Shown piece by piece: positions 1 through 64,000 of a stretch of 64,000 nt of DNA (positions within the stretch are counted from its first letter, which is position 1; every line of letters starts with the position of its first letter). The position numbers and the translations under genes are program-made. This DNA is from Candidatus Peregrinibacteria bacterium (lineage in GTDB: Bacteria; Patescibacteriota; Gracilibacteria; UBA1369; 2-02-FULL-48-14). The notes below the pieces were generated by a model that was not told where the DNA came from, searched no databases, and saw nothing but the letters and a program-made list of their open reading frames with translations. Location: NCBI GenBank assembly GCA_018658105.1, contig JABHVW010000004.1, positions 62,001 through 126,000 on the forward strand, given 5' to 3'.

Positions 1-78
1 CGCATGATTATGGTTGGTAAACTCAATCACATCGAGCAAGATTTACTTCGTGAACGATTAAACACACTTTATGTCTAA
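1..78 (+). CDS. atpC: V/A-type ATP synthase subunit C, C-terminal fragment
   Basis: Only the last 25 codons are in the window; the frame is open from base 1 and stops at 76-78. The residues (RMIMVGKLN then LLRERLNTLYV) match the conserved C-terminal end of A/V-type ATPase subunit C (archaeal AtpC, bacterial NtpC), the central-stalk adaptor joining the rotor shaft to the membrane c-ring. It overlaps the start of subunit F by 8 nt, the usual C-F-A-B-D order. Partial because of the window edge. Confidence 0.8.
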   Translation, partial: RMIMVGKLNHIEQDLLRERLNTLYV

Positions 79-415
79 ATACGAAATCGCAATTATCGGA
101 CCAAGAGAAGTAGTTCTCGGATTCAAAGCAATCGGATTGCAAACAGAATTCTCTATGAACGCTGAAGAAACTCTTCAAAAACTAACTGAGCTAAAATCTC
201 AAAAAGTCGATGAAAGAGAAAAATACGCAATTATATTCATTCTCGAGTCACACGCTAAAAACATTCCTAAAGAGGAATACAAAAAAATCACCAATGACGC
301 ACTACCTGCAATTATCGCTCTTCCTGGCCCTGAAGGTTCAACCGGATTCGGCATAGAAAGGCTCGGTCAAATTGTAGAAAAAGCAATTGGATCCAATATT
401 CTTAAAGACAAGTAA
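71..415 (+). CDS. atpF: V/A-type ATP synthase subunit F
   Basis: A 114-aa protein with the Rossmann-like fold of V/A-ATPase subunit F: an N-terminal strand IAIIGPREVVLGFKAIG, a central IIFI strand and a glycine/proline-rich turn LPGPEGSTG near residue 85 before the C-terminal helix. Subunit F sits with D in the central rotor stalk and can regulate ATP hydrolysis. Length is normal for the family. It lies between the subunit C fragment and subunit A with overlap or a short gap, so it is co-transcribed. The start has no Shine-Dalgarno motif and falls inside the preceding gene, suggesting translational coupling. Confidence 0.9.
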   Translation: MSKYEIAIIGPREVVLGFKAIGLQTEFSMNAEETLQKLTELKSQKVDEREKYAIIFILESHAKNIPKEEYKKITNDALPAIIALPGPEGSTGFGIERLGQIVEKAIGSNILKDK

Positions 416-427
416 CCCAAGTTAAAT

Positions 428-2197
428 ATGACAGATAAACCTTCCAGAACTGGAACAATCATCAAAGTAGCCGGCCCACTAGTGGTAGCAACTGGTATGA
501 AAAATGCAAAAATGTTCGAGGTAGCCAGAATCGGTGACGAACGCCTAGTAGGTGAAATCATCCGTTTAAATGGTGACGAAGCAGCTATTCAAGTATATGA
601 AGAAACTGCCGGAATCGGACCAGGCGAACCAGTTGAACTTACTGGTGACACAATGACTGTAGACCTAGGCCCAGGTCTTCTAACTTCAATTTACGATGGA
701 ATCCAACGTCCACTTTCAGCAATTGAAAAGGAAGTAGGACCATTCATCACACGTGGTGTAGAAGTAAAAGCACTAGACCGAGACAAAAAATGGGATCTTA
801 AAGCAGTAGCAAAAGCAGGAGACAAAGTAACAGGAGGTGACGTACTTGGAACAGTTCAAGAAACAACACTTATTGAACATAAAGTAATGGTTCCACCACA
901 TATTTCTGGAAAACTTAAAGAAATCACTGGCGGTAAATTCACAATCGAAGATGTATTCGCAAAAATCGAAGATGAAGATGGAAAAACACACGACATTATC
1001 ATGCTACAAAAGTGGCCAATTCGAATTCCAAGACCAATTCAAGAAAAGAAAGTACCGAACATGCCACTAAAAACTGGTGGACGTTCAATCGACACTTTCT
1101 TCACACTTGCAAAAGGTGGAGCAGCTGCGATTCCTGGACCATTTGGTGCAGGTAAAACTGTAACTCAGCAATCACTTGCTAAGTTCTGTGACGCACAAAT
1201 TATTGTCTACATTGGATGTGGAGAACGTGGTAACGAGATGACTGAGGTACTAGTTGAATTCCCTCACCTTGAGGATCCAAACACTGGCGAACCTCTTATG
1301 AAGAGAACAATTCTGATCGCAAACACTTCAAACATGCCTGTTGCGGCTCGTGAAGCATCTGTATATACAGGTATCACAATCGCCGAATATTACAGAGATA
1401 TGGGTTACGACATCGCACTTATGGCTGACTCAACTTCTCGTTGGGCTGAGGCTATGCGTGAAATGGGTGGACGTCTTGAAGAAATGCCAGGTGAAGAAGG
1501 TTACCCTGCTTACCTCGCATCTAAGATTGCAGCCTTTTACGAAAGAGCTGGTTACGTAGACTGTCTTGGTTCAGATAACCGTGAAGGAACACTTTCAGTA
1601 ATTGGAGCCGTTTCCCCTCCTGGTGGAGACTTCTCAGAACCAGTTACTCAAAATACACTTCGTGTTACTAAAACTTTCTGGGGGCTAGATTCAAAACTTG
1701 CTTACGCTCGTCACTACCCTGCTATTAATTGGCTAACTTCGTATACGCTTTACGCGGACAACATTGAAGGCTACCTAAAGAAAGAAGTTGCAGAAGACTT
1801 CCCTCTCTTAAGAAATGAAGCAATGGACCTTCTACAAAAAGAAGCGAAACTCGAAGAACTTGTTAGACTTGTAGGTGCAGATTCACTTTCAAATGCAGAG
1901 CAATTACTACTACTTGTAGCTAAATCTCTACGTGAAGATTTCCTATTCCAAAACGCATTCGATCCAGAAGACGCTCGAACTCCTATTAGAAAACAATATC
2001 TAATGCTTAAGACAATTCTTACAATTGCTCATGCTGCAGAAGATCTACTAGATAAAGAAAACTTTGAAATTGATGACCTTAAAAAACTAGAAGTACTTCA
2101 AGAAGTTGCAAGGGTTAAAGAAATCCCTGCAGATGACGAAGCAGCATTCGAAAAACTTATGGGTCGTGTTCAAAAAGATATTTCTGCCCTAGCCTAA
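428..2197 (+). CDS. atpA: V/A-type ATP synthase catalytic subunit A
   Basis: A 589-aa catalytic subunit of a V/A-type ATPase. The P-loop GPFGAGKT is near residue 237, preceded by the family's non-homologous bulge domain (about residues 110-190), and followed by ERGNEMTEVL and by the GEEGYPAYLASKIAAFYERAG block. Full family length with no intein, although V-ATPase A subunits are frequent intein hosts. Together with subunit B it forms the A3B3 head that makes or hydrolyses ATP in the cytoplasm. The leader is A/T-rich with no Shine-Dalgarno motif. Whether the enzyme pumps H+ or Na+ cannot be told because the c-ring gene lies outside the window. Confidence 0.96.
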   Translation: MTDKPSRTGTIIKVAGPLVVATGMKNAKMFEVARIGDERLVGEIIRLNGDEAAIQVYEETAGIGPGEPVELTGDTMTVDLGPGLLTSIYDGIQRPLSAIEKEVGPFITRGVEVKALDRDKKWDLKAVAKAGDKVTGGDVLGTVQETTLIEHKVMVPPHISGKLKEITGGKFTIEDVFAKIEDEDGKTHDIIMLQKWPIRIPRPIQEKKVPNMPLKTGGRSIDTFFTLAKGGAAAIPGPFGAGKTVTQQSLAKFCDAQIIVYIGCGERGNEMTEVLVEFPHLEDPNTGEPLMKRTILIANTSNMPVAAREASVYTGITIAEYYRDMGYDIALMADSTSRWAEAMREMGGRLEEMPGEEGYPAYLASKIAAFYERAGYVDCLGSDNREGTLSVIGAVSPPGGDFSEPVTQNTLRVTKTFWGLDSKLAYARHYPAINWLTSYTLYADNIEGYLKKEVAEDFPLLRNEAMDLLQKEAKLEELVRLVGADSLSNAEQLLLLVAKSLREDFLFQNAFDPEDARTPIRKQYLMLKTILTIAHAAEDLLDKENFEIDDLKKLEVLQEVARVKEIPADDEAAFEKLMGRVQKDISALA

Positions 2198-2211
2198 CCT
2201 AAAAAAACACT

Positions 2212-3585
2212 ATGCAAAAACAATTTAAAACAGTCAAAGACATCGTGGGACCTCTAGCATTCGTAGAGCTTCCAGAAGGTGAAAAAGTAACTTACGAAGA
2301 ACTCGTAATCATTACTTTATCAGACGGAGAAGAAAGACTTGGAAAAGTCCTCGAAGCAAACAAAGGCCTTGCCGTTGTTCAGCTCTTCGAATCTCCACAA
2401 GGTATTGCTACAGATGGAGCAAAAGCTCGTTTCCTTGGTCATACTTTCGAACTTGGCGTATCAGAAGATATGCTCGGTCGTACTTTCAACGGTCGTGGAG
2501 TACCTATCGATGGTGGCCCAGCTATCATCGCCGAAAAGAAATTGGACATCAACGGTAACCCAATGAATCCAACTTCACGTGAAATGCCAGATGACTTTAT
2601 TCAAACTGGAATTTCAACAATCGACTCATTAAACACTCTTGTACGTGGACAAAAACTACCTATTTTCTCAGGTTCTGGTTTGCCACACAACAAGCTTGCT
2701 GCACAAATCGCAAGGCAAGCAACAGTACAAGGCAAAGACGGAGGTAACTTCGCGATTGTCTTCGCTGCAATGGGTGTACCTTTCGAGGAAGCTCAATACT
2801 TCATCAATGAATTTAAGAAAACCGGAGCGATCGAAAACTCTGTTCTGTTCATCAACACAGCAGACAATCCAGTAATCGAACGTATCGCAACTCCAAGACT
2901 TGCTCTAACAGCAGCTGAGTACCTCGCCTTCGAAAAAGGAATGCACGTACTTGTGATCTACACAGATGTAACTAACTATTGTGAAGCTCTTCGTGAAGTT
3001 TCTGCGGCTCGTAAAGAGGTGCCAGGACGTGGAGGTTTCCCAGGTTACATGTATACGGATCTTGCTACTCTGTACGAACGAGCTGGAAGAATCCAAGGCA
3101 AAGAAGGATCTGTTACTCAGATTCCAGTAATGACTATGCCTAATGACGACAAAACTCACCCAATTATTGACCTTACTGGTTATATTACTGAGGGTCAGAT
3201 CGTACTTGGCCGTGATCTACACAAAAAAGGTATCTACCCACCTGTAGCCGTTCTCCCTTCTCTCTCACGTTTGATGGGTAAAGGGCAAGGTGAAGGAAAA
3301 ACTCGTGAAGACCACTCAGGTTTGATCGGTCAGCTATTTGCTGCCTACGCTTACGGATTAGAAATGCGCGAACTTGCAGTAATTCTTGGTGAAAGTTCAC
3401 TTTCAGAAACAGACCAAAGTTACCTAAAATTTGCCGACGAATTCGAAAAAGTATTCGTAAACCAAGGCGAAACAAATCGCGACATCAAAGACTCACTCAA
3501 CCACGGTTGGGACCTATTAAAGATCTTACCTCGCACCGAATTAAAACGTGTGAAGAAAGACCTAGTTGATAAATACATGAAATAA
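2212..3585 (+). CDS. atpB: V/A-type ATP synthase regulatory subunit B
   Basis: A 457-aa non-catalytic B subunit. It keeps the family block [22 protein letters not shown] near residue 150 where the A subunit has its P-loop, with no GxxxxGK[ST], as expected of B. The [19 protein letters not shown] and [20 protein letters not shown] blocks are also present. It begins 14 nt after atpA and ends 1 nt before atpD, so it is part of the same operon. Normal length. Confidence 0.96.
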
Positions 3586-3586
3586 T

Positions 3587-4210
3587 ATGGCAATAATTGC
3601 AGGATACAATCCAACTAAAATGGCATTGCTCGAGCTTAAAAACAAGCACGGGCGTGCCAAAAAAGGTCACAAACTTCTTAAAGACAAACAAGAAGGACTC
3701 ATGAAAGCCTTCATGGACGTAATCCGTGAAGTACAAGCTATGCGTAAAAAAGTCGAAGCCGAGCTCGGCTCAGTTTTTCAAAACTTACTCATCGCATCTG
3801 CTGTCACACCTCACCCAGAATACATTGAAACGGCCCTAATGGCTCCAAGAACAAAGGTAGACCTCGAAGTTACAACTCAGAACGTTATGAGTGTAAAACT
3901 CGCTAATATCGAGTCAAAAGTCGAAGGAAATATCCTAGGTTACGGATTCAGCAACACTTCTGGTGAACTAGACACCGCACTACTTTCATTACGCGAAATT
4001 CTTCCACTATTGATTCAACTCGCCGTACTTGAAAAGAAAGCTGAACGCATGGCCGACGAACTCGAAAGAACTCGCCGCCGTGTAAACGCACTTGAACACG
4101 TAATGATTCCAAACCTCGAAGACACAATGAAATTCATCAAACAAGTCCTCGAAGAAGGCGCTCGTATGGAAAAAATCGTATCAATGATTGTGAAGGCTAA
4201 GACTACTTAG
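3587..4210 (+). CDS. atpD: V/A-type ATP synthase subunit D
   Basis: A 207-aa subunit D, the coiled-coil shaft of the rotor. The N-terminal NPTKMALLELKNKHGRAKKGHKLLKDKQ and C-terminal ERTRRRVNALEHVMIPNLEDTMKFIKQ helices are typical and form the antiparallel coiled coil that penetrates the A3B3 head. It follows atpB with almost no gap and is the last gene of the operon; its last 8 nt overlap the end of the convergent minus-strand gene. No obvious terminator is visible in this tight convergent junction. Confidence 0.95.
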   Translation: MAIIAGYNPTKMALLELKNKHGRAKKGHKLLKDKQEGLMKAFMDVIREVQAMRKKVEAELGSVFQNLLIASAVTPHPEYIETALMAPRTKVDLEVTTQNVMSVKLANIESKVEGNILGYGFSNTSGELDTALLSLREILPLLIQLAVLEKKAERMADELERTRRRVNALEHVMIPNLEDTMKFIKQVLEEGARMEKIVSMIVKAKTT

Positions 4211-5168
4211 TTTCTCCTTCAGATGAACCAGGTAAATCTAGAACTGCATCTTGATCACTAATCAAGTGATTTGCCGTACCACCAGCAAATGTACCCGCAC
4301 AAAATGCAGTCGGCACAGCCAATGCAGCAGCCAATGCAGCAAGCCTCCATCCTGTTCGACTAGTTCTTAATGAGCCATTTTCCCTATGAAGATTCTCTGC
4401 CTCACGATTTGAACCTTTCACATGCTCACGTAAATCTGCATAAGAAGCTATCGCATACCGAGTCAATGAAGCCAAAGTATCAACTAAATCAGACAAAGGC
4501 ACTCCACTTAAATCAAGATCTCTAATCCCTTTAATATCATTTCCAACATTCATTGCCGCATCTGTACGTAACCTATCAACCCACCCTCTCACAGTTTTAA
4601 TAACTGTATTAAGTTCACGATGCTGTTCCTGTGCATCAAGTTGAATTCCTTCCTTCTCATCATATTTTTTCAAAAGATCCCTAACAATAATTTCTTTTGA
4701 AAACCTCCCCAACAAATCTTCAAATAAAGGCCTTAAATTTTCAAACAAAACGCTTTCACCTCGTTTACAACCCGACAACACTATACGCCTTAACTCTTCA
4801 TCATCTGTCTCTCTATTAACAAATCCAGCTGCAAATATATTCATTTCAATGTCAGTATCAAGCCCTCGATTATAGGCATCAGTGAATAATAATATAAATT
4901 CTCCAATGATCCTTTGTACAGCTGCATCTACCCCTTCACTATTATAATCAGCCTTCACAGCTGCTATATGAGTACGATCTAGACGAGCCGGCTGCTCCCA
5001 CTCTTGAGCATCAGGACAAAAGGTCAAAGCACGTAATAACAATTCATCACAAACTCTAGCTGGATGTGACTCTTCATCTCTAGCTCCAATCCTTCGCCTA
5101 ATTGCCCCCAAGCCAGGCTGCTCCTCAATATTATCGATATCTAAATCTTGTGCTCCACCTTCAACCAT
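4203..5168 (-). CDS. Hypothetical protein with C-terminal membrane anchor (paralogue of the next gene)
   Basis: A 321-aa protein of unknown function. It is mostly soluble and acidic, with a short coiled coil around residues 245-275 followed by one hydrophobic segment (RLAALAAALAVPTAFCAGTFAGG) near residues 278-300 and a short acidic tail, so it is probably anchored by its C terminus. It resembles the neighbour at 5230-6198 in order and spacing: DEL(L) motif near the N terminus, a conserved G(L/F)(D/T)(T/S)DI stretch, DLV before the coiled coil, then LRTSR/LKSSR before the membrane segment. A good sigma70-type promoter at 5196-5223 supports the start used here. Converges on atpD. No family recognised. 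Confidence 0.7.
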   Translation of the reverse strand: MVEGGAQDLDIDNIEEQPGLGAIRRRIGARDEESHPARVCDELLLRALTFCPDAQEWEQPARLDRTHIAAVKADYNSEGVDAAVQRIIGEFILLFTDAYNRGLDTDIEMNIFAAGFVNRETDDEELRRIVLSGCKRGESVLFENLRPLFEDLLGRFSKEIIVRDLLKKYDEKEGIQLDAQEQHRELNTVIKTVRGWVDRLRTDAAMNVGNDIKGIRDLDLSGVPLSDLVDTLASLTRYAIASYADLREHVKGSNREAENLHRENGSLRTSRTGWRLAALAAALAVPTAFCAGTFAGGTANHLISDQDAVLDLPGSSEGETK

Positions 5169-5195
5169 TTTTATACATTTAAAAACATGGCTAGA

Positions 5196-5223
5196 ATTCT
5201 AGCGCCATATACAACTATGTCAA
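5196..5223 (-). promoter_or_regulatory. Sigma70-type promoter for the 4203-5168 gene
   Basis: On the minus strand TTGACA (5223-5218) and TAGAAT (5201-5196) are separated by 16 nt. Transcription would begin near 5189, about 20 nt before the ATG at 5168. Confidence 0.65.
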
Positions 5224-5229
5224 GCTAGA

Positions 5230-6198
5230 TCATTCTCCCACTTCCACCTCCGGTGCTTCTTCTAGCAACGGTGCTTCTTGTCCATATGTCATGTAAGCAT
5301 AAGTTGCACCTACTCCAATTGATCCAGTAATCACTCCAGCAGGAATCATTGAAGCAAGTAATGCGAGAAATGCCAATCTAAATTTATCTCTAGAAGATTT
5401 TAAAGCTCCACATTCAACCTCTTTATTTTCTATCGTAGACTTAGCCTCATCTAATTCACCATTCATTTTTGATACAGCTTCAACAGTAGCAGCTCTTAAC
5501 TCTTCAACTAAAGACACAAGGTCTTCAAGAGACCACCTTTCTAAGGTAGCATTAACTCCTCTTCTAGAATATGAGTTACGTATATCAGATGTAAAACCAG
5601 CTTCAAATCCTAGATTAATTGCAGCAATCAAAGCTGTTCTTACTCTTTTAACTGTCTCCACAAGCCCACCAGCATTCTTTCTCAAATCATCATGTTGCAT
5701 CAATGCTTTCATACAATGTGGCATAGAAAATTCATTCAAAAATTCTGTAAGCCATTTATCAAAAACAATATTAAATTCTGCATTTGCACTATTCAAATCC
5801 GCAATAATTTCCTCTTCTTTTTCAACAAACCACACAGAAGGCTTAACTCTATATTTATTCTCAATTTCTTCTTCTGAACTTCTCTCCCTACCACGTAGAG
5901 CATACATATGCATTACAAGACCAGCTTCAGTAAGCTCATCAATAAAAGCATCATGATCAACTTCACCATCATTCTGCAATGAACTCAACAATTCATCAGT
6001 AATATGAATTGGATCATATCCTCTCATTCCTGGACAAGACCTAGTGATTCTATTCAAAAGTACTCTCCCCTCATTATCAGGATGTTTTTTATCCCCCATA
6101 GATGCACCCAAAGCTACAAAGAACCCAGAACGACCTCGATAAGAATCAATCATATCCTCATAGAGATCCTTATCAATAGGTTTACCCCTTTCATCCAT
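5230..6198 (-). CDS. Hypothetical protein with C-terminal membrane anchor (paralogue of 4203-5168)
   Basis: A 322-aa protein of unknown function with the same architecture as its downstream neighbour: soluble N-terminal two thirds, a coiled coil around residues 225-260, a SSRDKFRLAFLALLASMIP membrane segment near residues 265-290 with a second hydrophobic glycine-rich stretch, and an acidic C-terminal tail. Two adjacent, same-length, same-strand genes each with its own TTGACA promoter suggest an old tandem duplication. No signal peptide. No catalytic motif was recognised, so no function is offered. Confidence 0.7.
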   Translation of the reverse strand: MDERGKPIDKDLYEDMIDSYRGRSGFFVALGASMGDKKHPDNEGRVLLNRITRSCPGMRGYDPIHITDELLSSLQNDGEVDHDAFIDELTEAGLVMHMYALRGRERSSEEEIENKYRVKPSVWFVEKEEEIIADLNSANAEFNIVFDKWLTEFLNEFSMPHCMKALMQHDDLRKNAGGLVETVKRVRTALIAAINLGFEAGFTSDIRNSYSRRGVNATLERWSLEDLVSLVEELRAATVEAVSKMNGELDEAKSTIENKEVECGALKSSRDKFRLAFLALLASMIPAGVITGSIGVGATYAYMTYGQEAPLLEEAPEVEVGE

Positions 6199-6223
6199 AC
6201 AAAATAATTAATATTTAGACACA

Positions 6224-6251
6224 ACTATACTAAAAGTTCACGCTTTGTCAA
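6224..6251 (-). promoter_or_regulatory. Sigma70-type promoter for the 5230-6198 gene
   Basis: On the minus strand TTGACA (6251-6246) and TATAGT (6229-6224) are separated by 16 nt. The predicted transcript start is about 20 nt upstream of the ATG at 6198, the same geometry as the promoter of the paralogue. Confidence 0.65.
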
Positions 6252-6269
6252 CGTCACAACAGGTATAAA

Positions 6270-8243
6270 CTAAAGCTTCTTCTCCAGCTCTTCAATTTCA
6301 TCACGAAGTTCTGCCGCCTTCTCAAATTCCATATTTTGCGCAGCCATATCCATCTCAGCCTCAAGACTAACAATCAAACGGCCAATCTCTTCCTTCGGTA
6401 CTTTACTCACATTATATCGACGTGTTTGCTTCTTCTCAGCCTTCTTTCTAGACATCTCAATATCCTTAACCGCCTTCAAAATAGTTTGCGGCGTAATTCC
6501 ATGTTTTTTATTGTATGCAATCTGTACATTTCGCCTCCTATCCGTCTCATCAATAGCCAATTTCATCGCATCAGATTCCTTATCTGCGTACATAATCACA
6601 AATCCATTCGCATTACGCGCAGCACGCCCAATCGTTTGAATCAAAGCAGATCGACTACGCAAGAAACCTTGCTTATCTGCATCTAAAATTGCAACAAGCG
6701 ATACCTCGGGTAGATCCAAACCTTCACGCAAAAGATTAATACCAACAAGCACATCAAACAGTCCAAGTCGCAAATCTCTCAAAATCTCAATACGCTCTAA
6801 AGTATCAATATCAGAATGCAAATAACGCACACGCACATCTGCATCCGTCAGATATTCAGTCAAATCTTCCGCACTTCTCTTCGTTAAAGTCGTCACCAAA
6901 ATACGCTCACCCTTTTCAGTTCGGACTCGAATTTCTTCAAGCAAATTATCAATTTGCCCAGCTTTTGGCCTTACAGAAATAACTGGATCCAAAAGACCAG
7001 TCGGCCTAATAATCTGCTCAACTAGACCATCTTTCTTCGCCATTTCATATTTACCAGGAGTCGCAGAAACATAAATTGTACTACCCATATATTCCTCAAA
7101 TTCTTGAAACTTAAGAGGTCTATTATCAAAAGCAGACGGCATTCTAAATCCATGTTCAACAAGAGATTGTTTACGCGAAAGATTACCATTATGCATCGCT
7201 CCAACCTGTGGAACAGTCATATGCGATTCATCAATTACAAGCAAAAAGTCATCCGGAAAATAATCCATCAAAGTCGACGCCTTACCTCCAGGAGGAATAT
7301 CATTAAAGTAACGAACATAGTTTTCGATTCCACTACAATAACCAGTCTCTTGCAAAATTTCTAAGTCATATTCAGTACGAGTCCGCAGACGTTGTGCCTC
7401 AAGACCCTTCCCCAGTTCGCGTAATTGTTGCTCACGTTGCTCAAGTTCTTTACGAATTCCAACTGCTGATTTTTCAATCTTTTCTTGAGTCGTAACCGAA
7501 TGCTTCGCAGGGAAAACTGTAACCTCACCCGTCGTACCCAATATTTCACCCGTAAATGGATCCACTTCAGAAATCTTTTCAATTTCATCCCCAAAGAATT
7601 CCAAACGCAAAGCTGTATCTCCACCAGGAGGAAACACCTCCACAAGATCACCAAGCACATGAAACATTCCTTGTTTAAAATCTAATTTCGCTCTTTGATA
7701 TTGCAGATCAGTCAGAGTACGCAACAATGTATCTCTCTTCACTTCGTCACCAACCTTCATCGTTAACCTTTGATCTAAATATTCTTGCGGCGAACCAAGA
7801 CCATAAATACAAGAAACCGAAGCAACAATAATCACATCATTTCGAGTCAGCAAACTTTCAGTTGCAGCATGTCTATATTTATTAATTTCATCATTAATTT
7901 GTGCATCCTTTTCAATATAAGTATCAGAAACTGCAATATAGGCCTCAGGCTGATAGTAGTCATAATAAGAGACAAAATAATGCACAGCATTATCCGGGAA
8001 AATCTCCTTCATTTCACTACAAAGCTGAGCAGCAAGCGTTTTATTATGCGCAATAATCAAAGTTGGCTTCTGAATTTGTTCAATTACATTCGAAATCGTA
8101 AAAGTTTTACCCGTTCCCGTCGCACCCAAAAGCACCTGACTATGTTTGTCATCTTTAATACCCTTAACCAAAGCTTTAATCGCTTTCGGCTGATCCCCTT
8201 TCGGAGTCATTCCAGATTTAATTTTAAACTGTTTTTTCTTCAT
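6270..8243 (-). CDS. uvrB: Excinuclease ABC subunit B
   Basis: A 657-aa UvrB, the damage-verification helicase of nucleotide excision repair, acting with UvrA and UvrC in the cytoplasm. Walker A GATGTGKT is at residues 40-47, the damage-probing beta-hairpin block [11 protein letters not shown] near residue 92, the DEAD-like motif VIDESH in the middle, the helicase motif VI block QTIGRAARN, and a C-terminal UVR motif that binds UvrC. Normal length. Monocistronic on this strand, with a 26-nt gap to the promoter region of the next minus gene. uvrA and uvrC are not in the window. Confidence 0.97.
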
Positions 8244-8298
8244 AACTAAAATTAGCCCAAGGAGTCTACCAGGTTAAAGTGCGTTAAGCAACCAAGAC

Positions 8299-8520
8299 TC
8301 ACTCGCCACCTTCATCTTCTACTTGCCTAGTTCTCGCATTAATTCTTGCTAAAACATCTGCTGGGTGTTTTTTTCCTATAAATGGTAAAGGCCTTCTAGG
8401 TGGAGGTGTTGACCTAACACCTGCCTGTAACAAAGCATCAATAGCTGCTTTCTCTTCATCAGTCATAACGAGATTTAAACTCGCTGACTCTCGATCATGT
8501 CCTGGTCTTCTCTTTGCCAT
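8299..8520 (-). CDS. Small hypothetical protein
   Basis: A 73-aa basic, proline-rich protein with no hydrophobic segment. The N terminus (MAKRRPGHDRES, then LNLVMTDEEKAAIDALL) could form a short helix; the middle PPPRRPLPFIGKK is disordered-looking. It starts 12 nt after a 42-aa frame that follows a strong promoter at 8671-8699, so the two may form one short transcript. No family recognised. Moderately sure it is coding because of its start context and position. Confidence 0.5.
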   Translation of the reverse strand: MAKRRPGHDRESASLNLVMTDEEKAAIDALLQAGVRSTPPPRRPLPFIGKKHPADVLARINARTRQVEDEGGE

Positions 8521-8532
8521 ACGATTTATAAT

Positions 8533-8661
8533 TTATTTAATAGATCTATGATTTCTCTCTACTGAGAGTATTTTAGCAAGCCACTCATCAGAACGCGAAG
8601 ACAAGACAGCTTCTGTCCTTTCTTTTGCGATCGCCGAATATATAGCCTGTAAAATAATCAT
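8533..8661 (-). CDS. Putative 42-aa peptide on a near-leaderless transcript
   Basis: The frame is open further upstream (to 8799), but that would overlap the start of the plus-strand gene at 8760 and run through the promoter at 8671-8699. The ATG at 8661 lies only a few nt after the predicted transcription start, so the sensible product is 42 aa (MIILQAIYSAIAKERTEAVL...). It could be a real small protein or just a leader of the 8299-8520 gene. No homology recognised. Confidence 0.35.
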   Translation of the reverse strand: MIILQAIYSAIAKERTEAVLSSRSDEWLAKILSVERNHRSIK

Positions 8662-8670
8662 GGTTAACTG

Positions 8671-8699
8671 AATATAACTACTTTTCATGTTTTTGTCAA
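8671..8699 (-). promoter_or_regulatory. Strong sigma70-type promoter, near-leaderless
   Basis: On the minus strand TTGACA (8699-8694), an exact 17-nt spacer, then TATATT (8676-8671). The first downstream ATG (8661) is about where the transcript should begin, implying a leaderless or very short-leader mRNA for the two small genes that follow. Confidence 0.65.
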
Positions 8700-8759
8700 G
8701 CTTCTTCCCCTTCATAGATGATTTTTTCAGGTATGATGGCGGCGAATTAAATAAAAAAT

Positions 8760-9557
8760 ATGCCCCTACATTTATTGCAAATAGCAAAAAAACTAGCACA
8801 CGACGCAGGTAAAATGGCGCTTGAATACCAAAAAAAAGGTTTCAAAGTAGACACAAAAGGTAGTCACGTAAATCTAGTCACAGAAGCAGACAAAGCCTGT
8901 AATGAGCTTATCGTTAGCGTTATTCAAAAGAATTTCCCCGATCACAGCATCATCAGCGAAGAAATCCCACCAATCAAAGGTACAAGTGACTACAAATGGA
9001 TAATCGATCCAATAGACGGAACTACAAATTTCGCACAAGGATTACCAATTTTCTCGATTTCAATCGCAGTAATTCACAAAGGTGTACCAATTATTGGTGT
9101 AGTTGAAGTCCCTGGAACAGGTGAAACTTTTTGGGCAAAACAAGGCGAAGGAGCTTATTTAGGCAAACATCGCATTCATGTTTCTCAAACTAGCGAACTC
9201 AAAAATGGCCTTTATGCAACCGGCCTACCTTACGAACGCGGATCAGCACGTACAGAAAAAACATTCAAAATCTACCAGGCAATACACGCCCAATCTCGAG
9301 GAGTCAGAAGAATTGGCACCTCAGCTCTAGACCTCGCCTACCTCGCAGCAGGCCGTTACGATGGCTATTTCGAATACGATCTAGAAGCATGGGATATAGC
9401 AGCAGGAAAAATAATCGTAGAAGAAGCCGGCGGAATGGTAACCAACATGGATGGCAGCATGCTCTCGCCTAAAAAAGGAACACTTCTTGCAAGTAATGGA
9501 TTACTGCACAGCAAATTAATGGAAACCATCAAAAAAGAAGGAGGCTTAAACGTTTAA
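8760..9557 (+). CDS. Inositol monophosphatase family protein
   Basis: A 265-aa member of the Mg2+-dependent, Li+-sensitive phosphatase family (SuhB/IMPase; CysQ-like members are possible). Metal-binding motifs are complete: E in TEADKA near residue 42, SEE near 67, DPIDGTTN with D83 and D86, and the C-terminal WDIAAG plus EAGG block. Such enzymes dephosphorylate inositol-1-phosphate, or PAP in CysQ members; the true substrate here is unknown. Start at 8760 has an A/T-rich leader without Shine-Dalgarno. Ends convergently with the next gene (12-nt overlap). Confidence 0.9.
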   Translation: MPLHLLQIAKKLAHDAGKMALEYQKKGFKVDTKGSHVNLVTEADKACNELIVSVIQKNFPDHSIISEEIPPIKGTSDYKWIIDPIDGTTNFAQGLPIFSISIAVIHKGVPIIGVVEVPGTGETFWAKQGEGAYLGKHRIHVSQTSELKNGLYATGLPYERGSARTEKTFKIYQAIHAQSRGVRRIGTSALDLAYLAAGRYDGYFEYDLEAWDIAAGKIIVEEAGGMVTNMDGSMLSPKKGTLLASNGLLHSKLMETIKKEGGLNV

Positions 9558-10070
9558 GGCCAACAAAATCACCAAAACAAATCGAGCTCCCCTAGCCAAA
9601 ATTACACTTGGCAAGAAGAAACGGAAGTCCATTTTAAATATACCCGCAGACCAACACACCACATTAAAAGGTACCGGCGTAATTGCAGCAATCAAAACCG
9701 CTGCAGTCCCATAATTCTTAAATAAATCACAAGCTTGCTGATATTTTTTTTCACCAATAAATTTTAAAGCACCCTCATATTGCAAAAAATAACCCATGCC
9801 ATAACCTGCACACGCACCAAGCGCACTACCAAAAGCAACCAAAAGCCAGGTCAAAACAATCGGCGAACCTGAAAGAACATAACTATATAAAAGCACATCC
9901 GGAGGAAAAGGCTGCAAAGTGAAATCAGCCAAAAATACAGTGAAAAATAAGCCCTGCATGCCAAACTTATCGTGTACAAACTGCCCCATTGCATCAAACT
10001 GCGGCGCGAACACAATCGCAATCACCAAAAACACAATAGTCAGCCAAATAATTGGATAAAACTTCTTCAT
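9546..10070 (-). CDS. VTT/SNARE-associated (YqaA-type DedA) membrane protein
   Basis: A 174-aa integral membrane protein with four to five hydrophobic segments. The re-entrant loop regions of VTT/DedA-like proteins are visible as FLADFTLQPFPPDVLLYSY and the AAITPVPFNVVCWSAGIFKM block, which fits the short YqaA type. DedA-family proteins act at the inner membrane in lipid carrier or phospholipid homeostasis, but no specific substrate can be assigned. A second VTT protein of a different subtype lies at 10255-10899. Confidence 0.75.
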   Translation of the reverse strand: MKKFYPIIWLTIVFLVIAIVFAPQFDAMGQFVHDKFGMQGLFFTVFLADFTLQPFPPDVLLYSYVLSGSPIVLTWLLVAFGSALGACAGYGMGYFLQYEGALKFIGEKKYQQACDLFKNYGTAAVLIAAITPVPFNVVCWSAGIFKMDFRFFLPSVILARGARFVLVILLALNV

Positions 10071-10130
10071 GCAAGGAGTGTATCATTCTCTTGCAAAATG
10101 CACTATTTTCACCTAGGATTCAGACGCAAT

Positions 10131-10207
10131 GACTGCGTAGCTCAGTTGGATAGAGCGTTGGTTTGCGGAACCAAAGGCCACAGGTTCAAATCCTGTCGCG
10201 GTCACCA
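10131..10207 (+). tRNA. tRNA-Arg, anticodon GCG
   Basis: A full cloverleaf: acceptor 10131-10137 with 10197-10203 (one G-U), D arm 10140-10156 with A20 (an Arg identity base), anticodon stem TTGGT/ACCAA, loop 10163-10169 with anticodon GCG at 10165-10167, 5-nt variable loop, T arm 10180-10196, discriminator A and an encoded CCA. GCG at the wobble position is unusual: nearly all bacteria use ACG with A-to-I editing by TadA. It lies between two VTT-protein genes. Confidence 0.95.
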
Positions 10208-10254
10208 TTTTTGGTGAAGAGGCCTGTCCCACCATTTATGTTAAAATATTCGCA

Positions 10255-10899
10255 ATGAAAAAGAACCTCCTCATTGCCACTTTCCTCATTGGAAGCATCG
10301 CCTTCCTTTTTGTGCTGAACTATATTTTAAATGCAGCCATGCCATCACAAGAAGCAGTGCAAAGCTTCTTCGAAAACTACGGAGTTTGGGGCTACCTATT
10401 CTACGTACTATTCGGAATATCAGCGGTAGTCGTAGTGCCTCTAAACTTCTCGCTCACTGGCATAGCCGGCGCATTTGTTTACGGCTTTTGGGTAGGAGTT
10501 TTTACAAATTGGATCTGCAAAATCATTGGCACATTAATCGCATTTTCACTCGGCAGATATTTCGGCTCAAAACTTTTCCCCTTATTCAATAAAGAAAAAG
10601 TCGCATATTTCAAAAAACTCATGGAGTCAGAAAAAGCCATTATCATTTTCTTCTTACTATCATCCATCCCCTTCACCCCAAGCGACGCAATGGCATATTT
10701 TCTCGGCTGCTCCCCAATGAAAAAAATCACCTTCATATTCATTACAAGCCTCGGCAGCTTCGGCACTTCCTTCACACTCGCATACATTGGCAGCGGCCAA
10801 GCGCTAGACAAACCCATCTTCATTGTTGGGCTCGGTAGCATCATGGCCGCCGGATTATTTTGGATACATATGAGCAAACAGAAATTACATTTGAACTAA
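10255..10899 (+). CDS. TVP38/TMEM64-type VTT domain membrane protein
   Basis: A 214-aa membrane protein with about six hydrophobic segments. The VTT core is visible: VVVVPLNFSLTGIAGAFVYGFWVG, then GTLIAFSLGRYFG, and the second re-entrant block SSIPFTPSDAMAYFLGCSPM. It is a TVP38/TMEM64 (YdjX/YdjZ-like) protein rather than the YqaA type at 9546-10070. Probable role in membrane lipid homeostasis; not provable here. Convergent with the next gene (4-nt overlap). Confidence 0.8.
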   Translation: MKKNLLIATFLIGSIAFLFVLNYILNAAMPSQEAVQSFFENYGVWGYLFYVLFGISAVVVVPLNFSLTGIAGAFVYGFWVGVFTNWICKIIGTLIAFSLGRYFGSKLFPLFNKEKVAYFKKLMESEKAIIIFFLLSSIPFTPSDAMAYFLGCSPMKKITFIFITSLGSFGTSFTLAYIGSGQALDKPIFIVGLGSIMAAGLFWIHMSKQKLHLN

Positions 10900-11933
10900 G
10901 AAGCATCGGCCACAATCACCAAGCGTTCGTTATCTATATAACGAAATCCTTCGCGAATATTTGAGCTCGCCGGATTCCAGTGCAAACGCACAAAAGCATC
11001 GGCCGAAGAAAGACCAGTTCTTTGCATTGCATTCAAAGCCTCCATCGTTCCCGGACAAGTACCACCAACACGCAAAGTTACATCTGCTAAACCACAAAAT
11101 TGTTGCCCTGCCGAACGACCAGAAACTATATCAAAAGATATTCGTGAAACCCGCAAAAACTCACTAAAGGCTCCAAAAACTTGCTCAACTTGTGGCAGTG
11201 CTGCAGTAACATGAGAAGGCAAAGTATCTCTCATTACATCTAATATTGCCCTGCGCGACAAAGTAAAATCTATCCCTCCAAAACCATCCCTATCCTCCAA
11301 ATCAATTTGCTTCCCAGCTAAAGAAACTCGCTCACCCGTCGGCAATAAAACTTGTCCAACTGTATGAGTGTCTACATCTTCTAAATTCGCCTCCAAAACC
11401 ATCCCAATCTCTCGCCTAAACAAATGCGTATATTCAGAAAGTAAACGCCTCAAATCCTCCTTAGAGTCAATTTTATGCTGGCCATTGCCATCAGACTCCT
11501 CAGGATTTTTCAAACGTACTTCATGCCCTTCAAGACGCAAAGCATCATAAGCAGCCATGGCCTGATCTTCATTAAATGCAATGTAGCCAGGCAGGCCCAT
11601 CCGGTGTATCGCATCCAAACCACGCGGCATATGCTCAGGAACATTTCCAGGATCAATCGGTGGCCGCAACAAACCCTTCATCCCATGAGCTTCATGCTCA
11701 ACCAAAGCTCCATAAAATTGTCGCGGATCTTCATAAGGAAATTTTCTCATGTCATAAGCCTGCGGCAAAAGTGGATATTCACCCAAAAGCTCTGCCACTT
11801 CTTTACGGGTTTGAGCTCCCAAAGCCTGCGCCATCCTAAGAGCAATATTCTCATTTCGCTCCCGAATTAAAGGAGCATAGGCGGGCGGCAGAACCAAGCC
11901 TTCATTATATGGTGTAATTGTTAACATAATCAA
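10896..11933 (-). CDS. ATP-grasp-like protein, resembles DUF3182
   Basis: A 345-aa soluble protein. The middle and C-terminal parts resemble DUF3182 proteins, which have an ATP-grasp-like fold: VRLKNPEESDGNGQHKI (compare lysine then GGrGQ), GQVLLPTGERVSLAGKQ with FGGIDF soon after, RISFDIVSGRSAGQQFCGLADVTLRVGG and a conserved glutamate-rich ending. The resemblance is from memory of that family and is only moderate. A ligase or kinase activity would be expected of an ATP-grasp fold, but the substrate is unknown. ald lies upstream on the same strand but a terminator separates them. Confidence 0.45.
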   Translation of the reverse strand: MIMLTITPYNEGLVLPPAYAPLIRERNENIALRMAQALGAQTRKEVAELLGEYPLLPQAYDMRKFPYEDPRQFYGALVEHEAHGMKGLLRPPIDPGNVPEHMPRGLDAIHRMGLPGYIAFNEDQAMAAYDALRLEGHEVRLKNPEESDGNGQHKIDSKEDLRRLLSEYTHLFRREIGMVLEANLEDVDTHTVGQVLLPTGERVSLAGKQIDLEDRDGFGGIDFTLSRRAILDVMRDTLPSHVTAALPQVEQVFGAFSEFLRVSRISFDIVSGRSAGQQFCGLADVTLRVGGTCPGTMEALNAMQRTGLSSADAFVRLHWNPASSNIREGFRYIDNERLVIVADAS

Positions 11934-11948
11934 AATAGTGAATTAAAT

Positions 11949-11969
11949 AAAAAAAGCCCTTCAGAGGGC
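11949..11969 (-). terminator. Rho-independent terminator, minus strand
   Basis: On the minus strand GCCCT-CTGA-AGGGC (11969-11956) is followed by seven T (11955-11949). It lies between ald and the DUF3182-like gene and would end the long folP-to-ald transcript. Confidence 0.6.
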
Positions 11970-12049
11970 ATGTGTTGTTAAAGTATTTTTTATAGCATCA
12001 CCAATCCCCCTGAAATGAGTTCAGTTCTTTCCACCAAGCAAAATTTGAA

Positions 12050-12088
12050 AAAGAAAAATGGGACATAACAAGTAATTGTATGCCCCAT
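12050..12088 (-). terminator. First terminator after ald
   Basis: On the minus strand a 9-bp stem with one mismatch (12088-12080 with 12066-12058, ATGGGGCAT against ATGTCCCAT) with a 13-nt loop is followed at once by a T-rich tract (12058-12050). It sits about 20 nt after the ald stop; the 11949-11969 hairpin may back it up. Confidence 0.5.
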
Positions 12089-12108
12089 AGTAACAAGTTT
12101 TTCAGCCC

Positions 12109-13272
12109 TTACACAAGCTCTTCTACCGCTTTATAACTATCAGTCATCCCCAAATCTTGAGCAACTCGCTCATAAGTAAGATGACCTTTGTAAGTATTTA
12201 GTCCACGAGCCATTCGTCCATTACCTGCCAAAGATCTCTTCATCACTTCATGCGCACCTTCCTTAGCAATCATTTTCAAGTAAGGCAATGTCGCACTAGT
12301 CAAAGCCATTGTAGACTGTCTACTATATTGTCCAGGCATATTAGTTACACAACAGAAAATCTTACCGTAGATCTCATAAGTAGGCTCACTATGAGTCGTT
12401 CCACGTGATCCCCAAATACATCCACCTTGATCAATTGAAACGTCAACAATTACAGTTCCATCTTTCATAGATTTAACTTGTTCCTCAGAAATAATTTCTG
12501 GAGCCTTCGCGCCAGCAACCAAAACTGCACCAACTACCAAGTTAGCTTCTTGCAAAGCCAAGTCATAGTTTTCACCATCTGGAACAATTGCTTCAAAATT
12601 CTTAGACAAATTTGGCCCAAGATATTCAGCCATCTCCGCATTCAATTCTTCAACTCTTGCAGGATTAATATCAAACAATTTCACACGACAACCCATACCA
12701 GCCGCCGTTTTTGCTGAAGTCGCACCTACAAATCCTCCACCTACAACAACAACACGTGCACTATCCGTTCCAGAAATCACACCCAAAGTTACACCTCGGC
12801 CATTATATTTCTTTTGTAAATATTCAGCTCCATATTGAATCGCAACAACACCAGCCACCTCACTCATCGGCGCAAGCAAAGGCAATTGGCCTTGCTCATC
12901 TTCTAAAGTTTCATAAGCAATCGCAGTAATATTGTTATTCACAAGAACCTTAGTCAAACGTTTATCCACACCTGAAAGATGCAAATATGTGAACAGTGTC
13001 TTACCAGCAAATTGCTCAAGCAAATTATATTCAGAAGGAACAGGCTCCTTCACTTTAACAATAATTTCTGCTTCCTTAACAATATCTTCTGGATTTCTCA
13101 TCATTTGAGCACCGCATTCTTTGTACTCAGTATCAGAAAATCCACTACCAATTCCGGCAGTTTCTTGAACAATAACAGTATGACCTTCTTCAACAAGCTC
13201 GCGAACTCCATATGGAGTTAAACCAACTCGATTTTCGTTGTCTTTAACTTCCTTAAGTGTGGCAATAATCAT
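12109..13272 (-). CDS. ald: Alanine dehydrogenase
   Basis: A 387-aa alanine dehydrogenase (family usually about 370), catalysing L-alanine + NAD+ to pyruvate + NH4+ and the reverse. R15 (NENRVG), K73/K75 (IVKVKEP), H97 (TYLHLSG) and the aspartate in VDVSIDQGG match the pyruvate-binding and catalytic residues of Mycobacterium and Phormidium Ald. The NAD-binding glycine motif VVVVGGGFVGATSA is near residue 175. It is the last gene of the run that starts at folP, 28 nt after rpe, and is followed by two terminator-like hairpins. The enzyme could assimilate ammonium or supply L-Ala for peptidoglycan. Confidence 0.95.
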   Translation of the reverse strand: MIIATLKEVKDNENRVGLTPYGVRELVEEGHTVIVQETAGIGSGFSDTEYKECGAQMMRNPEDIVKEAEIIVKVKEPVPSEYNLLEQFAGKTLFTYLHLSGVDKRLTKVLVNNNITAIAYETLEDEQGQLPLLAPMSEVAGVVAIQYGAEYLQKKYNGRGVTLGVISGTDSARVVVVGGGFVGATSAKTAAGMGCRVKLFDINPARVEELNAEMAEYLGPNLSKNFEAIVPDGENYDLALQEANLVVGAVLVAGAKAPEIISEEQVKSMKDGTVIVDVSIDQGGCIWGSRGTTHSEPTYEIYGKIFCCVTNMPGQYSRQSTMALTSATLPYLKMIAKEGAHEVMKRSLAGNGRMARGLNTYKGHLTYERVAQDLGMTDSYKAVEELV

Positions 13273-13300
13273 AGCGTGGGGGGATTATAGGGGGATAAAT

Positions 13301-13936
13301 TTAAGAACCTTTTAAGGATGCAATCGCTGCCACGCGATCACTCGCTTTAAAAATATAAGATCCTGAAACCAGGATATTCGCGCCTGCGGCTATCGCCTCC
13401 GGCGCAGTTTCATTGTTAATTCCACCGTCGACAATAATGTCTAGGTCACTTTTCCACTCTCTAAGCTGCGTAATTTTCGGTAATGATTCAGGCATAAAAG
13501 ATTGCCCACCAAAACCAGGTTCAACACTCATCACAACACAAGCATCCATCAAATCCAAAAATTCACGAATTTCATCTGGAGAAGTCGCTGGCTTAATCGC
13601 AAGAGAAGCCTTACAGCCAAGCTCACGAATTCGACCCAAAATCTCTGCAGTTCTAGGCCCAGTCGCCTCATAATGTACAGAAATAATCGAAGCACCCGCC
13701 TTAGCAAAATCCTCTAAATATTTCTCCGGCTCGCTAATCATTAAATGACATTCAAAAGGCAAAGAACTCTTCAAGCATTTCAAAACCGGTGCACCAACAG
13801 TAATATTCGGCACAAAATGTCCATCCATTACATCCACACTAATAATATCCACATGCTCTTCAATCGAAGCAATTTCTGCATTCAAGTCACCAAAATCAGC
13901 TGACAAAATCGATGGCGCAATTTGAATATCATGCAT
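13301..13936 (-). CDS. rpe: Ribulose-phosphate 3-epimerase
   Basis: A 211-aa TIM-barrel enzyme interconverting ribulose-5-P and xylulose-5-P in the pentose phosphate pathway. Family blocks: LSADFGDL at the N terminus, DVMDGHFVPNITVGAP with the metal-binding Asp and His, VMSVEPGFGGQSF, and VDGGINNETA. Normal length. Overlaps rpiB upstream by 8 nt, so both are translated from one message. Confidence 0.95.
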   Translation of the reverse strand: MHDIQIAPSILSADFGDLNAEIASIEEHVDIISVDVMDGHFVPNITVGAPVLKCLKSSLPFECHLMISEPEKYLEDFAKAGASIISVHYEATGPRTAEILGRIRELGCKASLAIKPATSPDEIREFLDLMDACVVMSVEPGFGGQSFMPESLPKITQLREWKSDLDIIVDGGINNETAPEAIAAGANILVSGSYIFKASDRVAAIASLKGS

Positions 13937-14372
13937 TTTCTATAGCTGTTATTTTGTCGACTCTGCGCCCATGTCGCCCGCCTTCAAACTCAGCACCTAA
14001 AAATGTATCAACTATCTCTTTCGCCACATCATTCCCAATCACTCTCTGACCAAAAGTAATAACATTTGCATTATTATGTTCTCTTGCCATTCGCGCAGTA
14101 TTTGAATCATGAGCAGTCACAGCACGTATTCCCTTCAATTTATTCGCAGCAAGCGCCATTCCCATTCCTGTTCCACAAACCAAAACCCCCAAACTATCAG
14201 CATTTTCTAAAACTTTCTCACCAACCTCTCTCGCAATATCCGGATAATCCGCTTTGTTTACCTCATCAAAAACCCCAAGATCCAAAACCTCATGGCCTGC
14301 ATCTTTCAAATGAGTTTGCACCACCTCTTTCATTCCATAACCAGCATGATCACTACCCAAATATATTTGCAT
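13929..14372 (-). CDS. rpiB: Ribose-5-phosphate isomerase B
   Basis: A 147-aa RpiB/LacAB-family isomerase for ribose-5-P and ribulose-5-P. N-terminal GSDHAGYGMKE, the Cys base in VCGTGMGMALAANK, and EHNNANVITFGQR are all intact. It is in the pentose-phosphate block prs-rpiB-rpe: rpiB feeds ribose-5-P to prs (11 nt upstream) and ribulose-5-P to rpe (8-nt overlap downstream). Confidence 0.95.
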   Translation of the reverse strand: MQIYLGSDHAGYGMKEVVQTHLKDAGHEVLDLGVFDEVNKADYPDIAREVGEKVLENADSLGVLVCGTGMGMALAANKLKGIRAVTAHDSNTARMAREHNNANVITFGQRVIGNDVAKEIVDTFLGAEFEGGRHGRRVDKITAIENA

Positions 14373-14383
14373 ATTTTTTTAAA

Positions 14384-15328
14384 TTAAAGTGCCTCCGTAA
14401 CAGATTTGTTTTCGTGCACACATTTGATAACGCGCGCCAACAAGGAAGCAATCGGTAAAACAGTCAAACCTCTAAATTCTTTTTCAGAAGTCACAGGAAT
14501 CGAATCAGAAACAATCACTTCTTTAAAATTAGTTTCACGCAACCTATCAACAGCCGGACCAGAAAACACTGCATGTGAAGCCACCAAATAAACATCTTTA
14601 TTCGCACCATGATCTATCAAAGCTTGATGAGCAGCACAAACACTACCCGCAGTATCAACCATATCGTCATACAAAATACACGTCCTCCCCTCCACATCAC
14701 CAACTACAGATGTAACTTCAGCCACATTAAATGTTGGCCTTTCTTTCGTAAGAACCGCTAGCGGCGCATCTAATAATTTAGCCAAACGTCCAGCATCTTT
14801 TGCCGCGCCAGCATCTGGAGCAACAACCACAATATCAGTCAATTTTTTCTTCATAAGGTACTCCGCAAACATATTCCTCAGATTCAAGTTATCTACAGGA
14901 AAAGGGAAAAATCCTTGCGTTTGATCACTATGCAACTGCACAGTAATCACATGATCAGCTCCAGAAGTAGCAATTAAATCTGCAAATAGTTTTGCACTAA
15001 TCGGCTCTCTTGGGCTTGCAACCCTATCTTGCCTTGCATAGCCAAAATGCGGAATCACCACAGTAATCTTACCTGCAAATGATCGCTCCAAAGAATCAAT
15101 CATAATAAACAATTCCATATAATCCTCATTCACTTCATGAGTCGCAGTCTGTATTAAAAAAACATCTGAACCTCGTACAGATTCAGCTGGCTTCGCATAA
15201 ATTTCCCCACAAGCAAATCTTGAAATCTGCATTTCAGAAAGTTTCGTCCAAAGTTCTTTAGCTATTGCACCAGCCAACACAGGGTGGGAAGTACCAGAGA
15301 ATATTCGGAGATCTTTCGGGCGGGGCAT
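14384..15328 (-). CDS. prs: Ribose-phosphate pyrophosphokinase (PRPP synthase)
   Basis: A 314-aa PRPP synthase making PRPP from ribose-5-P and ATP for nucleotide, NAD and amino acid synthesis. Visible blocks: RGSDVFLIQ, GYARQDRVASPREPISAKLFADL (ATP and metal), QLHSDQTQGFF, the VVAPDAGAAKDAGRLA flexible-loop region, and the PRPP motif CILYDDMVDTAGS (usually DDMIDTAGT). Typical length. Operon neighbours rpiB and rpe supply its substrate. Confidence 0.94.
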   Translation of the reverse strand: MPRPKDLRIFSGTSHPVLAGAIAKELWTKLSEMQISRFACGEIYAKPAESVRGSDVFLIQTATHEVNEDYMELFIMIDSLERSFAGKITVVIPHFGYARQDRVASPREPISAKLFADLIATSGADHVITVQLHSDQTQGFFPFPVDNLNLRNMFAEYLMKKKLTDIVVVAPDAGAAKDAGRLAKLLDAPLAVLTKERPTFNVAEVTSVVGDVEGRTCILYDDMVDTAGSVCAAHQALIDHGANKDVYLVASHAVFSGPAVDRLRETNFKEVIVSDSIPVTSEKEFRGLTVLPIASLLARVIKCVHENKSVTEAL

Positions 15329-15385
15329 AAAAGACGTTTAAAGTGCCCCCAGTGTAGCGCGAAAATATGCATTTCGAAAGCCCAA

Positions 15386-15730
15386 TCACATTGGCAGATA
15401 GACTTTTCCGAACGTAAAAGATAAGAGCTTATCTTCAAAGCCATCCCAAGAGGCCCCTTCTTTAGGATATAAAAACTTCACATTTAAATTTTTATCAGGC
15501 AAATCAACATTTACAGCCTCATCCACTCCCCAAACATATACATGGTTTCCAAAGCTAGACAAACCAGCCGCAAATTCCATCGCAATGTCACTGTGACAAG
15601 GCAAATGCAAATATCTATCAGGGTAACTCCTTCTGAATTCCTCAAAAACCCCATCTGGAAAACTTAAATCCACAAGAATAAAATGCCGATTCCTCAAGCC
15701 CAATTGCGTCAATTTAAGATCTAAATTCAT
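15386..15730 (-). CDS. Truncated transketolase-like (pyrimidine-binding domain) fragment
   Basis: A 114-aa protein resembling only part of the transketolase C-terminal subunit, the pyrimidine-binding domain: FPDGVFEEFRRSYPDRYLHLPCHSDIAMEFAAGLSSFG compares with the usual F...PdRffnvGIAEQNmvgiAAGLA. The glutamate of GIAEQ, which activates thiamine diphosphate, is a serine here. The normal C-terminal subunit is about 310 aa, so two thirds are missing, yet the frame is intact and the ATG overlaps the stop of the preceding gene (4 nt). Together with 15727-16497 it forms a split, degenerate transketolase. May be a pseudo-enzyme with a structural or regulatory role, or a relic. Confidence 0.55.
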   Translation of the reverse strand: MNLDLKLTQLGLRNRHFILVDLSFPDGVFEEFRRSYPDRYLHLPCHSDIAMEFAAGLSSFGNHVYVWGVDEAVNVDLPDKNLNVKFLYPKEGASWDGFEDKLLSFTFGKVYLPM

Positions 15731-16497
15731 GTCAAAATATTAGTTATTTCCTGCATTTCTGTATCTGAATAAACCACATCATCATATTCAGGCTTTCTCT
15801 CTGCAAATGGCACCCCCGCAGATTTAATAGTCGGCGCCCAAATACAAGCCGGCTTCCTCTGAGTAATCCTCGCTTTCATATATGAATACACAATTTCATC
15901 ATGACTATGCGCATTCGCTAGCTTAATAACTTTCCAACCAAAAGCCTCAAAACGCTCCTGAATCATCTGGTCACGAGCATCATTTTCATCTATCACCAAA
16001 CATAAACGATCCAAACGCTGCTCACCAGCCAAACGAATCGCCTCCCAAGCCCTTCCATATCTCAATTCATAATCGCCAGCCAAACAAAATACATGCTGAT
16101 TCTTACGCTGCATCTGTATCGCCTGCGCAATCCCAACAGCATAAATCAAACCATATGCATGCTCATTACTCGTCAACTCAACCCCAGGAACTTTTCGATT
16201 CGGCAACATGGGCAAAAGCTCCGGCAAATTATATTGCTCCTCTTCAAGCACCGCATATAAAGCTGGCAAAGCCTCCAGTTTAGATAAAATAAAGAAATCC
16301 CTGTCTTCCTCCTGCGGTACCAAAGAATTATGCGAAAAAATTTGTCGCCCATTTTCAGTACCAAAATAAAGCCCTTCAATTAAATCAATCGCAGAAAGCA
16401 CACGCCCACTCGAGCCTTTTCCAAATTTTCGAATAAGCTCAAGAGCTCTCAAACGCAACTTAGCCTGTCTGTCATTCATGGCTGCATTATGCCCCAT
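15727..16497 (-). CDS. Degenerate transketolase N-terminal (thiamine diphosphate) subunit
   Basis: A 256-aa protein with the fold-level pattern of a transketolase N-terminal subunit: DFFILSK...LPALYAVLEE near residue 67, VPGVEL near 103, then FCLAGDYELRYGRAWEAIRLAGEQRLDRLCLVIDEN around 137-172. The usual SKGHAAPALYA has become SKLEALPALYA, losing the cofactor-site His. GDG of the TPP motif is GDY (141-143), and the TGSLGQGL loop is TSNEHAYGL. The DxN pair (D170, N172) survives. Overlaps folK by 11 nt and the next fragment by 4 nt; M7 at 16479 is a possible alternative start. Probably not an active transketolase. Confidence 0.6.
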   Translation of the reverse strand: MGHNAAMNDRQAKLRLRALELIRKFGKGSSGRVLSAIDLIEGLYFGTENGRQIFSHNSLVPQEEDRDFFILSKLEALPALYAVLEEEQYNLPELLPMLPNRKVPGVELTSNEHAYGLIYAVGIAQAIQMQRKNQHVFCLAGDYELRYGRAWEAIRLAGEQRLDRLCLVIDENDARDQMIQERFEAFGWKVIKLANAHSHDEIVYSYMKARITQRKPACIWAPTIKSAGVPFAERKPEYDDVVYSDTEMQEITNILT

Positions 16498-16984
16498 TTA
16501 AGAGATTCTGCATACTTTTTTTCAAAACAGGGTGTACAAAATCTGGCTGCAAATCACACATACCCTCAAGTTCAAATTTTCTGTCAGCAGCTCCACGGTG
16601 AGGAATTTGCAAATTCGGCTTATCAACAATTCGATCTCCATAATACAAAATATCAATATCAATCACTCTCGATTCCCAGCGCTCTTCACTCACTGGCGCC
16701 GCACCAAAACTCACATTCCCAATATTCGCCGGCTTCACTGGCCTGCCCATTTCCCCTTCAACAAACTTACAAACTGCAAGCAAATCTTCAGGCTCAAGAT
16801 CCGTCTGACATTCAATTACCTGATTCAAATAATCCGGCTGATCCAAACCTCCAAGCGGAGCCGTCTCACGCACTTCAGATTGCCCCATAACCAAAACATT
16901 TTGCTTCATTAAAAGATCGCGAGCCTGCACCAAATACATCTCTCTATCACCCAAATTGCTGCAAAGCCCTAAAAATACATGCAT
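16487..16984 (-). CDS. folK: 6-hydroxymethyl-7,8-dihydropterin pyrophosphokinase
   Basis: A 165-aa HPPK, which transfers pyrophosphate from ATP to hydroxymethyl-dihydropterin, the step before folP. Blocks: LGLCSNLGDREMYL at the N terminus, ETAPLGGLDQPDYLNQVIE, ESRVIDIDILYYGD with the two Mg-binding Asp, and LQIPHRGAADRKFELEGMCDLQPDFVHP (family IPHPR...R.FVL.PL). It starts on the last base of the PTPS gene and lies with folP in the same run, so a dihydropteroate branch is encoded here. Confidence 0.93.
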   Translation of the reverse strand: MHVFLGLCSNLGDREMYLVQARDLLMKQNVLVMGQSEVRETAPLGGLDQPDYLNQVIECQTDLEPEDLLAVCKFVEGEMGRPVKPANIGNVSFGAAPVSEERWESRVIDIDILYYGDRIVDKPNLQIPHRGAADRKFELEGMCDLQPDFVHPVLKKSMQNLLNGA

Positions 16985-17433
16985 TATTCAGCGCGTAAAG
17001 TAACAAAACTAGTGTCCGTCTCCCAAAGCTTCACCTCATACAAACGCACTTTTTCATTTATTTCCTTCCTCGCCTCCCCATCTCCATCCAAAAGAGCCGC
17101 AATCTCCTCAGGCATATTCGGGTCATCCCTCTCAGCCTTCAAAAGCACCGGCAAATCCACAAGTTCATCCCAAATTGCCTGCGCAACATTTTCCGCCGTA
17201 GAATTTTCAAAAAATTCATTCAAATTTTGATGATCATATTTATTCAAAATCCTCTCCTTCACAATTTTCTTCAGGATTACAAAATCAATCACCAATCCAT
17301 TCGACTGCACCTCTCCCTCCACAGTAACCTGCAGCTTATAATTATGACCATGCATACGCTCACACTTTCCATGATATTTAGAAAGCGAATGAGCCGCCGC
17401 AAAAGTGAATTCTTTAGTTACAAATGTCCTCAT
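16984..17433 (-). CDS. 6-pyruvoyl-tetrahydropterin synthase family protein, likely in folate synthesis
   Basis: A 149-aa COG0720 (QueD/PTPS) protein. Zinc ligands H15 (FAAAHSL), H28 and H30 (HGHNY) are present, as are DFVILKK, YDHQNLNEFF and the STAENVA block. The active-site stretch reads C24-E25-R-M-H-G-H: the catalytic Cys of QueD/PTPS-I directly followed by Glu. Family work separates Cys-type enzymes (queuosine or biopterin) from Glu-type PTPS-III, which makes hydroxymethyl-dihydropterin and bypasses FolB; this sequence has both. Position between folP and folK with no folB supports a folate role, though a queuosine role cannot be excluded. Confidence 0.85.
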   Translation of the reverse strand: MRTFVTKEFTFAAAHSLSKYHGKCERMHGHNYKLQVTVEGEVQSNGLVIDFVILKKIVKERILNKYDHQNLNEFFENSTAENVAQAIWDELVDLPVLLKAERDDPNMPEEIAALLDGDGEARKEINEKVRLYEVKLWETDTSFVTLRAE

Positions 17434-17447
17434 AATAATGATTATAT

Positions 17448-18203
17448 TTATTGGAGAGTAACTGTAGCATTTTCCAGCACAGTGTGCACTCGCAAAATAT
17501 CGATCCGCCCTTTCAATAAAGCCGATGTATACAAAGTGCCACCAAATCTATCCTCCCCCAAAAAGCTCTTACGAGATGCCCCTACAAGCACAGAACAACC
17601 CAAATCACCCAACTCCTCAATCCTATCGATAATCTCCCACGAGTAAGCCGGATCACCCGAAACAAAAGCCCCCATCCCAGGATCCACAATAATTTCAGAA
17701 ACTCCTACAGCCCGAGCAGCCGCAACTCGCTCAGTCAAAAAATCAACAACAGTCGCCATAACATCCTCATATTCCACCTTATCAGCAGTAGTCCGAGCTG
17801 AATCATCTTTTGAATACATCAAAACAATCGGCACATTAAATTCAGCCGCCACTTCAAAAATACGCGCATCACCACGCCCAGCCGTCACATCGTTAATCAT
17901 ACCTGCTCCAGCCTCCAAAGCCGCCCGCGCCACCTCACTTTTCCACGTATCCACAGAAATAATCACATCCGGGAGCGCCGCCCGAACAGCCCGAATTGCC
18001 GGCACCACCCGCAAAAGCTCCTCCTCCAAACTAACATCGCGGCTTCCCGGCCCCGTCGACTCACCCCCAATATCCAAAATCGTCGCTCCATCCAAAACCA
18101 TCTGCTTCGCCACCTCAACAAGATCTTCACTGTCAAATCGCCCCCCATCCGAAAAACTATCAGGAGTCACATTCACCACAGCCATCACTTGTGTTTCTTT
18201 CAT
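17448..18203 (-). CDS. folP: Dihydropteroate synthase
   Basis: A 251-aa DHPS TIM barrel, condensing hydroxymethyl-dihydropterin pyrophosphate with p-aminobenzoate; the target of sulfonamides. Blocks: VMAVVNVTPDSFSDGG at the N terminus, ILDIGGESTGPGS near residue 40, VSVDTWKSEVARAALEAGAGMINDVTAG, VDPGMGAF, VGASRKSFLG and a C-terminal RVHTV. Slightly short (family 260-280) but complete in motifs. First gene of the minus-strand folate and pentose-phosphate run; divergent from the response regulator at 18243. Confidence 0.95.
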   Translation of the reverse strand: MKETQVMAVVNVTPDSFSDGGRFDSEDLVEVAKQMVLDGATILDIGGESTGPGSRDVSLEEELLRVVPAIRAVRAALPDVIISVDTWKSEVARAALEAGAGMINDVTAGRGDARIFEVAAEFNVPIVLMYSKDDSARTTADKVEYEDVMATVVDFLTERVAAARAVGVSEIIVDPGMGAFVSGDPAYSWEIIDRIEELGDLGCSVLVGASRKSFLGEDRFGGTLYTSALLKGRIDILRVHTVLENATVTLQ

Positions 18204-18242
18204 TATTGGTATATTAAAGCCACAAATTAAATATGCAAGCCC

Positions 18243-18644
18243 ATGACAGCAAGTAAAAGTCCAAAACCCCTCGCAATTATTGCCGAGGACATGCCTATGG
18301 TCGCGAATTCACTCAGTAGACTATTAGAGGCATGGGATTATGAGACTCTAATTGCCTATAATGGCCAAAAAGCAATCGATTTATGCAGAGAACATATTGA
18401 AGAACTTGTACTGCTACTCACAGATGGTGATATGCCTAAGAAACATGGCCTAGAAGTTGCAGCTGAAGTACGAAAAATGTCAGAGAATGTAAAAATCATA
18501 CTCCTTTCAGGCTCCCTTCATGTAGGAACTAATCAAGCAGCTGCAGATGCAGCAGTAGCAAATGGCGATCTAAATGCATATTTAGCAAAACCTTACCTTG
18601 TTAAAGTGCTGAGAACTAAAATCAACGAGGTACTTGAAGCCTAA
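18243..18644 (+). CDS. Stand-alone response regulator receiver protein (CheY-like)
   Basis: A 133-aa single receiver domain. Acidic pair E15-D16, phospho-acceptor D61 (LLTDGDMPKKHG), S89 in ILLSGS and K115 in YLAKPY are all in place, so phosphorylation should work. No output domain follows, so it must act by protein-protein contact, as CheY or Spo0F do. No histidine kinase is in the window except the frameshifted membrane/coiled-coil gene at 42303, which lacks a kinase domain. It stops 3 nt inside the convergent ndk stop. Confidence 0.9.
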   Translation: MTASKSPKPLAIIAEDMPMVANSLSRLLEAWDYETLIAYNGQKAIDLCREHIEELVLLLTDGDMPKKHGLEVAAEVRKMSENVKIILLSGSLHVGTNQAAADAAVANGDLNAYLAKPYLVKVLRTKINEVLEA

Positions 18645-19114
18645 GCATCCCTTTCCTCCTCATTGTAAACATGTTCGTACTCACTTTTGTGATACTCATG
18701 AACTTCATCAGGATTGAAAAAACGAGGCACTTCTTTGCCTGCAGTCTCAATCGAATCTGAAGCATGAAGCACATTGCAAGAAAGACTCATCGCAAGATCA
18801 CCACGAATAGTTCCCGCATCTGCCTCACGAGCTTTTGTAATTCCAGTTATCAATCGAACTGCATCAACAGCTTCGAAACCTTCCAAACAAATCGCAATCA
18901 CAGGTGAGCTCTTCATAAAATTAGAAACTCCAGGGAAAAAAGGTTTATCTGCAATATGAGCATAATGCTCACGCAAAAGCGCCTCATCAAGACTCATCAT
19001 TTTCATTCCAACCATTTTCAAACCCTTTCTTTCAAAACGACCAATTATTTCACCAACCAAACCACGTTGAATAGCATCTGGCTTAATAAGTACTAGTGTT
19101 CTTTGCATAGACAT
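18641..19114 (-). CDS. ndk: Nucleoside diphosphate kinase
   Basis: A 157-aa NDK balancing NTP pools by phosphate transfer from ATP. The N-terminal RTLVLIKPDAIQRGLVGEII, the KPFF block and the phospho-histidine H117 in CNVLHASDS are intact. Slightly longer than the usual 140 aa because of a C-terminal charged extension (EYEHVYNEEERDA). The start may be M3, where family members normally begin, since M1-S2 precede MQRTLV. Lies 11 nt after the M16 peptidase gene on the same strand. Confidence 0.96.
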   Translation of the reverse strand: MSMQRTLVLIKPDAIQRGLVGEIIGRFERKGLKMVGMKMMSLDEALLREHYAHIADKPFFPGVSNFMKSSPVIAICLEGFEAVDAVRLITGITKAREADAGTIRGDLAMSLSCNVLHASDSIETAGKEVPRFFNPDEVHEYHKSEYEHVYNEEERDA

Positions 19115-19125
19115 AATTCAATAAT

Positions 19126-20394
19126 TTAAAATTTTAATAGTTTTTCAAAACGTTCTTTATCTTCATACGGCCCAATAACCGCTAAGTAAAGAGCATCATT
19201 TGTAAATAAAGTTTCCGCCACTCTCTTTAAATCTTCAACCGTAACTGCATCAATCAATGCTGAAATATCTTTGAACGTTTTCACCTCTCCATATAAAAGT
19301 TCATGTCGCGCCAAAAGCTGACCAAGAGTTTCAGAATCTTCCAAAGCCAAAGTCATGGTCCCTTTCAAAAATTCCTTCGCCTTTTTAAGCTCAGATTCAG
19401 GCACATCCACCAAACGCACTTTGTCGTACTCCTCAATAATTCCCGTAATTGCATCATCAATTTGATCAACATTCACACCCGCTCGCGTATAAAAAGTTCC
19501 CGTATCCAAATAAGATTCAACTCCACAAGAAATGTAATAAGCCAAACCTTTTTCTTCACGGACTACCTGGAACATTCGTGAACTCATATTTCCTCCCAAA
19601 ACTGCCGCAAGCACTTTATGAGCATAATAATCTTCATGCTCCGCTGCAACTGCCTTCACTCCACAAACTAAATGCGATTGCTCAGTATTTTTCTTCTGCA
19701 AAGAAACCCTTTCCTCCGATCCAATTCCCTCAATCAAATTCGCCATCTTTCGATCACGCTCTTTCGCCTCCATTGGGAAATATTTCTCAACCATCGCAAC
19801 AGCCTCATCATGATCCACCGCCCCAGAAAGACAAACAACCATATTAGATGGCATGTATAAGGCCTCCTTGTAAGCTACAAAATCGTCACGATTCAATCTA
19901 TCGATAATTTCTTTAGTTCCAATTTCATCCCAACCAAGCGGCTGATCTCCAAATATCGCACGCTCAAAATTCCACGCAACCTGATACATCGGCGTATCTT
20001 GATACATATTATATTCCTCTTTAATCACTCCCCTCTCTTTTTCAATTTCCTCATCATCAAATCTCGCATGCAACATCATGTCAGAAAGCACATCCAAAGC
20101 CAGTTCAGCCTTATCTGCAGCCAACTTCACATAATAACCTGCATATTCTTTCCCGGTGAAAGCATTAAATTGCCCACCAACAGAGTCAATTGCCTCAGAA
20201 ACTTCTTTAGGACTTTTATATTTTTTCGCCCCTTTAAAGAACATATGTTCCAAAAAGTGAGAAATCCCATTTATTTCTGGAGTCTCCCATCGTGAGCCAG
20301 CTTGCACTAGAACAAGCGCCGTAACGGCTTTTGTTCCCTCCAAAGATTCAGTCAAAACTCGTAATCCGTTGGTTAAGGTTGTTTTTCGATGCAT
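19126..20394 (-). CDS. M16 family zinc peptidase (processing-peptidase type)
   Basis: A 422-aa single-chain M16B peptidase. The inverted zinc motif HFLEH (H46, E49, H50) is intact with the downstream ERGVIKEEYNMYQD region that supplies the third ligand; the C-terminal half has the GGNMSSRMFQVVREEKGLAY block. Similar proteins in bacteria (PqqL or YmxG types) degrade or process small peptides, sometimes as pairs; no partner gene is seen here. Cytoplasmic by sequence. Divergent from the PBP gene. Confidence 0.93.
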   Translation of the reverse strand: MHRKTTLTNGLRVLTESLEGTKAVTALVLVQAGSRWETPEINGISHFLEHMFFKGAKKYKSPKEVSEAIDSVGGQFNAFTGKEYAGYYVKLAADKAELALDVLSDMMLHARFDDEEIEKERGVIKEEYNMYQDTPMYQVAWNFERAIFGDQPLGWDEIGTKEIIDRLNRDDFVAYKEALYMPSNMVVCLSGAVDHDEAVAMVEKYFPMEAKERDRKMANLIEGIGSEERVSLQKKNTEQSHLVCGVKAVAAEHEDYYAHKVLAAVLGGNMSSRMFQVVREEKGLAYYISCGVESYLDTGTFYTRAGVNVDQIDDAITGIIEEYDKVRLVDVPESELKKAKEFLKGTMTLALEDSETLGQLLARHELLYGEVKTFKDISALIDAVTVEDLKRVAETLFTNDALYLAVIGPYEDKERFEKLLKF

Positions 20395-20445
20395 ACTGTT
20401 CGTATAATAGGGCTCCAGCTAACCCGCGCATCCTACCAGAAGCAT

Positions 20446-22725
20446 ATGAATCGATCAAACCCAATCAACCGCATCAGTCTAATCATATTTGCTGTTGTAC
20501 TTGTAACTGGAGCAATAATCGCTCGACTCTTTTTTCTGCAGGTTATTTCTCATTCTTATTACGAAGAAATCGCTCAGGCCGAACAATCCGGTTACACAAG
20601 CCTGCCAGCCCGTCGCGGTCAAATTCTAATTGAAGATTATCATTCTGGCGAAATATACAAACTGGCAACAAACACTACTCTAAACATGATTTTTGCCGAT
20701 CCCACTTTAATTGAAGATCACGATTTAATTGCCGAAACATTAGCTCCACTTCTTTTCGATTTAGAGATTGAACAAGAAATCGACGAGAAACGTTATAACG
20801 AAGAATACGAAGCAATTATTGAAATCGAAAGTGAAATCCTACGCGAAGAATCGCTTGAAAAGTTGAGTCTAAAAAATGACGAAGAGCTTTCCAAAAACTT
20901 CCAAGACAATCTTGCTGATACCCTAGCAACAAAAACTCGAAAGGTAATTTTAATTTCTGAAGATCTCGATCAAGAAACTCAAGATGCAATTAAAGCCTTA
21001 AATTTACACGGCACAGAACTCACAGAAAACGGTAATCTATATGCATTCCCACCCGAGATTTCAGATACAAACCACGTTGCAAGCGAACTTGCAACAGTTT
21101 TCAACACAGACAGCAAAGATCTCGAACGAATACTACTTGGGAAAAATCGCTACGTAATTTTAAAGCACAGATTAGAGCCAGAAACTTCCACACAAATTGA
21201 AGAAATACTTTTAGAAGATCGCAAACTAGATGCACCAAAATTCCTAGGTATTCGTATGAGCGAAGAATATTTTCGCTTTTACCCAGAACAAGAACTCGGC
21301 GCCCAAGTTCTCGGTTACGTAAATTCAGCAGCCAACGGACAATATGGAATTGAAGGCAGTTTCAATGAAATTCTCACAGGTGAAGACGGGATTTTCACTT
21401 CTCAAATAGATGCATACGGAAATCAAATTACTGTTGGCGACTCAGTAATCGAGCAAGCGGTAGACGGCTCAGACGTAACTCTAACAATCGACCGTGCAAT
21501 CCAACTTCAAGTAGAACGCACCCTAGCAAGCGGCGTAAATGAATACCGCGCAGATAGTGGCCAAGCAATTGTAATCAATCCAGAAACCGGCGAAATTCTC
21601 GCAATGGCCCAATATCCAACTTTCAATCCAAACACTTACGGAGACGTATTTGAACTCGTTGAAGTAGACATTCCAGATGAAGAAAAAGAAAAACTCTATG
21701 TAACTGGCGACGAAGAAAACCCAAGATATTGGCTATATATTCAAGTTGACCCTGATGTAAGAATTGAAATTTTCCCAGATGAAGAAGACCCCGACAAATA
21801 CTGGGCTTACAAAAACGATGTAGGTCCAGAAGTTTATAAAAACAAAATGGTCCAAGAAGTATACGAACCTGGATCCATTTTCAAACCACTCGTAATGGCA
21901 GCAGCCATCGATGCAAACGAAGTAACAGCAAACACAACCTTTGTAGACAACGGCCCACTTGAAGTCGACTACAATGTCTACTCTGAAGAATACGACAATC
22001 TTATTCGCACCTTCGACAACCAATACCACGGAATCATGACAATGACCCAAGTCCTTGAAAAATCCAGCAATACCGGAATGTCATTTGTAGCCAGACAGCT
22101 CGGTGAATCACTCTTCTATTCATACATCAAAGCTTTCGGATTTCTCGAAAGAACAGAAGTAGGAATTCTCGACGAAGTAACAGGGAAAGTGAGCCACTAC
22201 GACACATGGCAAGCGGAATCAGAAATGCTAACAAAAGCCTTCGGCCAGGGTATCTCAATGACTCCCCTACAGCTCGCCCAAGCCTACACCGCACTCGCAA
22301 ACGATGGAATAATGATGCGCCCAATTTTAGTAAGTAAAATCGAACACGCAGATGGCTCAGTTGAAGAGTTCGAGCCAGAAGCAATAAGCCGTGTAATCGA
22401 CACAGAAAGTTCACAAATGATCACAGCGATGATGACAGCAACCTCCGAATCATATTATTCACTTGCCCTAGAAAACCATTACTTTGCTGCAAAATCCGGT
22501 ACCGCTCAAACATACAAATGGGGCAAGGCCCTATCTGGCCCAGGTACAACAATTGCAGGTTTCGTAAGTTACGGACCAATCGACAATCCACAATTTCTAA
22601 CCGTTGTAAAACTCGACCATCCACGCACAGTTGAATGGGGTTCCGCAACCGCCGGCCCAATAAGCAAAGAAATAATCAACTTCCTCTTCGACTACTACAA
22701 CCTGCCACCAGACAAATCAAACTAG
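20446..22725 (+). CDS. Peptidoglycan transpeptidase, PBP2/FtsI class B
   Basis: A 759-aa class B penicillin-binding protein. One N-terminal membrane segment (ISLIIFAVVLVTGAIIARLFFLQ), a dimerisation domain, then the transpeptidase domain with SxxK in EPGSIFKPL near residue 475, SxN in EKSSNTG near 539 and KSGTA near 682. It crosslinks stem peptides outside the membrane; assignment to division or elongation is open. The frame is open to 20389 but that ATG would overlap the divergent M16 start, so the second Met at 20446 is preferred. Unusual features are two very acidic insertions: about residues 105-175, and about 50 residues (VDIPDEEKEKLY... to DVGPEVY) just before the active-site serine. 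Confidence 0.9.
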   Translation: MNRSNPINRISLIIFAVVLVTGAIIARLFFLQVISHSYYEEIAQAEQSGYTSLPARRGQILIEDYHSGEIYKLATNTTLNMIFADPTLIEDHDLIAETLAPLLFDLEIEQEIDEKRYNEEYEAIIEIESEILREESLEKLSLKNDEELSKNFQDNLADTLATKTRKVILISEDLDQETQDAIKALNLHGTELTENGNLYAFPPEISDTNHVASELATVFNTDSKDLERILLGKNRYVILKHRLEPETSTQIEEILLEDRKLDAPKFLGIRMSEEYFRFYPEQELGAQVLGYVNSAANGQYGIEGSFNEILTGEDGIFTSQIDAYGNQITVGDSVIEQAVDGSDVTLTIDRAIQLQVERTLASGVNEYRADSGQAIVINPETGEILAMAQYPTFNPNTYGDVFELVEVDIPDEEKEKLYVTGDEENPRYWLYIQVDPDVRIEIFPDEEDPDKYWAYKNDVGPEVYKNKMVQEVYEPGSIFKPLVMAAAIDANEVTANTTFVDNGPLEVDYNVYSEEYDNLIRTFDNQYHGIMTMTQVLEKSSNTGMSFVARQLGESLFYSYIKAFGFLERTEVGILDEVTGKVSHYDTWQAESEMLTKAFGQGISMTPLQLAQAYTALANDGIMMRPILVSKIEHADGSVEEFEPEAISRVIDTESSQMITAMMTATSESYYSLALENHYFAAKSGTAQTYKWGKALSGPGTTIAGFVSYGPIDNPQFLTVVKLDHPRTVEWGSATAGPISKEIINFLFDYYNLPPDKSN

Positions 22726-23831
22726 TCTCCCAAAACAGCCCTGGTCTCACCACTACGCTCAAAATACCAATTTGCAATTGCATCTCTTAAACGTAAACCA
22801 TTCACCTCAATTTCATAGAATCGCTCATTTGTTAATGCCGTGTGCGCCCCAAAAGCATAGGCAAATACATTCTCTAAATCTGCAAGCTGACCCCTCGCAA
22901 GCTTCATGTAATGCTCAATATACTCAATCTGCTCCGAATCATTCGGATCATTTATTCCCAAATTCGAAAGTTGTTTTGAATCATTCATATCCAAAGAAAC
23001 AAACGCATCCGTACTTATATATTCATACAAATTTACGGTTTGATAACATTTAGTCGGATCAGCACTATTTGCGCTCACACAAGTTTCATCGAGCTCCACA
23101 TCATGCTCTTCATATCGCCCTGCATAGCTATATGTTTCACCACTTCCAAAAGCCGGAATATCTTGTTTCCAAGCCGCATCAATAATCCCCTTAACCTCAA
23201 GATTCGGTAACATTGCAGCCACCCTATCCAAATTCTGCGACACACCCTGCCCACCTGCACTACTCCCTGCAAACAAAAGCTCAGACCCTTTCTTAATTTC
23301 CAAATCCTCAATCACAGACTCAACAATATTTTTCCCTCGATAGTGAATAAGCAAATCATCATACCAAACTTTTGAATCACCTGCCCACCCATCTGAAGAA
23401 CACATCGGCACATACACATGATTGAATTCATAAAAATCCGGATTGATCCTCGGCACAGACGAAAGCAAACCTCTAACCAATCTAGTATCTTCATAAACTG
23501 TCGAAGTCATTTTTTCTGGCTCTTTCCTCCATTGTTCCTTACAAGAATCACCACTGCTACAACCACCTCCACCCTCCAAAACCATTATCCATTTTTCAGA
23601 ATCTTTACCCGAACCAGGCCTAAAATAATAAACACCTGGCGAACCATCATTACAAACCGCCTCCCTCTCTTCAGCATTTTCAATCTCAAATTTTTGCATT
23701 CGCTCAGCACTCATACGCTCAGTCAAACTCATCGACTTTATATCGTTTAAAACCTTTTGCCCCGAAACATCTTCACATGCAGCAAAAAACAAAACCCCCA
23801 GACAAAGTAAAACTAAAATTTTAAAATTCAT
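22722..23831 (-). CDS. Notum/pectinacetylesterase-family lipoprotein
   Basis: A 369-aa alpha/beta hydrolase of the pectinacetylesterase/Notum family. Signal peptide with lipobox LFFAAC, so a lipoprotein outside the membrane. Family blocks: CNDGSPGVYYFRPGSG, WIMVLEGGGGCSSGDSC with paired cysteines, the nucleophile in LLFAGSSAGGQGVSQNLD, and a C-terminal His in GAHTALTN. The start at 23831 is chosen because the signal peptide begins there, although the frame is open to 23867; TATATT sits a few nt upstream, so the mRNA may be nearly leaderless. Plant and animal relatives remove acetyl or acyl groups; substrate here is unknown. A paralogue lies at 38154. Stop overlaps the PBP stop by 4 nt. Confidence 0.8.
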   Translation of the reverse strand: MNFKILVLLCLGVLFFAACEDVSGQKVLNDIKSMSLTERMSAERMQKFEIENAEEREAVCNDGSPGVYYFRPGSGKDSEKWIMVLEGGGGCSSGDSCKEQWRKEPEKMTSTVYEDTRLVRGLLSSVPRINPDFYEFNHVYVPMCSSDGWAGDSKVWYDDLLIHYRGKNIVESVIEDLEIKKGSELLFAGSSAGGQGVSQNLDRVAAMLPNLEVKGIIDAAWKQDIPAFGSGETYSYAGRYEEHDVELDETCVSANSADPTKCYQTVNLYEYISTDAFVSLDMNDSKQLSNLGINDPNDSEQIEYIEHYMKLARGQLADLENVFAYAFGAHTALTNERFYEIEVNGLRLRDAIANWYFERSGETRAVLGD

Positions 23832-23899
23832 AAACAAAATATAGCACGCCCATAAAACATCATACAAAACATCCAGAAGCTACAACCAACACACAAAAC

Positions 23900-23935
23900 G
23901 TCAAGTTCGATACCTTGTACTTGACCATCACAAGG
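23900..23935. promoter_or_regulatory. Two overlapping inverted repeats (operator candidates)
   Basis: GTCAAGT (23900-23906) pairs with ACTTGAC (23919-23925), and CCTTGT (23913-23918) pairs with ACAAGG (23930-23935). The two dyads interleave and cover the -35 and spacer of the promoter of the MutS-like gene, as a repressor or activator site might. No regulator gene is adjacent. Confidence 0.35.
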
Positions 23936-23943
23936 CGTATAAA
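23915..23943 (+). promoter_or_regulatory. Promoter of the MutS-like gene
   Basis: TTGTAC (23915-23920), a 17-nt spacer, then TATAAA (23938-23943), followed by a leader of about 23 nt to the ATG at 23973. The inverted repeats at 23900-23935 overlap it. Confidence 0.5.
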
Positions 23944-23972
23944 AAAACCTTTAAACGTTAACGCAAGTCAAT

Positions 23973-26573
23973 ATGCCATTATCCGAGCAAACAATTACTG
24001 AATTCGAACCAAGGTTACAACACCTCGCAGAGGAAATCGACCGTGTCGATACTAATCGAAGAAATCAAAAACTATTCAAGAGTACTGATGGAGCAAGGGA
24101 TACAAACCCAAGTGATATTCGTGAGGCACATAAAAACTATCATAACAAGCAAATACCTGAAGGCACCGAACGAGCTAGATTCGGAAATTTACTAAACATT
24201 GATGCAAAATCACAAGCAACTTTACAAGATGCATTAGCCTATTGTACCTGGATTACAGCACAGACTCTTGGAATAGCAAAAGAACACAGACAATTTATGG
24301 ACATCAGCGACTTAAGCACAAATGATATCTTTGCAGCTTTAACTGTTGATGCACCTGAAGCATTACGAGGAACCTGTTTAAAACTAGTACGATTAATACA
24401 GTCAAATAAATTATGGCACGTACTCGTAAATAGCCCTATTAAGCAATATTATAATACTGACCCAACTTATCCGCCTGCATTAGACGGAGCATTACGAGCA
24501 GTAGTCAACGCAGGAAAAGCACCTTTTCAACATCACACCAGTCAAAATCAGAATAGAAGAATAAACCCTACAGGAAGCATTGAAACAAGACCTGTCGCAA
24601 AAGTTCATGTAACCGGTATACATACACCAATAGTCGACACTCAGCATGTTGTGCATCAACAACCCACGTATTTACCTGGAAGTAAACTAGCAAGAACAGG
24701 CCGCACAGAATTTAAGGAGCATCTTATAGTAGAAGATAGCCTTAAGGGACGATTATTATATGGCACTAAACTATATGTAGAGAATCGCGAACTACACTCT
24801 TCAAGATTAATTACTGTAACCGGTTCAATGCGAGCATGCAGACTAATAGATGTCACTTTATTACCAGGCAAAGGCCTTGATACAAAAGGGCTTGAGATAC
24901 AAAATGGTGAATTAATCCTTGAACCTGGTGCTCAAGCAACTTTCTCTTCTGCTTTCTTTCTTGGCACAAGAATCTCAACAACTGCTGACTCTTGTCCAGG
25001 TGTTCAATTCAGCGGTTGTGATTTTTCACTAGCTACAATCACAGATTCAGCTTTGCCAATTATTGCCGCAAATAGTGATGCATCATGCATATTCTCAGAA
25101 GCACAAATGGCTATTGTCGACCCAGAGGCAGAAAAGTTCCTTTCAGAAACCGCAGCAAATGAAATAATTTCAAAATTCGCACCTGGAGAACACGGACTTA
25201 GAGGTATTGAAGATCCAATAGGTATTGGTAGATTACCAAAAATGGCTTTAGCTACAGATCATGAAGCAGGTCGTGATGATATTGCCACTGCCCCCGAATT
25301 AAAAACCGCTAATAAACGCCGGGCTCAAAGAGTCTACAATGGTCATCGCCTTGTAGAAGACGAAAGAATTTTACCTGCATTAACAAGTGCAGATGCTAAA
25401 CATCTACCAGCTCGAGTAAAAGTTATGGCTGGATTAGTTGAAACAGTTAGAGAAATGGGGGAATATTCTCCAGAAAAAATGTACGAATTCTTAATTTCTG
25501 AAGGCGGCAGAGATCTTGCACTAATTTTTGGCTTTGGAAGCACATTAGATCATTTGCCACAAAATCTTTTTCACTTACCAAATCAAACAGTAACAGTCAG
25601 AAATGGAGATAGTAGACCAAGGGTTGATAATGTATTTCCAGCAAGAAATATAAAAACTGGTGAATTCACCCAAACATACTCTTATCCTGATTCAGATAAT
25701 AGAAGAGATAAAGATAAATATGAACCCATTTATTACACTCACATTCATCAATTAAGAAAAGCATTATTTGATCTATGCGAAAGACTTTATCATTACGGCC
25801 GATACATGTCAGAATTAACCGAACTAGGCTACTCATTCCCAGAAGCAGACGCTACAGCAGAAATATTTGTCTTTGAAGGAGTTTTCAATCCAAACGTAGT
25901 TTCAATAGATCGCATAGAGAACGACGTTGAAATACCAGTTAGTAATGGTAGCCATATAACAGCATTAACAGGTCCTAATACAATTAGCGGAAAAACTATT
26001 TTAATGGATGCAATAGCGAGAACAGTTGAACAAGCGCAACGTGGAGCTCCAAGCCCAGGCAAGGTAACTGTTCCAGAAAATGGTATGTTCGATCATGTTT
26101 TAGTAATGCCAAACCTCCGCACCAAACTAGGTGGAGAAACCAGCGGAATGGCAGAAAGAGCTCAAACTGTACTATCAGAATTTCTAGATAGAGTTAAAAG
26201 TCTAGCAACAGATGCCAGTTCCGAACGCAAACCAAGAGTTATGGTCTGTCTTGATGAAATTATGATGGGGGTAACACGACCTGATGATGCACATGTTATT
26301 GAATGCAACTTCATTGACGAGCTAATGACACTTCCAGATATAGATGTAAATATCATGCTAGTATCTCCTGATGGACGTGTAATCAATGCTCTAATGAGAC
26401 GCTTTCCTGAAAGAATCACCATAATGGCTCCTGACCCAGATGGCGACTCAACATACTCATTACATGAAACCGACGTACCAGGCGAATCATCTGCATCCGC
26501 AATTCTTGAAGAAAAAGGCCTAGGAAGATTTCTTGTGAAAACCCCTTGGATGTTTGAATCAAAAGAAGCTTAA
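23973..26573 (+). CDS. MutS-like ATPase fused to a beta-rich domain, unknown function
   Basis: An 866-aa protein. The C-terminal third is a MutS-type ABC ATPase: TGPNTISGKT near residue 667 (MutS has TGPNxGGKST), a signature-like GETSGMAERAQTVLSEF, and Walker B VCLDEIMMGVTRPDD near 759 (MutS LxDELGRGTxxxDG). The P-loop has one extra residue relative to MutS, and the MutS switch histidine region (THY) reads LVSPDG. Residues about 250-385 are beta-rich with short repeats (for example VQFSGCDFSLATI), suggesting a small beta-helix. The lever region around 580-620 is helical. No mismatch-recognition domain I is recognisable. It is neither MutS1 nor MutS2 by architecture; it may be a CPR-specific DNA-structure ATPase. 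Own promoter, monocistronic. Confidence 0.65.
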   Translation: MPLSEQTITEFEPRLQHLAEEIDRVDTNRRNQKLFKSTDGARDTNPSDIREAHKNYHNKQIPEGTERARFGNLLNIDAKSQATLQDALAYCTWITAQTLGIAKEHRQFMDISDLSTNDIFAALTVDAPEALRGTCLKLVRLIQSNKLWHVLVNSPIKQYYNTDPTYPPALDGALRAVVNAGKAPFQHHTSQNQNRRINPTGSIETRPVAKVHVTGIHTPIVDTQHVVHQQPTYLPGSKLARTGRTEFKEHLIVEDSLKGRLLYGTKLYVENRELHSSRLITVTGSMRACRLIDVTLLPGKGLDTKGLEIQNGELILEPGAQATFSSAFFLGTRISTTADSCPGVQFSGCDFSLATITDSALPIIAANSDASCIFSEAQMAIVDPEAEKFLSETAANEIISKFAPGEHGLRGIEDPIGIGRLPKMALATDHEAGRDDIATAPELKTANKRRAQRVYNGHRLVEDERILPALTSADAKHLPARVKVMAGLVETVREMGEYSPEKMYEFLISEGGRDLALIFGFGSTLDHLPQNLFHLPNQTVTVRNGDSRPRVDNVFPARNIKTGEFTQTYSYPDSDNRRDKDKYEPIYYTHIHQLRKALFDLCERLYHYGRYMSELTELGYSFPEADATAEIFVFEGVFNPNVVSIDRIENDVEIPVSNGSHITALTGPNTISGKTILMDAIARTVEQAQRGAPSPGKVTVPENGMFDHVLVMPNLRTKLGGETSGMAERAQTVLSEFLDRVKSLATDASSERKPRVMVCLDEIMMGVTRPDDAHVIECNFIDELMTLPDIDVNIMLVSPDGRVINALMRRFPERITIMAPDPDGDSTYSLHETDVPGESSASAILEEKGLGRFLVKTPWMFESKEA

Positions 26574-26581
26574 GTCAAAAA

Positions 26582-26746
26582 TTACTTCTTAGCTCCTGCC
26601 CAAAATAATACGGCAGCTAAAGGTAGTGGCACCCAAAAGAAATCTTTAAGTTCGCTTAGGTGAGAAGAATCAGCACCAACAACAAACATTACTACAGAAG
26701 CAAGAACAGCAAGGCCAGCGAGGCCAAATAACATATTTTTATTCAT
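26582..26746 (-). CDS. Small two-helix membrane protein (54 aa)
   Basis: A 54-aa frame: ATG at 26746-26744, stop at 26584-26582. Two hydrophobic segments (about residues 5-24 and 36-51) are joined by a short acidic loop (GADSSHLSELKD), with a KK end. This regular pattern and its snug place before the minus-strand lipoprotein gene support coding. Function unknown; holin-like or subunit-like roles are possible but nothing shows it. Confidence 0.55.
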   Translation of the reverse strand: MNKNMLFGLAGLAVLASVVMFVVGADSSHLSELKDFFWVPLPLAAVLFWAGAKK

Positions 26747-26783
26747 AAGAAAAAGTTAATAACAAATAAATAATAACAAAGCT

Positions 26784-27362
26784 TTAATACAACTCAAAAC
26801 TCTCAACCCATTCATCAAATTCACTTGCATTATAGTCAGATGAACCAGTTGGGTGCTCTGCATATAAAACAGCTGTCCACTCACCTCTATCATCAAGATA
26901 CTCTACAGGATTATCGAAAATAGCATATGAATATTGAGACGGCATAGGAACCAAACCAGCCTCCAAAGTTGTTAACATAGTCACATCTGAACCATTAATT
27001 TTTCGTGACTCCCTACCTGTAATTTCCATTGAATGCCTAGAATGCTCATTACGATCCAATAAAATTACTTCAACATCAGAAGGATCTGAAGAAAAGAGCT
27101 CCAAATAATAAACTCTCTTACCCTTTTCGTCATGCAAAGCTAAACCACCATCCATAGATTTAACCTCAAACCCATCAGGATATTCAAACTTGTAACCTTT
27201 CCCACTAAACTCATTAACCGAGTCGTCATCTAAAATATCTGGAAACACCACAAAGTCATCGCCATCCTCCACAGGAGCATCAACAGAAGGGTCATCAACA
27301 GGAACAGTACATCCAAGCAAAAACACAGAGAAGATTGAAAGAAAAAGAATATTGTATTTCAT
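26784..27362 (-). CDS. Putative lipoprotein
   Basis: A 192-aa protein with a signal peptide and lipobox FLLGC near residue 18, a very acidic linker (about 20-50), then a domain starting GKGYKFEYPDGFEV, ending FDEWVESFELY. The pattern (y.f.YP.gf....... WV.SFe) is the small beta domain of PsbP-like bacterial lipoproteins. Anchored outside the membrane. Role unknown. Confidence 0.6.
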   Translation of the reverse strand: MKYNILFLSIFSVFLLGCTVPVDDPSVDAPVEDGDDFVVFPDILDDDSVNEFSGKGYKFEYPDGFEVKSMDGGLALHDEKGKRVYYLELFSSDPSDVEVILLDRNEHSRHSMEITGRESRKINGSDVTMLTTLEAGLVPMPSQYSYAIFDNPVEYLDDRGEWTAVLYAEHPTGSSDYNASEFDEWVESFELY

Positions 27363-27416
27363 ATAAATAAATTATTAGTCAGAAGTGTAAAACAACAATG
27401 AGCTACTTTTGTTACA

Positions 27417-27842
27417 TTACTGATCCAAAATCGGAGCCAAGTTAAATCCAGAAACTTTCCAATCTTTCCCCTCTTTAACCAAATGCATTTCAATCTGCAT
27501 GCTATCACCACTTGCACCCGTTACCGTCCCACTAACATCCGAGTAAGTAACTCCATTCTCCGTTCCAATAAATCGAGAAGGAAATGTAAAAGTTGGCGTG
27601 TCAGTTAAAATTGGAAACTGCACCAAGAACTGTTCAAAAAGCTCTAAATTTGTATTTTCTTTAAAAAGCACACTCGTATCTTCATAAGCTGCACTTACCT
27701 CCCCAGATGAAAGTTCAGTAAAAAATTCCTCAGAAACTTTCACCGGCTTAGCCGTTGAGCCAAATACAAAAAAGACAAATACAAAGATTCCTAAGACAGA
27801 AAGTCCAAGAAAAGCTAAACATGTTTTTAGACCGGTTTTCAT
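27417..27842 (-). CDS. Membrane-anchored DUF4864-like protein
   Basis: A 141-aa protein with one N-terminal membrane segment (residues 7-29) and an extracytoplasmic domain of the NTF2/DUF4864 type: SEEFFTELSSGEVSAAYEDTS near 40-60, LFEQFLVQFPIL, and VKEGKDWKVSGFNL near the end. Such proteins are common as small exported accessory proteins; no activity is known. A separate transcription unit from the VOC gene upstream is possible (69-nt gap). Confidence 0.6.
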   Translation of the reverse strand: MKTGLKTCLAFLGLSVLGIFVFVFFVFGSTAKPVKVSEEFFTELSSGEVSAAYEDTSVLFKENTNLELFEQFLVQFPILTDTPTFTFPSRFIGTENGVTYSDVSGTVTGASGDSMQIEMHLVKEGKDWKVSGFNLAPILDQ

Positions 27843-27910
27843 AGTGGGTGGGTTATTTACAACAATCTACCAGAAAAAACCCACTCCCTAAAGTGCAACG
27901 AGAAATCGAA

Positions 27911-28306
27911 TTAGGTCAAATCAGTGAAAGGATTCCACGCGGCAGACCAAACATGTCCATCAGGATCTTGAAAATAACCAGCATAACCACCCCAATAAGT
28001 TTCATAGGCCTCTTTAACAATTTTCCCACCAGCAGCCCTCGCCTCTTCCATCACCTCATCAACACCCTCTTTAGAGCCCACATTATGCGCCATGACAACT
28101 CCAGAAAACTCACCAGTTGGAGCAATACCCATTTCCTTTTCATATAGATTTTTGCTGTATAGAGCCAACCAAGTCCCCTCAGCCTTAAACATCACATGGT
28201 CTTCATCCTCTTCACCATGCACCACAAAACCCAAAGCTTTATAAAACACAGCTGCGCGCTTAATATCCTCGGTTCCCAATGTAAGAAGACTAATCTTAGA
28301 TTTCAT
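27911..28306 (-). CDS. Glyoxalase/bleomycin-resistance (VOC) superfamily protein
   Basis: A 131-aa VOC-fold protein: two beta-alpha-beta-beta-beta units with DIKRAAVFYKALGF near residue 14 and YAGYFQDPDGHVWSAAWNP near the C terminus. A dimeric metal-binding or small-molecule-binding protein. The PDGH motif suggests a metal ligand, but substrate cannot be assigned; annotation as glyoxalase I would be unsafe. Confidence 0.85.
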   Translation of the reverse strand: MKSKISLLTLGTEDIKRAAVFYKALGFVVHGEEDEDHVMFKAEGTWLALYSKNLYEKEMGIAPTGEFSGVVMAHNVGSKEGVDEVMEEARAAGGKIVKEAYETYWGGYAGYFQDPDGHVWSAAWNPFTDLT

Positions 28307-28355
28307 GCCCAGATTATAACATTATGGCAGGGCCTTTACACAATGTTCGAACTAA

Positions 28356-28622
28356 TCACATTCCATAAACTTGCGAATGGCCACCCACATCCAACATGAC
28401 TACCAAAGTATAATCTTCGTATTCTTCAAATATAATCCGCACATTTCCAGTGACAGAAATTGCCCGCTTACCTTTCATCGAACCAATCAGTGCATGGTTT
28501 TTCAGCAAAGGATAGTTGACATCACTTTGAAAAAGCCGAATCCTTTCTATAACTTTATTTTGTAACTTACGATCGAGCCTCTTAAAAGCTTTCTGGAAAC
28601 TTTTATGATAATCAATCTTCAT
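28356..28622 (-). CDS. RelE/YafQ-type mRNA interferase toxin
   Basis: An 88-aa small basic protein with RelE-fold features: KSFQKAFKRLDRKLQNKVIERI helices, NHALIGSMKGKRAISVTGNVRIIFEE, and a closing LDVGGHSQVYGM. The His and Arg pattern matches YafQ/RelE toxins that cleave mRNA at the ribosome. It overlaps the antitoxin gene by 11 nt, a classic type II arrangement. Cytoplasmic; autoregulated by the antitoxin-toxin complex in known examples. Confidence 0.85.
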   Translation of the reverse strand: MKIDYHKSFQKAFKRLDRKLQNKVIERIRLFQSDVNYPLLKNHALIGSMKGKRAISVTGNVRIIFEEYEDYTLVVMLDVGGHSQVYGM

Positions 28623-28899
28623 TCTGCAACTTCTTTAAGAATTCAATAGCCTCTTCACCTTCAAAAGCCCCACTCACATTCACCCCTCGCTTCGCCTCCT
28701 CAGAAGCCTTCAAAACTTCCTGTTCCTGCTGAATCGTAAGCCCATTCTCAGTCAACAAAGAAAAAGGAATCCCCTCTGAAATAATAATCTGTTTGAGATA
28801 AACCTTGATCGCACTGCTCATATCTAAACCAACTTTATCTAAGATTTTCTTAGCAGCTTTTTTAGTTTTTGGATCAATACGAACCTGAATTGTAGACAT
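28612..28899 (-). CDS. RelB/DinJ-type antitoxin
   Basis: A 95-aa antitoxin: N-terminal ribbon-helix-helix MSTIQVRIDPKTKKAAKKILDKVGLDMSSAIKVYLKQII, the DinJ/RelB DNA-binding and dimer region, then PFSLL and a charged C-terminal helix expected to neutralise the toxin. First gene of the pair and 63 nt from the tRNA-Trp, a typical accessory location. Confidence 0.88.
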   Translation of the reverse strand: MSTIQVRIDPKTKKAAKKILDKVGLDMSSAIKVYLKQIIISEGIPFSLLTENGLTIQQEQEVLKASEEAKRGVNVSGAFEGEEAIEFLKKLQNED

Positions 28900-28961
28900 A
28901 TGAAAAGATTAATACACACCCATCATACACCACCTGTAGTGACATTGTCAATACTAGATTT

Positions 28962-29035
28962 TGGCAGGGCCAGTAGGAATTGAACCCACACCAAGGGTTT
29001 TGGAGACCCGTGTACTACCATTATACTATGGCCCT
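28962..29035 (-). tRNA. tRNA-Trp, anticodon CCA
   Basis: Minus strand: acceptor 29035-29029 with 28972-28966, 4-bp D stem, anticodon loop CTCCAAA, T arm GTGGG/CCTAC with one G-U, G discriminator and encoded CCA. One mismatch (C-U) at the base of the anticodon stem. Its 5' end overlaps the stop codon of the GIY-YIG gene by 2 nt. Confidence 0.92.
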
Positions 29036-29267
29036 ATAGTGAATCTAAATAATCTCTTCCCTTACCTGTCTTAAAGAATTTCTCCCTTAGACCTGCATCC
29101 TTTTTCTCTGCAAAACTTTCTTTATGTACTAACTTAAACGGTCTTCTGCTTCTTGTCGACTTAACTCCACCTCGATAATGCTCCTTCAATCTTCTATCCA
29201 AATTCGATGTCATGCCAACATACCGCTTCTGATCTTTCAAACTCTCCAAGACATAAACTGTATACAT
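29034..29267 (-). CDS. Small GIY-YIG nuclease domain protein
   Basis: A 77-aa single-domain GIY-YIG protein: MYTVYVLES (the GIY-like YVY), KRYVGMTSNLDRRLKEH (the YIG-like YVG with the catalytic Arg region), then REKFFKTGKGRDYL. The frame is open five codons further to 29282, but family members start at MYTVYVL, so 29267 is preferred. The domain cuts DNA in homing endonucleases and in UvrC. It fills the space between an intact tRNA-Trp and a decayed tRNA-Trp copy, which suggests a tRNA-linked mobile unit. Confidence 0.85.
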   Translation of the reverse strand: MYTVYVLESLKDQKRYVGMTSNLDRRLKEHYRGGVKSTRSRRPFKLVHKESFAEKKDAGLREKFFKTGKGRDYLDSL

Positions 29268-29280
29268 AATATCCTTTCTC

Positions 29281-29367
29281 AAGGCCAGTAGGAATTGCCC
29301 GCCCCAGGCGGGTTGGAAACCCGTGTAGTTCCCCGCCTTTGGCGGGCTGCCATTATACTATGGCCCT
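29281..29367 (-). pseudogene. Decayed tRNA-Trp copy with palindromic insertions
   Basis: The 5' acceptor and D-arm half (29367-29347) and part of the anticodon and T/acceptor 3' half match the intact tRNA-Trp at 28962-29035, including TTGGAAACCCGTGTA versus TTTGGAGACCCGTGTA and GGCCAGTAGGAATTG. Two 15-bp GC-rich palindromes (29298-29312 and 29332-29346) replace the T arm and interrupt the D arm. No cloverleaf or CCA remains. Confidence 0.75.
29298..29346. repeat. Two CCCGCC-nnn-GGCGGG palindromes
   Basis: CCCGCC-CCA-GGCGGG at 29298-29312 and CCCGCC-TTT-GGCGGG at 29332-29346, identical stems with different 3-nt loops, 19 bp apart. Their GC content contrasts sharply with the A/T-rich window and both lie inside the decayed tRNA-Trp. 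They look like insertions of a very small palindromic element. I found no further copies in this window. Confidence 0.7.
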
Positions 29368-29436
29368 TTAGCGGAGTGAATTGTAGCCAAAGAGAGACAT
29401 TTCTGCAAGAATAGAAATAATTTAAAAAGCCTCCAC

Positions 29437-30405
29437 ATGACAAATTCTATAGCAATTTTGATTGCAGCAATGTTCGGCCCACGAATCGCTGCCCGCTTAA
29501 ACATAAAAATCGGCCACAAAAAAGTAGACGAACGGCTAAAACGAATACAAAGAAAAACCCCAGACACCAGCATTCAGGTGAAAAACTGGAACTGGCTCTA
29601 CAACTCACACAGTTTCATATTAATTGCCAGCATCATCAGCCCGCTATTTTTCATAAAATACCTACACCCTGCCCTGCACGGCATTTTTCACAAAGGCGAA
29701 TTCATCTTCTACAACAACGGCCAATACCTCGCCACTTTCGTCTACATCCTTCTCATACCGCTAGCATTCAACCTCGCCTTCATTCTATTCGCCAGTCTAA
29801 ACAAAGGAATAAAAACTTATTACGCAGCACGCAATCTTCAAGATCAATTATATTTCACACAAAAACTAAAAAGAGAATCACTCACAAAACTAGCTCAAAA
29901 ATACGACATGAATCCTGTACATAATCAGAGTATAAAATCACTAACTGGCATATTAATTGTTTGGATTTTAATCAACCTGCCATTTCAAGCTCTCGCCTTA
30001 AATTCATACACACAAATTCATGAGCAAGGTGTACGAACAAGCAACATTCTCGAACTGAAAACTCGTCAATATTCCTGGGATGAAGTAGACCGAATAGACA
30101 TTCAAGCAAAATACAAAGGTGAAGATATTACACCTCAAATTCTTCTGAACTTTGCAGACGGCAAAACTACAAATATTTGGGATTTTGGCCTCGTTACACG
30201 AGAAACAAGCACTTTTACTGGAGCTCTAGAACTTGCAGATTTAAACCAAGTTGTAATTTGGCCTAGCAGCATGCCAAACATAAATCACTTTCGAGAAAAC
30301 CTACGTAAACAAATTCAAGAAGTTTTCAACTTTAATTCAGACCCATCAAATTTCATTCCAGAAGGATCCCTACTCAAACAACTAATTAACGGAGACACAT
30401 TCTAA
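29437..30405 (+). CDS. Hypothetical multi-pass membrane protein
   Basis: A 322-aa protein with about three clear membrane segments (about 60-82, 103-128, 168-188) after a short basic N terminus, then a soluble C-terminal domain. The end domain starts IHEQGVRTSNILELKTRQYSWDEVDRI, a pattern seen in membrane proteins with a bacterial PH-like domain. Plus strand among minus-strand genes; convergent with the glycosyltransferase (4-nt overlap). Function unknown. Confidence 0.65.
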   Translation: MTNSIAILIAAMFGPRIAARLNIKIGHKKVDERLKRIQRKTPDTSIQVKNWNWLYNSHSFILIASIISPLFFIKYLHPALHGIFHKGEFIFYNNGQYLATFVYILLIPLAFNLAFILFASLNKGIKTYYAARNLQDQLYFTQKLKRESLTKLAQKYDMNPVHNQSIKSLTGILIVWILINLPFQALALNSYTQIHEQGVRTSNILELKTRQYSWDEVDRIDIQAKYKGEDITPQILLNFADGKTTNIWDFGLVTRETSTFTGALELADLNQVVIWPSSMPNINHFRENLRKQIQEVFNFNSDPSNFIPEGSLLKQLINGDTF

Positions 30406-31229
30406 CCATATCGACTCGCCGAAGGGCTACGTTTTGGCAAGCGTTTAAGCTTCCATTTCCAGTAATATTTAAAAGCATCAACTATGTGAATTCGCATAAC
30501 TTTGCTTTTGAAAATCTTACTAAAACCTCCCGCAGACAAACGGCCTTCATTATGTCCAGCCTGTGTATCACCAACAAAATGCACTTCAAAGCCGCGCTCC
30601 CAAGCCGTTCTACAAATATCTACATCAGACATAAACAAGAAATAAAGCTCCTCATTCGGACCAACAAGATCCCAACATTTTCTAGTGAAAATCTGAAACG
30701 CACCCGTCAACCAATCCACCGCCTCTGATTCTTGCACATCTTTATCCCACATCAAATATCTTCGCATCCGCTTTCCAAAAAGATTCCTAAGCCACCCAGT
30801 TCTCTTAACAATTAAATCAAAAAGCCTTGGATAGTTTCTATAATTATCTTGATAAGTACCACTTGGATACTGCAAGCGCGGCGCAACAATTCCAACCTTC
30901 TTATGCTCTTTTAAATAATCCAAAAGCACCTTAAAAGTATTTTTTTCTACCCGCACATCAGGATTCAAAATACATAAGAACTTACCCTTTGCCATCTTAA
31001 ACCCAAAATTATTCCCATTCGGATAGCCTTTATTTGGAATCTCATAAAAGCGTAAATCAAACTTTAAATTTTTCTCAAATGGAATTTCTGCATTCGCTCC
31101 TTCTCGCCCATTATTCACAACAAAAACCTCTGTTTTCTCTGGCAACCAAGCCGCCTTCAAAGCAGTCAAATTTCTCGTAACCTCATGTGGGCTACCATGG
31201 TGCAATATTACTATCGAAAGATCCATCAT
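30402..31229 (-). CDS. Family 2 glycosyltransferase
   Basis: A 275-aa GT-A fold glycosyltransferase. N-terminal DLSIVILHHGSPHEVTRNLTALKAA, the nucleotide-sugar region FGFKMAKGKFLCILNPDVRVEKN (DxD equivalent PDV), and a later LTGAFQIFTRKCWDLVGPNEELYFLFMSDVDICRTAWERG block, all typical of rhamnosyltransferase-type GT2 enzymes. Cytoplasmic face; likely builds cell-surface glycan. Start overlaps the stop of the upstream glycosyltransferase by 4 nt. Confidence 0.92.
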   Translation of the reverse strand: MMDLSIVILHHGSPHEVTRNLTALKAAWLPEKTEVFVVNNGREGANAEIPFEKNLKFDLRFYEIPNKGYPNGNNFGFKMAKGKFLCILNPDVRVEKNTFKVLLDYLKEHKKVGIVAPRLQYPSGTYQDNYRNYPRLFDLIVKRTGWLRNLFGKRMRRYLMWDKDVQESEAVDWLTGAFQIFTRKCWDLVGPNEELYFLFMSDVDICRTAWERGFEVHFVGDTQAGHNEGRLSAGGFSKIFKSKVMRIHIVDAFKYYWKWKLKRLPKRSPSASRYG

Positions 31230-32218
31230 TGAAAATAAGTTAACATTTTTTTTGTAGAAACGCGTTTATTTATGCGCCTTCCAGGCACAAAAAGCAAGGC
31301 CTTAAGCCCTTCAACAAACACACTCGGATGTCTAAACAACATATACAATCCTTTCATTCCTTCAAAAATCAACATCTTAATTACGACTCTACTTCCATAT
31401 TTCCAGGTAAAATGATTCTTCAAAAGAATAAAATGATTTTTATATGAATGCCTTCTTGAGTAATCTGCTTTTCCTTTTTGCGCTTTCGTCAAATTCCCTA
31501 AAGACTGTCCACTAGTATTGGCAACAGTCCTCGCATGCCAACCCCAAGTCCTAGGAAAAATCGTGATTTTCTCACCCAAAAGCCTCAAACGATAAGCCAA
31601 ATCAATATCCTCTTTATACATCCACATCCTCGGGTCAAAAAGCTCCCAGTCGCTACCGTGCAATTTAGGTATTACCGAAGTTCGAATAATAAATGTCGCA
31701 CCCGAAATACCAAAAACTCCATTCAAATCAGCATCATATTGCCCCATATCTTCTTCCCCCTGACCTCTATCATGAAAATGGTGCCGCTTCTCTCCGACAA
31801 TCCCAAAAGAATCAATAATTTTTGTCCTCCTATGATTATCAAAATCCCAATGGTAAAGCTTTCCAACAGCCATACTAATTTTTTTATCTTTCTCCATAGA
31901 TTTCAAAACTTTCTTCACCACCGGCACATTCAAAAGCACATCATTTGTGCAACATAAATAATAATCATGACCAGGAAACTTTTTAATAATTTCACTGTTC
32001 CCTCGCCCATAACCAATATTCCCATCGTCATGCCTAAAATATTCAATCTTCGGAAATTTCTTTTTAAAAAAGTCCCGAATCTCATCGTTATGCGCCGTAT
32101 CAATCACAGCAATTGTCGCTGGCAACTCAGTTCTAAGTTGCTCCAAAATCGGAATAACCTCCTTCATATAATGAAGGTCGTTATATGTTAACAAGCCAAT
32201 TAATACTTTGGTCTTCAT
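31226..32218 (-). CDS. Family 2 glycosyltransferase
   Basis: A 330-aa GT2 enzyme. LIGLLTYNDLHYMKEVIPILEQL at the N terminus, GYGRGNSEIIKKFPGHDYYLCCTNDVLLN as donor-binding region, FGISGATFIIRTSVIPKL and EDIDLAYRLRLLGEKI as acceptor and catalytic blocks. Overlaps both neighbours by 4 nt: DUF3352 lipoprotein upstream, second glycosyltransferase downstream. The pair probably acts in one surface-polysaccharide or glycolipid pathway. Confidence 0.92.
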   Translation of the reverse strand: MKTKVLIGLLTYNDLHYMKEVIPILEQLRTELPATIAVIDTAHNDEIRDFFKKKFPKIEYFRHDDGNIGYGRGNSEIIKKFPGHDYYLCCTNDVLLNVPVVKKVLKSMEKDKKISMAVGKLYHWDFDNHRRTKIIDSFGIVGEKRHHFHDRGQGEEDMGQYDADLNGVFGISGATFIIRTSVIPKLHGSDWELFDPRMWMYKEDIDLAYRLRLLGEKITIFPRTWGWHARTVANTSGQSLGNLTKAQKGKADYSRRHSYKNHFILLKNHFTWKYGSRVVIKMLIFEGMKGLYMLFRHPSVFVEGLKALLFVPGRRINKRVSTKKMLTYFQ

Positions 32219-33855
32219 TCACTGAGCTTTAAAAATCCACCAAAATGCGTGCGAGTTGCACTACTTTCGCTGGCTAATATTCCGCCTTCAAACATAGCTA
32301 AAATGTCTTCGAGACCCAGCGCAGTGTCAGCAACACCAAGCTCTAACTGTTCACGCAAAGAGCGTAATGAGCTCGCATATCCAGACAATTCCTGAGCATC
32401 TAAAAACACCAAACCTTCACTCAATTTTCCAAGTTCCGGCGCCAATGTTTTATATAAATCACCATCCTCTAAAGTCACAAATTCTTCTTCCCAAACTTTC
32501 GCCGTAGTAATCAAAAGCCTATCGTCTGAAAGCATTCCATATGCCAAACGAATCACACTCGAAGTAACAGAAGTTGGAAGCGGAGCATGACCAGTATTAA
32601 AACCTTCAAGAGCCGTCAGATCCACATCAAGCAGATCAAACTCTGCCCCAGCAATAGTAGCTTTACCCTTTGTTACAGCACCTGGCAAACTCGCTTCAAA
32701 AAGAAACATCAAGCCCCCAATCTGCCCGTCTAACTTAGTCAAAAAATCTGCAGCCAATTCTTTATCGCTGCTCACATCAATTAAAAGTGAAACTCCAGGA
32801 ACCACTCCTTCCCCATTTTTCTGAACCGCAAGAGCATATCCCTTGTCCCAAAAACTCAAAACTTCCTCTTCAAAATCCATTGAAAAATATGCACGGAAGA
32901 AATCCTCTAAACCAGCAAACTGATTTGAGTCACCCTCCAAAGCACTAGCTAACTCAAAACTTTGCTGCAAACCAAATGATTCAAAATAAAGCATCAAATC
33001 ATCCGCCGGCATTTCTTTTGAAAGATAAGGTTTTGAACTCGGAACAGCATCAAATGCAAAGCCAAGCTCAGCCGCCTCTTCTTCATCTGCAACAATATAT
33101 ACATCAAATAAATATCCATCTTCACCTGTATTCACAGCCAAAGCCTGATAATCAATCACATTCGGAAACCCCGCACCAGTAATTCCAGCTACCGCTTCCT
33201 CGTCAGAAAAATTCCCTGGGAAAAGCACTAAGTGCAAAAGCGCATCCGCCCCTACATCAACCAACGCAGCTTGATATTCTTCATTTGACCACAAACTTTC
33301 TTCATCTTTTAAGTCGAGCATAAACAAAATATCTTCAGCACTACTAGAAGTTAAAAGCACATCTTCATACAAACCGGCATAAAAACCACCATCACTACTC
33401 ACATAAACATCCGCTTTGTTCAATTTTGTGAAATCCATTTGCCCAGAATCAACCAAAGTCTCTAAAACATTTTCCATCGCTTCTGCATCTTCTAAAGTCG
33501 CCGCCAAAAAAGCTCTCGTCTCACCTTCCACTTCAGAAGGCAAAGATCCAAAAGACATTCTGAATTCCTCACCTAGCGCAGGCAAAATATCTTCTTCAAA
33601 ATTCAAACTGCCATCCTCAGAAAGTTGAGAATCCAATTGCTCAGAAAGATAATCTAAAAACGGCTCATTATTTGTGTCGCCTTTAACCTGATAACCAAAA
33701 GTCATTCCAACCTCTTTTGGAATAAAGCTTTCAGGAATATAACCAAGATCACTTGAGTATTCAGATGGGTTTGCAGTTTTTTTCGTGGAACATCCTGCAA
33801 ATAAAACGGCGCTCATACTCAGAGCGATAAGCAAAGTTTTGGAAAATTTATTCAT
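32215..33855 (-). CDS. DUF3352 lipoprotein
   Basis: A 546-aa exported protein with lipobox VLFAGC near residue 22. The long acidic body has the DUF3352 pattern, a repeating layout of ADALLHLV, PADDLMLYFESFGL, LTKLDGQIGGLMF and a final LIRLAYGMLSDDRLLITTA. No catalytic motif. Anchored on the outer face of the membrane. It is upstream of and overlaps the glycosyltransferase pair (4 nt), so it is made with them, perhaps as a surface scaffold. Confidence 0.75.
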   Translation of the reverse strand: MNKFSKTLLIALSMSAVLFAGCSTKKTANPSEYSSDLGYIPESFIPKEVGMTFGYQVKGDTNNEPFLDYLSEQLDSQLSEDGSLNFEEDILPALGEEFRMSFGSLPSEVEGETRAFLAATLEDAEAMENVLETLVDSGQMDFTKLNKADVYVSSDGGFYAGLYEDVLLTSSSAEDILFMLDLKDEESLWSNEEYQAALVDVGADALLHLVLFPGNFSDEEAVAGITGAGFPNVIDYQALAVNTGEDGYLFDVYIVADEEEAAELGFAFDAVPSSKPYLSKEMPADDLMLYFESFGLQQSFELASALEGDSNQFAGLEDFFRAYFSMDFEEEVLSFWDKGYALAVQKNGEGVVPGVSLLIDVSSDKELAADFLTKLDGQIGGLMFLFEASLPGAVTKGKATIAGAEFDLLDVDLTALEGFNTGHAPLPTSVTSSVIRLAYGMLSDDRLLITTAKVWEEEFVTLEDGDLYKTLAPELGKLSEGLVFLDAQELSGYASSLRSLREQLELGVADTALGLEDILAMFEGGILASESSATRTHFGGFLKLSE

Positions 33856-33898
33856 GTAAAAAATCTATCACGAAACCCAAACGCATCAAAACATAATA

Positions 33899-34417
33899 TC
33901 AAAAAATTGTAGCGTGTATTTGTGAATCACCAGCCAGCTCAGGATGAAAACTGCTCGCCCAAATATTCCCCTGCCTCACAAACACAGGCACGCCATCATG
34001 ATCAATCAAGCTCTCAGCCTTAGCACCCAAAGTCTCAATTTTCGGCGCTCGAATAAAATGCCCCCTAACATTCAAATCTCCCAAAGGCATCTCTGCAAGA
34101 AAACTATCCAGCTGCCTTCCATATGCATTTCGTTTCACAACAGCATCCAAAATACGTAAATCTGCCAACAAAATCATACCAGCGCAGGTTCCATATATTT
34201 TAAAATTCTCATCAGATGCACGCTCCACAAGCCACTCATCCAAGCCATAAAGCTCCATAAACATTTTCATCACCGTGCTCTCCCCACCAGGAATCACAAG
34301 CCCCGTCAAACCTTCCACATCATCAAGCGACCTCACCCTCCTATGCGGAAACTGAAGTTCATCCAAAATATCCTCATGCTCCTTAAAGCCTCCCTGCAGT
34401 GCTAAGACTCCTATCAT
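33899..34417 (-). CDS. pdxT: Pyridoxal 5'-phosphate synthase glutaminase subunit
   Basis: A 172-aa class I glutaminase that supplies ammonia to Pdx[29 protein letters not shown], the nucleophile in [10 protein letters not shown] and the His-Glu pair in SFHPELAGD are intact. Shorter than usual (about 190) with an abrupt C terminus (IHATIF). Its start codon lies 35 nt inside pdxS in another frame; the start is supported by the family-standard MxGVLALQG beginning, so the overlap is real. Confidence 0.94.
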
Positions 34418-35297
34418 TTTCAGGTGTATTTATTGAACCTCTATCTTGCATTCGAACGTCTAAATTTTCAATTTCAAGCCCAGGCATTGCATCGCCCAAG
34501 CCTTTTGAAAGCTCAGCAAGTTTTACTGGATCTTTATAATTGATCACCGCTTGAACAATTGCATGAGCCATTTTTGCAGGATCAGAAGATTTAAATATTC
34601 CACTTCCAACAAAAACACCATCACAACCAAGTTGCATACAAAGTGCAGCATCAGCTGGTGTAGCAATTCCACCCGCAGCAAAATTCACAACCGGCAAACG
34701 GCCTAAATCTTTAACTTTTTGGACCAGTTCATAAGGAACACACATTTCAGCAGCAGCAGATTTCAAAGCCGCCTCATCCATCTCAGCAAGAGCAGCAATT
34801 TCACGATTCATAGTTTTAATATGTCTAACCGCTTCAACAATATTACCTGTTCCAGCCTCACCTTTTGTACGAATCATAGACGCACCTTCATTTATTCTTC
34901 TAAGCGCTTCACCAAGATTTCTAGCTCCACATACAAATGGCACCTTAAATTTGCTTTTGTCTACATGGTCAAATGGACATGCAGGTGTAAGAACTTCACT
35001 TTCATCTATAAAATCAACTTCAAGAGCTTGCAAAATTTCCGCTTCCATATCGTGTCCAATCCTAACCTTGGCCATAACTGGAATAGTAGACACCTCTTGA
35101 ATTTCAACAATCATTTTTGGATCAGACATTCTAGCAACTCCACCATCTCTTCGAATATCAGATGGCACACGCTCAAGAGCCATAACTGCACACGCCCCAG
35201 CCGACTCTGCCACCGATGCCTCTTTAGCATTAGTAACATCCATAATCACACCTCCTTTCAACATTTGAGCCAAACTTTGTCCAGTTACATTGTCCAT
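34383..35297 (-). CDS. pdxS: Pyridoxal 5'-phosphate synthase lyase subunit
   Basis: A 304-aa PdxS TIM barrel forming PLP from ribose-5-P, glyceraldehyde-3-P and ammonia. [36 protein letters not shown], the Schiff-base Lys in VMAKVRIGH, and the second Lys region [19 protein letters not shown] are present. With pdxT it gives a complete deoxyxylulose-independent PLP pathway and uses the ribose-5-P interconverted by the pentose phosphate genes at 13301-15328. Confidence 0.97.
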
Positions 35298-35343
35298 ATT
35301 AAGTGGTTATTAAGCTGTAAAGCCAAAAAAACATAAGGCAAAG

Positions 35344-36147
35344 CTAACTCTTCTGCAAGCCAAAAATCCACGAAAATATTCTGTGAGGCTTAATTGCCAA
35401 ATCAGGATGCCGCGAAAAAACAATGCTTAAAAACAATAAAAATATATATGCTCTAGCCAACAAAGCCACAGACCCACCATTCGAAGCAAGCTGACAAAAA
35501 GAATATCCAACCAAAATATAAGCCAAAAGTCTCAACAAATAACAAACCCTCGGCGTGTAATATTTCAAAACTGCCTTATGCTTTATTGCTTTCTGTTCAC
35601 CAAGAAGTTTAATGTCACTCCTTCTTTTATGGCTCAAAAGAATCAATGTCAGGCCAAAAACAAAACTCAAATAATATAAGGCCTCTTCGCCTGGCCATAA
35701 AACAAAACCCGCAGCAGTTCGCAAAACAAAATTACTAGCTATCATCACTGAATCCAAAAGCGGTATTTTCTTAAATCCAAATGAATACAAATTTGTTAAA
35801 GCAAAATACAAACAAACTGTTCCAAGAAAAATCTCGCCTAAGTAAAAGCCCGAAAGGAGCACAAAACAAATCAATAAACCCGCAACTACAACCGCAGAAA
35901 ACCCGCTAATTTCACCCGAAGCCAAAGGACGCGTTTTTTTCAAAGGATGCAAAGCATCTTCCTTGCGATCAATCCAATCATTCAAAATATATGTCGACGA
36001 AGAAATAGCAGAAAAACTAAAAAAGGCTAAAAGAAGCGGCCAAAAACTCATGGAAGAATCCCGCAAAAATAAATACGGCAAAAATATAAGTAAATTTTTA
36101 TACCACTGCTCCACCCTTAGTAATCGTCGCAAAGTTCTTAAATTCAT
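35344..36147 (-). CDS. UbiA-family prenyltransferase, DPPR-synthase-like
   Basis: A 267-aa polytopic membrane protein of the UbiA superfamily. RVEQWYKNLLIFLPYLF resembles the start of decaprenyl-phosphate phosphoribosyltransferase (RPRQWIKNLxVFxPL); the first Asp-rich motif with substrate contacts is NDWIDRKEDALHPLKKTRPLASG near residue 57. Probably transfers phosphoribose or a related head group to a polyprenyl carrier, consistent with prs nearby, but other UbiA reactions are possible. Last of four genes overlapping by 4 nt each. Confidence 0.82.
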   Translation of the reverse strand: MNLRTLRRLLRVEQWYKNLLIFLPYLFLRDSSMSFWPLLLAFFSFSAISSSTYILNDWIDRKEDALHPLKKTRPLASGEISGFSAVVVAGLLICFVLLSGFYLGEIFLGTVCLYFALTNLYSFGFKKIPLLDSVMIASNFVLRTAAGFVLWPGEEALYYLSFVFGLTLILLSHKRRSDIKLLGEQKAIKHKAVLKYYTPRVCYLLRLLAYILVGYSFCQLASNGGSVALLARAYIFLLFLSIVFSRHPDLAIKPHRIFSWIFGLQKS

Positions 36148-36989
36148 TTTTTAAATGTTTTAGCAGATACAATCTTAATCGCTTTAGGCAAAACTTTTAC
36201 ACTCATTGTTGTCCCCTTAAACACATCTCCATCAATCTCAAAACGCCTAGCCTTCTTTGATTTAATCACCACCTCCTTCCCACAATAACTCTTCAAACGC
36301 ATTTTTGAATCCAAAACATACACATTCAATTTCCCATCATTTGGCAAAACTCTATCAGCAAGCAAATTCGTCACTTTCCAATCAAGCAAAGGAAGCATAT
36401 TAAAAACAACAATAGATTTCGCAAGAACATAATGTCGCTCCCCATCAACAGTAACTCGATACGGCTTTGCTCTATAAATTAGAAGGTTTTTAATGGCAAC
36501 AAAAATATAGGCAAAAATCCCAAATCGCCTCCTCGCAGATCGACTAGTCTCTTTCATAACAAAAGTATCATAACCAATGCCAGCACCCAAAAGACCATAA
36601 TATTTCCCGTTCACAAAAAGCGTATCAAACTCAATAGCTTTAGTTTTCAAACCAAAACGCAAAGCCTTTTTAACAGAGAGCAAAGGCAAAAATAGAGCCC
36701 GCGCCAAAAGATTTCCACTCCCCTGCGGAATAATAAGCAAAGGTGTTTTCAAAGAATTCCTGATTATAAATGAAGCAACTTCTGCCACAGTGCCATCTCC
36801 ACCAACCACAACGACCCTATGAAATTTCTCGTCCAAAAATTGTTCCAAAGGCTGCCTATCTGCCTTTACAGTGTTAAACCACGTCCACTCATAACCAAGA
36901 GATTTCAACTCACGCTTAATCAAAGCTGGCAAATCACGCGCCACTTTTTTACCAGACACCGGATTAAAAACTACTAAAACTTTTTTCAT
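36144..36989 (-). CDS. Diacylglycerol/lipid kinase family protein
   Basis: A 281-aa DAGK_cat/YegS-like lipid kinase. VVFNPVSGKK at the start, the nucleotide site VVVGGDGTVAEVASFI near residue 75, PQGSGNLLARAL, and LLGAGIGYD, then a beta-rich C-terminal domain ending with DGDVFKGTT. Phosphorylates a membrane lipid, perhaps diacylglycerol or a polyprenol. Overlaps UbiA-like and HAD genes by 4 nt. Confidence 0.9.
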   Translation of the reverse strand: MKKVLVVFNPVSGKKVARDLPALIKRELKSLGYEWTWFNTVKADRQPLEQFLDEKFHRVVVVGGDGTVAEVASFIIRNSLKTPLLIIPQGSGNLLARALFLPLLSVKKALRFGLKTKAIEFDTLFVNGKYYGLLGAGIGYDTFVMKETSRSARRRFGIFAYIFVAIKNLLIYRAKPYRVTVDGERHYVLAKSIVVFNMLPLLDWKVTNLLADRVLPNDGKLNVYVLDSKMRLKSYCGKEVVIKSKKARRFEIDGDVFKGTTMSVKVLPKAIKIVSAKTFKK

Positions 36990-37429
36990 GTAAATATACG
37001 GGCTAAAAGATCATCAATAAAATAAAAGAATGGATAAATGCCAAAACCCTTTTTTTCTTTACGACGCACCTTTATAAACTCAGCCCCAATGCGCCTTGCA
37101 AACCTATCATCAGTCAAATATTTATCTCCAATAACCAATAAATCTAAATCTTTCTCATTCACTACAAAATCCAGAATTTTTACATTCGGCTTTCGAATAT
37201 TTGTTTCCACATATCCAACATCAGCCTGCTCAGCAACCGCCCTATTTCTCACATGATCTTTTTTATTTGAACAAAGAGTCACCTCATTCTTTCTCTTCAA
37301 AGCATTTATTGCCGTCAAACTTTCTGTCGACAATTCCACCTCCCCATCCGCAAGCAATGTTCCATCAACATCCAAAAGAATCAATTTGTCATGTATAGCC
37401 GTGGAATCTAATTCATGAAAATATTTCAA
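36986..37429 (-). CDS. HAD-superfamily phosphatase, YqeG-like
   Basis: A 147-aa HAD hydrolase with LLDVDGTLLADG (nucleophile and acid Asp), TLCSNKK as motif II, RKPNVKILDF as motif III Lys, and VIGDKYLTDDRFARRIGAEFIKV as motif IV. The last block matches YqeG/PGP-phosphatase type HAD IIIA enzymes, which dephosphorylate phosphatidylglycerophosphate. Position next to a lipid kinase and a UbiA-like enzyme supports a lipid phosphate substrate. Confidence 0.82.
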   Translation of the reverse strand: MKYFHELDSTAIHDKLILLDVDGTLLADGEVELSTESLTAINALKRKNEVTLCSNKKDHVRNRAVAEQADVGYVETNIRKPNVKILDFVVNEKDLDLLVIGDKYLTDDRFARRIGAEFIKVRRKEKKGFGIYPFFYFIDDLLARIFT

Positions 37430-38085
37430 ACTTTAGAAATTAAGAAAAATAAAACATACAACACCGGAAAGTGTATCAAATAAATCCAAAGACTGCGTTG
37501 CCCCATCCAAACTAAAATTGGCAACTTAGACAAACACGAAAAATCTGCAGAAAACCTTTTCCCAAAAAACTCCGCAAAAGCCAAACCCAAAAGCGGCACA
37601 GCCAACCACGGGAAAAGCGGGAAATAATCCCAAGGCGAATAAAATAAAACAAAAAAAATAGATTCAAAAAACCAATCTTTCAGAAGCAAAACCAAAACAG
37701 CCGCAACAATTGCGAACCACGCATGCCCTTTAAATGGCCTCACAAGCAAAATCGCCACAGCAGCAAAATGCAAAATCCCAAACCTTACAAACTCGTCACC
37801 AAAAAGCAAAAACGTCGCAATCGTTGGCAAAAAAGCTAAGAGAAGAATTTTGACGGCGCGCTTAACTTGCCCAAAATAATCTCGACTCGAAAGCACCAAA
37901 GAAACCCCAAGCAAACCCAAAAACACATACTGAGTTAAGCGCGCCAAAACGCGCCAAACCCCACTATATAAATCAAAATCTGCCAGCTCAAAAATCCCCG
38001 CAATCATCGCCGCATGAAAAAGCACCATGCTCACAAGCGCAAGCCCCCTCAATGCATCAATTTCAAGAATTCTTTTCACCCACAA
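37426..38085 (-). CDS. DUF1624/HGSNAT-like membrane protein
   Basis: A 219-aa membrane protein with six to seven hydrophobic segments. The N-terminal block RILEIDALRGLALVSMVLFHAAM, with Asp and His in the first membrane helix, is the signature of DUF1624 and heparan-alpha-glucosaminide acetyltransferase-like proteins, which move acyl groups across membranes. First gene of the four-gene lipid operon; divergent from the Notum-like gene at 38154. Confidence 0.8.
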   Translation of the reverse strand: MWVKRILEIDALRGLALVSMVLFHAAMIAGIFELADFDLYSGVWRVLARLTQYVFLGLLGVSLVLSSRDYFGQVKRAVKILLLAFLPTIATFLLFGDEFVRFGILHFAAVAILLVRPFKGHAWFAIVAAVLVLLLKDWFFESIFFVLFYSPWDYFPLFPWLAVPLLGLAFAEFFGKRFSADFSCLSKLPILVWMGQRSLWIYLIHFPVLYVLFFLISKV

Positions 38086-38153
38086 ATCCTATCATATCTT
38101 GCCATGATCACTTACATAGGAATATAACAAAACTCTGATACAATTCAAGGCAT

Positions 38154-39290
38154 ATGAAAAAGTTTTTAATCTCACTTTTCCTCGGGACAGCAGTAATTAC
38201 TGGCACAGCTGTGTTCGCTTACTCTGAAATCAAGCCCGAAGCCATGCAACTTCACTTCGTTGAAGATGCCGAAGAACGTCAAGCCGTATGCAACGATGGC
38301 AGCCCTGCAGCTTATTATTTGCGCGAAGGCTCAGGTGAAAATAAGAATAACTGGATCATTCAACTCGAAGGCGGCGCATCTTGTTCAAGCGAATATGACT
38401 GCAAAAACAGATGGGTAACTCAAAACAGCTTAATGACATCAAATGGCTTAACCAGACAAAAACCATCATCAGGCATTTTATCTGGATGGCGATTTCAAAA
38501 CCCAGACTTTCACAACTACAACCACGTAAAACTCGAATATTGCAGCTCAGACTTATGGTCTGGAAACAATCAAATAGGATACAAAAATTTACCCCTACAA
38601 TTCCGCGGCAAAGTAATCGTAGATTCAGTGATTGAAGACCTCGAAATGCACGGGCTTAAAAAAGCCGAAAACATTCTATTCTCGGGTAGCAGCGCAGGCG
38701 GCTACGGCATGATGCGCAATCTAGACGACATTTCAAAACAATTAACCTGGGCCGATGTACGCGGCATAAACGACAGTGCCTGGAGCATGACCTACGAAAT
38801 TGGCCCATACAACACATCTTTTTACGAAGACAAATATGGAGATGACTTCACATCAATTGAAGAAGATAACGAAAGCGCTGGTGAATATATTCACGGCATA
38901 TGGAACGAATTTCTAGACGAATCATGTGTTGCAAATTTCCCAGATACGCCTTGGGATTGCAACAACACCACTAAAACAAGCGAATATATTGAAACACCTT
39001 ACTTCTTATATGTTGATCAGCAAGATCACAAACACACAGAACGACTAGGCCTAACAGATTTTACAGATCCAGAACAAAAAGAATATTTGAAACTTTATTC
39101 TGAAATCATGCGTGAATCATTCGAAGGCATCGACGCCATGTTTAGCACCGACCGCACTGTTCACACTGGCCTCACCAGCTCCCGCTTCAACAGTCTTATT
39201 GTAGATGGCTATACCTACCGAGATATATTTACAAATTGGTATTTCGATCAAACTGGACCAAAAAAAGTCATCGAATCAGTAGGCAATTAA
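38154..39290 (+). CDS. Notum/pectinacetylesterase-family exported hydrolase
   Basis: A 378-aa paralogue of the protein at 22722-23831. Signal peptide without lipobox (cut probably after VFA), so it is secreted or surface-associated by other means. Family blocks: AVCNDGSPAAYYLREGSG, WIIQLEGGASCSSEYDC, ILFSGSSAGGYGMMRNLD with the nucleophile Ser, Asp candidates in YFLYVDQQDH, and His in TVHTGLTS. Substrate unknown. Its own transcription unit between divergent and convergent neighbours (4-nt overlap with the next stop). Confidence 0.8.
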   Translation: MKKFLISLFLGTAVITGTAVFAYSEIKPEAMQLHFVEDAEERQAVCNDGSPAAYYLREGSGENKNNWIIQLEGGASCSSEYDCKNRWVTQNSLMTSNGLTRQKPSSGILSGWRFQNPDFHNYNHVKLEYCSSDLWSGNNQIGYKNLPLQFRGKVIVDSVIEDLEMHGLKKAENILFSGSSAGGYGMMRNLDDISKQLTWADVRGINDSAWSMTYEIGPYNTSFYEDKYGDDFTSIEEDNESAGEYIHGIWNEFLDESCVANFPDTPWDCNNTTKTSEYIETPYFLYVDQQDHKHTERLGLTDFTDPEQKEYLKLYSEIMRESFEGIDAMFSTDRTVHTGLTSSRFNSLIVDGYTYRDIFTNWYFDQTGPKKVIESVGN

Positions 39291-39739
39291 GGCAGCAAAA
39301 CCACTGGCATCTCAAAAGACATTTCATGTTCTGGCAAACCAGAAACATTTTCTCTGCGAACAACAATAGTAGCATTCGTAGTTTCGCTTACTTCAAAACT
39401 TAACTCCCCATCAAAAGAAACCGCTTCTTCAATCATCCAATCGTCATATGTCATCACACTTTTGTAATCAAGCATTTTCCCATCTGCATCTCTAAGTTCT
39501 AATATTATTTGCGCTTCAATATACCAAAAGCCAGGAGCCGTACCAGAAACAAGAAAAGGCGAACTCACTTCTGCTCCACTTGCAGGTACAGAAACATTAA
39601 CTTCGTTATCCACTTCAATATTTTCAACAACCTCAACAGGCTCAGGTTTAACCCTTTTCTTCCTATTTTTTGCAGGAGAAACACAAGCGCTCAAACCGAG
39701 AACAAAGATTAAAGCCCCGATTAAAATATTTTTCTTCAT
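39287..39739 (-). CDS. Gmad2-domain lipoprotein
   Basis: A 150-aa lipoprotein: signal with lipobox GLSAC near residue 19, a charged linker, then a Gmad2 immunoglobulin-like domain (VNVSVPASGAEVSSPFLVSGTAPGFWYIEAQIILELRDADG), known from spore-germination and other exported proteins and common in CPR genomes. Probable cell-surface or adhesive module; function unproven. Confidence 0.8.
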   Translation of the reverse strand: MKKNILIGALIFVLGLSACVSPAKNRKKRVKPEPVEVVENIEVDNEVNVSVPASGAEVSSPFLVSGTAPGFWYIEAQIILELRDADGKMLDYKSVMTYDDWMIEEAVSFDGELSFEVSETTNATIVVRRENVSGLPEHEMSFEMPVVLLP

Positions 39740-39796
39740 ATTTGTATAATAAATGTAGAGAAATTATAAAAGTTCAAGTTAGAAATGTAAACCATC

Positions 39797-40351
39797 TCAC
39801 CGACTTCTACGTATATAAGCCTCTGATACTTTTCTCAAATCACATTTTTCTAACAGATGCTGAACATATTCATTTATCGCTTTTCTAACACCCTGAGGGT
39901 CAACCCCATCAGGAACAGACAAAGTAAGTCCCTGTTGACTCACCATATGTTGAAGATAAGCAACATCCGTATAAGAGCCAGGAAGTTCATCCATCGTAGG
40001 ATGAGGAGATCGAAGATGATGCCACGTATATGATGCAATTTGACTTGGACGAGTCAAAACAACATTTGGCAGATTATAAGCAAATCGACTAAACATACCT
40101 ATCGCAGCCTCACGCTCTTCATCTGATATTGGAGTTCCAGCTTCCCAAGGCCATTGATGTCTTGTACGCGTCTCCACAGGAGCTGTTGGCGTATCTAATG
40201 CAGCCATTGTATCTCCATAATGTAATAATCGCCGATCATCATTACGAGTCTGCCCCCACAATTTATGCATTCTAATTTGTGGCCTATCAGCAGCTGATGG
40301 CTCAGCTTCAGGTAAAACTCTCTCACTACGACCCATTTTAGGACAAGACAT
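39797..40351 (-). CDS. Hypothetical protein
   Basis: A 184-aa soluble, histidine- and proline-rich protein with no signal or membrane segment. Residues 70-110 (TPISDEEREAAIGMFSRFAYNLPNV) and the end (GVRKAINEYVQHLLEKCDLRKVSEAYIRR) look helical. Nothing was recognised. A TTGACA with an 18-nt spacer and TAGTTT upstream could be its promoter. Confidence 0.5.
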   Translation of the reverse strand: MSCPKMGRSERVLPEAEPSAADRPQIRMHKLWGQTRNDDRRLLHYGDTMAALDTPTAPVETRTRHQWPWEAGTPISDEEREAAIGMFSRFAYNLPNVVLTRPSQIASYTWHHLRSPHPTMDELPGSYTDVAYLQHMVSQQGLTLSVPDGVDPQGVRKAINEYVQHLLEKCDLRKVSEAYIRRSR

Positions 40352-40480
40352 ATACTAAATATATTAATTAAGAATACAAACTAAAGCGCATGACCCCCAT
40401 CTGTCAAACTTTCCGGGAGGGCATTTGCCTTCACCTATAATATAAGCCATAATCTGTCCAACGCTTAACCACCCGCCACC

Positions 40481-41737
40481 ATGAATCCTAATCTTATTAT
40501 TGAATTTGGACCTCGTTCTCTTCTTTCTCTAGCTGGAATATTAATTCTTATGGGTGGAGTTTGGTATGTAGATCGCACCTGGGATGAAAAAGCTTCAGCA
40601 GCATACGAACGTACAAACGGAAATCCAAGCGATAAAGATTTAGACACAGCATTTCCCTTCCCAATTGCATTTATTTTAGGATGGATAATTTTTGCCGCAG
40701 CATACCTATTCCCACTAAATGGCGGCACAACACTAGACTTCAACCCCCTCAACATAGCCGCAATCGTTTTCTCACTTCTACTTGCTGTCGTTGCATCTGT
40801 CCCAATGGGCGACGCAGTGCGCCACCGCAAAGCTGGCAAAAAAATGAAACTAAGCATGATGTTCGTACTCTCTTGGCTAGGCCTCACAATCACTTCCGGC
40901 CTTTCCGTAGGCACCGGTGCATCTGCATTTATATTTGGAGGCCTTGGAGCAATATTTATAATTGCTTCAATGAAACTCCTCTGGAAATACCGCAAAATGG
41001 GAGACTCTTGGGAACAAGATGGCAAACCAAACCCAAACCCTATCGTTTACAACATGGGCGGCCCATTATTTGTTCTTGGTTGGTTCTTCTTTTGGATCAG
41101 CATGTCAGGCACCACAGGAGCAAGCGGCGATCTAGAAATCTACTTCAACCTACGCACAACACTCGCATTCTTTGCCGGCTGCGGAATGGTTCCTATAGTT
41201 ATGATGCTCGATTACGCACACGACGAAGGTGGCAAATATATTGGTCTCGGAACCTCAGGCGCACACTTCGGACGCCTCTTCGAATCAATCGTTCCCTTCC
41301 TCACAATGTGGATTTTATTTGGAGTAGCAAGCTTCATCGCAATAGACAATACTTTCACAAACCCAGACACAAGACACTGGCTTCTTCTTGTAACCTGCAT
41401 ACTTCAAGCACTCACAGCAGGAGGCCTAATTCAAACCGCACTTTACAAAGGCAACATGGCGAACAAGCGCAAATTCTCAATGATTTTCGTTCTACTTTTC
41501 TTGGCCCTCGCAATAAACATCGGCTGGGATGGCGGACTAGCAAGATATTTCGCATTAGCCGGCGCAGCTTTCGTAATAGCAGGTCAAATGAATGTATTTA
41601 AAGATCGAAAACGCGGCGACTACTGGATGATAAACAAGAAGCCAAACCCAAACCCTATCGTTTACTCAATCGGTGAACCACTCTTCATGACCGGCTGGAT
41701 TCTACTATCTCTAGCAATGTCACAACCAATATTGTGA
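40481..41737 (+). CDS. Multi-pass membrane protein with internal duplication
   Basis: A 418-aa protein of about ten membrane segments. It is an internal tandem duplication: KYRKMGDSWEQDGKPNPNPIVYNMGGPLFVLGWFFFWISMS (around residue 170) recurs as KDRKRGDYWMINKKPNPNPIVYSIGEPLFMTGWILLSLAMS at the C terminus. The KPNPNPIVY motif between helices is the clearest signature. Function unknown. The TGA stop overlaps a GTG start of the next gene, so the two are coupled. Confidence 0.75.
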   Translation: MNPNLIIEFGPRSLLSLAGILILMGGVWYVDRTWDEKASAAYERTNGNPSDKDLDTAFPFPIAFILGWIIFAAAYLFPLNGGTTLDFNPLNIAAIVFSLLLAVVASVPMGDAVRHRKAGKKMKLSMMFVLSWLGLTITSGLSVGTGASAFIFGGLGAIFIIASMKLLWKYRKMGDSWEQDGKPNPNPIVYNMGGPLFVLGWFFFWISMSGTTGASGDLEIYFNLRTTLAFFAGCGMVPIVMMLDYAHDEGGKYIGLGTSGAHFGRLFESIVPFLTMWILFGVASFIAIDNTFTNPDTRHWLLLVTCILQALTAGGLIQTALYKGNMANKRKFSMIFVLLFLALAINIGWDGGLARYFALAGAAFVIAGQMNVFKDRKRGDYWMINKKPNPNPIVYSIGEPLFMTGWILLSLAMSQPIL

Positions 41738-42273
41738 ACCTAGAAACACAAGCAATCCTACTGCTAGCCCTTTTCTCACCTTTTGTTGAGCTTTTCCCAA
41801 ACCTCTATATGTCTTGGTGGGCACCCAGCAACGGCAAACTAAAAAGATACACCGAAACCTGGCCCCGCCGCATAGCCATCGTATTCACAGTATGGATTCC
41901 AATCCTGTTCACTTTAGAAAAAATCATCGTAGAACCCCCTCCTTTAATTTTGATAATTGCTACTCTCATTTTCTCAGCATTCTTTTTACGACTCTACACT
42001 TTCGACAAATCCATACGTCAAAAAACCACACCATCAAAAATCCCCGAAGCCCTATATTTCATCGCCTTTTCTAGTATCGGAGCAATTTTATACACAGCCA
42101 TCCCAGACAAACTTTGGCTCGTACCAACCGGCATTTTAACAATTTTCCTCGGAGCCTCCATGATGTCTACTTTCAGAAGGAAAAACCTCACTCTAGACAT
42201 AATCGGCCGCCTAATATTCAGCACTGGCTTTCTAATCAACCTATACAATTTGGCAAGGGCTACTACAATGTGA
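41734..42273 (+). CDS. Hypothetical membrane protein, GTG start
   Basis: A 179-aa protein with six hydrophobic segments, a WPRR motif near residue 43 and a basic C terminus. GTG at 41734 overlaps the upstream TGA (GTGA), a coupling geometry. Not recognised; probably a partner of the duplicated membrane protein. Confidence 0.6.
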   Translation: MNLETQAILLLALFSPFVELFPNLYMSWWAPSNGKLKRYTETWPRRIAIVFTVWIPILFTLEKIIVEPPPLILIIATLIFSAFFLRLYTFDKSIRQKTTPSKIPEALYFIAFSSIGAILYTAIPDKLWLVPTGILTIFLGASMMSTFRRKNLTLDIIGRLIFSTGFLINLYNLARATTM

Positions 42274-42302
42274 CATTATGATCACGACTTAAAAAAATAG
42301 CG

Positions 42303-42832
42303 ATGAGCGATATCATATTAGAAATTATTAGAATAATTCCCCTACTCGTCATTTTCATATTTTTAATTAATAAAGGCTCAGCCATAAAAAATAAAACAAC
42401 AGGTTGGTCTATAATTATTTTTGGGTTTGGACTGCTTCTTTTTGCATCAATAATCGACCTAACAGATAATTTCGAAAGTCTAAACAAATATATAATTATT
42501 GGTGACACTCACTATCAAGCAATTTTAGAAAAAGTAGTTGGATATTTAGCCGGCTTTATACTTCTAGCAGTAGGTCTGATCAAATGGATACCTCAGATTA
42601 CTGAAGCTAGCCACGTAAAAGATGAATTAATTGCATCAGAAAAAAATTGTCTGAAATAAATCTTCAGCTAGAAAATACCGTTGCAAAAAGAACAGAAGCT
42701 CTCGAAAAAGCAAAATCCAAACTAGAGCAAAAAAATCAAGAATTAGAAAAATTCAACGCCATTACAGCTGGCAGAGAACTAAAAATGGTTGAATTAAAAA
42801 AAGAAATCGAGCAACTAAAATCTAAGCAATAG
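42303..42832 (+). pseudogene. Frameshifted membrane/coiled-coil protein (sensor-like)
   Basis: The first frame (42303-42659) gives three membrane segments and stops after ...ASEKNCLK. The next frame continues the coiled coil as LSEINLQLENTVAKRTEALEKA... to 42832, ending [18 protein letters not shown], a linker seen between the membrane part and kinase of sensor kinases. Both join if one A is added to, or one read twice in, the run of seven A at 42640-42646. This may be a sequencing error, a true frameshift, or -1 slippage at A-AAA-AAT. No kinase domain follows. Confidence 0.6.
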
Positions 42833-42842
42833 ATTCAAAAAA

Positions 42843-43064
42843 ATGAACTCTCAAACAAACGACCCATTACACGGTGTAAAACTAGCAGACATTTTAGAAT
42901 ACCTTGTAAATGAACTAGGCTGGGAAGAGCTAGGATTTAAGATCAATATTCGCTGCTTCACCAATGACCCATCCATCAAATCTAGTCTCAAATTCTTAAG
43001 ACGCACACCTTGGGCACGAGAAAAAGTAGAGAAACTGTATTTGCAGCAAAGACACTCAAACTAA
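42843..43064 (+). CDS. VF530 family DNA-binding protein (DUF2132)
   Basis: A 73-aa protein, nearly all conserved family sequence: [61 protein letters not shown]. The VF530 fold is a compact helical domain reported to bind double-stranded DNA. Ten nt after the coiled-coil frame. Role in the cell unknown. Confidence 0.93.
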
Positions 43065-43113
43065 ATGGTAATTCTCAAGGCAAACATGTAAACTAACACC
43101 TTAAGCCAAACAA

Positions 43114-44805
43114 ATGAGTGCAGCCCCACAACTCAAACATGTAGAATTCGCTCCCAGCGAAGTGCATCCTGAAATAGCCGAACATTTTTCGCCAGATGCA
43201 CTCAAAAAACATGAGCCAACAGCCTGGCTTCTAGACGGTACAAATCCTCCAGATGCAGCCTACAAAGAAGCGGAATGGAGTGCTGAAGAAATGCTCGCAT
43301 ATGTAAAAGCCGCTGTAGAAATGCTAGCGAGCACACCAGAAGAAGCACTCAAAGCAAAAGAGATTCCCGTTACACCTGCAAATGTAAGAGCTCTATTAAT
43401 TGCGCGCACTGCAGTCGCAGACAGCATGAGGCTCTACTACGTGCCAAATACAGGCAGGCCAGGCATCTCAATAAACGCTTTCTTGGCAGAACTTTTTAGA
43501 GGGGCAGAAAAGAGAGTCAATAAGGCCTTATCTGAGGATAAACCGAAGGAATTCACTCGGGAGGTGCTGGAGCAAGACATGCAGAACATAGGCGCGAATT
43601 TGGAGGGAATATATAAACTGCTTTTTTGCTTAAAACGTGCAGATGGCGCCAAAAGTCAAGGCTGGAGCAGTGAAAGGGAAAAGGCGAATTTCATGAAAAA
43701 GCTAAAAGAACTAAAATCAGAAGATAGTCAAAAAGTAAAATTACAAAAATTATGGGTGAAAAGCGAAGGTGAAAAAGCCGAATTCGAAGCAGCATGGGAA
43801 ACATGGGAAAATAAAAGCAAAGAGCTGGCAGGCAAATTTCAAGCCAAAAAAGCCAAGGAAGAGCCAGAAGCTATTGGCCTTCATGCAACGCAAATCGCAA
43901 TGCAACGAATTGGAGTCTCAAATAAGGTGAAAGGGTTAATAGCTCTAGGAGAAAAACATGCAAAACGGCTCCAAGGAAAAATTGACGAAATAGAAGCTTC
44001 AGATCCAGAGGAAATACCAGCAATCGACAGTAGAGCAAAACTTCAGGATCTCATCGAAAAGATTAAGGCTGCATTTCAAAAAGTGTTCGTAGATTCAGGC
44101 TTATTGCCAGTAGAAGGAGCTTATGATCCAGAGGTATTAATTGGCGGAACAACAAGCTCATACCTCGCCTCCACCTCCACAGATGGAAGGGTCAATGTTA
44201 GAGAGTTCAAAGGCAATGAATCGGACTGGTTGAAAAGAGGGGCTAATTTATGGAGAATTTTAATTCATGAGCTCACTCATAATTGGCAAATATTACACGC
44301 GGTTCCAAATTTAAAAGCTTGGGAAAGTAGATCAGGTTGGGAAATTGGAGTACAGCCAAGTGAGATCTATGCAATGACACAAATAGCCGGATTTGTTGAG
44401 GCAACCGGTGCTACAACAAACAGATTAATAGTGGCCAAACTCAAAGCAGATCTCAGAATGGCCCTTAATGCAGTCGCTGCACTTAAGTTCCACTCTGGAG
44501 AAATTTCATGGGATGGAGTGAAAACTGACGTCGAAAAAGTTCCAGATAGAGATGGAAAAGAAGTCACAAGAGTCATGACTATGATGGCCACGGGTCCAGA
44601 CACAGCCTGTGAAGGTTGGATCAGTTCAACACTTTTTGCAGCCTGGCTGCAAACACGTGACCTCTCGATTTCAGCTTCAACATACAGAATATTCATCGAA
44701 GAAACAGGAGGTGTAATTCCAGCACACTTTTTCTTGCCATGGGAAGGAAATGGCATCAAAGTTCCAGATGACACACAACACCCAAGCCTAACTGCACTAG
44801 CTTAA
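43114..44805 (+). CDS. Putative zinc metallopeptidase, unknown family
   Basis: A 563-aa soluble protein without a signal peptide. The HExxH zinc motif is in WRILIHELTHNWQILH near residue 388, followed by PSEIYAM and an E-rich region that could supply the third ligand. The N-terminal half is helical and lysine/glutamate-rich (about 180-260). It is the last host gene before the split tRNA-Thr. Peptidase activity is a guess from the motif; family not recognised. Confidence 0.55.
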   Translation: MSAAPQLKHVEFAPSEVHPEIAEHFSPDALKKHEPTAWLLDGTNPPDAAYKEAEWSAEEMLAYVKAAVEMLASTPEEALKAKEIPVTPANVRALLIARTAVADSMRLYYVPNTGRPGISINAFLAELFRGAEKRVNKALSEDKPKEFTREVLEQDMQNIGANLEGIYKLLFCLKRADGAKSQGWSSEREKANFMKKLKELKSEDSQKVKLQKLWVKSEGEKAEFEAAWETWENKSKELAGKFQAKKAKEEPEAIGLHATQIAMQRIGVSNKVKGLIALGEKHAKRLQGKIDEIEASDPEEIPAIDSRAKLQDLIEKIKAAFQKVFVDSGLLPVEGAYDPEVLIGGTTSSYLASTSTDGRVNVREFKGNESDWLKRGANLWRILIHELTHNWQILHAVPNLKAWESRSGWEIGVQPSEIYAMTQIAGFVEATGATTNRLIVAKLKADLRMALNAVAALKFHSGEISWDGVKTDVEKVPDRDGKEVTRVMTMMATGPDTACEGWISSTLFAAWLQTRDLSISASTYRIFIEETGGVIPAHFFLPWEGNGIKVPDDTQHPSLTALA

Positions 44806-44874
44806 CTAGCAGCTTCGATGCCAACAAACTGTACTCCACACCCGAGCCAATGGGTGTGCCTGACACACCAAAAA

Positions 44875-44920
44875 TGGAGCCGTCACCGGGATTTGAACCC
44901 GGGACCCCCAGCTTACCATG
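44875..44920 (-). pseudogene. tRNA-Thr(GGU), detached 3' half
   Basis: Minus strand: anticodon loop ATGGTAA (44919-44913), 3' anticodon stem GCTGG (44912-44908), variable loop, T arm CCGGG/CCCGG, acceptor TGACGGC (44885-44879), discriminator and CCA (44877-44875). Upstream of the loop the sequence is unrelated. It fits the 5' half at 52524-52561: anticodon stem CCAGC/GCTGG pairs 5 of 5 and the acceptor pairs 7 of 7 with one G-U. Confidence 0.88.
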
Positions 44921-44935
44921 AATAGCATGTACTCC
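44912..44935. other. Left attachment site of the element (core plus arm)
   Basis: Core CTTACCATG (44912-44920) is a direct repeat of 52524-52532 and contains exactly the 7-nt anticodon loop with one base each side. The inner arm ATGTACTCC (44927-44935) is the inverted complement of GGAGTACAT at 52514-52522. Joined in a circle the ends give arm-core-inverted arm, a typical tyrosine-recombinase crossover site. Confidence 0.8.
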
Positions 44936-45058
44936 ACGCAGCACTCTTTTGGCTAGTCTATGCGGCATAGCGGTAGATTGGCTCGTGGTTTCAATGTGCA
45001 ATTGGACGGGTACATCCGTGAGTAGTTTAGCATAGGTTTCCTGACCCTGAATATTGAC

Positions 45059-45086
45059 TTGTCTTACGCCCCACAATGGCTATACT
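45059..45086 (+). promoter_or_regulatory. Promoter at the left end of the element
   Basis: TTGTCT (45059-45064), 16-nt spacer, TATACT (45081-45086), 23 nt before the ATG at 45110. It overlaps any earlier start of the following frame, which fixes that gene's start. From 44806 to here there is no other gene besides the tRNA half and att sequences. Confidence 0.5.
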
Positions 45087-45109
45087 GTCAACCATTTAAC
45101 CAACTCAAA

Positions 45110-46294
45110 ATGCCTAACAATGGAGACCCAGTTCCAGGTGAACTAGAACAAGGTGCACTCGTAGAAACAGCACCAACTCATGCTGAGGGTGTAGCTGTAA
45201 CAAACGAAAGAGATGTAACAACTTCAACACTAGAGATCACGACTCAAACAAGATTTGCTGATTCTGCTGGATTCACTGCAGAAGCCGCAGGAGAGCTATT
45301 CCAATCTAGCTTGGTTATAATAAAAGCAAATTTAGATGACATAGAAGCTGGTCTTGGTGAACAACTAGATCCCTTTTTAGACAACCCAGAAAAAGAATCT
45401 ACAGTAATGCGCAGCTTACTAGAAAAGGCTGAAGCAGCTGGAAACCACGAGTTAAAAGTTGCATTGTTCAATGTCTATCGAGTTTCTGTCTCTTACGGAA
45501 GAGGAGCAGCATATGGAGCAAACCCTAAGGGGCCAAGCTCAGACGTGAACAAGTTCTTCAACGATAAACTGGAAATCCCTGAAACTGGCCTTATTGTTGT
45601 GGACTTCTTCTTCATTCGAAACTTTGCACAAATTGTTGAACGTCTAACTGCACTTGGAACGAGAGATGGCACAAACTACCTAAGTAGATTGCGAATCCGT
45701 GTGCCAAACTTCGTTCTTGCAAATCACCTTGCTGGCCTAGACCGCACATCTGATAATGCTAAAGCTTTCGCTGCAGCCTGTGAACTAATCGGCGAAGACC
45801 AAGTAATTGTAGGCGAAGGAATAACACACACTGGAGATATTGCACTTGGCGAAGGAGAGGAAATGGCAATCCGTTTCGCTCCACGGGCAGATGCAATTAT
45901 TGCAGATTTCGCTTCGGACACAGAAGGATTAGATGATCAATTTGCAGCTTCAGAAAGAGCTTTTGTCACCAGACTTCAAAAAACATTTACCGACCTAACA
46001 GTTGGGGGAATAGCAATGGTCAACGTTGCTGTGGCAAAAGATGACCATGCACCTCTTGCAATCATGCCAGACAAACTAAGCTTAAACCCTGGTGTGAGAA
46101 AATCTCAACTACAGGCACTAGTTACAGAAGCTTGTCTATCATTTAGTGGCACCGTTTCAATACAGCCAGAACCCGGTGGTGAATTTGTTAACCCTGGGTC
46201 TTCTATTGCACCAGAAGTTACTGACATTGAAAATCCTTTGGAAGGACAAAACTTCAATGCAACAACTTACTTTGTTGTTAGGAGGGATTCATAG
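45110..46294 (+). CDS. Hypothetical protein, first cargo gene
   Basis: A 394-aa acidic soluble protein. The start at 45110 (MPNNGDPVPG) is chosen over 45059 because of the promoter. A segment around residues 245-310 (ADAIIADFASDTEGL to DLTVGGIAMVNVA) has the strand-helix spacing of the late part of a Rossmann-fold methyltransferase, but no SAM-binding glycine motif was found, so this is weak. Unknown function. Confidence 0.5.
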   Translation: MPNNGDPVPGELEQGALVETAPTHAEGVAVTNERDVTTSTLEITTQTRFADSAGFTAEAAGELFQSSLVIIKANLDDIEAGLGEQLDPFLDNPEKESTVMRSLLEKAEAAGNHELKVALFNVYRVSVSYGRGAAYGANPKGPSSDVNKFFNDKLEIPETGLIVVDFFFIRNFAQIVERLTALGTRDGTNYLSRLRIRVPNFVLANHLAGLDRTSDNAKAFAAACELIGEDQVIVGEGITHTGDIALGEGEEMAIRFAPRADAIIADFASDTEGLDDQFAASERAFVTRLQKTFTDLTVGGIAMVNVAVAKDDHAPLAIMPDKLSLNPGVRKSQLQALVTEACLSFSGTVSIQPEPGGEFVNPGSSIAPEVTDIENPLEGQNFNATTYFVVRRDS

Positions 46295-46421
46295 AGGTCA
46301 TAGCCTGACATTCCACGCCAGTGTACTTCACATTCCAGGCCAGGGGGTGCCTGACGTAGTTTTGCCATATATAGAAAAAAGAGCAAGAATAAGCTAAAAT
46401 ACAACAAAAACACCTCCTCAT

Positions 46422-47894
46422 ATGTACATATACTTCACTGATTATTTCAAAATCTCTCCAGAGGCTCTTGATAAATACGGAGCTTTCAACATTTCATTGG
46501 TTTCTGACCTACCCTTGTTCATTGATCCGTTTCTTTTATTCAACAGTAAAAAAGATGAATACCAAACTCTACATGAAGAAATCATCAATTATTTGAAGTT
46601 TCTGAAAAAGAAATCTACTACTATGGAGATAGATAAAGGCGCATTAAAAGCATGGTATTCATTTAAAGAGGTAAAACAAAACTGGTTTGGCTTTTCTATT
46701 GGAGGAAATAGTGGGAGCGGTCTAGGCCCAGGTTTTGCAAAAGCATTAAACGAAAATTTATCCAAAATCTTTAAAGGGTTTGGCGAAGAAGAGATAACCA
46801 AAGGAAGTCATCTTGAAAAGCTTTGCTTAATTAGAGAGGGAGTTGGCAAAGACAGCATCAGTGATTTTGCAACAAACCTAATAAAAGGTTTTTTGCTAGA
46901 ATATACAGAAGAGTTCACAAAGAAAAATGTCCCCGAAGAGTTAACCGATGAATTTCGTGTCCAGAAAGCAAAATTCAATTATCAAACTGAATCATGGGAG
47001 GAGGGCAAATTCGTTCTACCTAAACATCAAAACGACTTTGTACTGCTCACTCCAAAAGATTTACTCACAAAAGACGACACATGGATTAACAAGACCGACT
47101 TAATAAATGATTTTGATCGTATTCCCGACTCTGTACCCGATGAACAGCTTAGGTTCCAGATCAACAATTACTTCGAAAGTCAGCTTGCGAATGAACCCGA
47201 TGAAGAACCAACCAAAGAGGAAACAAAAAAAGCAGCTTACTCCACACTTCAAGAGTTTCCTGAATTGATTGATTTCTTTATTAAATACAAAGAGGCAAAT
47301 GGAGCACGTGCAGAAAACCTCAGTAGTCAAAAGGTCAAATTCTCACAAGAAGTTTACATTGAGAATGTAAGAAATTTTGTAAATAAACTACAAAGAACAG
47401 AGTTTTATGAGCTACCAGAAGAAAACAGCTTCATAGAGGCAAAAAAGAAAATCCGCGCATTAAAAAAATTCATTGAAAGCAATGATGGATATAGATTGTT
47501 CTATGACAACACTGGTAAAGCAGTAAAGAAGGAAAGTGACTTACAATTATTATTTCAATTAGCATGTCATGATTCAATTTTTGACATTAATCGTGAACCA
47601 AATAACGGAAGAGGTCCAGTAGATTTCACATTTTCTTTTGGGAAAAAAGATAAAACCCTTGTTGAATTTAAACTTGCCTCAAATACACAATTAAAACGAA
47701 ACCTACTAAAGCAGGTCGAAATTTATCAAGAAGCAAATGACACCGAGATGGCATTCAAAGTAATCATATTTTTCTCAGAAAAAGAACACGCAAGAGTCAA
47801 AAGAATTCTCATGGAAGCAGAACTAATGGAAAAACAAAATATTATATTGATAGACGGTAGAAACGACAATAAACCTTCAGCATCGAAGGCGTAA
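46422..47894 (+). CDS. PD-(D/E)XK nuclease-like protein, candidate defence gene
   Basis: A 490-aa protein. The N-terminal domain begins YFTDYFKISPEALDKYGAFNISLVSDLPLFIDPFLLFNS. The C-terminal domain carries GPVDFTFSFGKKDKTLVEFKLASN near residue 410, reading as the D...(V)E-x-K core of a PD-(D/E)XK nuclease, then LKQVEIYQEANDTEMAFKVIIFFSEKE. The family end DNKPSASKA is complete. Such proteins are scattered in genomic islands; a restriction or anti-phage role is plausible but not shown. No methylase or partner is adjacent. Nuclease-fold confidence is moderate; the defence role is inference. Confidence 0.65.
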   Translation: MYIYFTDYFKISPEALDKYGAFNISLVSDLPLFIDPFLLFNSKKDEYQTLHEEIINYLKFLKKKSTTMEIDKGALKAWYSFKEVKQNWFGFSIGGNSGSGLGPGFAKALNENLSKIFKGFGEEEITKGSHLEKLCLIREGVGKDSISDFATNLIKGFLLEYTEEFTKKNVPEELTDEFRVQKAKFNYQTESWEEGKFVLPKHQNDFVLLTPKDLLTKDDTWINKTDLINDFDRIPDSVPDEQLRFQINNYFESQLANEPDEEPTKEETKKAAYSTLQEFPELIDFFIKYKEANGARAENLSSQKVKFSQEVYIENVRNFVNKLQRTEFYELPEENSFIEAKKKIRALKKFIESNDGYRLFYDNTGKAVKKESDLQLLFQLACHDSIFDINREPNNGRGPVDFTFSFGKKDKTLVEFKLASNTQLKRNLLKQVEIYQEANDTEMAFKVIIFFSEKEHARVKRILMEAELMEKQNIILIDGRNDNKPSASKA

Positions 47895-48079
47895 TTATTC
47901 CACATTCAACGTCCTAAAAAAGCACAAGTTAGGCAATGATTTTCTGTCTTTATTTTTTGCAGAAAAAATATTTAACAGATTACTTGTAATACAAAAAGGC
48001 ACTACTGAAGAGATTACAAATATAAAATCAAACAAGCACAACCTTGATCAAACTCTTAAATAAGAGTAAATTCCAGCCG
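47895..48079 (+). other. Intergenic stretch, possible gene remnant
   Basis: A/T-rich. One frame stays open for about 50 codons until the stop at 48061-48063 (NVLKKHKLGNDFLSLFFAEKIFNRLL...) but has no ATG, GTG or TTG in a useful place before its core, so it may be the debris of a gene. No promoter or terminator was convincing. Confidence 0.3.
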
Positions 48080-48207
48080 TACCCTACAAATCTTATCTCG
48101 CAAGGAATCTTGCTCGTCGTATCTCAATAGTGAGTAACGATGGGCGGGTTCGGGCCACTATTGAGCGCCCTTGCGGCAGGAGATTTGTGGGGTACACCGA
48201 CCCGTCC
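48080..48207 (+). ncRNA. Candidate structured RNA with nested stems and loop-tail pairing
   Basis: Three nested stems: 14 bp (48080-48093 with 48181-48194, one G-U), 7 bp CGCAAGG/CCTTGCG (48099-48105 with 48169-48175) and 10 bp CTCAATAGTG/CACTATTGAG (48123-48132 with 48156-48165). The 23-nt apical loop holds GGGCGGGTTCGG (48142-48153), complementary to the tail CCGACCCGTCC (48197-48207) over 11 bp with one bulge, and the tail is followed by five T (48208-48212). So the loop could form a pseudoknot, or the loop-tail pair could act as a terminator that excludes the nested stems. No known RNA class recognised. Possible alternatives are a DNA-level origin or recombination structure. Confidence 0.55.
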
Positions 48208-48230
48208 TTTTTGCTATTAACCCCACAAGC

Positions 48231-48698
48231 ATGGCAACCACACAAAACCAAACACCAATTTATAAACGTTGGTACTTCATTGCACTCATCTGCGCAATTG
48301 TCTTCGTAGCCCTTCTCCCAAATTGCACCAGCAATCTAGAAGAAGCCGCATATGACCACCCTATGGTCTTAGATATAGCCTCACTCATCAACACCTCACC
48401 TGAGAACTTTGAATCAGTCCTAGGCGAAGGAAAACATGATTTCTTTGAAAGTGCTGGAGACATCAGCTGGAACACCGACACCTATTACATCGATGCTCAC
48501 TTCGAGAACAATCAGTCCAGTGAGCTTTTCTTCAATTATATAAAAGCTGGGGCAAGTGAAGAGGAGGTCCTCGCAGCAGGAAATCTTGAGAATAAAGCAT
48601 CCAACTATCGCATCGAAATTCAACCATGGCTCGACCCTTCAAGTGCAGGAGCAAATGGTGAAGCTCAAATTGCGGGTGTTCATGTCTATGCAAAGTAG
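48231..48698 (+). CDS. Hypothetical membrane-anchored protein, cargo gene
   Basis: A 155-aa protein with one N-terminal hydrophobic segment (YFIALICAIVFVALLPNC), either a membrane anchor or a poor lipobox at Cys34, and an acidic extracytoplasmic domain ending GEAQIAGVHVYAK. The frame is open to 48171, but that part falls in the structured RNA region, so the ATG at 48231 is used. Its 20-nt leader directly follows the RNA candidate, which may control it. Confidence 0.55.
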   Translation: MATTQNQTPIYKRWYFIALICAIVFVALLPNCTSNLEEAAYDHPMVLDIASLINTSPENFESVLGEGKHDFFESAGDISWNTDTYYIDAHFENNQSSELFFNYIKAGASEEEVLAAGNLENKASNYRIEIQPWLDPSSAGANGEAQIAGVHVYAK

Positions 48699-48861
48699 TT
48701 CCTTCTAACCCTCAGACAATAAGGCTCCAAAACCTCACAAAACCTGACACTCAGCTTTCCATAGAAAACTTCCAAAATAAATCAAATCTAACCTGAATTG
48801 TTAAGAAATGCTAAGGTTCAACATCCCATAGTAAAAACAAAAATGTTATGGTGCAGGATGT

Positions 48862-49560
48862 ATGACTTCAAACGAACCAGATCAAAGCTACAACAAAATA
48901 CTTGCCTACTTTCGTAGCATCATCAAAACAGAAACATTTGAGAGAAAAGTAGAAGCAATTCGAAAAGAATGTGAGGTGCCTCCCTTTGGATTCATCCCAG
49001 AAGTCCATGGGACAAACCCACCCGAAAGGAAAAAGCATGAAAAAAAACTTTTCAAAAAAGCAGCTACATTAGCTGGCGAGTACGGGTTGAAACTTCCATT
49101 CTGGGAAGATGTAATAATTCAATACATATTATTTTCAGAAATTGACCTATCAATGACCGAAAACTACAGCCTAGTTCATTTAAGAGACATTCCTAATAGT
49201 AAAGAGGGGGCAAAATACAACTCTGTGTGGAGAGAATATAATAATTATGAAGATGAGTTCTACCCAATTTGCCTCATGATTAGCCCATATGCCTCAAGGA
49301 GAGATATTGAAGACTTTATAAAGAAAAACTTCAGTAAGCAAATCAAGCCTGCACTCAAAGAACATCGCAAACCAGGTATAGACATAGGCAAAAAACGGAT
49401 CGGAATGGAGTATGTAAGAGCAAGAAATGAATTTATCTACAACCATAAAAATTTACCTCTTAAAGAAATTGGTGAGCTCGTGAAAAAAGAGTTTGGAGAG
49501 GAACTTGATGATGGCTACATAGGAAAAATTATCTCTATGGAAAAGAAAGCCAGAAAATAA
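48862..49560 (+). CDS. Hypothetical protein with possible C-terminal helix-turn-helix
   Basis: A 232-aa basic soluble protein. The C-terminal LPLKEIGELVKKEFGEELDDGYIGKIISMEKK has the look of a helix-turn-helix with a recognition-helix-like end, and the KRIGMEYVRARNEFIYNHK stretch precedes it. Might be an element regulator or recombination directionality factor; evidence is weak. It is the gene before the first tyrosine recombinase. 163 nt upstream hold no gene. Confidence 0.5.
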   Translation: MTSNEPDQSYNKILAYFRSIIKTETFERKVEAIRKECEVPPFGFIPEVHGTNPPERKKHEKKLFKKAATLAGEYGLKLPFWEDVIIQYILFSEIDLSMTENYSLVHLRDIPNSKEGAKYNSVWREYNNYEDEFYPICLMISPYASRRDIEDFIKKNFSKQIKPALKEHRKPGIDIGKKRIGMEYVRARNEFIYNHKNLPLKEIGELVKKEFGEELDDGYIGKIISMEKKARK

Positions 49561-49641
49561 GTGTACTACATTTAATACTTAGATTGCTTTTTTAGTGAGG
49601 ACTAGATTTTCCGTATGCTTATAAACTAACCACATCCAAGC

Positions 49642-50622
49642 ATGAACACATTCGCCCCACTACGCATCCTTTTAACCTTAACTGAAGAAGAAGAATTCGA
49701 AGAACTCATCAATCCTGAACACACACCTCTTTGGGAATGTTGGCCAAACTACATAAGAAGGCAAGAAGTCTTCCAGCATTCACTCTCAACAACCAGAAGT
49801 GTAAGAGACACACTGAGAATGCTAATGCGTCACTGTGGAATCTACTCAGTTGAAGACTACAATGACCCAGAAGTCATACAAGATGCTCTTCTAGAGCTAA
49901 AAGGCAATCGAGGATTTGGAGAAACCACATACAACTCATATCTAAAAAACATCAAAAGTTACCTTATCTTTCTAAGACGAAACGGGATCATCAAAGAAGT
50001 CCACCTAGATAGAGTAGAAAAATTCAAGAACATCATTCATGAACAGCATACCCAAACGGAAGAAGAGGTCATTCAGGTCCTCGCACAGCTCCTCAATAGA
50101 CGACAAACAACACTAGAACGACTTCGAAACATATTCTTCTACAAATTACTGATACTCACGGGTGCCCGCCCATCTGAACTTGAACGATTAAAAAAAGAAA
50201 ATATCATCAAACAAGGGGAAAAATGGACCATCAAAATAAGGGGTGGGAAAAACAAGCCAAGCAACCGCTTCTACTACCTTCCCTCTGGAGTAAAAGATGC
50301 CCTCATCCCATACATGCTCTACAGAAAGCAGCTAGCCAGAAATGAAGACTGGCTTTTCGCCTCTCAATCAAAGCGAACAGGCTGGACATCAAAAGGAATG
50401 CGACACTTGCTCAAGAAGCTCTCGAAAGAACTTGGCTTCACTGTTGGACTTTATTCCACCCGACGATACGTAGCAACAAAACTCGCATTAGCAGGAGCCA
50501 CTGATAGTGAAATAGGCAACCACTTAGGCCACACACGTCTATCAACAACAAAGCGCTACATAAAACAGTGTGGCGCACTTACGAAAAAGAATGTGGACAA
50601 ATTGAGTGAGCTATTAAACTAA
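49642..50622 (+). CDS. Tyrosine recombinase (phage-integrase family), variant active site
   Basis: A 326-aa tyrosine recombinase. The N-terminal SAM-like core-binding domain spans about 45-135. The catalytic domain has R in LTGARPSELERL, K in RGGKNKP, YSTRRYVATKLA where HxxR is usual (His replaced by Tyr, Arg kept), H in LGHTRLSTTKRY and the nucleophile Tyr. Active-site set R-K-Y-R-H-Y is tolerated in several recombinases. Lies inside the element, away from its ends, so it may be a second transposase/integrase or the relic of an earlier insertion. Confidence 0.88.
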   Translation: MNTFAPLRILLTLTEEEEFEELINPEHTPLWECWPNYIRRQEVFQHSLSTTRSVRDTLRMLMRHCGIYSVEDYNDPEVIQDALLELKGNRGFGETTYNSYLKNIKSYLIFLRRNGIIKEVHLDRVEKFKNIIHEQHTQTEEEVIQVLAQLLNRRQTTLERLRNIFFYKLLILTGARPSELERLKKENIIKQGEKWTIKIRGGKNKPSNRFYYLPSGVKDALIPYMLYRKQLARNEDWLFASQSKRTGWTSKGMRHLLKKLSKELGFTVGLYSTRRYVATKLALAGATDSEIGNHLGHTRLSTTKRYIKQCGALTKKNVDKLSELLN

Positions 50623-50689
50623 TTATAGAGAGCAAACATTGATAGAGTGACTAAAGAAAGCTAATCTCAAGACACAACTACAAAATATT

Positions 50690-51370
50690 ATGTCCATGTC
50701 ATCATTAGAAAGGGAACTCAATGAACAAGTAGATAGACAACTGAGAAAAGATAAGCCCATCTTAATTGAGAGATTCATCAAAAGATTAGTCGAAACAGGG
50801 TACCCACCAGAGCATCTACAGCTCGAATGGCAAAATTCAAATGACCACTTTGACTTAGCTGTGATCGAACCAGAATCAAATCAATTAATAGCTGCATTTG
50901 ATTTCACTACACCAGCAGTTTCAACACAAGTGATTTCAACTTCAACTGAAGCTAGAGAGCGAATCAAAAAATGCTCTGAATTAAAAGGGAAGAAAAACAT
51001 ACCAATCTACAAAATTTCCCTTAGCAGAGAAAATTCAAAGTTTTATCAATTTGTCATTAACATCGCCTCACCCGAAGAGGGTCACTTCGTTCCAATAAGT
51101 ACAGTTCCACCATTCCACAAATTAAACAAAAAAATCTTAGGCGGAAAAATTCATAAAGAGCGTGACTCCTTAAAAAGGATCACGGCATTACTGCTCTTTC
51201 TCACTATAGAGATTCTTATACTAAACTTGTTTGAACTAATGGAAATTTCAATTGAAACAATAACAATACTTGGAATAATTATTGGTTTATGCCTTCTCCC
51301 TCATGCCGAAAGCCTAAAATTTTTGAATCTGCAATTTACGAGCAAGAAAGACACAAAGAAGAAAACCTAA
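50690..51370 (+). CDS. Membrane-anchored nuclease-like protein
   Basis: A 226-aa protein. The N-terminal domain has a possible PD-(D/E)XK pattern: LQLEWQNSNDHFDLAVIEPESNQLIAAFDFTTP (D near residue 55, then F-D-F instead of E-x-K), so catalytic residues are only partly supported. The C-terminal part has two membrane helices (about 165-185 and 190-210) and a lysine-rich tail. Membrane-tethered effector proteins of this layout occur in phage defence, but the assignment is speculative. Its end overlaps the integrase end by 4 nt. Confidence 0.45.
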   Translation: MSMSSLERELNEQVDRQLRKDKPILIERFIKRLVETGYPPEHLQLEWQNSNDHFDLAVIEPESNQLIAAFDFTTPAVSTQVISTSTEARERIKKCSELKGKKNIPIYKISLSRENSKFYQFVINIASPEEGHFVPISTVPPFHKLNKKILGGKIHKERDSLKRITALLLFLTIEILILNLFELMEISIETITILGIIIGLCLLPHAESLKFLNLQFTSKKDTKKKT

Positions 51371-52269
51371 TTCAAACAATGCATCTCCGCAGCCTTCCCC
51401 ATCTGTTGCACCGAGCAAGTCAGATAGATAGTCGTCGTTGTGATCTTTGCATGTCCCATCATTTTTGAGAGCGTATAAATGTCTACTCCGCCTTCAAGCA
51501 TCAACCTGGCGAAAGCGTGTCGCAAAGTATGAGAAGAGAAATTCAGCTTTGTAGTCTTTCGTAATTTGAACATTAAATTGTTAATACAGCGTGGACCGAT
51601 TGGTAGATCTTTCTGAACCGCAGTAAAGAAATAGATACATTGTTTCTTCAAACGCTTCCTATCCTTCAAATACTCTTCAAGAATTGAAGCTAAGCGAGTA
51701 TTGATTGGAATGACCCTATCCTTCCCTCCTTTCCCTTGTTCAATGAAGAGAGACCTATTTTCAAGATCAACATGAGCCATCTTTAATTGGAAAACTTCCT
51801 TCCGTCTCAATCCAGCAAGCAACATAATCCCAACAATGCCTCTATTTCGGTATTTCTCGAAGGTATAAGTGTATTTCATGTGATAAGCGGCATCTAAGAC
51901 TAGAACCGCTTCAGACTGCGTTAGGGTCTTAGGAATGCGGGTTTCCATCTTGGGCTTTTCCATCTTTTCAACTGGGTTAACTTCCAAAACGCCCTCTTTC
52001 ACCATCCAAACGCAAACCTGATTAAAATGCTTTAGATAAGACCTAAAGGTTGAGGAACTCCATTTACGCTCAAGCTTCCCTTTGAAAAACCAAGATTCAA
52101 AAAGCTCTCTCGAAAGCTCATCTGGATACTCTACCTTTGTTTCTCTCAGAAACAGTTTCCACTTATCCTTGTAACCTTGAATAGTATAAGGCGAATAATT
52201 ACGAATCACTTCGCAATACTGAAGATACCGAAACAAAAGATGCTGAATTGTTTGTGTGCTGGCTTCCAT
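51367..52269 (-). CDS. XerC/D-like tyrosine recombinase, element integrase
   Basis: A 300-aa tyrosine recombinase with full catalytic set: R in LAGLRRKEVFQL, K in GKGGKDRVIP, HxLRH in SSHTLRHAFARLML, H in MMGHAKITTTTIY with the nucleophile Tyr. N-terminal core-binding domain about residues 8-95. It lies 58 nt from the intact tRNA-Thr and 254 nt from the right attachment core, the standard place for an integrase that acts at that site. Reads away from the tRNA. Confidence 0.93.
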   Translation of the reverse strand: MEASTQTIQHLLFRYLQYCEVIRNYSPYTIQGYKDKWKLFLRETKVEYPDELSRELFESWFFKGKLERKWSSSTFRSYLKHFNQVCVWMVKEGVLEVNPVEKMEKPKMETRIPKTLTQSEAVLVLDAAYHMKYTYTFEKYRNRGIVGIMLLAGLRRKEVFQLKMAHVDLENRSLFIEQGKGGKDRVIPINTRLASILEEYLKDRKRLKKQCIYFFTAVQKDLPIGPRCINNLMFKLRKTTKLNFSSHTLRHAFARLMLEGGVDIYTLSKMMGHAKITTTTIYLTCSVQQMGKAAEMHCLN

Positions 52270-52327
52270 AATTTTTTGGATTAGGAAATAAAAAGCCAGA
52301 TGTAACCTGTTAATCTACACATTAAAA

Positions 52328-52402
52328 TGGAGCCGTCACGGGGGATTGAACCCCGGACCTCGCCCTTACCATGGGCGCGCTCTACCACTGAGCTATGACG
52401 GC
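52328..52402 (-). tRNA. tRNA-Thr, anticodon GGU, carried by the element
   Basis: Minus strand: acceptor GCCGTCA/TGACGGC, D arm GAGC/GCTC, anticodon stem CGCCC/GGGCG, loop ATGGTAA with GGT, T arm CGGGG/CCCCG, CCA encoded (52330-52328). The anticodon region matches E. coli tRNA-Thr(GGU). It lies between the integrase and the right attachment core, so inside the element, and contains a third copy of the core CTTACCATG (52365-52373). Confidence 0.95.
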
Positions 52403-52523
52403 TTACTGATGAATTGTGGAGCCCGGAGACACATCCTCGAGGGCAGGTGTTCTGGACTATGTGTATAACTCCTCTTTGTGTGTTATACTAGCCGATAACT
52501 CATTTTGGCTGGAGGAGTACATC
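52403..52523. other. Right inner end of the element
   Basis: No gene. Contains an inverted repeat TATAAC (12-nt gap) GTTATA in the stretch 52462-52490, which could be a promoter region for the intact tRNA or recombinase arm sites, and ends in the attP arm GGAGTACAT (52514-52522). Confidence 0.4.
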
Positions 52524-52532
52524 CTTACCATG
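52514..52532. other. Right attachment site of the element (arm plus core)
   Basis: GGAGTACAT arm at 52514-52522 and core CTTACCATG at 52524-52532. The arm is the inverted complement of 44927-44935. Bases to the right of the core belong to the host tRNA half. Confidence 0.8.
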
Positions 52533-52561
52533 CTGGTGCTCTACCACTGAGCTATAACGGC
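52524..52561 (-). pseudogene. tRNA-Thr(GGU), detached 5' half
   Basis: Minus strand from 52561: acceptor GCCGTTA, TA, D arm GCTC-AGTGGTA-GAGC, A26, 5' anticodon stem CCAGC and loop ATGGTAA, then abruptly unrelated sequence. It completes the 3' half at 44875-44920 into a perfect tRNA. Confidence 0.88.
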
Positions 52562-52626
52562 TTATGCGCAAGAAGCGCCCAGCAATCTAATCAAATATAA
52601 GAAAGAAGGTAAAGCCCTTCAGAGAT

Positions 52627-52765
52627 ATTTGTGTGTGTAAAAAGGCGCAAGGAGCGAAGTTTAGTTTTCTAAACGAGCGACGAAGTAAGGCATTCTAATC
52701 TGTATTTGTGTGTGTAAAAAGGCGCAAGAAGCGAAGTTTAGCCTTCTAAACGAGCAACGAAGTAA
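52627..52765. repeat. Two 62-bp imperfect direct repeats
   Basis: 52627-52688 and 52704-52765 differ at four positions. Each contains a GTTTAG-nnnn-CTAAAC hairpin. Each begins ATTTGTGTGTGTAAA, which can pair with TTTACACGCACAAAT at 52770-52784 (14 of 15, one G-U), so two mutually exclusive long stems are possible. A third short match (GCGCAAGAAGCG) lies at 52566-52577. Confidence 0.75.
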
Positions 52766-52789
52766 CACATTTACACGCACAAATACAAA

Positions 52790-52892
52790 GACCACGATGC
52801 CGTGCGACTCGGGCTAAGGCTGTGGGACACACAGGCCCAGCACGAGGCTGAGCAATAACCGGATGAGTCTCACGCACATCGTCGACTCCGAT
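52790..52892 (-). ncRNA. Candidate structured RNA upstream of the split tRNA-Thr
   Basis: A promoter at 52899-52927 would start a transcript near 52892. It folds into several stems: GACTC/GAGTC closing a branched region with CAGC-CTCGT-GCTG and GGGC..CTGTG-TGTCC-CACAG..GCCC, plus a 5' hairpin. It runs on through the 62-bp repeats, and a GAAGG/CCTTC hairpin with a T-rich tail (52621-52600) might end it. No coding frame over 30 codons starts here, and there is no gene in 52562-52946. Not matched to 6S, SRP, tmRNA or RNase P. Confidence 0.4.
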
Positions 52893-52898
52893 GCGCGA

Positions 52899-52927
52899 AT
52901 TATACTCTCATGCCCACTTTACTTCAA
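52899..52927 (-). promoter_or_regulatory. Promoter of the candidate RNA
   Basis: Minus strand TTGAAG (52927-52922), exactly 17 nt, TATAAT (52904-52899). Lies just after the end of the M50 protease gene and faces the structured region and tRNA-Thr 5' half. Confidence 0.6.
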
Positions 52928-52946
52928 ACCTTTCAATGAATAATGT

Positions 52947-53573
52947 CTAGACAACAACTAAGATTGCTGTTTTGAGCCAGAAGGTGGCTGCCGAAACAAC
53001 AGACCAAACGAAGGAAAATCCAATCAGATTTTTCAAGAAATACAGATCAATCACAATGAACGCCAAAAAGTAAGGCATTCCCTTTCGCAATAATTCCTGA
53101 TATTTTTTTTGAAATCTATGCGGCACAAAAATCACAACAAACTTAGACCCATCCAAAGGAGGGAAAGGCAACATATTAAAAAGAAAAAGTACCAAACTTA
53201 AATCTAAAATCGCACTACTAAATGTCAAAAGACCATTCATGCCCGTATCAGGCGAAATGTAAGAAACCGGAATAGCCGCCAAAACTGCCATAATCAAATT
53301 AGCGAGTGGCCCCGCAAACGCAGTTAAAGCCTCATCCCTCACAGGCTTTTTAAAATTTCTCGGATTCACCGGCACCGGCTTCCCCCAGCCAAATCCAGCC
53401 AAAAAAAGCATCATCGTCCCCAACAAATCTAAATGCCGCAAAGGATTCAAACTCACCCTTCCCATTCGTTCAGCCGTCGGATCTCCCAAGCGCATCGCAA
53501 CCCAAGCATGAGCCGCCTCATGAACGGTCAATATAATAACCAGAGCCAATAAATAGTAAATTGTTAGAAACAT
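52947..53573 (-). CDS. M50/site-2-protease family membrane metalloprotease
   Basis: A 208-aa short M50 peptidase (YwhC/SpoIVFB-like). HEAAH at residues 18-22 in the first membrane helix and NMLPFPPLDGSK near residue 137 supply the zinc site; five hydrophobic segments. No PDZ domain, as expected for this short class. It cuts membrane-embedded substrates; target unknown. Confidence 0.93.
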   Translation of the reverse strand: MFLTIYYLLALVIILTVHEAAHAWVAMRLGDPTAERMGRVSLNPLRHLDLLGTMMLFLAGFGWGKPVPVNPRNFKKPVRDEALTAFAGPLANLIMAVLAAIPVSYISPDTGMNGLLTFSSAILDLSLVLFLFNMLPFPPLDGSKFVVIFVPHRFQKKYQELLRKGMPYFLAFIVIDLYFLKNLIGFSFVWSVVSAATFWLKTAILVVV

Positions 53574-53588
53574 GACCTAAGTTTATCA

Positions 53589-53670
53589 CATAAAACATTA
53601 CTCATTTCATCTATAATATTTTATAGACTAAGACTCGGCCAAGCAGCCCGGAACGCACCATAAAACATTA
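53589..53670. repeat. Short direct repeat CATAAAACATTA
   Basis: A 12-bp repeat at 53589-53600 and 53659-53670 in the gap between the M50 gene and rpmB. Could be a regulator site or chance in A/T-rich DNA. Confidence 0.3.
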
Positions 53671-53684
53671 TAGGTGAAAAACAC

Positions 53685-53713
53685 TTGCAAAATGGCTTAT
53701 CAATCCCTAAAAT
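53685..53713 (+). promoter_or_regulatory. Promoter of rpmB
   Basis: TTGCAA (53685-53690), 17-nt spacer, TAAAAT (53708-53713), about 38 nt before the first start codon. Confidence 0.45.
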
Positions 53714-53757
53714 ACCCTGGCTATGCGAAGAAATCGCAACAAGTAACCTAAGAAATT

Positions 53758-54021
53758 ATGTCTAGAGTTTGCCAACTTACCGGAGCAAGACCAAAATCAG
53801 GGCACAACGTGTCCCACTCAAAACGTCGTACAAAAAGACGTTTTCTGCCAAATCTAATTACAAAACGTATATACGATGAGGGTACTGACTCATTTGTACG
53901 TATCAAGATGACTGCAAGGGCACTGCGAACAATCGCAAAGAACCCAAAAAAGTACAAAGCAGCAATTCACTCGCTAGCTAAGAAAAGCCAGAAAAAAAGC
54001 TTGCAGAACAAATCAAAATAA
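53758..54021 (+). CDS. rpmB: Ribosomal protein L28
   Basis: An 87-aa bL28 with MSRVCQLTGARPKSGHNVSHSKRRTKRRFLPNL and the following FVRIKMTARALRTIAKN. One N-terminal cysteine only, so the zinc-free form. Start is ATG with an A/T-rich leader and no Shine-Dalgarno, even for this highly expressed gene. Followed by a good terminator at 54060-54090. Confidence 0.96.
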   Translation: MSRVCQLTGARPKSGHNVSHSKRRTKRRFLPNLITKRIYDEGTDSFVRIKMTARALRTIAKNPKKYKAAIHSLAKKSQKKSLQNKSK

Positions 54022-54059
54022 AATATACTAGCGCTGCTAAAGAATAAGCAACCAAAAAG

Positions 54060-54090
54060 AGCTCCACAGAAACTGTGCGGGGCTTTTTTT
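54060..54090 (+). terminator. Terminator of rpmB
   Basis: Stem AGCTC-CACAG with CTGTG-GGGCT (2-nt bulge), AAA loop, then seven T (54084-54090). Confidence 0.75.
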
Positions 54091-54152
54091 GGATTTAGCC
54101 TCTAACAGATTGCAATAATCGCTACTTTCCGCTAAAACTAGGTGGCTCACAC

Positions 54153-54242
54153 GGAGAGGTCGCATAGTGGCTTAGTGCGCTCGCTTGGAAAGCGGGTAGA
54201 CCTTCACGGGTCTCGGGGGTTCGAATCCCCCTCTCTCCGCCA
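54153..54242 (+). tRNA. tRNA-Ser, anticodon GGA
   Basis: Acceptor GGAGAGG/TCTCTCC, anticodon loop TTGGAAA with GGA, long type II variable arm, T arm GGGGG/CCCCC, discriminator G and encoded CCA (54240-54242). Confidence 0.95.
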
Positions 54243-54320
54243 GAGAATTCAGAAAGTTGGCTCCGTATTAGCGGGGGCGACTTTGTGATGTCTGCGCAAA
54301 GCAGACGGATTCGCCACAAC

Positions 54321-54351
54321 AAAAAAACCCCCACTCACGCAGGGGCTTTTT
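54321..54351. terminator. Bidirectional terminator between tRNA-Ser and small lipoprotein
   Basis: A run of seven A (54321-54327), CCCCC, 9-nt loop, GGGG, then C and five T (54347-54351). It can serve the plus-strand tRNA-Ser and the minus-strand lipoprotein. Confidence 0.6.
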
Positions 54352-54367
54352 CCAATTTCTAAAGAAA

Positions 54368-54541
54368 TTATTCTGCTACTTCAACATCAGCTGTATCTTC
54401 AGCTGGTGCTTCAACAGGTTCTTCAACAACAGGCTCTTCACCCATGTCTTCATCACCTTCTGGTGCAGCAGTTTCGCAACCAGCAAACATTAGAGCCATA
54501 ACTCCGAAGCTTGCCAAAAGGATTTGCATAAACTTTTTCAT
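54368..54541 (-). CDS. Small acidic lipoprotein (57 aa)
   Basis: ATG at 54541-54539, stop at 54370-54368. Signal MKKFMQILLASFGVMALMFAGC with a good lipobox, then 35 almost entirely acidic, Pro/Val/Ala-rich residues (EEPVVEEPVEAPAED). Highly negative surface tail anchored by lipid; function unknown. Terminator at 54321-54351 follows. The composition matches other exported proteins of this organism. Confidence 0.75.
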   Translation of the reverse strand: MKKFMQILLASFGVMALMFAGCETAAPEGDEDMGEEPVVEEPVEAPAEDTADVEVAE

Positions 54542-54671
54542 GTTTAAATTGTTATAAAATAAAAAGTTTCTGAAATTAAGTGTATAATTCAGCTCCTAAC
54601 CTGTAAACAGATTGGGATTGCTAAATGAATGAAATTGACGGCTCCTATTCCTGTAGTCTACCCTACACACC

Positions 54672-55118
54672 ATGAAAAAAATCTTAATTAAAAACCGCAA
54701 AGCACACCACGATTTCGAAGTCCTAGACAAATTCGAAGCCGGTATTGTACTAAAGGGACACGAAGCAAAATCCCTAAAAAATGGTGGCGGAAACTTCACA
54801 GGCAGCTTCGTAGGTTTTGAAGACGGCGAACTTTATTTGAAAAGTTTCAACATAAATCTGTATGAAAAATCTACACTCGAAGCATACGAACCCACTCGCC
54901 CACGAAAACTTCTGCTTCGTAAAGCCGAAATCCTCAAAATAGCTGGAGAGCTAAGCACCAAAGGTGTTACTCTAATTCCGCTCACTTGTGGCCTCGAAAA
55001 AGGCCGCGTCAAAATAGAAATTGCCCTCGTAAGAGGTAAAAAGAAGCACGACAAAAGAAACGATATGAAAAAGCGCGACCAAGAACGTCGCATAAATGCA
55101 GCCATCAGCGAGCACTAG
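54672..55118 (+). CDS. smpB: SsrA-binding protein
   Basis: A 148-aa SmpB, partner of tmRNA in ribosome rescue. KKILIKNRKAHHDFEVLDKFEAGIVLKGHEAKSLKNG at the N terminus, EPTRPRKLLLRKAEI in the middle, and the KKHDKRNDMKKRDQERRI tail that enters the decoding site. tmRNA itself is not in the window. Confidence 0.97.
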   Translation: MKKILIKNRKAHHDFEVLDKFEAGIVLKGHEAKSLKNGGGNFTGSFVGFEDGELYLKSFNINLYEKSTLEAYEPTRPRKLLLRKAEILKIAGELSTKGVTLIPLTCGLEKGRVKIEIALVRGKKKHDKRNDMKKRDQERRINAAISEH

Positions 55119-55142
55119 TGCACGATTTCCCCTTCCCCACAT

Positions 55143-55952
55143 ATGCAAGCAATCTATTCCACCTTCATTAAGGAACTTCATCAATTCGCGAAAAACAGAC
55201 AATACCAACGCGCAGTTTTGGCTTTATCAGGCGGTGTAGATAGCGCCCTCGCCCTTTGTGTTGCAAGCCGCGCTCTCGGCGCAAAAAATGTAACCGCCCT
55301 TATCCTTCCAGAGATAGGCCTCACATCAAACGAAGATATCGAACATGCAAAGGCCCTGGCAGATCACTTCGGCTGCGAAAGCCACTACCAACCTATCAAC
55401 AACTTTCTCGTGGACTACAGCTTCGTAGCGTGGGAAAAAACCGAAGCCGCAAATGAATCTCTCAAAGCACACATCCGCGCAACACTCTTACACCACTACT
55501 CAATTGCACAGAACGCCCTAATAATTGGCAGCGCAAACAAAAGCGACCTCACCATTGGCTACGGAACTCTCGAAGGCGAATTCGCCGGTGAAATCCAACT
55601 GTTTGCAGATGTATACAAAACCGAACTCGTAGAACTTGCCACCCTTATTGGCCTGCCAAAAGAACTAATCGAAAAAGACTATTCCCGCGGCCTCCGCCCT
55701 CACCAATCAGACATCGGAGACCTCGGCGCACCCTGGGCACAAATCGACGAAATCCTTCAACAACTAGAAGACAAAGTAGACCCAGAAACAATGATTCAAA
55801 AAGGAATGGACGCACTGCTAGTCCACAAAATCAACCGCCTCGTCCAACAGAACCAAGGCAAATATGATCACCTACAAAAAATCCAAATCGGCCGCATCAG
55901 CGAAGCCATCAAACGCGCCCAAGCCGCTGAAGAAGCATCGAGTTTAACTTAA
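55143..55952 (+). CDS. nadE: NH3-dependent NAD+ synthetase
   Basis: A 269-aa N-type ATP pyrophosphatase: P-loop ALSGGVDSALAL near residue 29, RATLLHHYSIAQNALIIGSANKSDLTIGYGT, the EGEFAGEIQLFADVYKTELVELATLIGLP block and KDYSRGLRPHQSDIGDLG. Lacks a glutaminase domain, so it uses ammonia to convert nicotinic acid adenine dinucleotide to NAD+. 24 nt after smpB, same strand. Its end overlaps the next gene's end by 9 nt. Confidence 0.93.
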   Translation: MQAIYSTFIKELHQFAKNRQYQRAVLALSGGVDSALALCVASRALGAKNVTALILPEIGLTSNEDIEHAKALADHFGCESHYQPINNFLVDYSFVAWEKTEAANESLKAHIRATLLHHYSIAQNALIIGSANKSDLTIGYGTLEGEFAGEIQLFADVYKTELVELATLIGLPKELIEKDYSRGLRPHQSDIGDLGAPWAQIDEILQQLEDKVDPETMIQKGMDALLVHKINRLVQQNQGKYDHLQKIQIGRISEAIKRAQAAEEASSLT

Positions 55953-57545
55953 AGCTCTATCACCTAAAAATGGTGCCGGATCAATCGCATCACCATGCTC
56001 ATCATTCACTCTCAAATGAATATGAGGGCCTGTTGCCCTACCAGTTTGCCCCACCTCTCCAATCGGCTGCCCAGCAGCAAGCTCGCCCTTAAATGTAACG
56101 GGACTTTTTAAATGATACATTGAAAACTTAGGCCCATCTGGCAATTTCCTCAACATAACTGCATTCCCACTCAAATCATCCGTAAAAGACGAAAGAATTT
56201 CAAGCGGACCAGTAGCAAAAATCATCGCACCTAAAGATGCAGACAAATCAATCCCATTATGATGTTTATGTTCTTCACCAGTAACAGGATGAGTTCTCTC
56301 TCCATAAGGAGAAGTCTCCGTAAAACCTCCAGCAACAGCAACATTCAAAGACCCCATTGTCATCTGCTCTTTACCTGCAAAAGACTCAGCAAAAGCCTCA
56401 GACGCAGCCCCAATTCTCGCACTATATTTTTTGATCGCCTCAACATAACTAGCCGAATCAACAATTTTTACACCCTCCATCAACTTATCTTTATAAGTAA
56501 CCGGAACCTCTACACTCTCACCTCTTTCAATCTTTTTTTGCTCATCCAAACCATTATGATAAGCCCCATATACCCTCTCGGTATCCACTCGACCTTCAAG
56601 CCGCCCGGTAATGCCTAAACCATCAGCCATCTTCCTCATATACCAAAGCATCGCCTCCATAGAAAGCTCCCAATTATCACGCCCCATCTCAGGCTTTTCC
56701 TCTTTATATTTCGCATAATCAAGATTTGTATTTAAAAAATCTAACCACGTGCCATCAATGAATTGCCCCAAGCCCATAGCAGTACTTTTAGGGTCAGGAT
56801 TCACCGCAGATGGATCACCATTTGATTCAAATCTCATAAATGCAAAGAAAGCTTCAGGAGCCACATTTTTTGCAGCAGCAAACTCTCGCCCCTTTGCAAT
56901 CCAGTTTGGCCTTTTTTGCCATAAATTTATCATCCAAGACGCACCACCAGTATCTTCAACCTCACTAACTTCCTCCTCAAGCTCAGCCACAACTTCAGGC
57001 TTTTCCTCCTCTACCTCCTCTTCTTCCCCAGTAATCACCCCAAACATACTCTTCAGAGCATCCCAAAAAGTCTTGGTCATAGTATTCATTGCATCAGAAA
57101 TACTCTTCAAAAAAGAGCCCGCATCAGCCATTTCAAGCTTGCCATCTGCTACAGCAGAGTCAAAAGTTTTCTTAACTTCCTTCGCAGATTTCGCTCCAGC
57201 AACACCAACCTCAATCGCAGCTTTTCCACCAACTTTAGCCACTTTTTTAGCAGTCTCTTTCCCCTTAGTCGCCACTTCAGCACCAACACCAGTCACTCTA
57301 GCCTGAGCTTCAGACAAAACACCTCCAGCCTGCCCTTGCTCAATAGCAGTAGCCAAAGTCGCTCTAGCAAACTTAGATTTCGCCTTCGCAGCAGCTTTCG
57401 CCTTCGCAGCAGCATCAACAGGAACAACCTCAACAGCCTCAGCAGCCTCAATTTTTTCTCCCTCAGCAGGAACTTCAGGCGCACCTTCCTTATACACTAT
57501 TCGTGCAGGATTTTCCCATTCCCAGTTGTTTTTACGATAAAGCAT
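55944..57545 (-). CDS. Lytic transglycosylase plus M23 peptidase, no signal peptide
   Basis: A 533-aa murein hydrolase with two catalytic domains. Alanine/lysine-rich N terminus (to about 180), then an SLT domain with the catalytic Glu in MRFESNGDPSAVNP near residue 241, AMGLGQFIDGTW and YGAYHNG; then an M23 domain with HHNGIDLSA near 431 and GPHIHLRVND near 505 (zinc ligands). No signal peptide is visible, although both activities need the periplasm or an outside cell wall. This dual layout recalls phage tail-tip and conjugation lysins. Convergent with nadE. Confidence 0.88.
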   Translation of the reverse strand: MLYRKNNWEWENPARIVYKEGAPEVPAEGEKIEAAEAVEVVPVDAAAKAKAAAKAKSKFARATLATAIEQGQAGGVLSEAQARVTGVGAEVATKGKETAKKVAKVGGKAAIEVGVAGAKSAKEVKKTFDSAVADGKLEMADAGSFLKSISDAMNTMTKTFWDALKSMFGVITGEEEEVEEEKPEVVAELEEEVSEVEDTGGASWMINLWQKRPNWIAKGREFAAAKNVAPEAFFAFMRFESNGDPSAVNPDPKSTAMGLGQFIDGTWLDFLNTNLDYAKYKEEKPEMGRDNWELSMEAMLWYMRKMADGLGITGRLEGRVDTERVYGAYHNGLDEQKKIERGESVEVPVTYKDKLMEGVKIVDSASYVEAIKKYSARIGAASEAFAESFAGKEQMTMGSLNVAVAGGFTETSPYGERTHPVTGEEHKHHNGIDLSASLGAMIFATGPLEILSSFTDDLSGNAVMLRKLPDGPKFSMYHLKSPVTFKGELAAGQPIGEVGQTGRATGPHIHLRVNDEHGDAIDPAPFLGDRALS

Positions 57546-57621
57546 AATTTGCGCATTTTTATCTAATAATTATAGCATAATTTGGTGGATTTCGATAGCT
57601 ATTCCCTGCTAAACTGCGCAC

Positions 57622-59037
57622 ATGATAAATTCATTAATTTTTAGGGCCTACGACATCCGTGGAATAGCCCACAAGCCCGAAAGCGACAAAACCCCAGATC
57701 TCACACCTGAAACTATCGAATTGATAGGAAAAGCCTCTGGAACCTATATAAAAAGAAAATTCGGGCCAAAAATCGCTCTTGCCTACGATTGCCGCCTCAG
57801 CACGCCAGAACTACGAGAAGCCTTCATAAAAGGCATGATTTCAACTGGCTGCCAAATCACAGATATCGGCATGGTACCTACCCCAATCATGTATTTTGCA
57901 GTTTGCAAATTCAATTTCGACGGCGGCGTATGCATAACAGCTAGCCACAATCCAAAAGAATATAATGGCGTAAAATTAGTAGGAAAAGACGCACACTCAA
58001 TCTGTGGAGACGATCTTCAAGATGTTCTCGCAATAATCCAAAATGAAGACTATGAAACTGGAGAAGGCAGCCTCGAAGAACTGAAAATCTTCCCGGCCTA
58101 CCTCGGCCATATTCTAGATATGATAAAAATCGACAAACCCCTAAAAATAGTTGTAGATGCAGCAAACGGAGCAGCCGGCCCATACATAAAACCATTTTTT
58201 GAAGCACTCGGATGCGAAGTGATCGCACTTTACGAAGAACCAGACGGATCTTTTCCAAACCACGAAGCCAACCCAGAAAAAACAGCAAACATGCAGGATC
58301 TCGCAGCAGCAGTCAAAGAAAACAGCGCAGACCTCGGATTCGGCTTCGACGGCGACGGCGATCGCGTTGGACTAGTCGATGAAAACGGCAAACACTACAA
58401 CGCAGATCTCTTACTGCTTTTACTCACCCGCGACTTATTAACTCGCAAACCAGGCGCAAAAATAGTCTTCGACGTAAAAGTCTCACAAGTATTAATAGAC
58501 GACATAAAAAAACACGGCGGCGAACCAGTAATGAGCAAAACCGGCCACTCTTTCATAGAGAAAAAAATGCATGAATTACACGCGCCACTCGGCGGTGAAA
58601 TCAGCGGCCACATGTTCATTGCAGAAAACTATTACGGCTTCGACGATGCAATGCTCGCAGCCGCAAAACTCCTTAAAATCGCAGCGGCCCACGAAGGCCC
58701 TTTCTCAACTCTCTTCGATGACGTAGCAAAAACCGCCAGCACTCAAGAAATAAAATCACCCTGTCCAGACACAGAAAAATTCGCAATCGTCGAAAAAATC
58801 ACAGCAAACTTCACAAGCAAATACGACTGCATAACTATAGACGGCGTACGTGTAAATTTTGACAATGAATCCTGGGCCGCGGTACGATCAAGCAACACTT
58901 CTCCGAATTTAACAATTCGTTTCGAAGCACCAAACCAAGAGCGCCTGAAAGAAATCATGCAAATAATGCTAAGCGAACTCGAAAAATACCCCGAAATCGA
59001 CCTCTGGTGGAAAGACAAAGCCCCTCAAGAACTTTAG
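57622..59037 (+). CDS. Phosphoglucomutase/phosphomannomutase
   Basis: A 471-aa alpha-D-phosphohexomutase. Phosphoserine loop ITASHNPKEYNGVKLVG near residue 106, metal-binding GFDGDGDRVGLVDE near 240, sugar-binding GGEISGHMF, and phosphate-binding RSSNTSPNLTIRFEA near the C terminus. Interconverts hexose-6-P and hexose-1-P for nucleotide-sugar synthesis, feeding the glycosyltransferases at 30402-32218. ManB, AlgC and Pgm specificities cannot be told apart here. Confidence 0.94.
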   Translation: MINSLIFRAYDIRGIAHKPESDKTPDLTPETIELIGKASGTYIKRKFGPKIALAYDCRLSTPELREAFIKGMISTGCQITDIGMVPTPIMYFAVCKFNFDGGVCITASHNPKEYNGVKLVGKDAHSICGDDLQDVLAIIQNEDYETGEGSLEELKIFPAYLGHILDMIKIDKPLKIVVDAANGAAGPYIKPFFEALGCEVIALYEEPDGSFPNHEANPEKTANMQDLAAAVKENSADLGFGFDGDGDRVGLVDENGKHYNADLLLLLLTRDLLTRKPGAKIVFDVKVSQVLIDDIKKHGGEPVMSKTGHSFIEKKMHELHAPLGGEISGHMFIAENYYGFDDAMLAAAKLLKIAAAHEGPFSTLFDDVAKTASTQEIKSPCPDTEKFAIVEKITANFTSKYDCITIDGVRVNFDNESWAAVRSSNTSPNLTIRFEAPNQERLKEIMQIMLSELEKYPEIDLWWKDKAPQEL

Positions 59038-59046
59038 CTCCAAACT

Positions 59047-59244
59047 ATGAACCTCGCAGTAGGAATCAGCCTAATAATCGCATTTATCGTCTTTGCTTTT
59101 TACGGTGCAATTGGAACAAAACACGCCGCACGTTTTAGATACCTCGGCCCACGAACCGTTTACCTCACACTTTTTTTTGCAGCAACATCTAGCATATTAA
59201 TTATGCTAATAATCACCGCTTACATCGTGCTGTTACTAAACTAA
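59047..59244 (+). CDS. Small two-helix membrane protein
   Basis: A 65-aa protein with two hydrophobic helices (about 4-24 and 37-64) joined by a basic loop (GTKHAARFRYLGPRTVY). Starts 9 nt after the phosphohexomutase stop, so probably co-transcribed. Unknown. Confidence 0.5.
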   Translation: MNLAVGISLIIAFIVFAFYGAIGTKHAARFRYLGPRTVYLTLFFAATSSILIMLIITAYIVLLLN

Positions 59245-62219
59245 AAATCGATATTTGAATCGAACACAGGCAAGCCCTTCGCAGGGTAGTATTCAATGAT
59301 CAAAGGGTTGTAGTCTATCAAGTCAACATAGCCCTCTCTATCAGTAAGATCAGCCGCTCTTTCACCATCATATTTATCTGGCCTGTACCAATTTGAAAGT
59401 ACTTCACCTTCGTCACAAAGCCTCACAACCTCATCCTCTTCAGAAATCAAACCACCTATCCCCAGACTCTCAGAATAACAACGTCTAAACACACGCATCT
59501 CATTCAAGTCATCTTGCCTCGCAATACCCTGAACTAGTGCCTCAGTACCATCACCTTTATACCAAGGTGCATCACCCGAAGCTCCTCCAATAGTATTTTT
59601 TGATATGAGCGACCCTCTTATATAAAGCTGATTCTTCAAGATATCTACTCTCGATGAACCACTCCAAACCGGCCTTCCACTTGGCTTTTCATCGCCATTA
59701 TAACTATACAAAGTTCCATCTAAGAAAAAGTTCACAAATAAGTCAGTCGGCTTCGGCCCAACATAAACATTTCCACCATTCCCTTCTGAATCTTTAAGCA
59801 CAATCAAACCAAGCTGCCCACCTGCAATATCATTTTCTATATATACATTTCCACCCACCACAACCAAAGTTTTATCACCAAAATCTGTTGGATAAAGCCC
59901 GTAAGCAATTCCATCATCACCGGTCAAATTAACATCACCCTCAGCATATAAAAGCCTGCCACCAAGAAGTTCAGCAATATCACTTCCATGGGTTGGCTCC
60001 ATCGCTGAATCCAATGTGCCTCCCGCTGCATCTACCCCAACCGTATACCTTGCAATCTGAGAGAACATCTTATTCCTAAGTAAAAATGTATCAGTATTCC
60101 CAAGCACCGAAACATCATCACCAGCACCCTCAAAGAATTCACGTGCCAAATTCGAAGCATTCACCGCTCCAATTAACTTCATAGACTCAGCCTCTAAATA
60201 CCTGTCAGCCCTTGGCAAATAACCAGTGTAATAACAAACCTCATCTCCAAAACCTAAAACTCCAAGATCAAACCTACTTGCATCAACATTCTGACATATC
60301 ATCTGTTCAACAGTAGGGGTGCCATTATACTCCACCATATCAGCCACTGGCCCACCAGGGATTTGTTGCTCGTAAAACAGCTTTTCATAACCAGAATCAC
60401 TTGTCCCTCCCTCAGTATAAACAGTCACACTATGCATAGACCTAGACAGCCCCAAACGACTCACATCAAGAGGACAAACCCCAATAAAGTCATCTGTAAT
60501 ATCACATATCGATTCCAACAATAAATAAATTGCATTGAAATTCCCGGCATCTAAATTTGCAGAATTCTGAGGATGATCAGCCCAATTCACAATGGATGGG
60601 CCAGTCTTTATATAATACCCTCCACCATCATTATAGGCTTGAGAAAAAGGCGCTATATCAAGCTCCCAATCCAAATACATATCTTCTTCAGTTCCTGGGA
60701 AAACTGTATGCCCACCAGACCCATCAGCATATACCAACTCAAACCTATCGATCTGAGCAATAGGCCTATAGCTCAAGTTTTTATTCAAATCCGGATTATG
60801 AAAAGTAAACTCATACACCCCATCATATCCATAATATTCCTCACCTTGATGATACAAAAAGTAATCTTGTTCCAAAGCGAAATCTTCATTTATTTCAAAC
60901 TCAATTTCAATATCATCCAATATTAAACGGTGCCAATCTTTACCCCTCTCAAAAAACTGCCCCCCTTTCAAATCACCACTAGCCGGACAAGTCATATCGT
61001 CAAAAGGCGGATAGGGAGACCTCCCAATATCATGCTCCATAGTTTCCATCAAAGGGCTATTGTAAAAATCTAAACATCCATCACGCGAAGTAGGATATTT
61101 TAAAATAGTACCGGCATCATTCAAATGCCCCACCATATTTGAAGTTGGCGCCCCAGAAGAAATAAAATAATTATAAGTTACGCTTCCATCGTCTTCCTCA
61201 ATTCTACAAGGCTCATCCTCAGGAGTTCCTGCACATTCAGACACAGAAGGGTGATCTGATTCAACAATAACCGCTCTTCCTGCAGCACCAGCATCATAAC
61301 CAGTCCCCCCAGAAATACCAGAAGGATCGATCTGATTAAGTGGAAGGGCACCAGACAAATTAAAATCAAAACTAATGCTATCCAAAACATCTCCTGCAAT
61401 TGGCTCACCTGTTATTCGATCATAAAAATGAGCCTTAACTCGCCAATAATCATATGCATCTGCAAGCGGCGCAGTTGCCGTATTCACACCAGACGGGCTC
61501 AAACCCTCAGCACTTTCAACATCCACAAAAACTTCAATCTGCTTAGGCGGCAACTCTTGAGTTAAGCCTCCAAAATCAAGCCATCCATAATGATCATTCC
61601 AAGCCATTCCCATCACATCGCCCTTAGAGAAATAACCCTCAGGATCATCTTGAAGCGCAGTTTTGACCCTTAAATCATCCTCAACTAATTCATCAAAAAT
61701 TTCACAAAGCACATCTCCTGGAGCACAATCTAACTCCCAATCAAATTGAACCCAACGCTCCCCTTCAGGAATCGTCTCGTCATCCAGCAGCGCAAATCCA
61801 TCCCACTGAGCAAACATGCCATCATCATCCCCATAAAAATCCACAAAAGGATAATCCGCAGGGTTGGTAGCCCAGTTGAAATCCATAAAGATTTCTTTGT
61901 CAGCATCATCCCCTGTCAAAATTGAAAGCATAGCTTTTGAATGCCCCCAAAACTGATTATAAAAATATCCATTCTTATCTACACATCCCTGATTTTCTAC
62001 GTCACTAAAAATCACTTGCCTATTCCCATCATATACATCCACTGCACCTGAAATAAAAGCTTCACCATCAACATAACCACAAGGATTATAAGTTTCAAAC
62101 ACCCCTTCATCAGGGCTGTCTGCCATTGAAGTAGGACCAACAAAAAGAAGGCATAAAAGCCCAAATACTAAGCTGGATGGGAGAATAGAGCTAATATAGC
62201 TAGATGCAAAAGTTTTCAT
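59241..62219 (-). CDS. Large acidic surface protein
   Basis: A 992-aa exported protein. Signal peptide of about 33 residues (SSLVFGLLCLLFVGPTSMA). The mature part is very acidic, with several cysteine pairs (YNPCGY, QGC, ECAGTPEDEPC) and many DxDxDG or related turns such as DDDG and DLNKN. C-terminal region GGNVYIENDIAGGQLGLIVLKDSEGNGGNVYV resembles carbohydrate- or pilus-related beta-rich domains. Probably an S-layer-like or adhesive protein, calcium-dependent if those loops bind metal. No family recognised; upstream leader has an inverted repeat (GGTGGAACCTG..CAGGCC). Confidence 0.6.
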   Translation of the reverse strand: MKTFASSYISSILPSSLVFGLLCLLFVGPTSMADSPDEGVFETYNPCGYVDGEAFISGAVDVYDGNRQVIFSDVENQGCVDKNGYFYNQFWGHSKAMLSILTGDDADKEIFMDFNWATNPADYPFVDFYGDDDGMFAQWDGFALLDDETIPEGERWVQFDWELDCAPGDVLCEIFDELVEDDLRVKTALQDDPEGYFSKGDVMGMAWNDHYGWLDFGGLTQELPPKQIEVFVDVESAEGLSPSGVNTATAPLADAYDYWRVKAHFYDRITGEPIAGDVLDSISFDFNLSGALPLNQIDPSGISGGTGYDAGAAGRAVIVESDHPSVSECAGTPEDEPCRIEEDDGSVTYNYFISSGAPTSNMVGHLNDAGTILKYPTSRDGCLDFYNSPLMETMEHDIGRSPYPPFDDMTCPASGDLKGGQFFERGKDWHRLILDDIEIEFEINEDFALEQDYFLYHQGEEYYGYDGVYEFTFHNPDLNKNLSYRPIAQIDRFELVYADGSGGHTVFPGTEEDMYLDWELDIAPFSQAYNDGGGYYIKTGPSIVNWADHPQNSANLDAGNFNAIYLLLESICDITDDFIGVCPLDVSRLGLSRSMHSVTVYTEGGTSDSGYEKLFYEQQIPGGPVADMVEYNGTPTVEQMICQNVDASRFDLGVLGFGDEVCYYTGYLPRADRYLEAESMKLIGAVNASNLAREFFEGAGDDVSVLGNTDTFLLRNKMFSQIARYTVGVDAAGGTLDSAMEPTHGSDIAELLGGRLLYAEGDVNLTGDDGIAYGLYPTDFGDKTLVVVGGNVYIENDIAGGQLGLIVLKDSEGNGGNVYVGPKPTDLFVNFFLDGTLYSYNGDEKPSGRPVWSGSSRVDILKNQLYIRGSLISKNTIGGASGDAPWYKGDGTEALVQGIARQDDLNEMRVFRRCYSESLGIGGLISEEDEVVRLCDEGEVLSNWYRPDKYDGERAADLTDREGYVDLIDYNPLIIEYYPAKGLPVFDSNIDF

Positions 62220-62268
62220 AGATGTGTTAACGTGGTGGAACCTGTTTTTACAGGCCTCAACAGTTTAA

Positions 62269-64000
62269 CTATTTTTTCTTCCTTCTCCAAGGCTTCTTTG
62301 CCGGCGCCTCAGCAATAATCTTCAAACAGTCCTCTACCTTCAGCTTTTCAGGCTTCAAATCCTTTGGGATTTTGTAGTTTTTCTTCCCCTGTTTTATATA
62401 CGGACCATATGGCCCCTTCAAAATTAAAATATCTTCCTTTTCAAAAACAGCAATTCGCGCCTTTGTTTTTTCAGTTTTCCCAGCCTTTACAACTGCCTTC
62501 GCCCTATCCAACTTAATCGTATAAGGATCATCCTCCTTCATGGAATAATAAACTTTTCCAACTTTCACATACGGACCAAAACGCCCAACATTTACAGAGA
62601 TCTCTTCCCCATCACTAGTTTCACCAAGAATTCTCGGCAAAGTAAATAGGTGCAAAGCATCTTTCAAAGTCACATCCGTTCGCGCCATACCCTCAGGCAA
62701 AGATGCAAACTTCGGCTTCTCCTCATCCTCTTTTGTTCCCAACTGAACATATGTTCCAAAACGCCCAATACGAACACTAATCGGCTTCTTCGTTTTCGGA
62801 TCCACCCCAAGCTCAATCACTTGCGAAGCATCCTCCCTCGAAACATTTTTTTCTTTATTCAATACCAATTTATGAAAAGGAGTATAAAACTCTTCAACCT
62901 CCTCTTGCCACTTCTCCTTGCCATCTTCAACTTCATCAAGCATTTCCTCCATTCGAACCGTAAATTTATAATCCACAACTTTCGGGAAGTGCTCCTCCAA
63001 GAATTCAGTAACAACAAATCCCATATCCGTTGGCTTCAAAGCCGAGCCATCTTTTTCAACATAACCACGAGTTTGAACAGTATGGATTGTTGGCGCATAA
63101 GTTGACGGTCTTCCAATTCCTTCCGCCTCCAAAGTTTTCACAAGAGTCGCCTCAGTGTATCGCCCAGGCGGCTTAGTAAAATGCTGCAAAGGCTCAATCT
63201 TTTTAAGATGAGGTTTTTCCCCCTCAACAAGTTCAGGCAAAATCTTCTCTTTATCATCTTCTTCATCTTTTTTCGTATCGCGCCCCTCCAAATAAACTTT
63301 CATAAAACCAGCAAACTTAATCGTTTGCCCAGTCGCCCTAAAAGTATAATCTTCAGCCTCAATGTTCACTCCGACTTTATTCATTACCGCGTGTGACATC
63401 TGAGAAGCCATCGTCCTTTTCCAAATCAAACCATAAAGTTTAAGCGCGTCTTTTTCTAAATATTTTTCTATAGAATCTGGCACACGAGAAAGATCAGTCG
63501 GCCGAATCGCCTCATGAGCTTCTTGTGCATTTTTCCTCCCCTTAAATATTCGCGGCTCAGAAATTCCATATTCCTTCCCATACAAATCAGCAATTACCTT
63601 TTGCGACTGCTTCAAAGCCAGCGGCGACAAAGTCACGGAATCAGTACGCATATAAGTAATTAAACCTTCATGCCCACCATCAATTTCAATACCTTCATAT
63701 AATTTTTGCGCAAGTACCATCGTCTTCTTCACAGAAAATCCAAACTTTCGCGCAGCATCTTGTTGCAATGTAGATGTCGTAAATGGCGGCGCCGGATTTC
63801 TCTTCGCCTCTTTTTTTTCAACCGAAGTCACTTCATATTTCGCGCCTTTCAATGCCTTAAGAATTTTATCCACTTCCTTTTCACTAGTCGGCTTAATCGC
63901 CTTCCCCTTATGTTTCGTCAATTTCGCATCGAATTTATCTTTGCCTTTTTCTGGAGTGAACTCTCCCGTCACAGACCAATATTCTTCAGGAACAAAAGCC
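62269..64000 (-). CDS. topA: DNA topoisomerase I, C-terminal part (partial)
   Basis: The frame is open through the right edge. A GTG at 63972 is only an internal Val (EYWSVTGEF), so the gene is cut by the window, and at least 577 residues are visible. Active-site tyrosine in LITYMRTDSV, HEAIRPTDL, GIGRPSTYAPTI, and topo I repeats RIGRFGTYVQLG, NVGRFGPYVKVG and LKGPYGPYIKQG instead of C4 zinc fingers. Relaxes negative supercoils. The C-terminal end is very basic (KKPWRRKKK). Confidence 0.95.
   Translation of the reverse strand, partial: AFVPEEYWSVTGEFTPEKGKDKFDAKLTKHKGKAIKPTSEKEVDKILKALKGAKYEVTSVEKKEAKRNPAPPFTTSTLQQDAARKFGFSVKKTMVLAQKLYEGIEIDGGHEGLITYMRTDSVTLSPLALKQSQKVIADLYGKEYGISEPRIFKGRKNAQEAHEAIRPTDLSRVPDSIEKYLEKDALKLYGLIWKRTMASQMSHAVMNKVGVNIEAEDYTFRATGQTIKFAGFMKVYLEGRDTKKDEEDDKEKILPELVEGEKPHLKKIEPLQHFTKPPGRYTEATLVKTLEAEGIGRPSTYAPTIHTVQTRGYVEKDGSALKPTDMGFVVTEFLEEHFPKVVDYKFTVRMEEMLDEVEDGKEKWQEEVEEFYTPFHKLVLNKEKNVSREDASQVIELGVDPKTKKPISVRIGRFGTYVQLGTKEDEEKPKFASLPEGMARTDVTLKDALHLFTLPRILGETSDGEEISVNVGRFGPYVKVGKVYYSMKEDDPYTIKLDRAKAVVKAGKTEKTKARIAVFEKEDILILKGPYGPYIKQGKKNYKIPKDLKPEKLKVEDCLKIIAEAPAKKPWRRKKK

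Follow-up and report, generated by a model that had tools for sequence, protein, structure and literature searches.

A small integrating element of a CPR-type bacterium carries a locus that, to judge from sequence comparison, encodes a conserved structured RNA, of which two copies are known. The RNA is ~134 nt long and occupies positions 48079-48212 on the + strand of the stretch of DNA that we analysed (64 kb; hereafter the window). It folds into a long nested hairpin whose apical loop pairs with the 3' tail, and the same fold recurs, with all four of its helices rebuilt from other letters, in a related element of another genus. We favour the reading in which the RNA is a leader that decides whether polymerase enters the gene behind it; the evidence for the fold, for its conservation and for this and other functions is set out below.

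The fold and its conservation

Three nested stems make up the body of the RNA. The outermost, P1 (48079-48094 paired with 48180-48195), has 16 bp, two of them G-U. P2 (48099-48105 with 48169-48175) has 7 bp, and P3 (48123-48132 with 48156-48165) has 10 bp and is separated from P2 by a linker of 17 nt (48106-48122). P3 closes a G-rich apical loop of 23 nt (48133-48155) that contains GTAACGATGGGCG. A segment of this loop, GGGCGGGTTCGG (48142-48153), can form an 11-bp helix, interrupted by a single bulge, with the tail CCGACCCGTCC (48197-48207), which begins one A after the 3' end of P1. TTTTT (48208-48212) comes next, and pairing of the tail with the loop would give both a pseudoknot and a terminator-like end. 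The sequence-only reading from which this analysis started had named each of these parts (nested stems, G-rich loop, complementary tail, five T) and had described the loop-tail pairing and the T run as we find them; its sizes for P2 and P3 were also correct, whereas P1, to which it had given 14 bp, has 16 when the two G-U pairs are counted.

The fold is far stronger than its composition would give. The folding energy is -62.3 kcal/mol, compared with -41.3 +/- 3.9 kcal/mol for dinucleotide shuffles (z -5.35; reached by 0 of 200), and after correction for G+C it is the strongest + strand fold within the 64-kb window (z -4.9). For the loop-tail helix (-21.5 kcal/mol), an equally strong pairing arose in 10 of 5000 trials in which both strands were shuffled, and in 2 of 3200 17-mers taken from elsewhere in the window.

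Because there were no close DNA relatives in the collections searched, related elements were sought through their proteins. The second of two integrases in the element (49642-50622) has a relative in a genome (G228) from another genus and another family of the same order, and a fold scan of the 12.6-kb stretch around that relative (L089) gave one outstanding intergenic stretch. When read on the + strand of L089, this stretch (L089:10996-11130) has the same plan as the window RNA. Its P1 is GCGATCCA(AA)ATCTAC / GTAGATTGGATCGC, its P2 is AAGGGTA / TACCCTT extended by CCC/GGG, and its P3, preceded by a linker that is again 17 nt long, is CCGAACTGG / CCAGTTTGG. The loop, TGTAAAGGTGGGCGTAGAGG, contains GTAAAGGTGGGCG as the counterpart of the window motif, and its GGGCGTAGAG is complementary at 10 of 10 bases to the tail CTCTACGCCC, which follows P1 after one A and is itself followed by TCTTTT. 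The resulting loop-tail helix has an energy of -18.4 kcal/mol, a value that 1 of 5000 shuffles reaches.

A covariance model (R1) built from the window sequence alone found this homologue in L089 (12.6 kb, filters off) with 32.3 bits (E 4.6e-8), the next best score being 6.5 bits; since the model contains nothing of L089, the match is an independent test. The two sequences were then set out in an alignment fitted by hand to the structure, with N padding, so that the following numbers describe one comparison: standard pairs occupy 83 of 84 scored cells (98.8%), and 21 of 44 pairs have changed on both sides (5 in P1, all 7 in P2, 5 in P3 and 4 in the pseudoknot). When the 3' partners were slid by 1-3 columns, 0-2 double changes were left, and shuffling gave a mean of 10.8 against the 21 observed. 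Given the slid controls and the independent match of R1, a chance origin of the shared fold is implausible. Nearly all letters differ in L089 and yet the fold is the same, and this shows that selection has kept the shape itself. Compensatory change in a homologue was the test that the sequence-only reading had proposed, and its account of an RNA with a pseudoknot and a terminator-like U tract is borne out by L089:10996-11130, where stems, pseudoknot and U tract are all kept.

The element and the search for further copies

The RNA lies within an element of ~7.6 kb (approximately 44911-52532) that is integrated in a tRNA-Thr(GGT) gene on the - strand and breaks it in the anticodon region, leaving a 5' half at 52564-52523 and a 3' half at 44920-44871 with the shared core CTTACCATG. 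An intact tRNA-Thr(GGT) gene (52402-52328, - strand) is found inside the element beside an integrase, as if replacing the broken one. That integrase is XerC-like (51367-52269, - strand) and 55% identical to the integrase of the L089 element; the second tyrosine recombinase, on the + strand, shares 41-45% identity with its relative there. The L089 element has an intact tRNA-Thr(GGT) gene and relatives of both integrases, and the att sequences are nearly identical (GGAGGGGTACATCCTTACCATG versus GGAGGAGTACATCCTTACCATG). The layout of its tRNA-Thr (6191-6265 and about 6040-6080) is the same as in the window. Just outside the window element are two tandem 69-nt copies (52626-52694 and 52703-52771), 91% identical and with internal complementarity (GAAGTTTAG...CTAAAC). 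The motif ACCCYACAAR, tried as an iteron, is not enriched in the element.

Upstream of the RNA, positions 46422-47894 encode a 490-aa protein with relatives of ~50% identity across many phyla and one of 72% identity on a contig from Buchananbacteria (L012). The protein, which is widely transferred and probably anti-phage, has a match to PDC-M36A, a candidate defence family. Linkage of the RNA to this defence-type gene is absent in 33 relatives. Downstream of a relative of the gene in a Gammaproteobacteria contig, the sequence (CCTAACAAACGCATGCAGCC...; L019:1555-1630) resembles an integron attC site, and because of this attC-like sequence the gene may also travel as an integron cassette.

Rfam 15 contains no family that the RNA matches at gathering score, in agreement with the sequence-only reading, which had recognised no known RNA family; the best weak matches were microRNA hairpin models, and the Rfam T-box model, by which a T-box leader would be recognised, was not matched. 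Comparison of the window RNA with plasmids and phages by blastn, and with 6 genomes of the family and 380 of the phylum, gave nothing convincing. The RNA is single-copy in its own genome (1.12 Mb in 15 contigs) and absent from the other genomes of the family. In some genomes of the same class, in-frame TGA codons occur inside a homologous gene, and these codons point to a CPR lineage of the Gracilibacteria/Peregrinibacteria type. Pattern matches in viral contigs were judged to be chance after reading and folding. A single-sequence covariance search of 288 class genomes returned no match, a result that is misleading because its strict filters lost the true L089 homologue. A model built from both sequences recovered the L089 copy and gave no third copy in 89 genomes of the order and 180 of the class, a partial coverage of the class with filters that had once missed the true homologue. 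One weak match (L010, in genome G470) was rejected, as it lies inside an open reading frame resembling guanylate kinase. A literature search gave nothing relevant on structured RNAs in these bacteria.

Alternative pairing, flanking signals and the downstream gene

A second hairpin competes with the upper part of the fold. This local hairpin (48112-48145, + strand) consists of 9 bp between 48112-48120 and 48137-48145 and 4 bp between 48123-48126 and 48131-48134. Part of the linker (48112-48120) is one of its strands, and it is incompatible with P3 and with the full pseudoknot. It belongs to the nested minimum-energy fold, in which P1 and P2 are retained and P3 is replaced. In the L089 homologue, 8 of its 9 lower pairs are possible in one register. 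The sequence-only reading had proposed two exclusive states, one of them formed by the loop-tail helix. As described, this does not hold, since that helix coexists with P1-P3 as a pseudoknot; an exclusive alternative does exist and is conserved, but it is the local hairpin, which had not been listed.

The window RNA has an energy of -62.5 kcal/mol with the local hairpin and of -54.1 with P3, to which the pseudoknot adds -18.7 before its entropy cost; the corresponding values for L089 are -56.7, -49.5 and -18.4. With the pseudoknot helix included, little energy separates the two states; the entropy cost assumed for it is our own estimate. The loop segment GTAANGRTGGGCG takes part in both alternative pairings and is among the best-conserved primary sequence: the loops of the window and L089 are identical at 12 of 20 positions, compared with 0 of 7 per strand for P2. 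In this comparison of two sequences, the conserved GTAANGRTGGGCG is suggestive of selection acting on both of the alternative pairings.

Both copies are preceded by a promoter-like site. In the window, TTGATC (48044-48049) and TAAATT (48067-48072), on the + strand and with a 17-nt spacer, agree with the consensus at 8 of 12 positions, a score of at least 8/12 being reached at this spacing by 0.46% of positions; the +7 position falls on G48079, with which P1 begins. L089 has TTGATT-N17-TAAAAT (9/12), and its +7 is likewise the first G of P1. The pattern common to the two, TTGATY-N17-TAAAWT, is a promoter by consensus only.

Behind the U run, a gene starts on the same strand after 18 nt in the window and 23 nt in L089, at promoter-to-ATG distances of 152 and 158 nt. 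The window gene (48231-48698, + strand) encodes a 155-aa protein with a hydrophobic, export-type N-terminal segment, for which no relatives were found. In L089, the gene encodes an SLH-SNase-Excalibur protein, also with a hydrophobic export-type N-terminus, and unrelated to the 155-aa orphan. A weak -10-like sequence lies between the U run and the ATG in both copies. Control of the gene at 48231 by the RNA seems plausible.

No canonical intrinsic terminator (a G+C-rich, short-looped local hairpin directly followed by a U tract) was detected at 48197-48212. Without such a hairpin, the one helix available as a terminator stem is the long-range pairing of loop and tail, and standard intrinsic terminators do not have a pseudoknot for a stem. 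Control at the level of translation by hiding of a Shine-Dalgarno (SD) sequence is unlikely and was dropped as an explanation, because an SD-like motif is absent before all 42 window ORFs that are 200 aa or longer. Of these 42 ORFs, 11 have a -10-like hexamer 10-28 nt upstream, compared with 12% at random positions, and the two observations together suggest that leaders are short or missing. In P1, the 3' strand (48180-48195) is also complementary over ~10 bp to 48220-48230, immediately ahead of the start codon at 48231 (42 of 5000 shuffles); this pairing is absent in L089 and was set aside.

Possible functions of the RNA

We give about an even chance to the reading in which the RNA is a leader acting by transcription attenuation, with polymerase stopping or running into the exported-protein gene according to which state forms; transcription, termination and the switch itself are what we infer. 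It is favoured because a same-strand gene of the export type follows shortly after the U run in both loci. In both copies a conserved structured region lies between a promoter-like site and that gene, and the fold is backed by compensatory change between the two sequences. Transcription would begin on the + strand at about 48079, and the local hairpin could form first. After polymerase has passed the tail and the 3' strands of all three stems, this hairpin could yield to P1-P2-P3 and the pseudoknot. With the three stems stacked straight, the loop would be out of reach of the tail, because a single A joins the tail to P1. The linker of 17 nt, present on one side only, would allow P3 to double back alongside P1-P2, and in this predicted arrangement P3 plus the pseudoknot (about 21 bp) would span P1 plus P2 (23 bp). 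Since the helix of the pseudoknot runs right up to the U tract, it could provide the stem for intrinsic termination. Polymerase would then either stop at the U tract and release the 134-nt RNA or read through into the exported-protein gene.

Such a leader would resemble the preQ1, ZTP and fluoride riboswitches, promoter-proximal leaders that end in transcription termination and have a pseudoknot near a U tract, competing folds and a gene directly downstream. It differs from them in having no Rfam match, and its two copies precede genes for unrelated export-type proteins that do not appear to be of one pathway. It would also differ in architecture, as the 5' strand of its terminator-like stem is the apical loop of a long hairpin, ~44 nt upstream of the tail.

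The same features can be read another way. The locus may be a stand-alone gene for a small RNA of ~134 nt, with a promoter of its own and a 3' end made up of the pseudoknot and U tract. The RNA would act in trans, for example by binding a protein involved in maintaining the element, in counter-defence or in excision control, and the downstream gene would be an independent unit. We regard this as a real but minority possibility. Fold, promoter-like site and U tract are common to both elements, whereas the genes that follow are not related to each other and the two RNAs point in opposite directions with respect to the second integrase, so that the RNA is not the leader of a common gene; taken with the weak -10-like sequence before each ATG, this makes the stand-alone RNA a close rival of the leader. 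The loss of sequence in P2 and P3 with retention of structure would suit an RNA that is bound by its shape. Against the stand-alone reading, a same-strand gene starts 18 or 23 nt downstream in both copies, and a protein partner is not evident. Pairing of the RNA with att sites or with the start regions of element genes was sought, and none is common to both elements. Other compact RNAs of mobile elements whose shape is more conserved than their sequence are generally known, such as the phi29 pRNA, retron RNAs and omega RNA, but our RNA matches nothing in Rfam, and the Pfam, NCBIfam and PHROG matches of the element's proteins include neither a reverse transcriptase nor TnpB/IscB nor a packaging ATPase.

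It is improbable that the locus works as folded single-stranded DNA, either as an attC-like site for one of the two tyrosine recombinases present in each element or as an origin or transfer structure, as the sequence-only reading had also considered. The DNA does fold well, on either strand, and integron attC sites likewise form long imperfect hairpins, occur with tyrosine recombinases and retain structure while their sequence drifts. The stem ends, though, lack the R boxes of attC sites (R'' RYYYAAC and R' GTTRRRY), being CCGTACC / GGTACACC in the window and CTCGCGATCC / GGATCGCACT in L089, and a conserved loop-tail pseudoknot with a U tract is foreign to attC. In the window, the two pairs of P1 that are not Watson-Crick are G-U when read on the + strand and hence A.C on the other, and the + strand RNA folds better than the - strand in both copies. 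There is no relaxase or Rep among the Pfam, NCBIfam and PHROG matches of the element, and a promoter-like site stands before the fold and a T run after it. On these grounds, we take the locus to be an RNA rather than a DNA transfer site. A functionless remnant, such as a degenerate inverted repeat or a MITE-like sequence, would agree with a single copy that is missing from the other genomes of the family, but is very improbable in view of the 21 compensatory pairs in a homologue from a different genus and of the lack of a second copy or a visible target duplication.

More speculative than the leader itself, and in our estimate rather unlikely, is the reading in which the two copies represent a new class of bistable RNA in the mobile elements of ultra-small bacteria. 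In such RNAs, an apical strand would first be hidden by a local hairpin, the pseudoknot between loop and 3' end would then serve as the terminator stem, and termination would read out complete folding on behalf of an exported-protein gene. The RNA is in no current family library, has strong two-sided covariation and is carried by a mobile element. If the pseudoknot itself is the terminator, the notion of an intrinsic terminator would widen.
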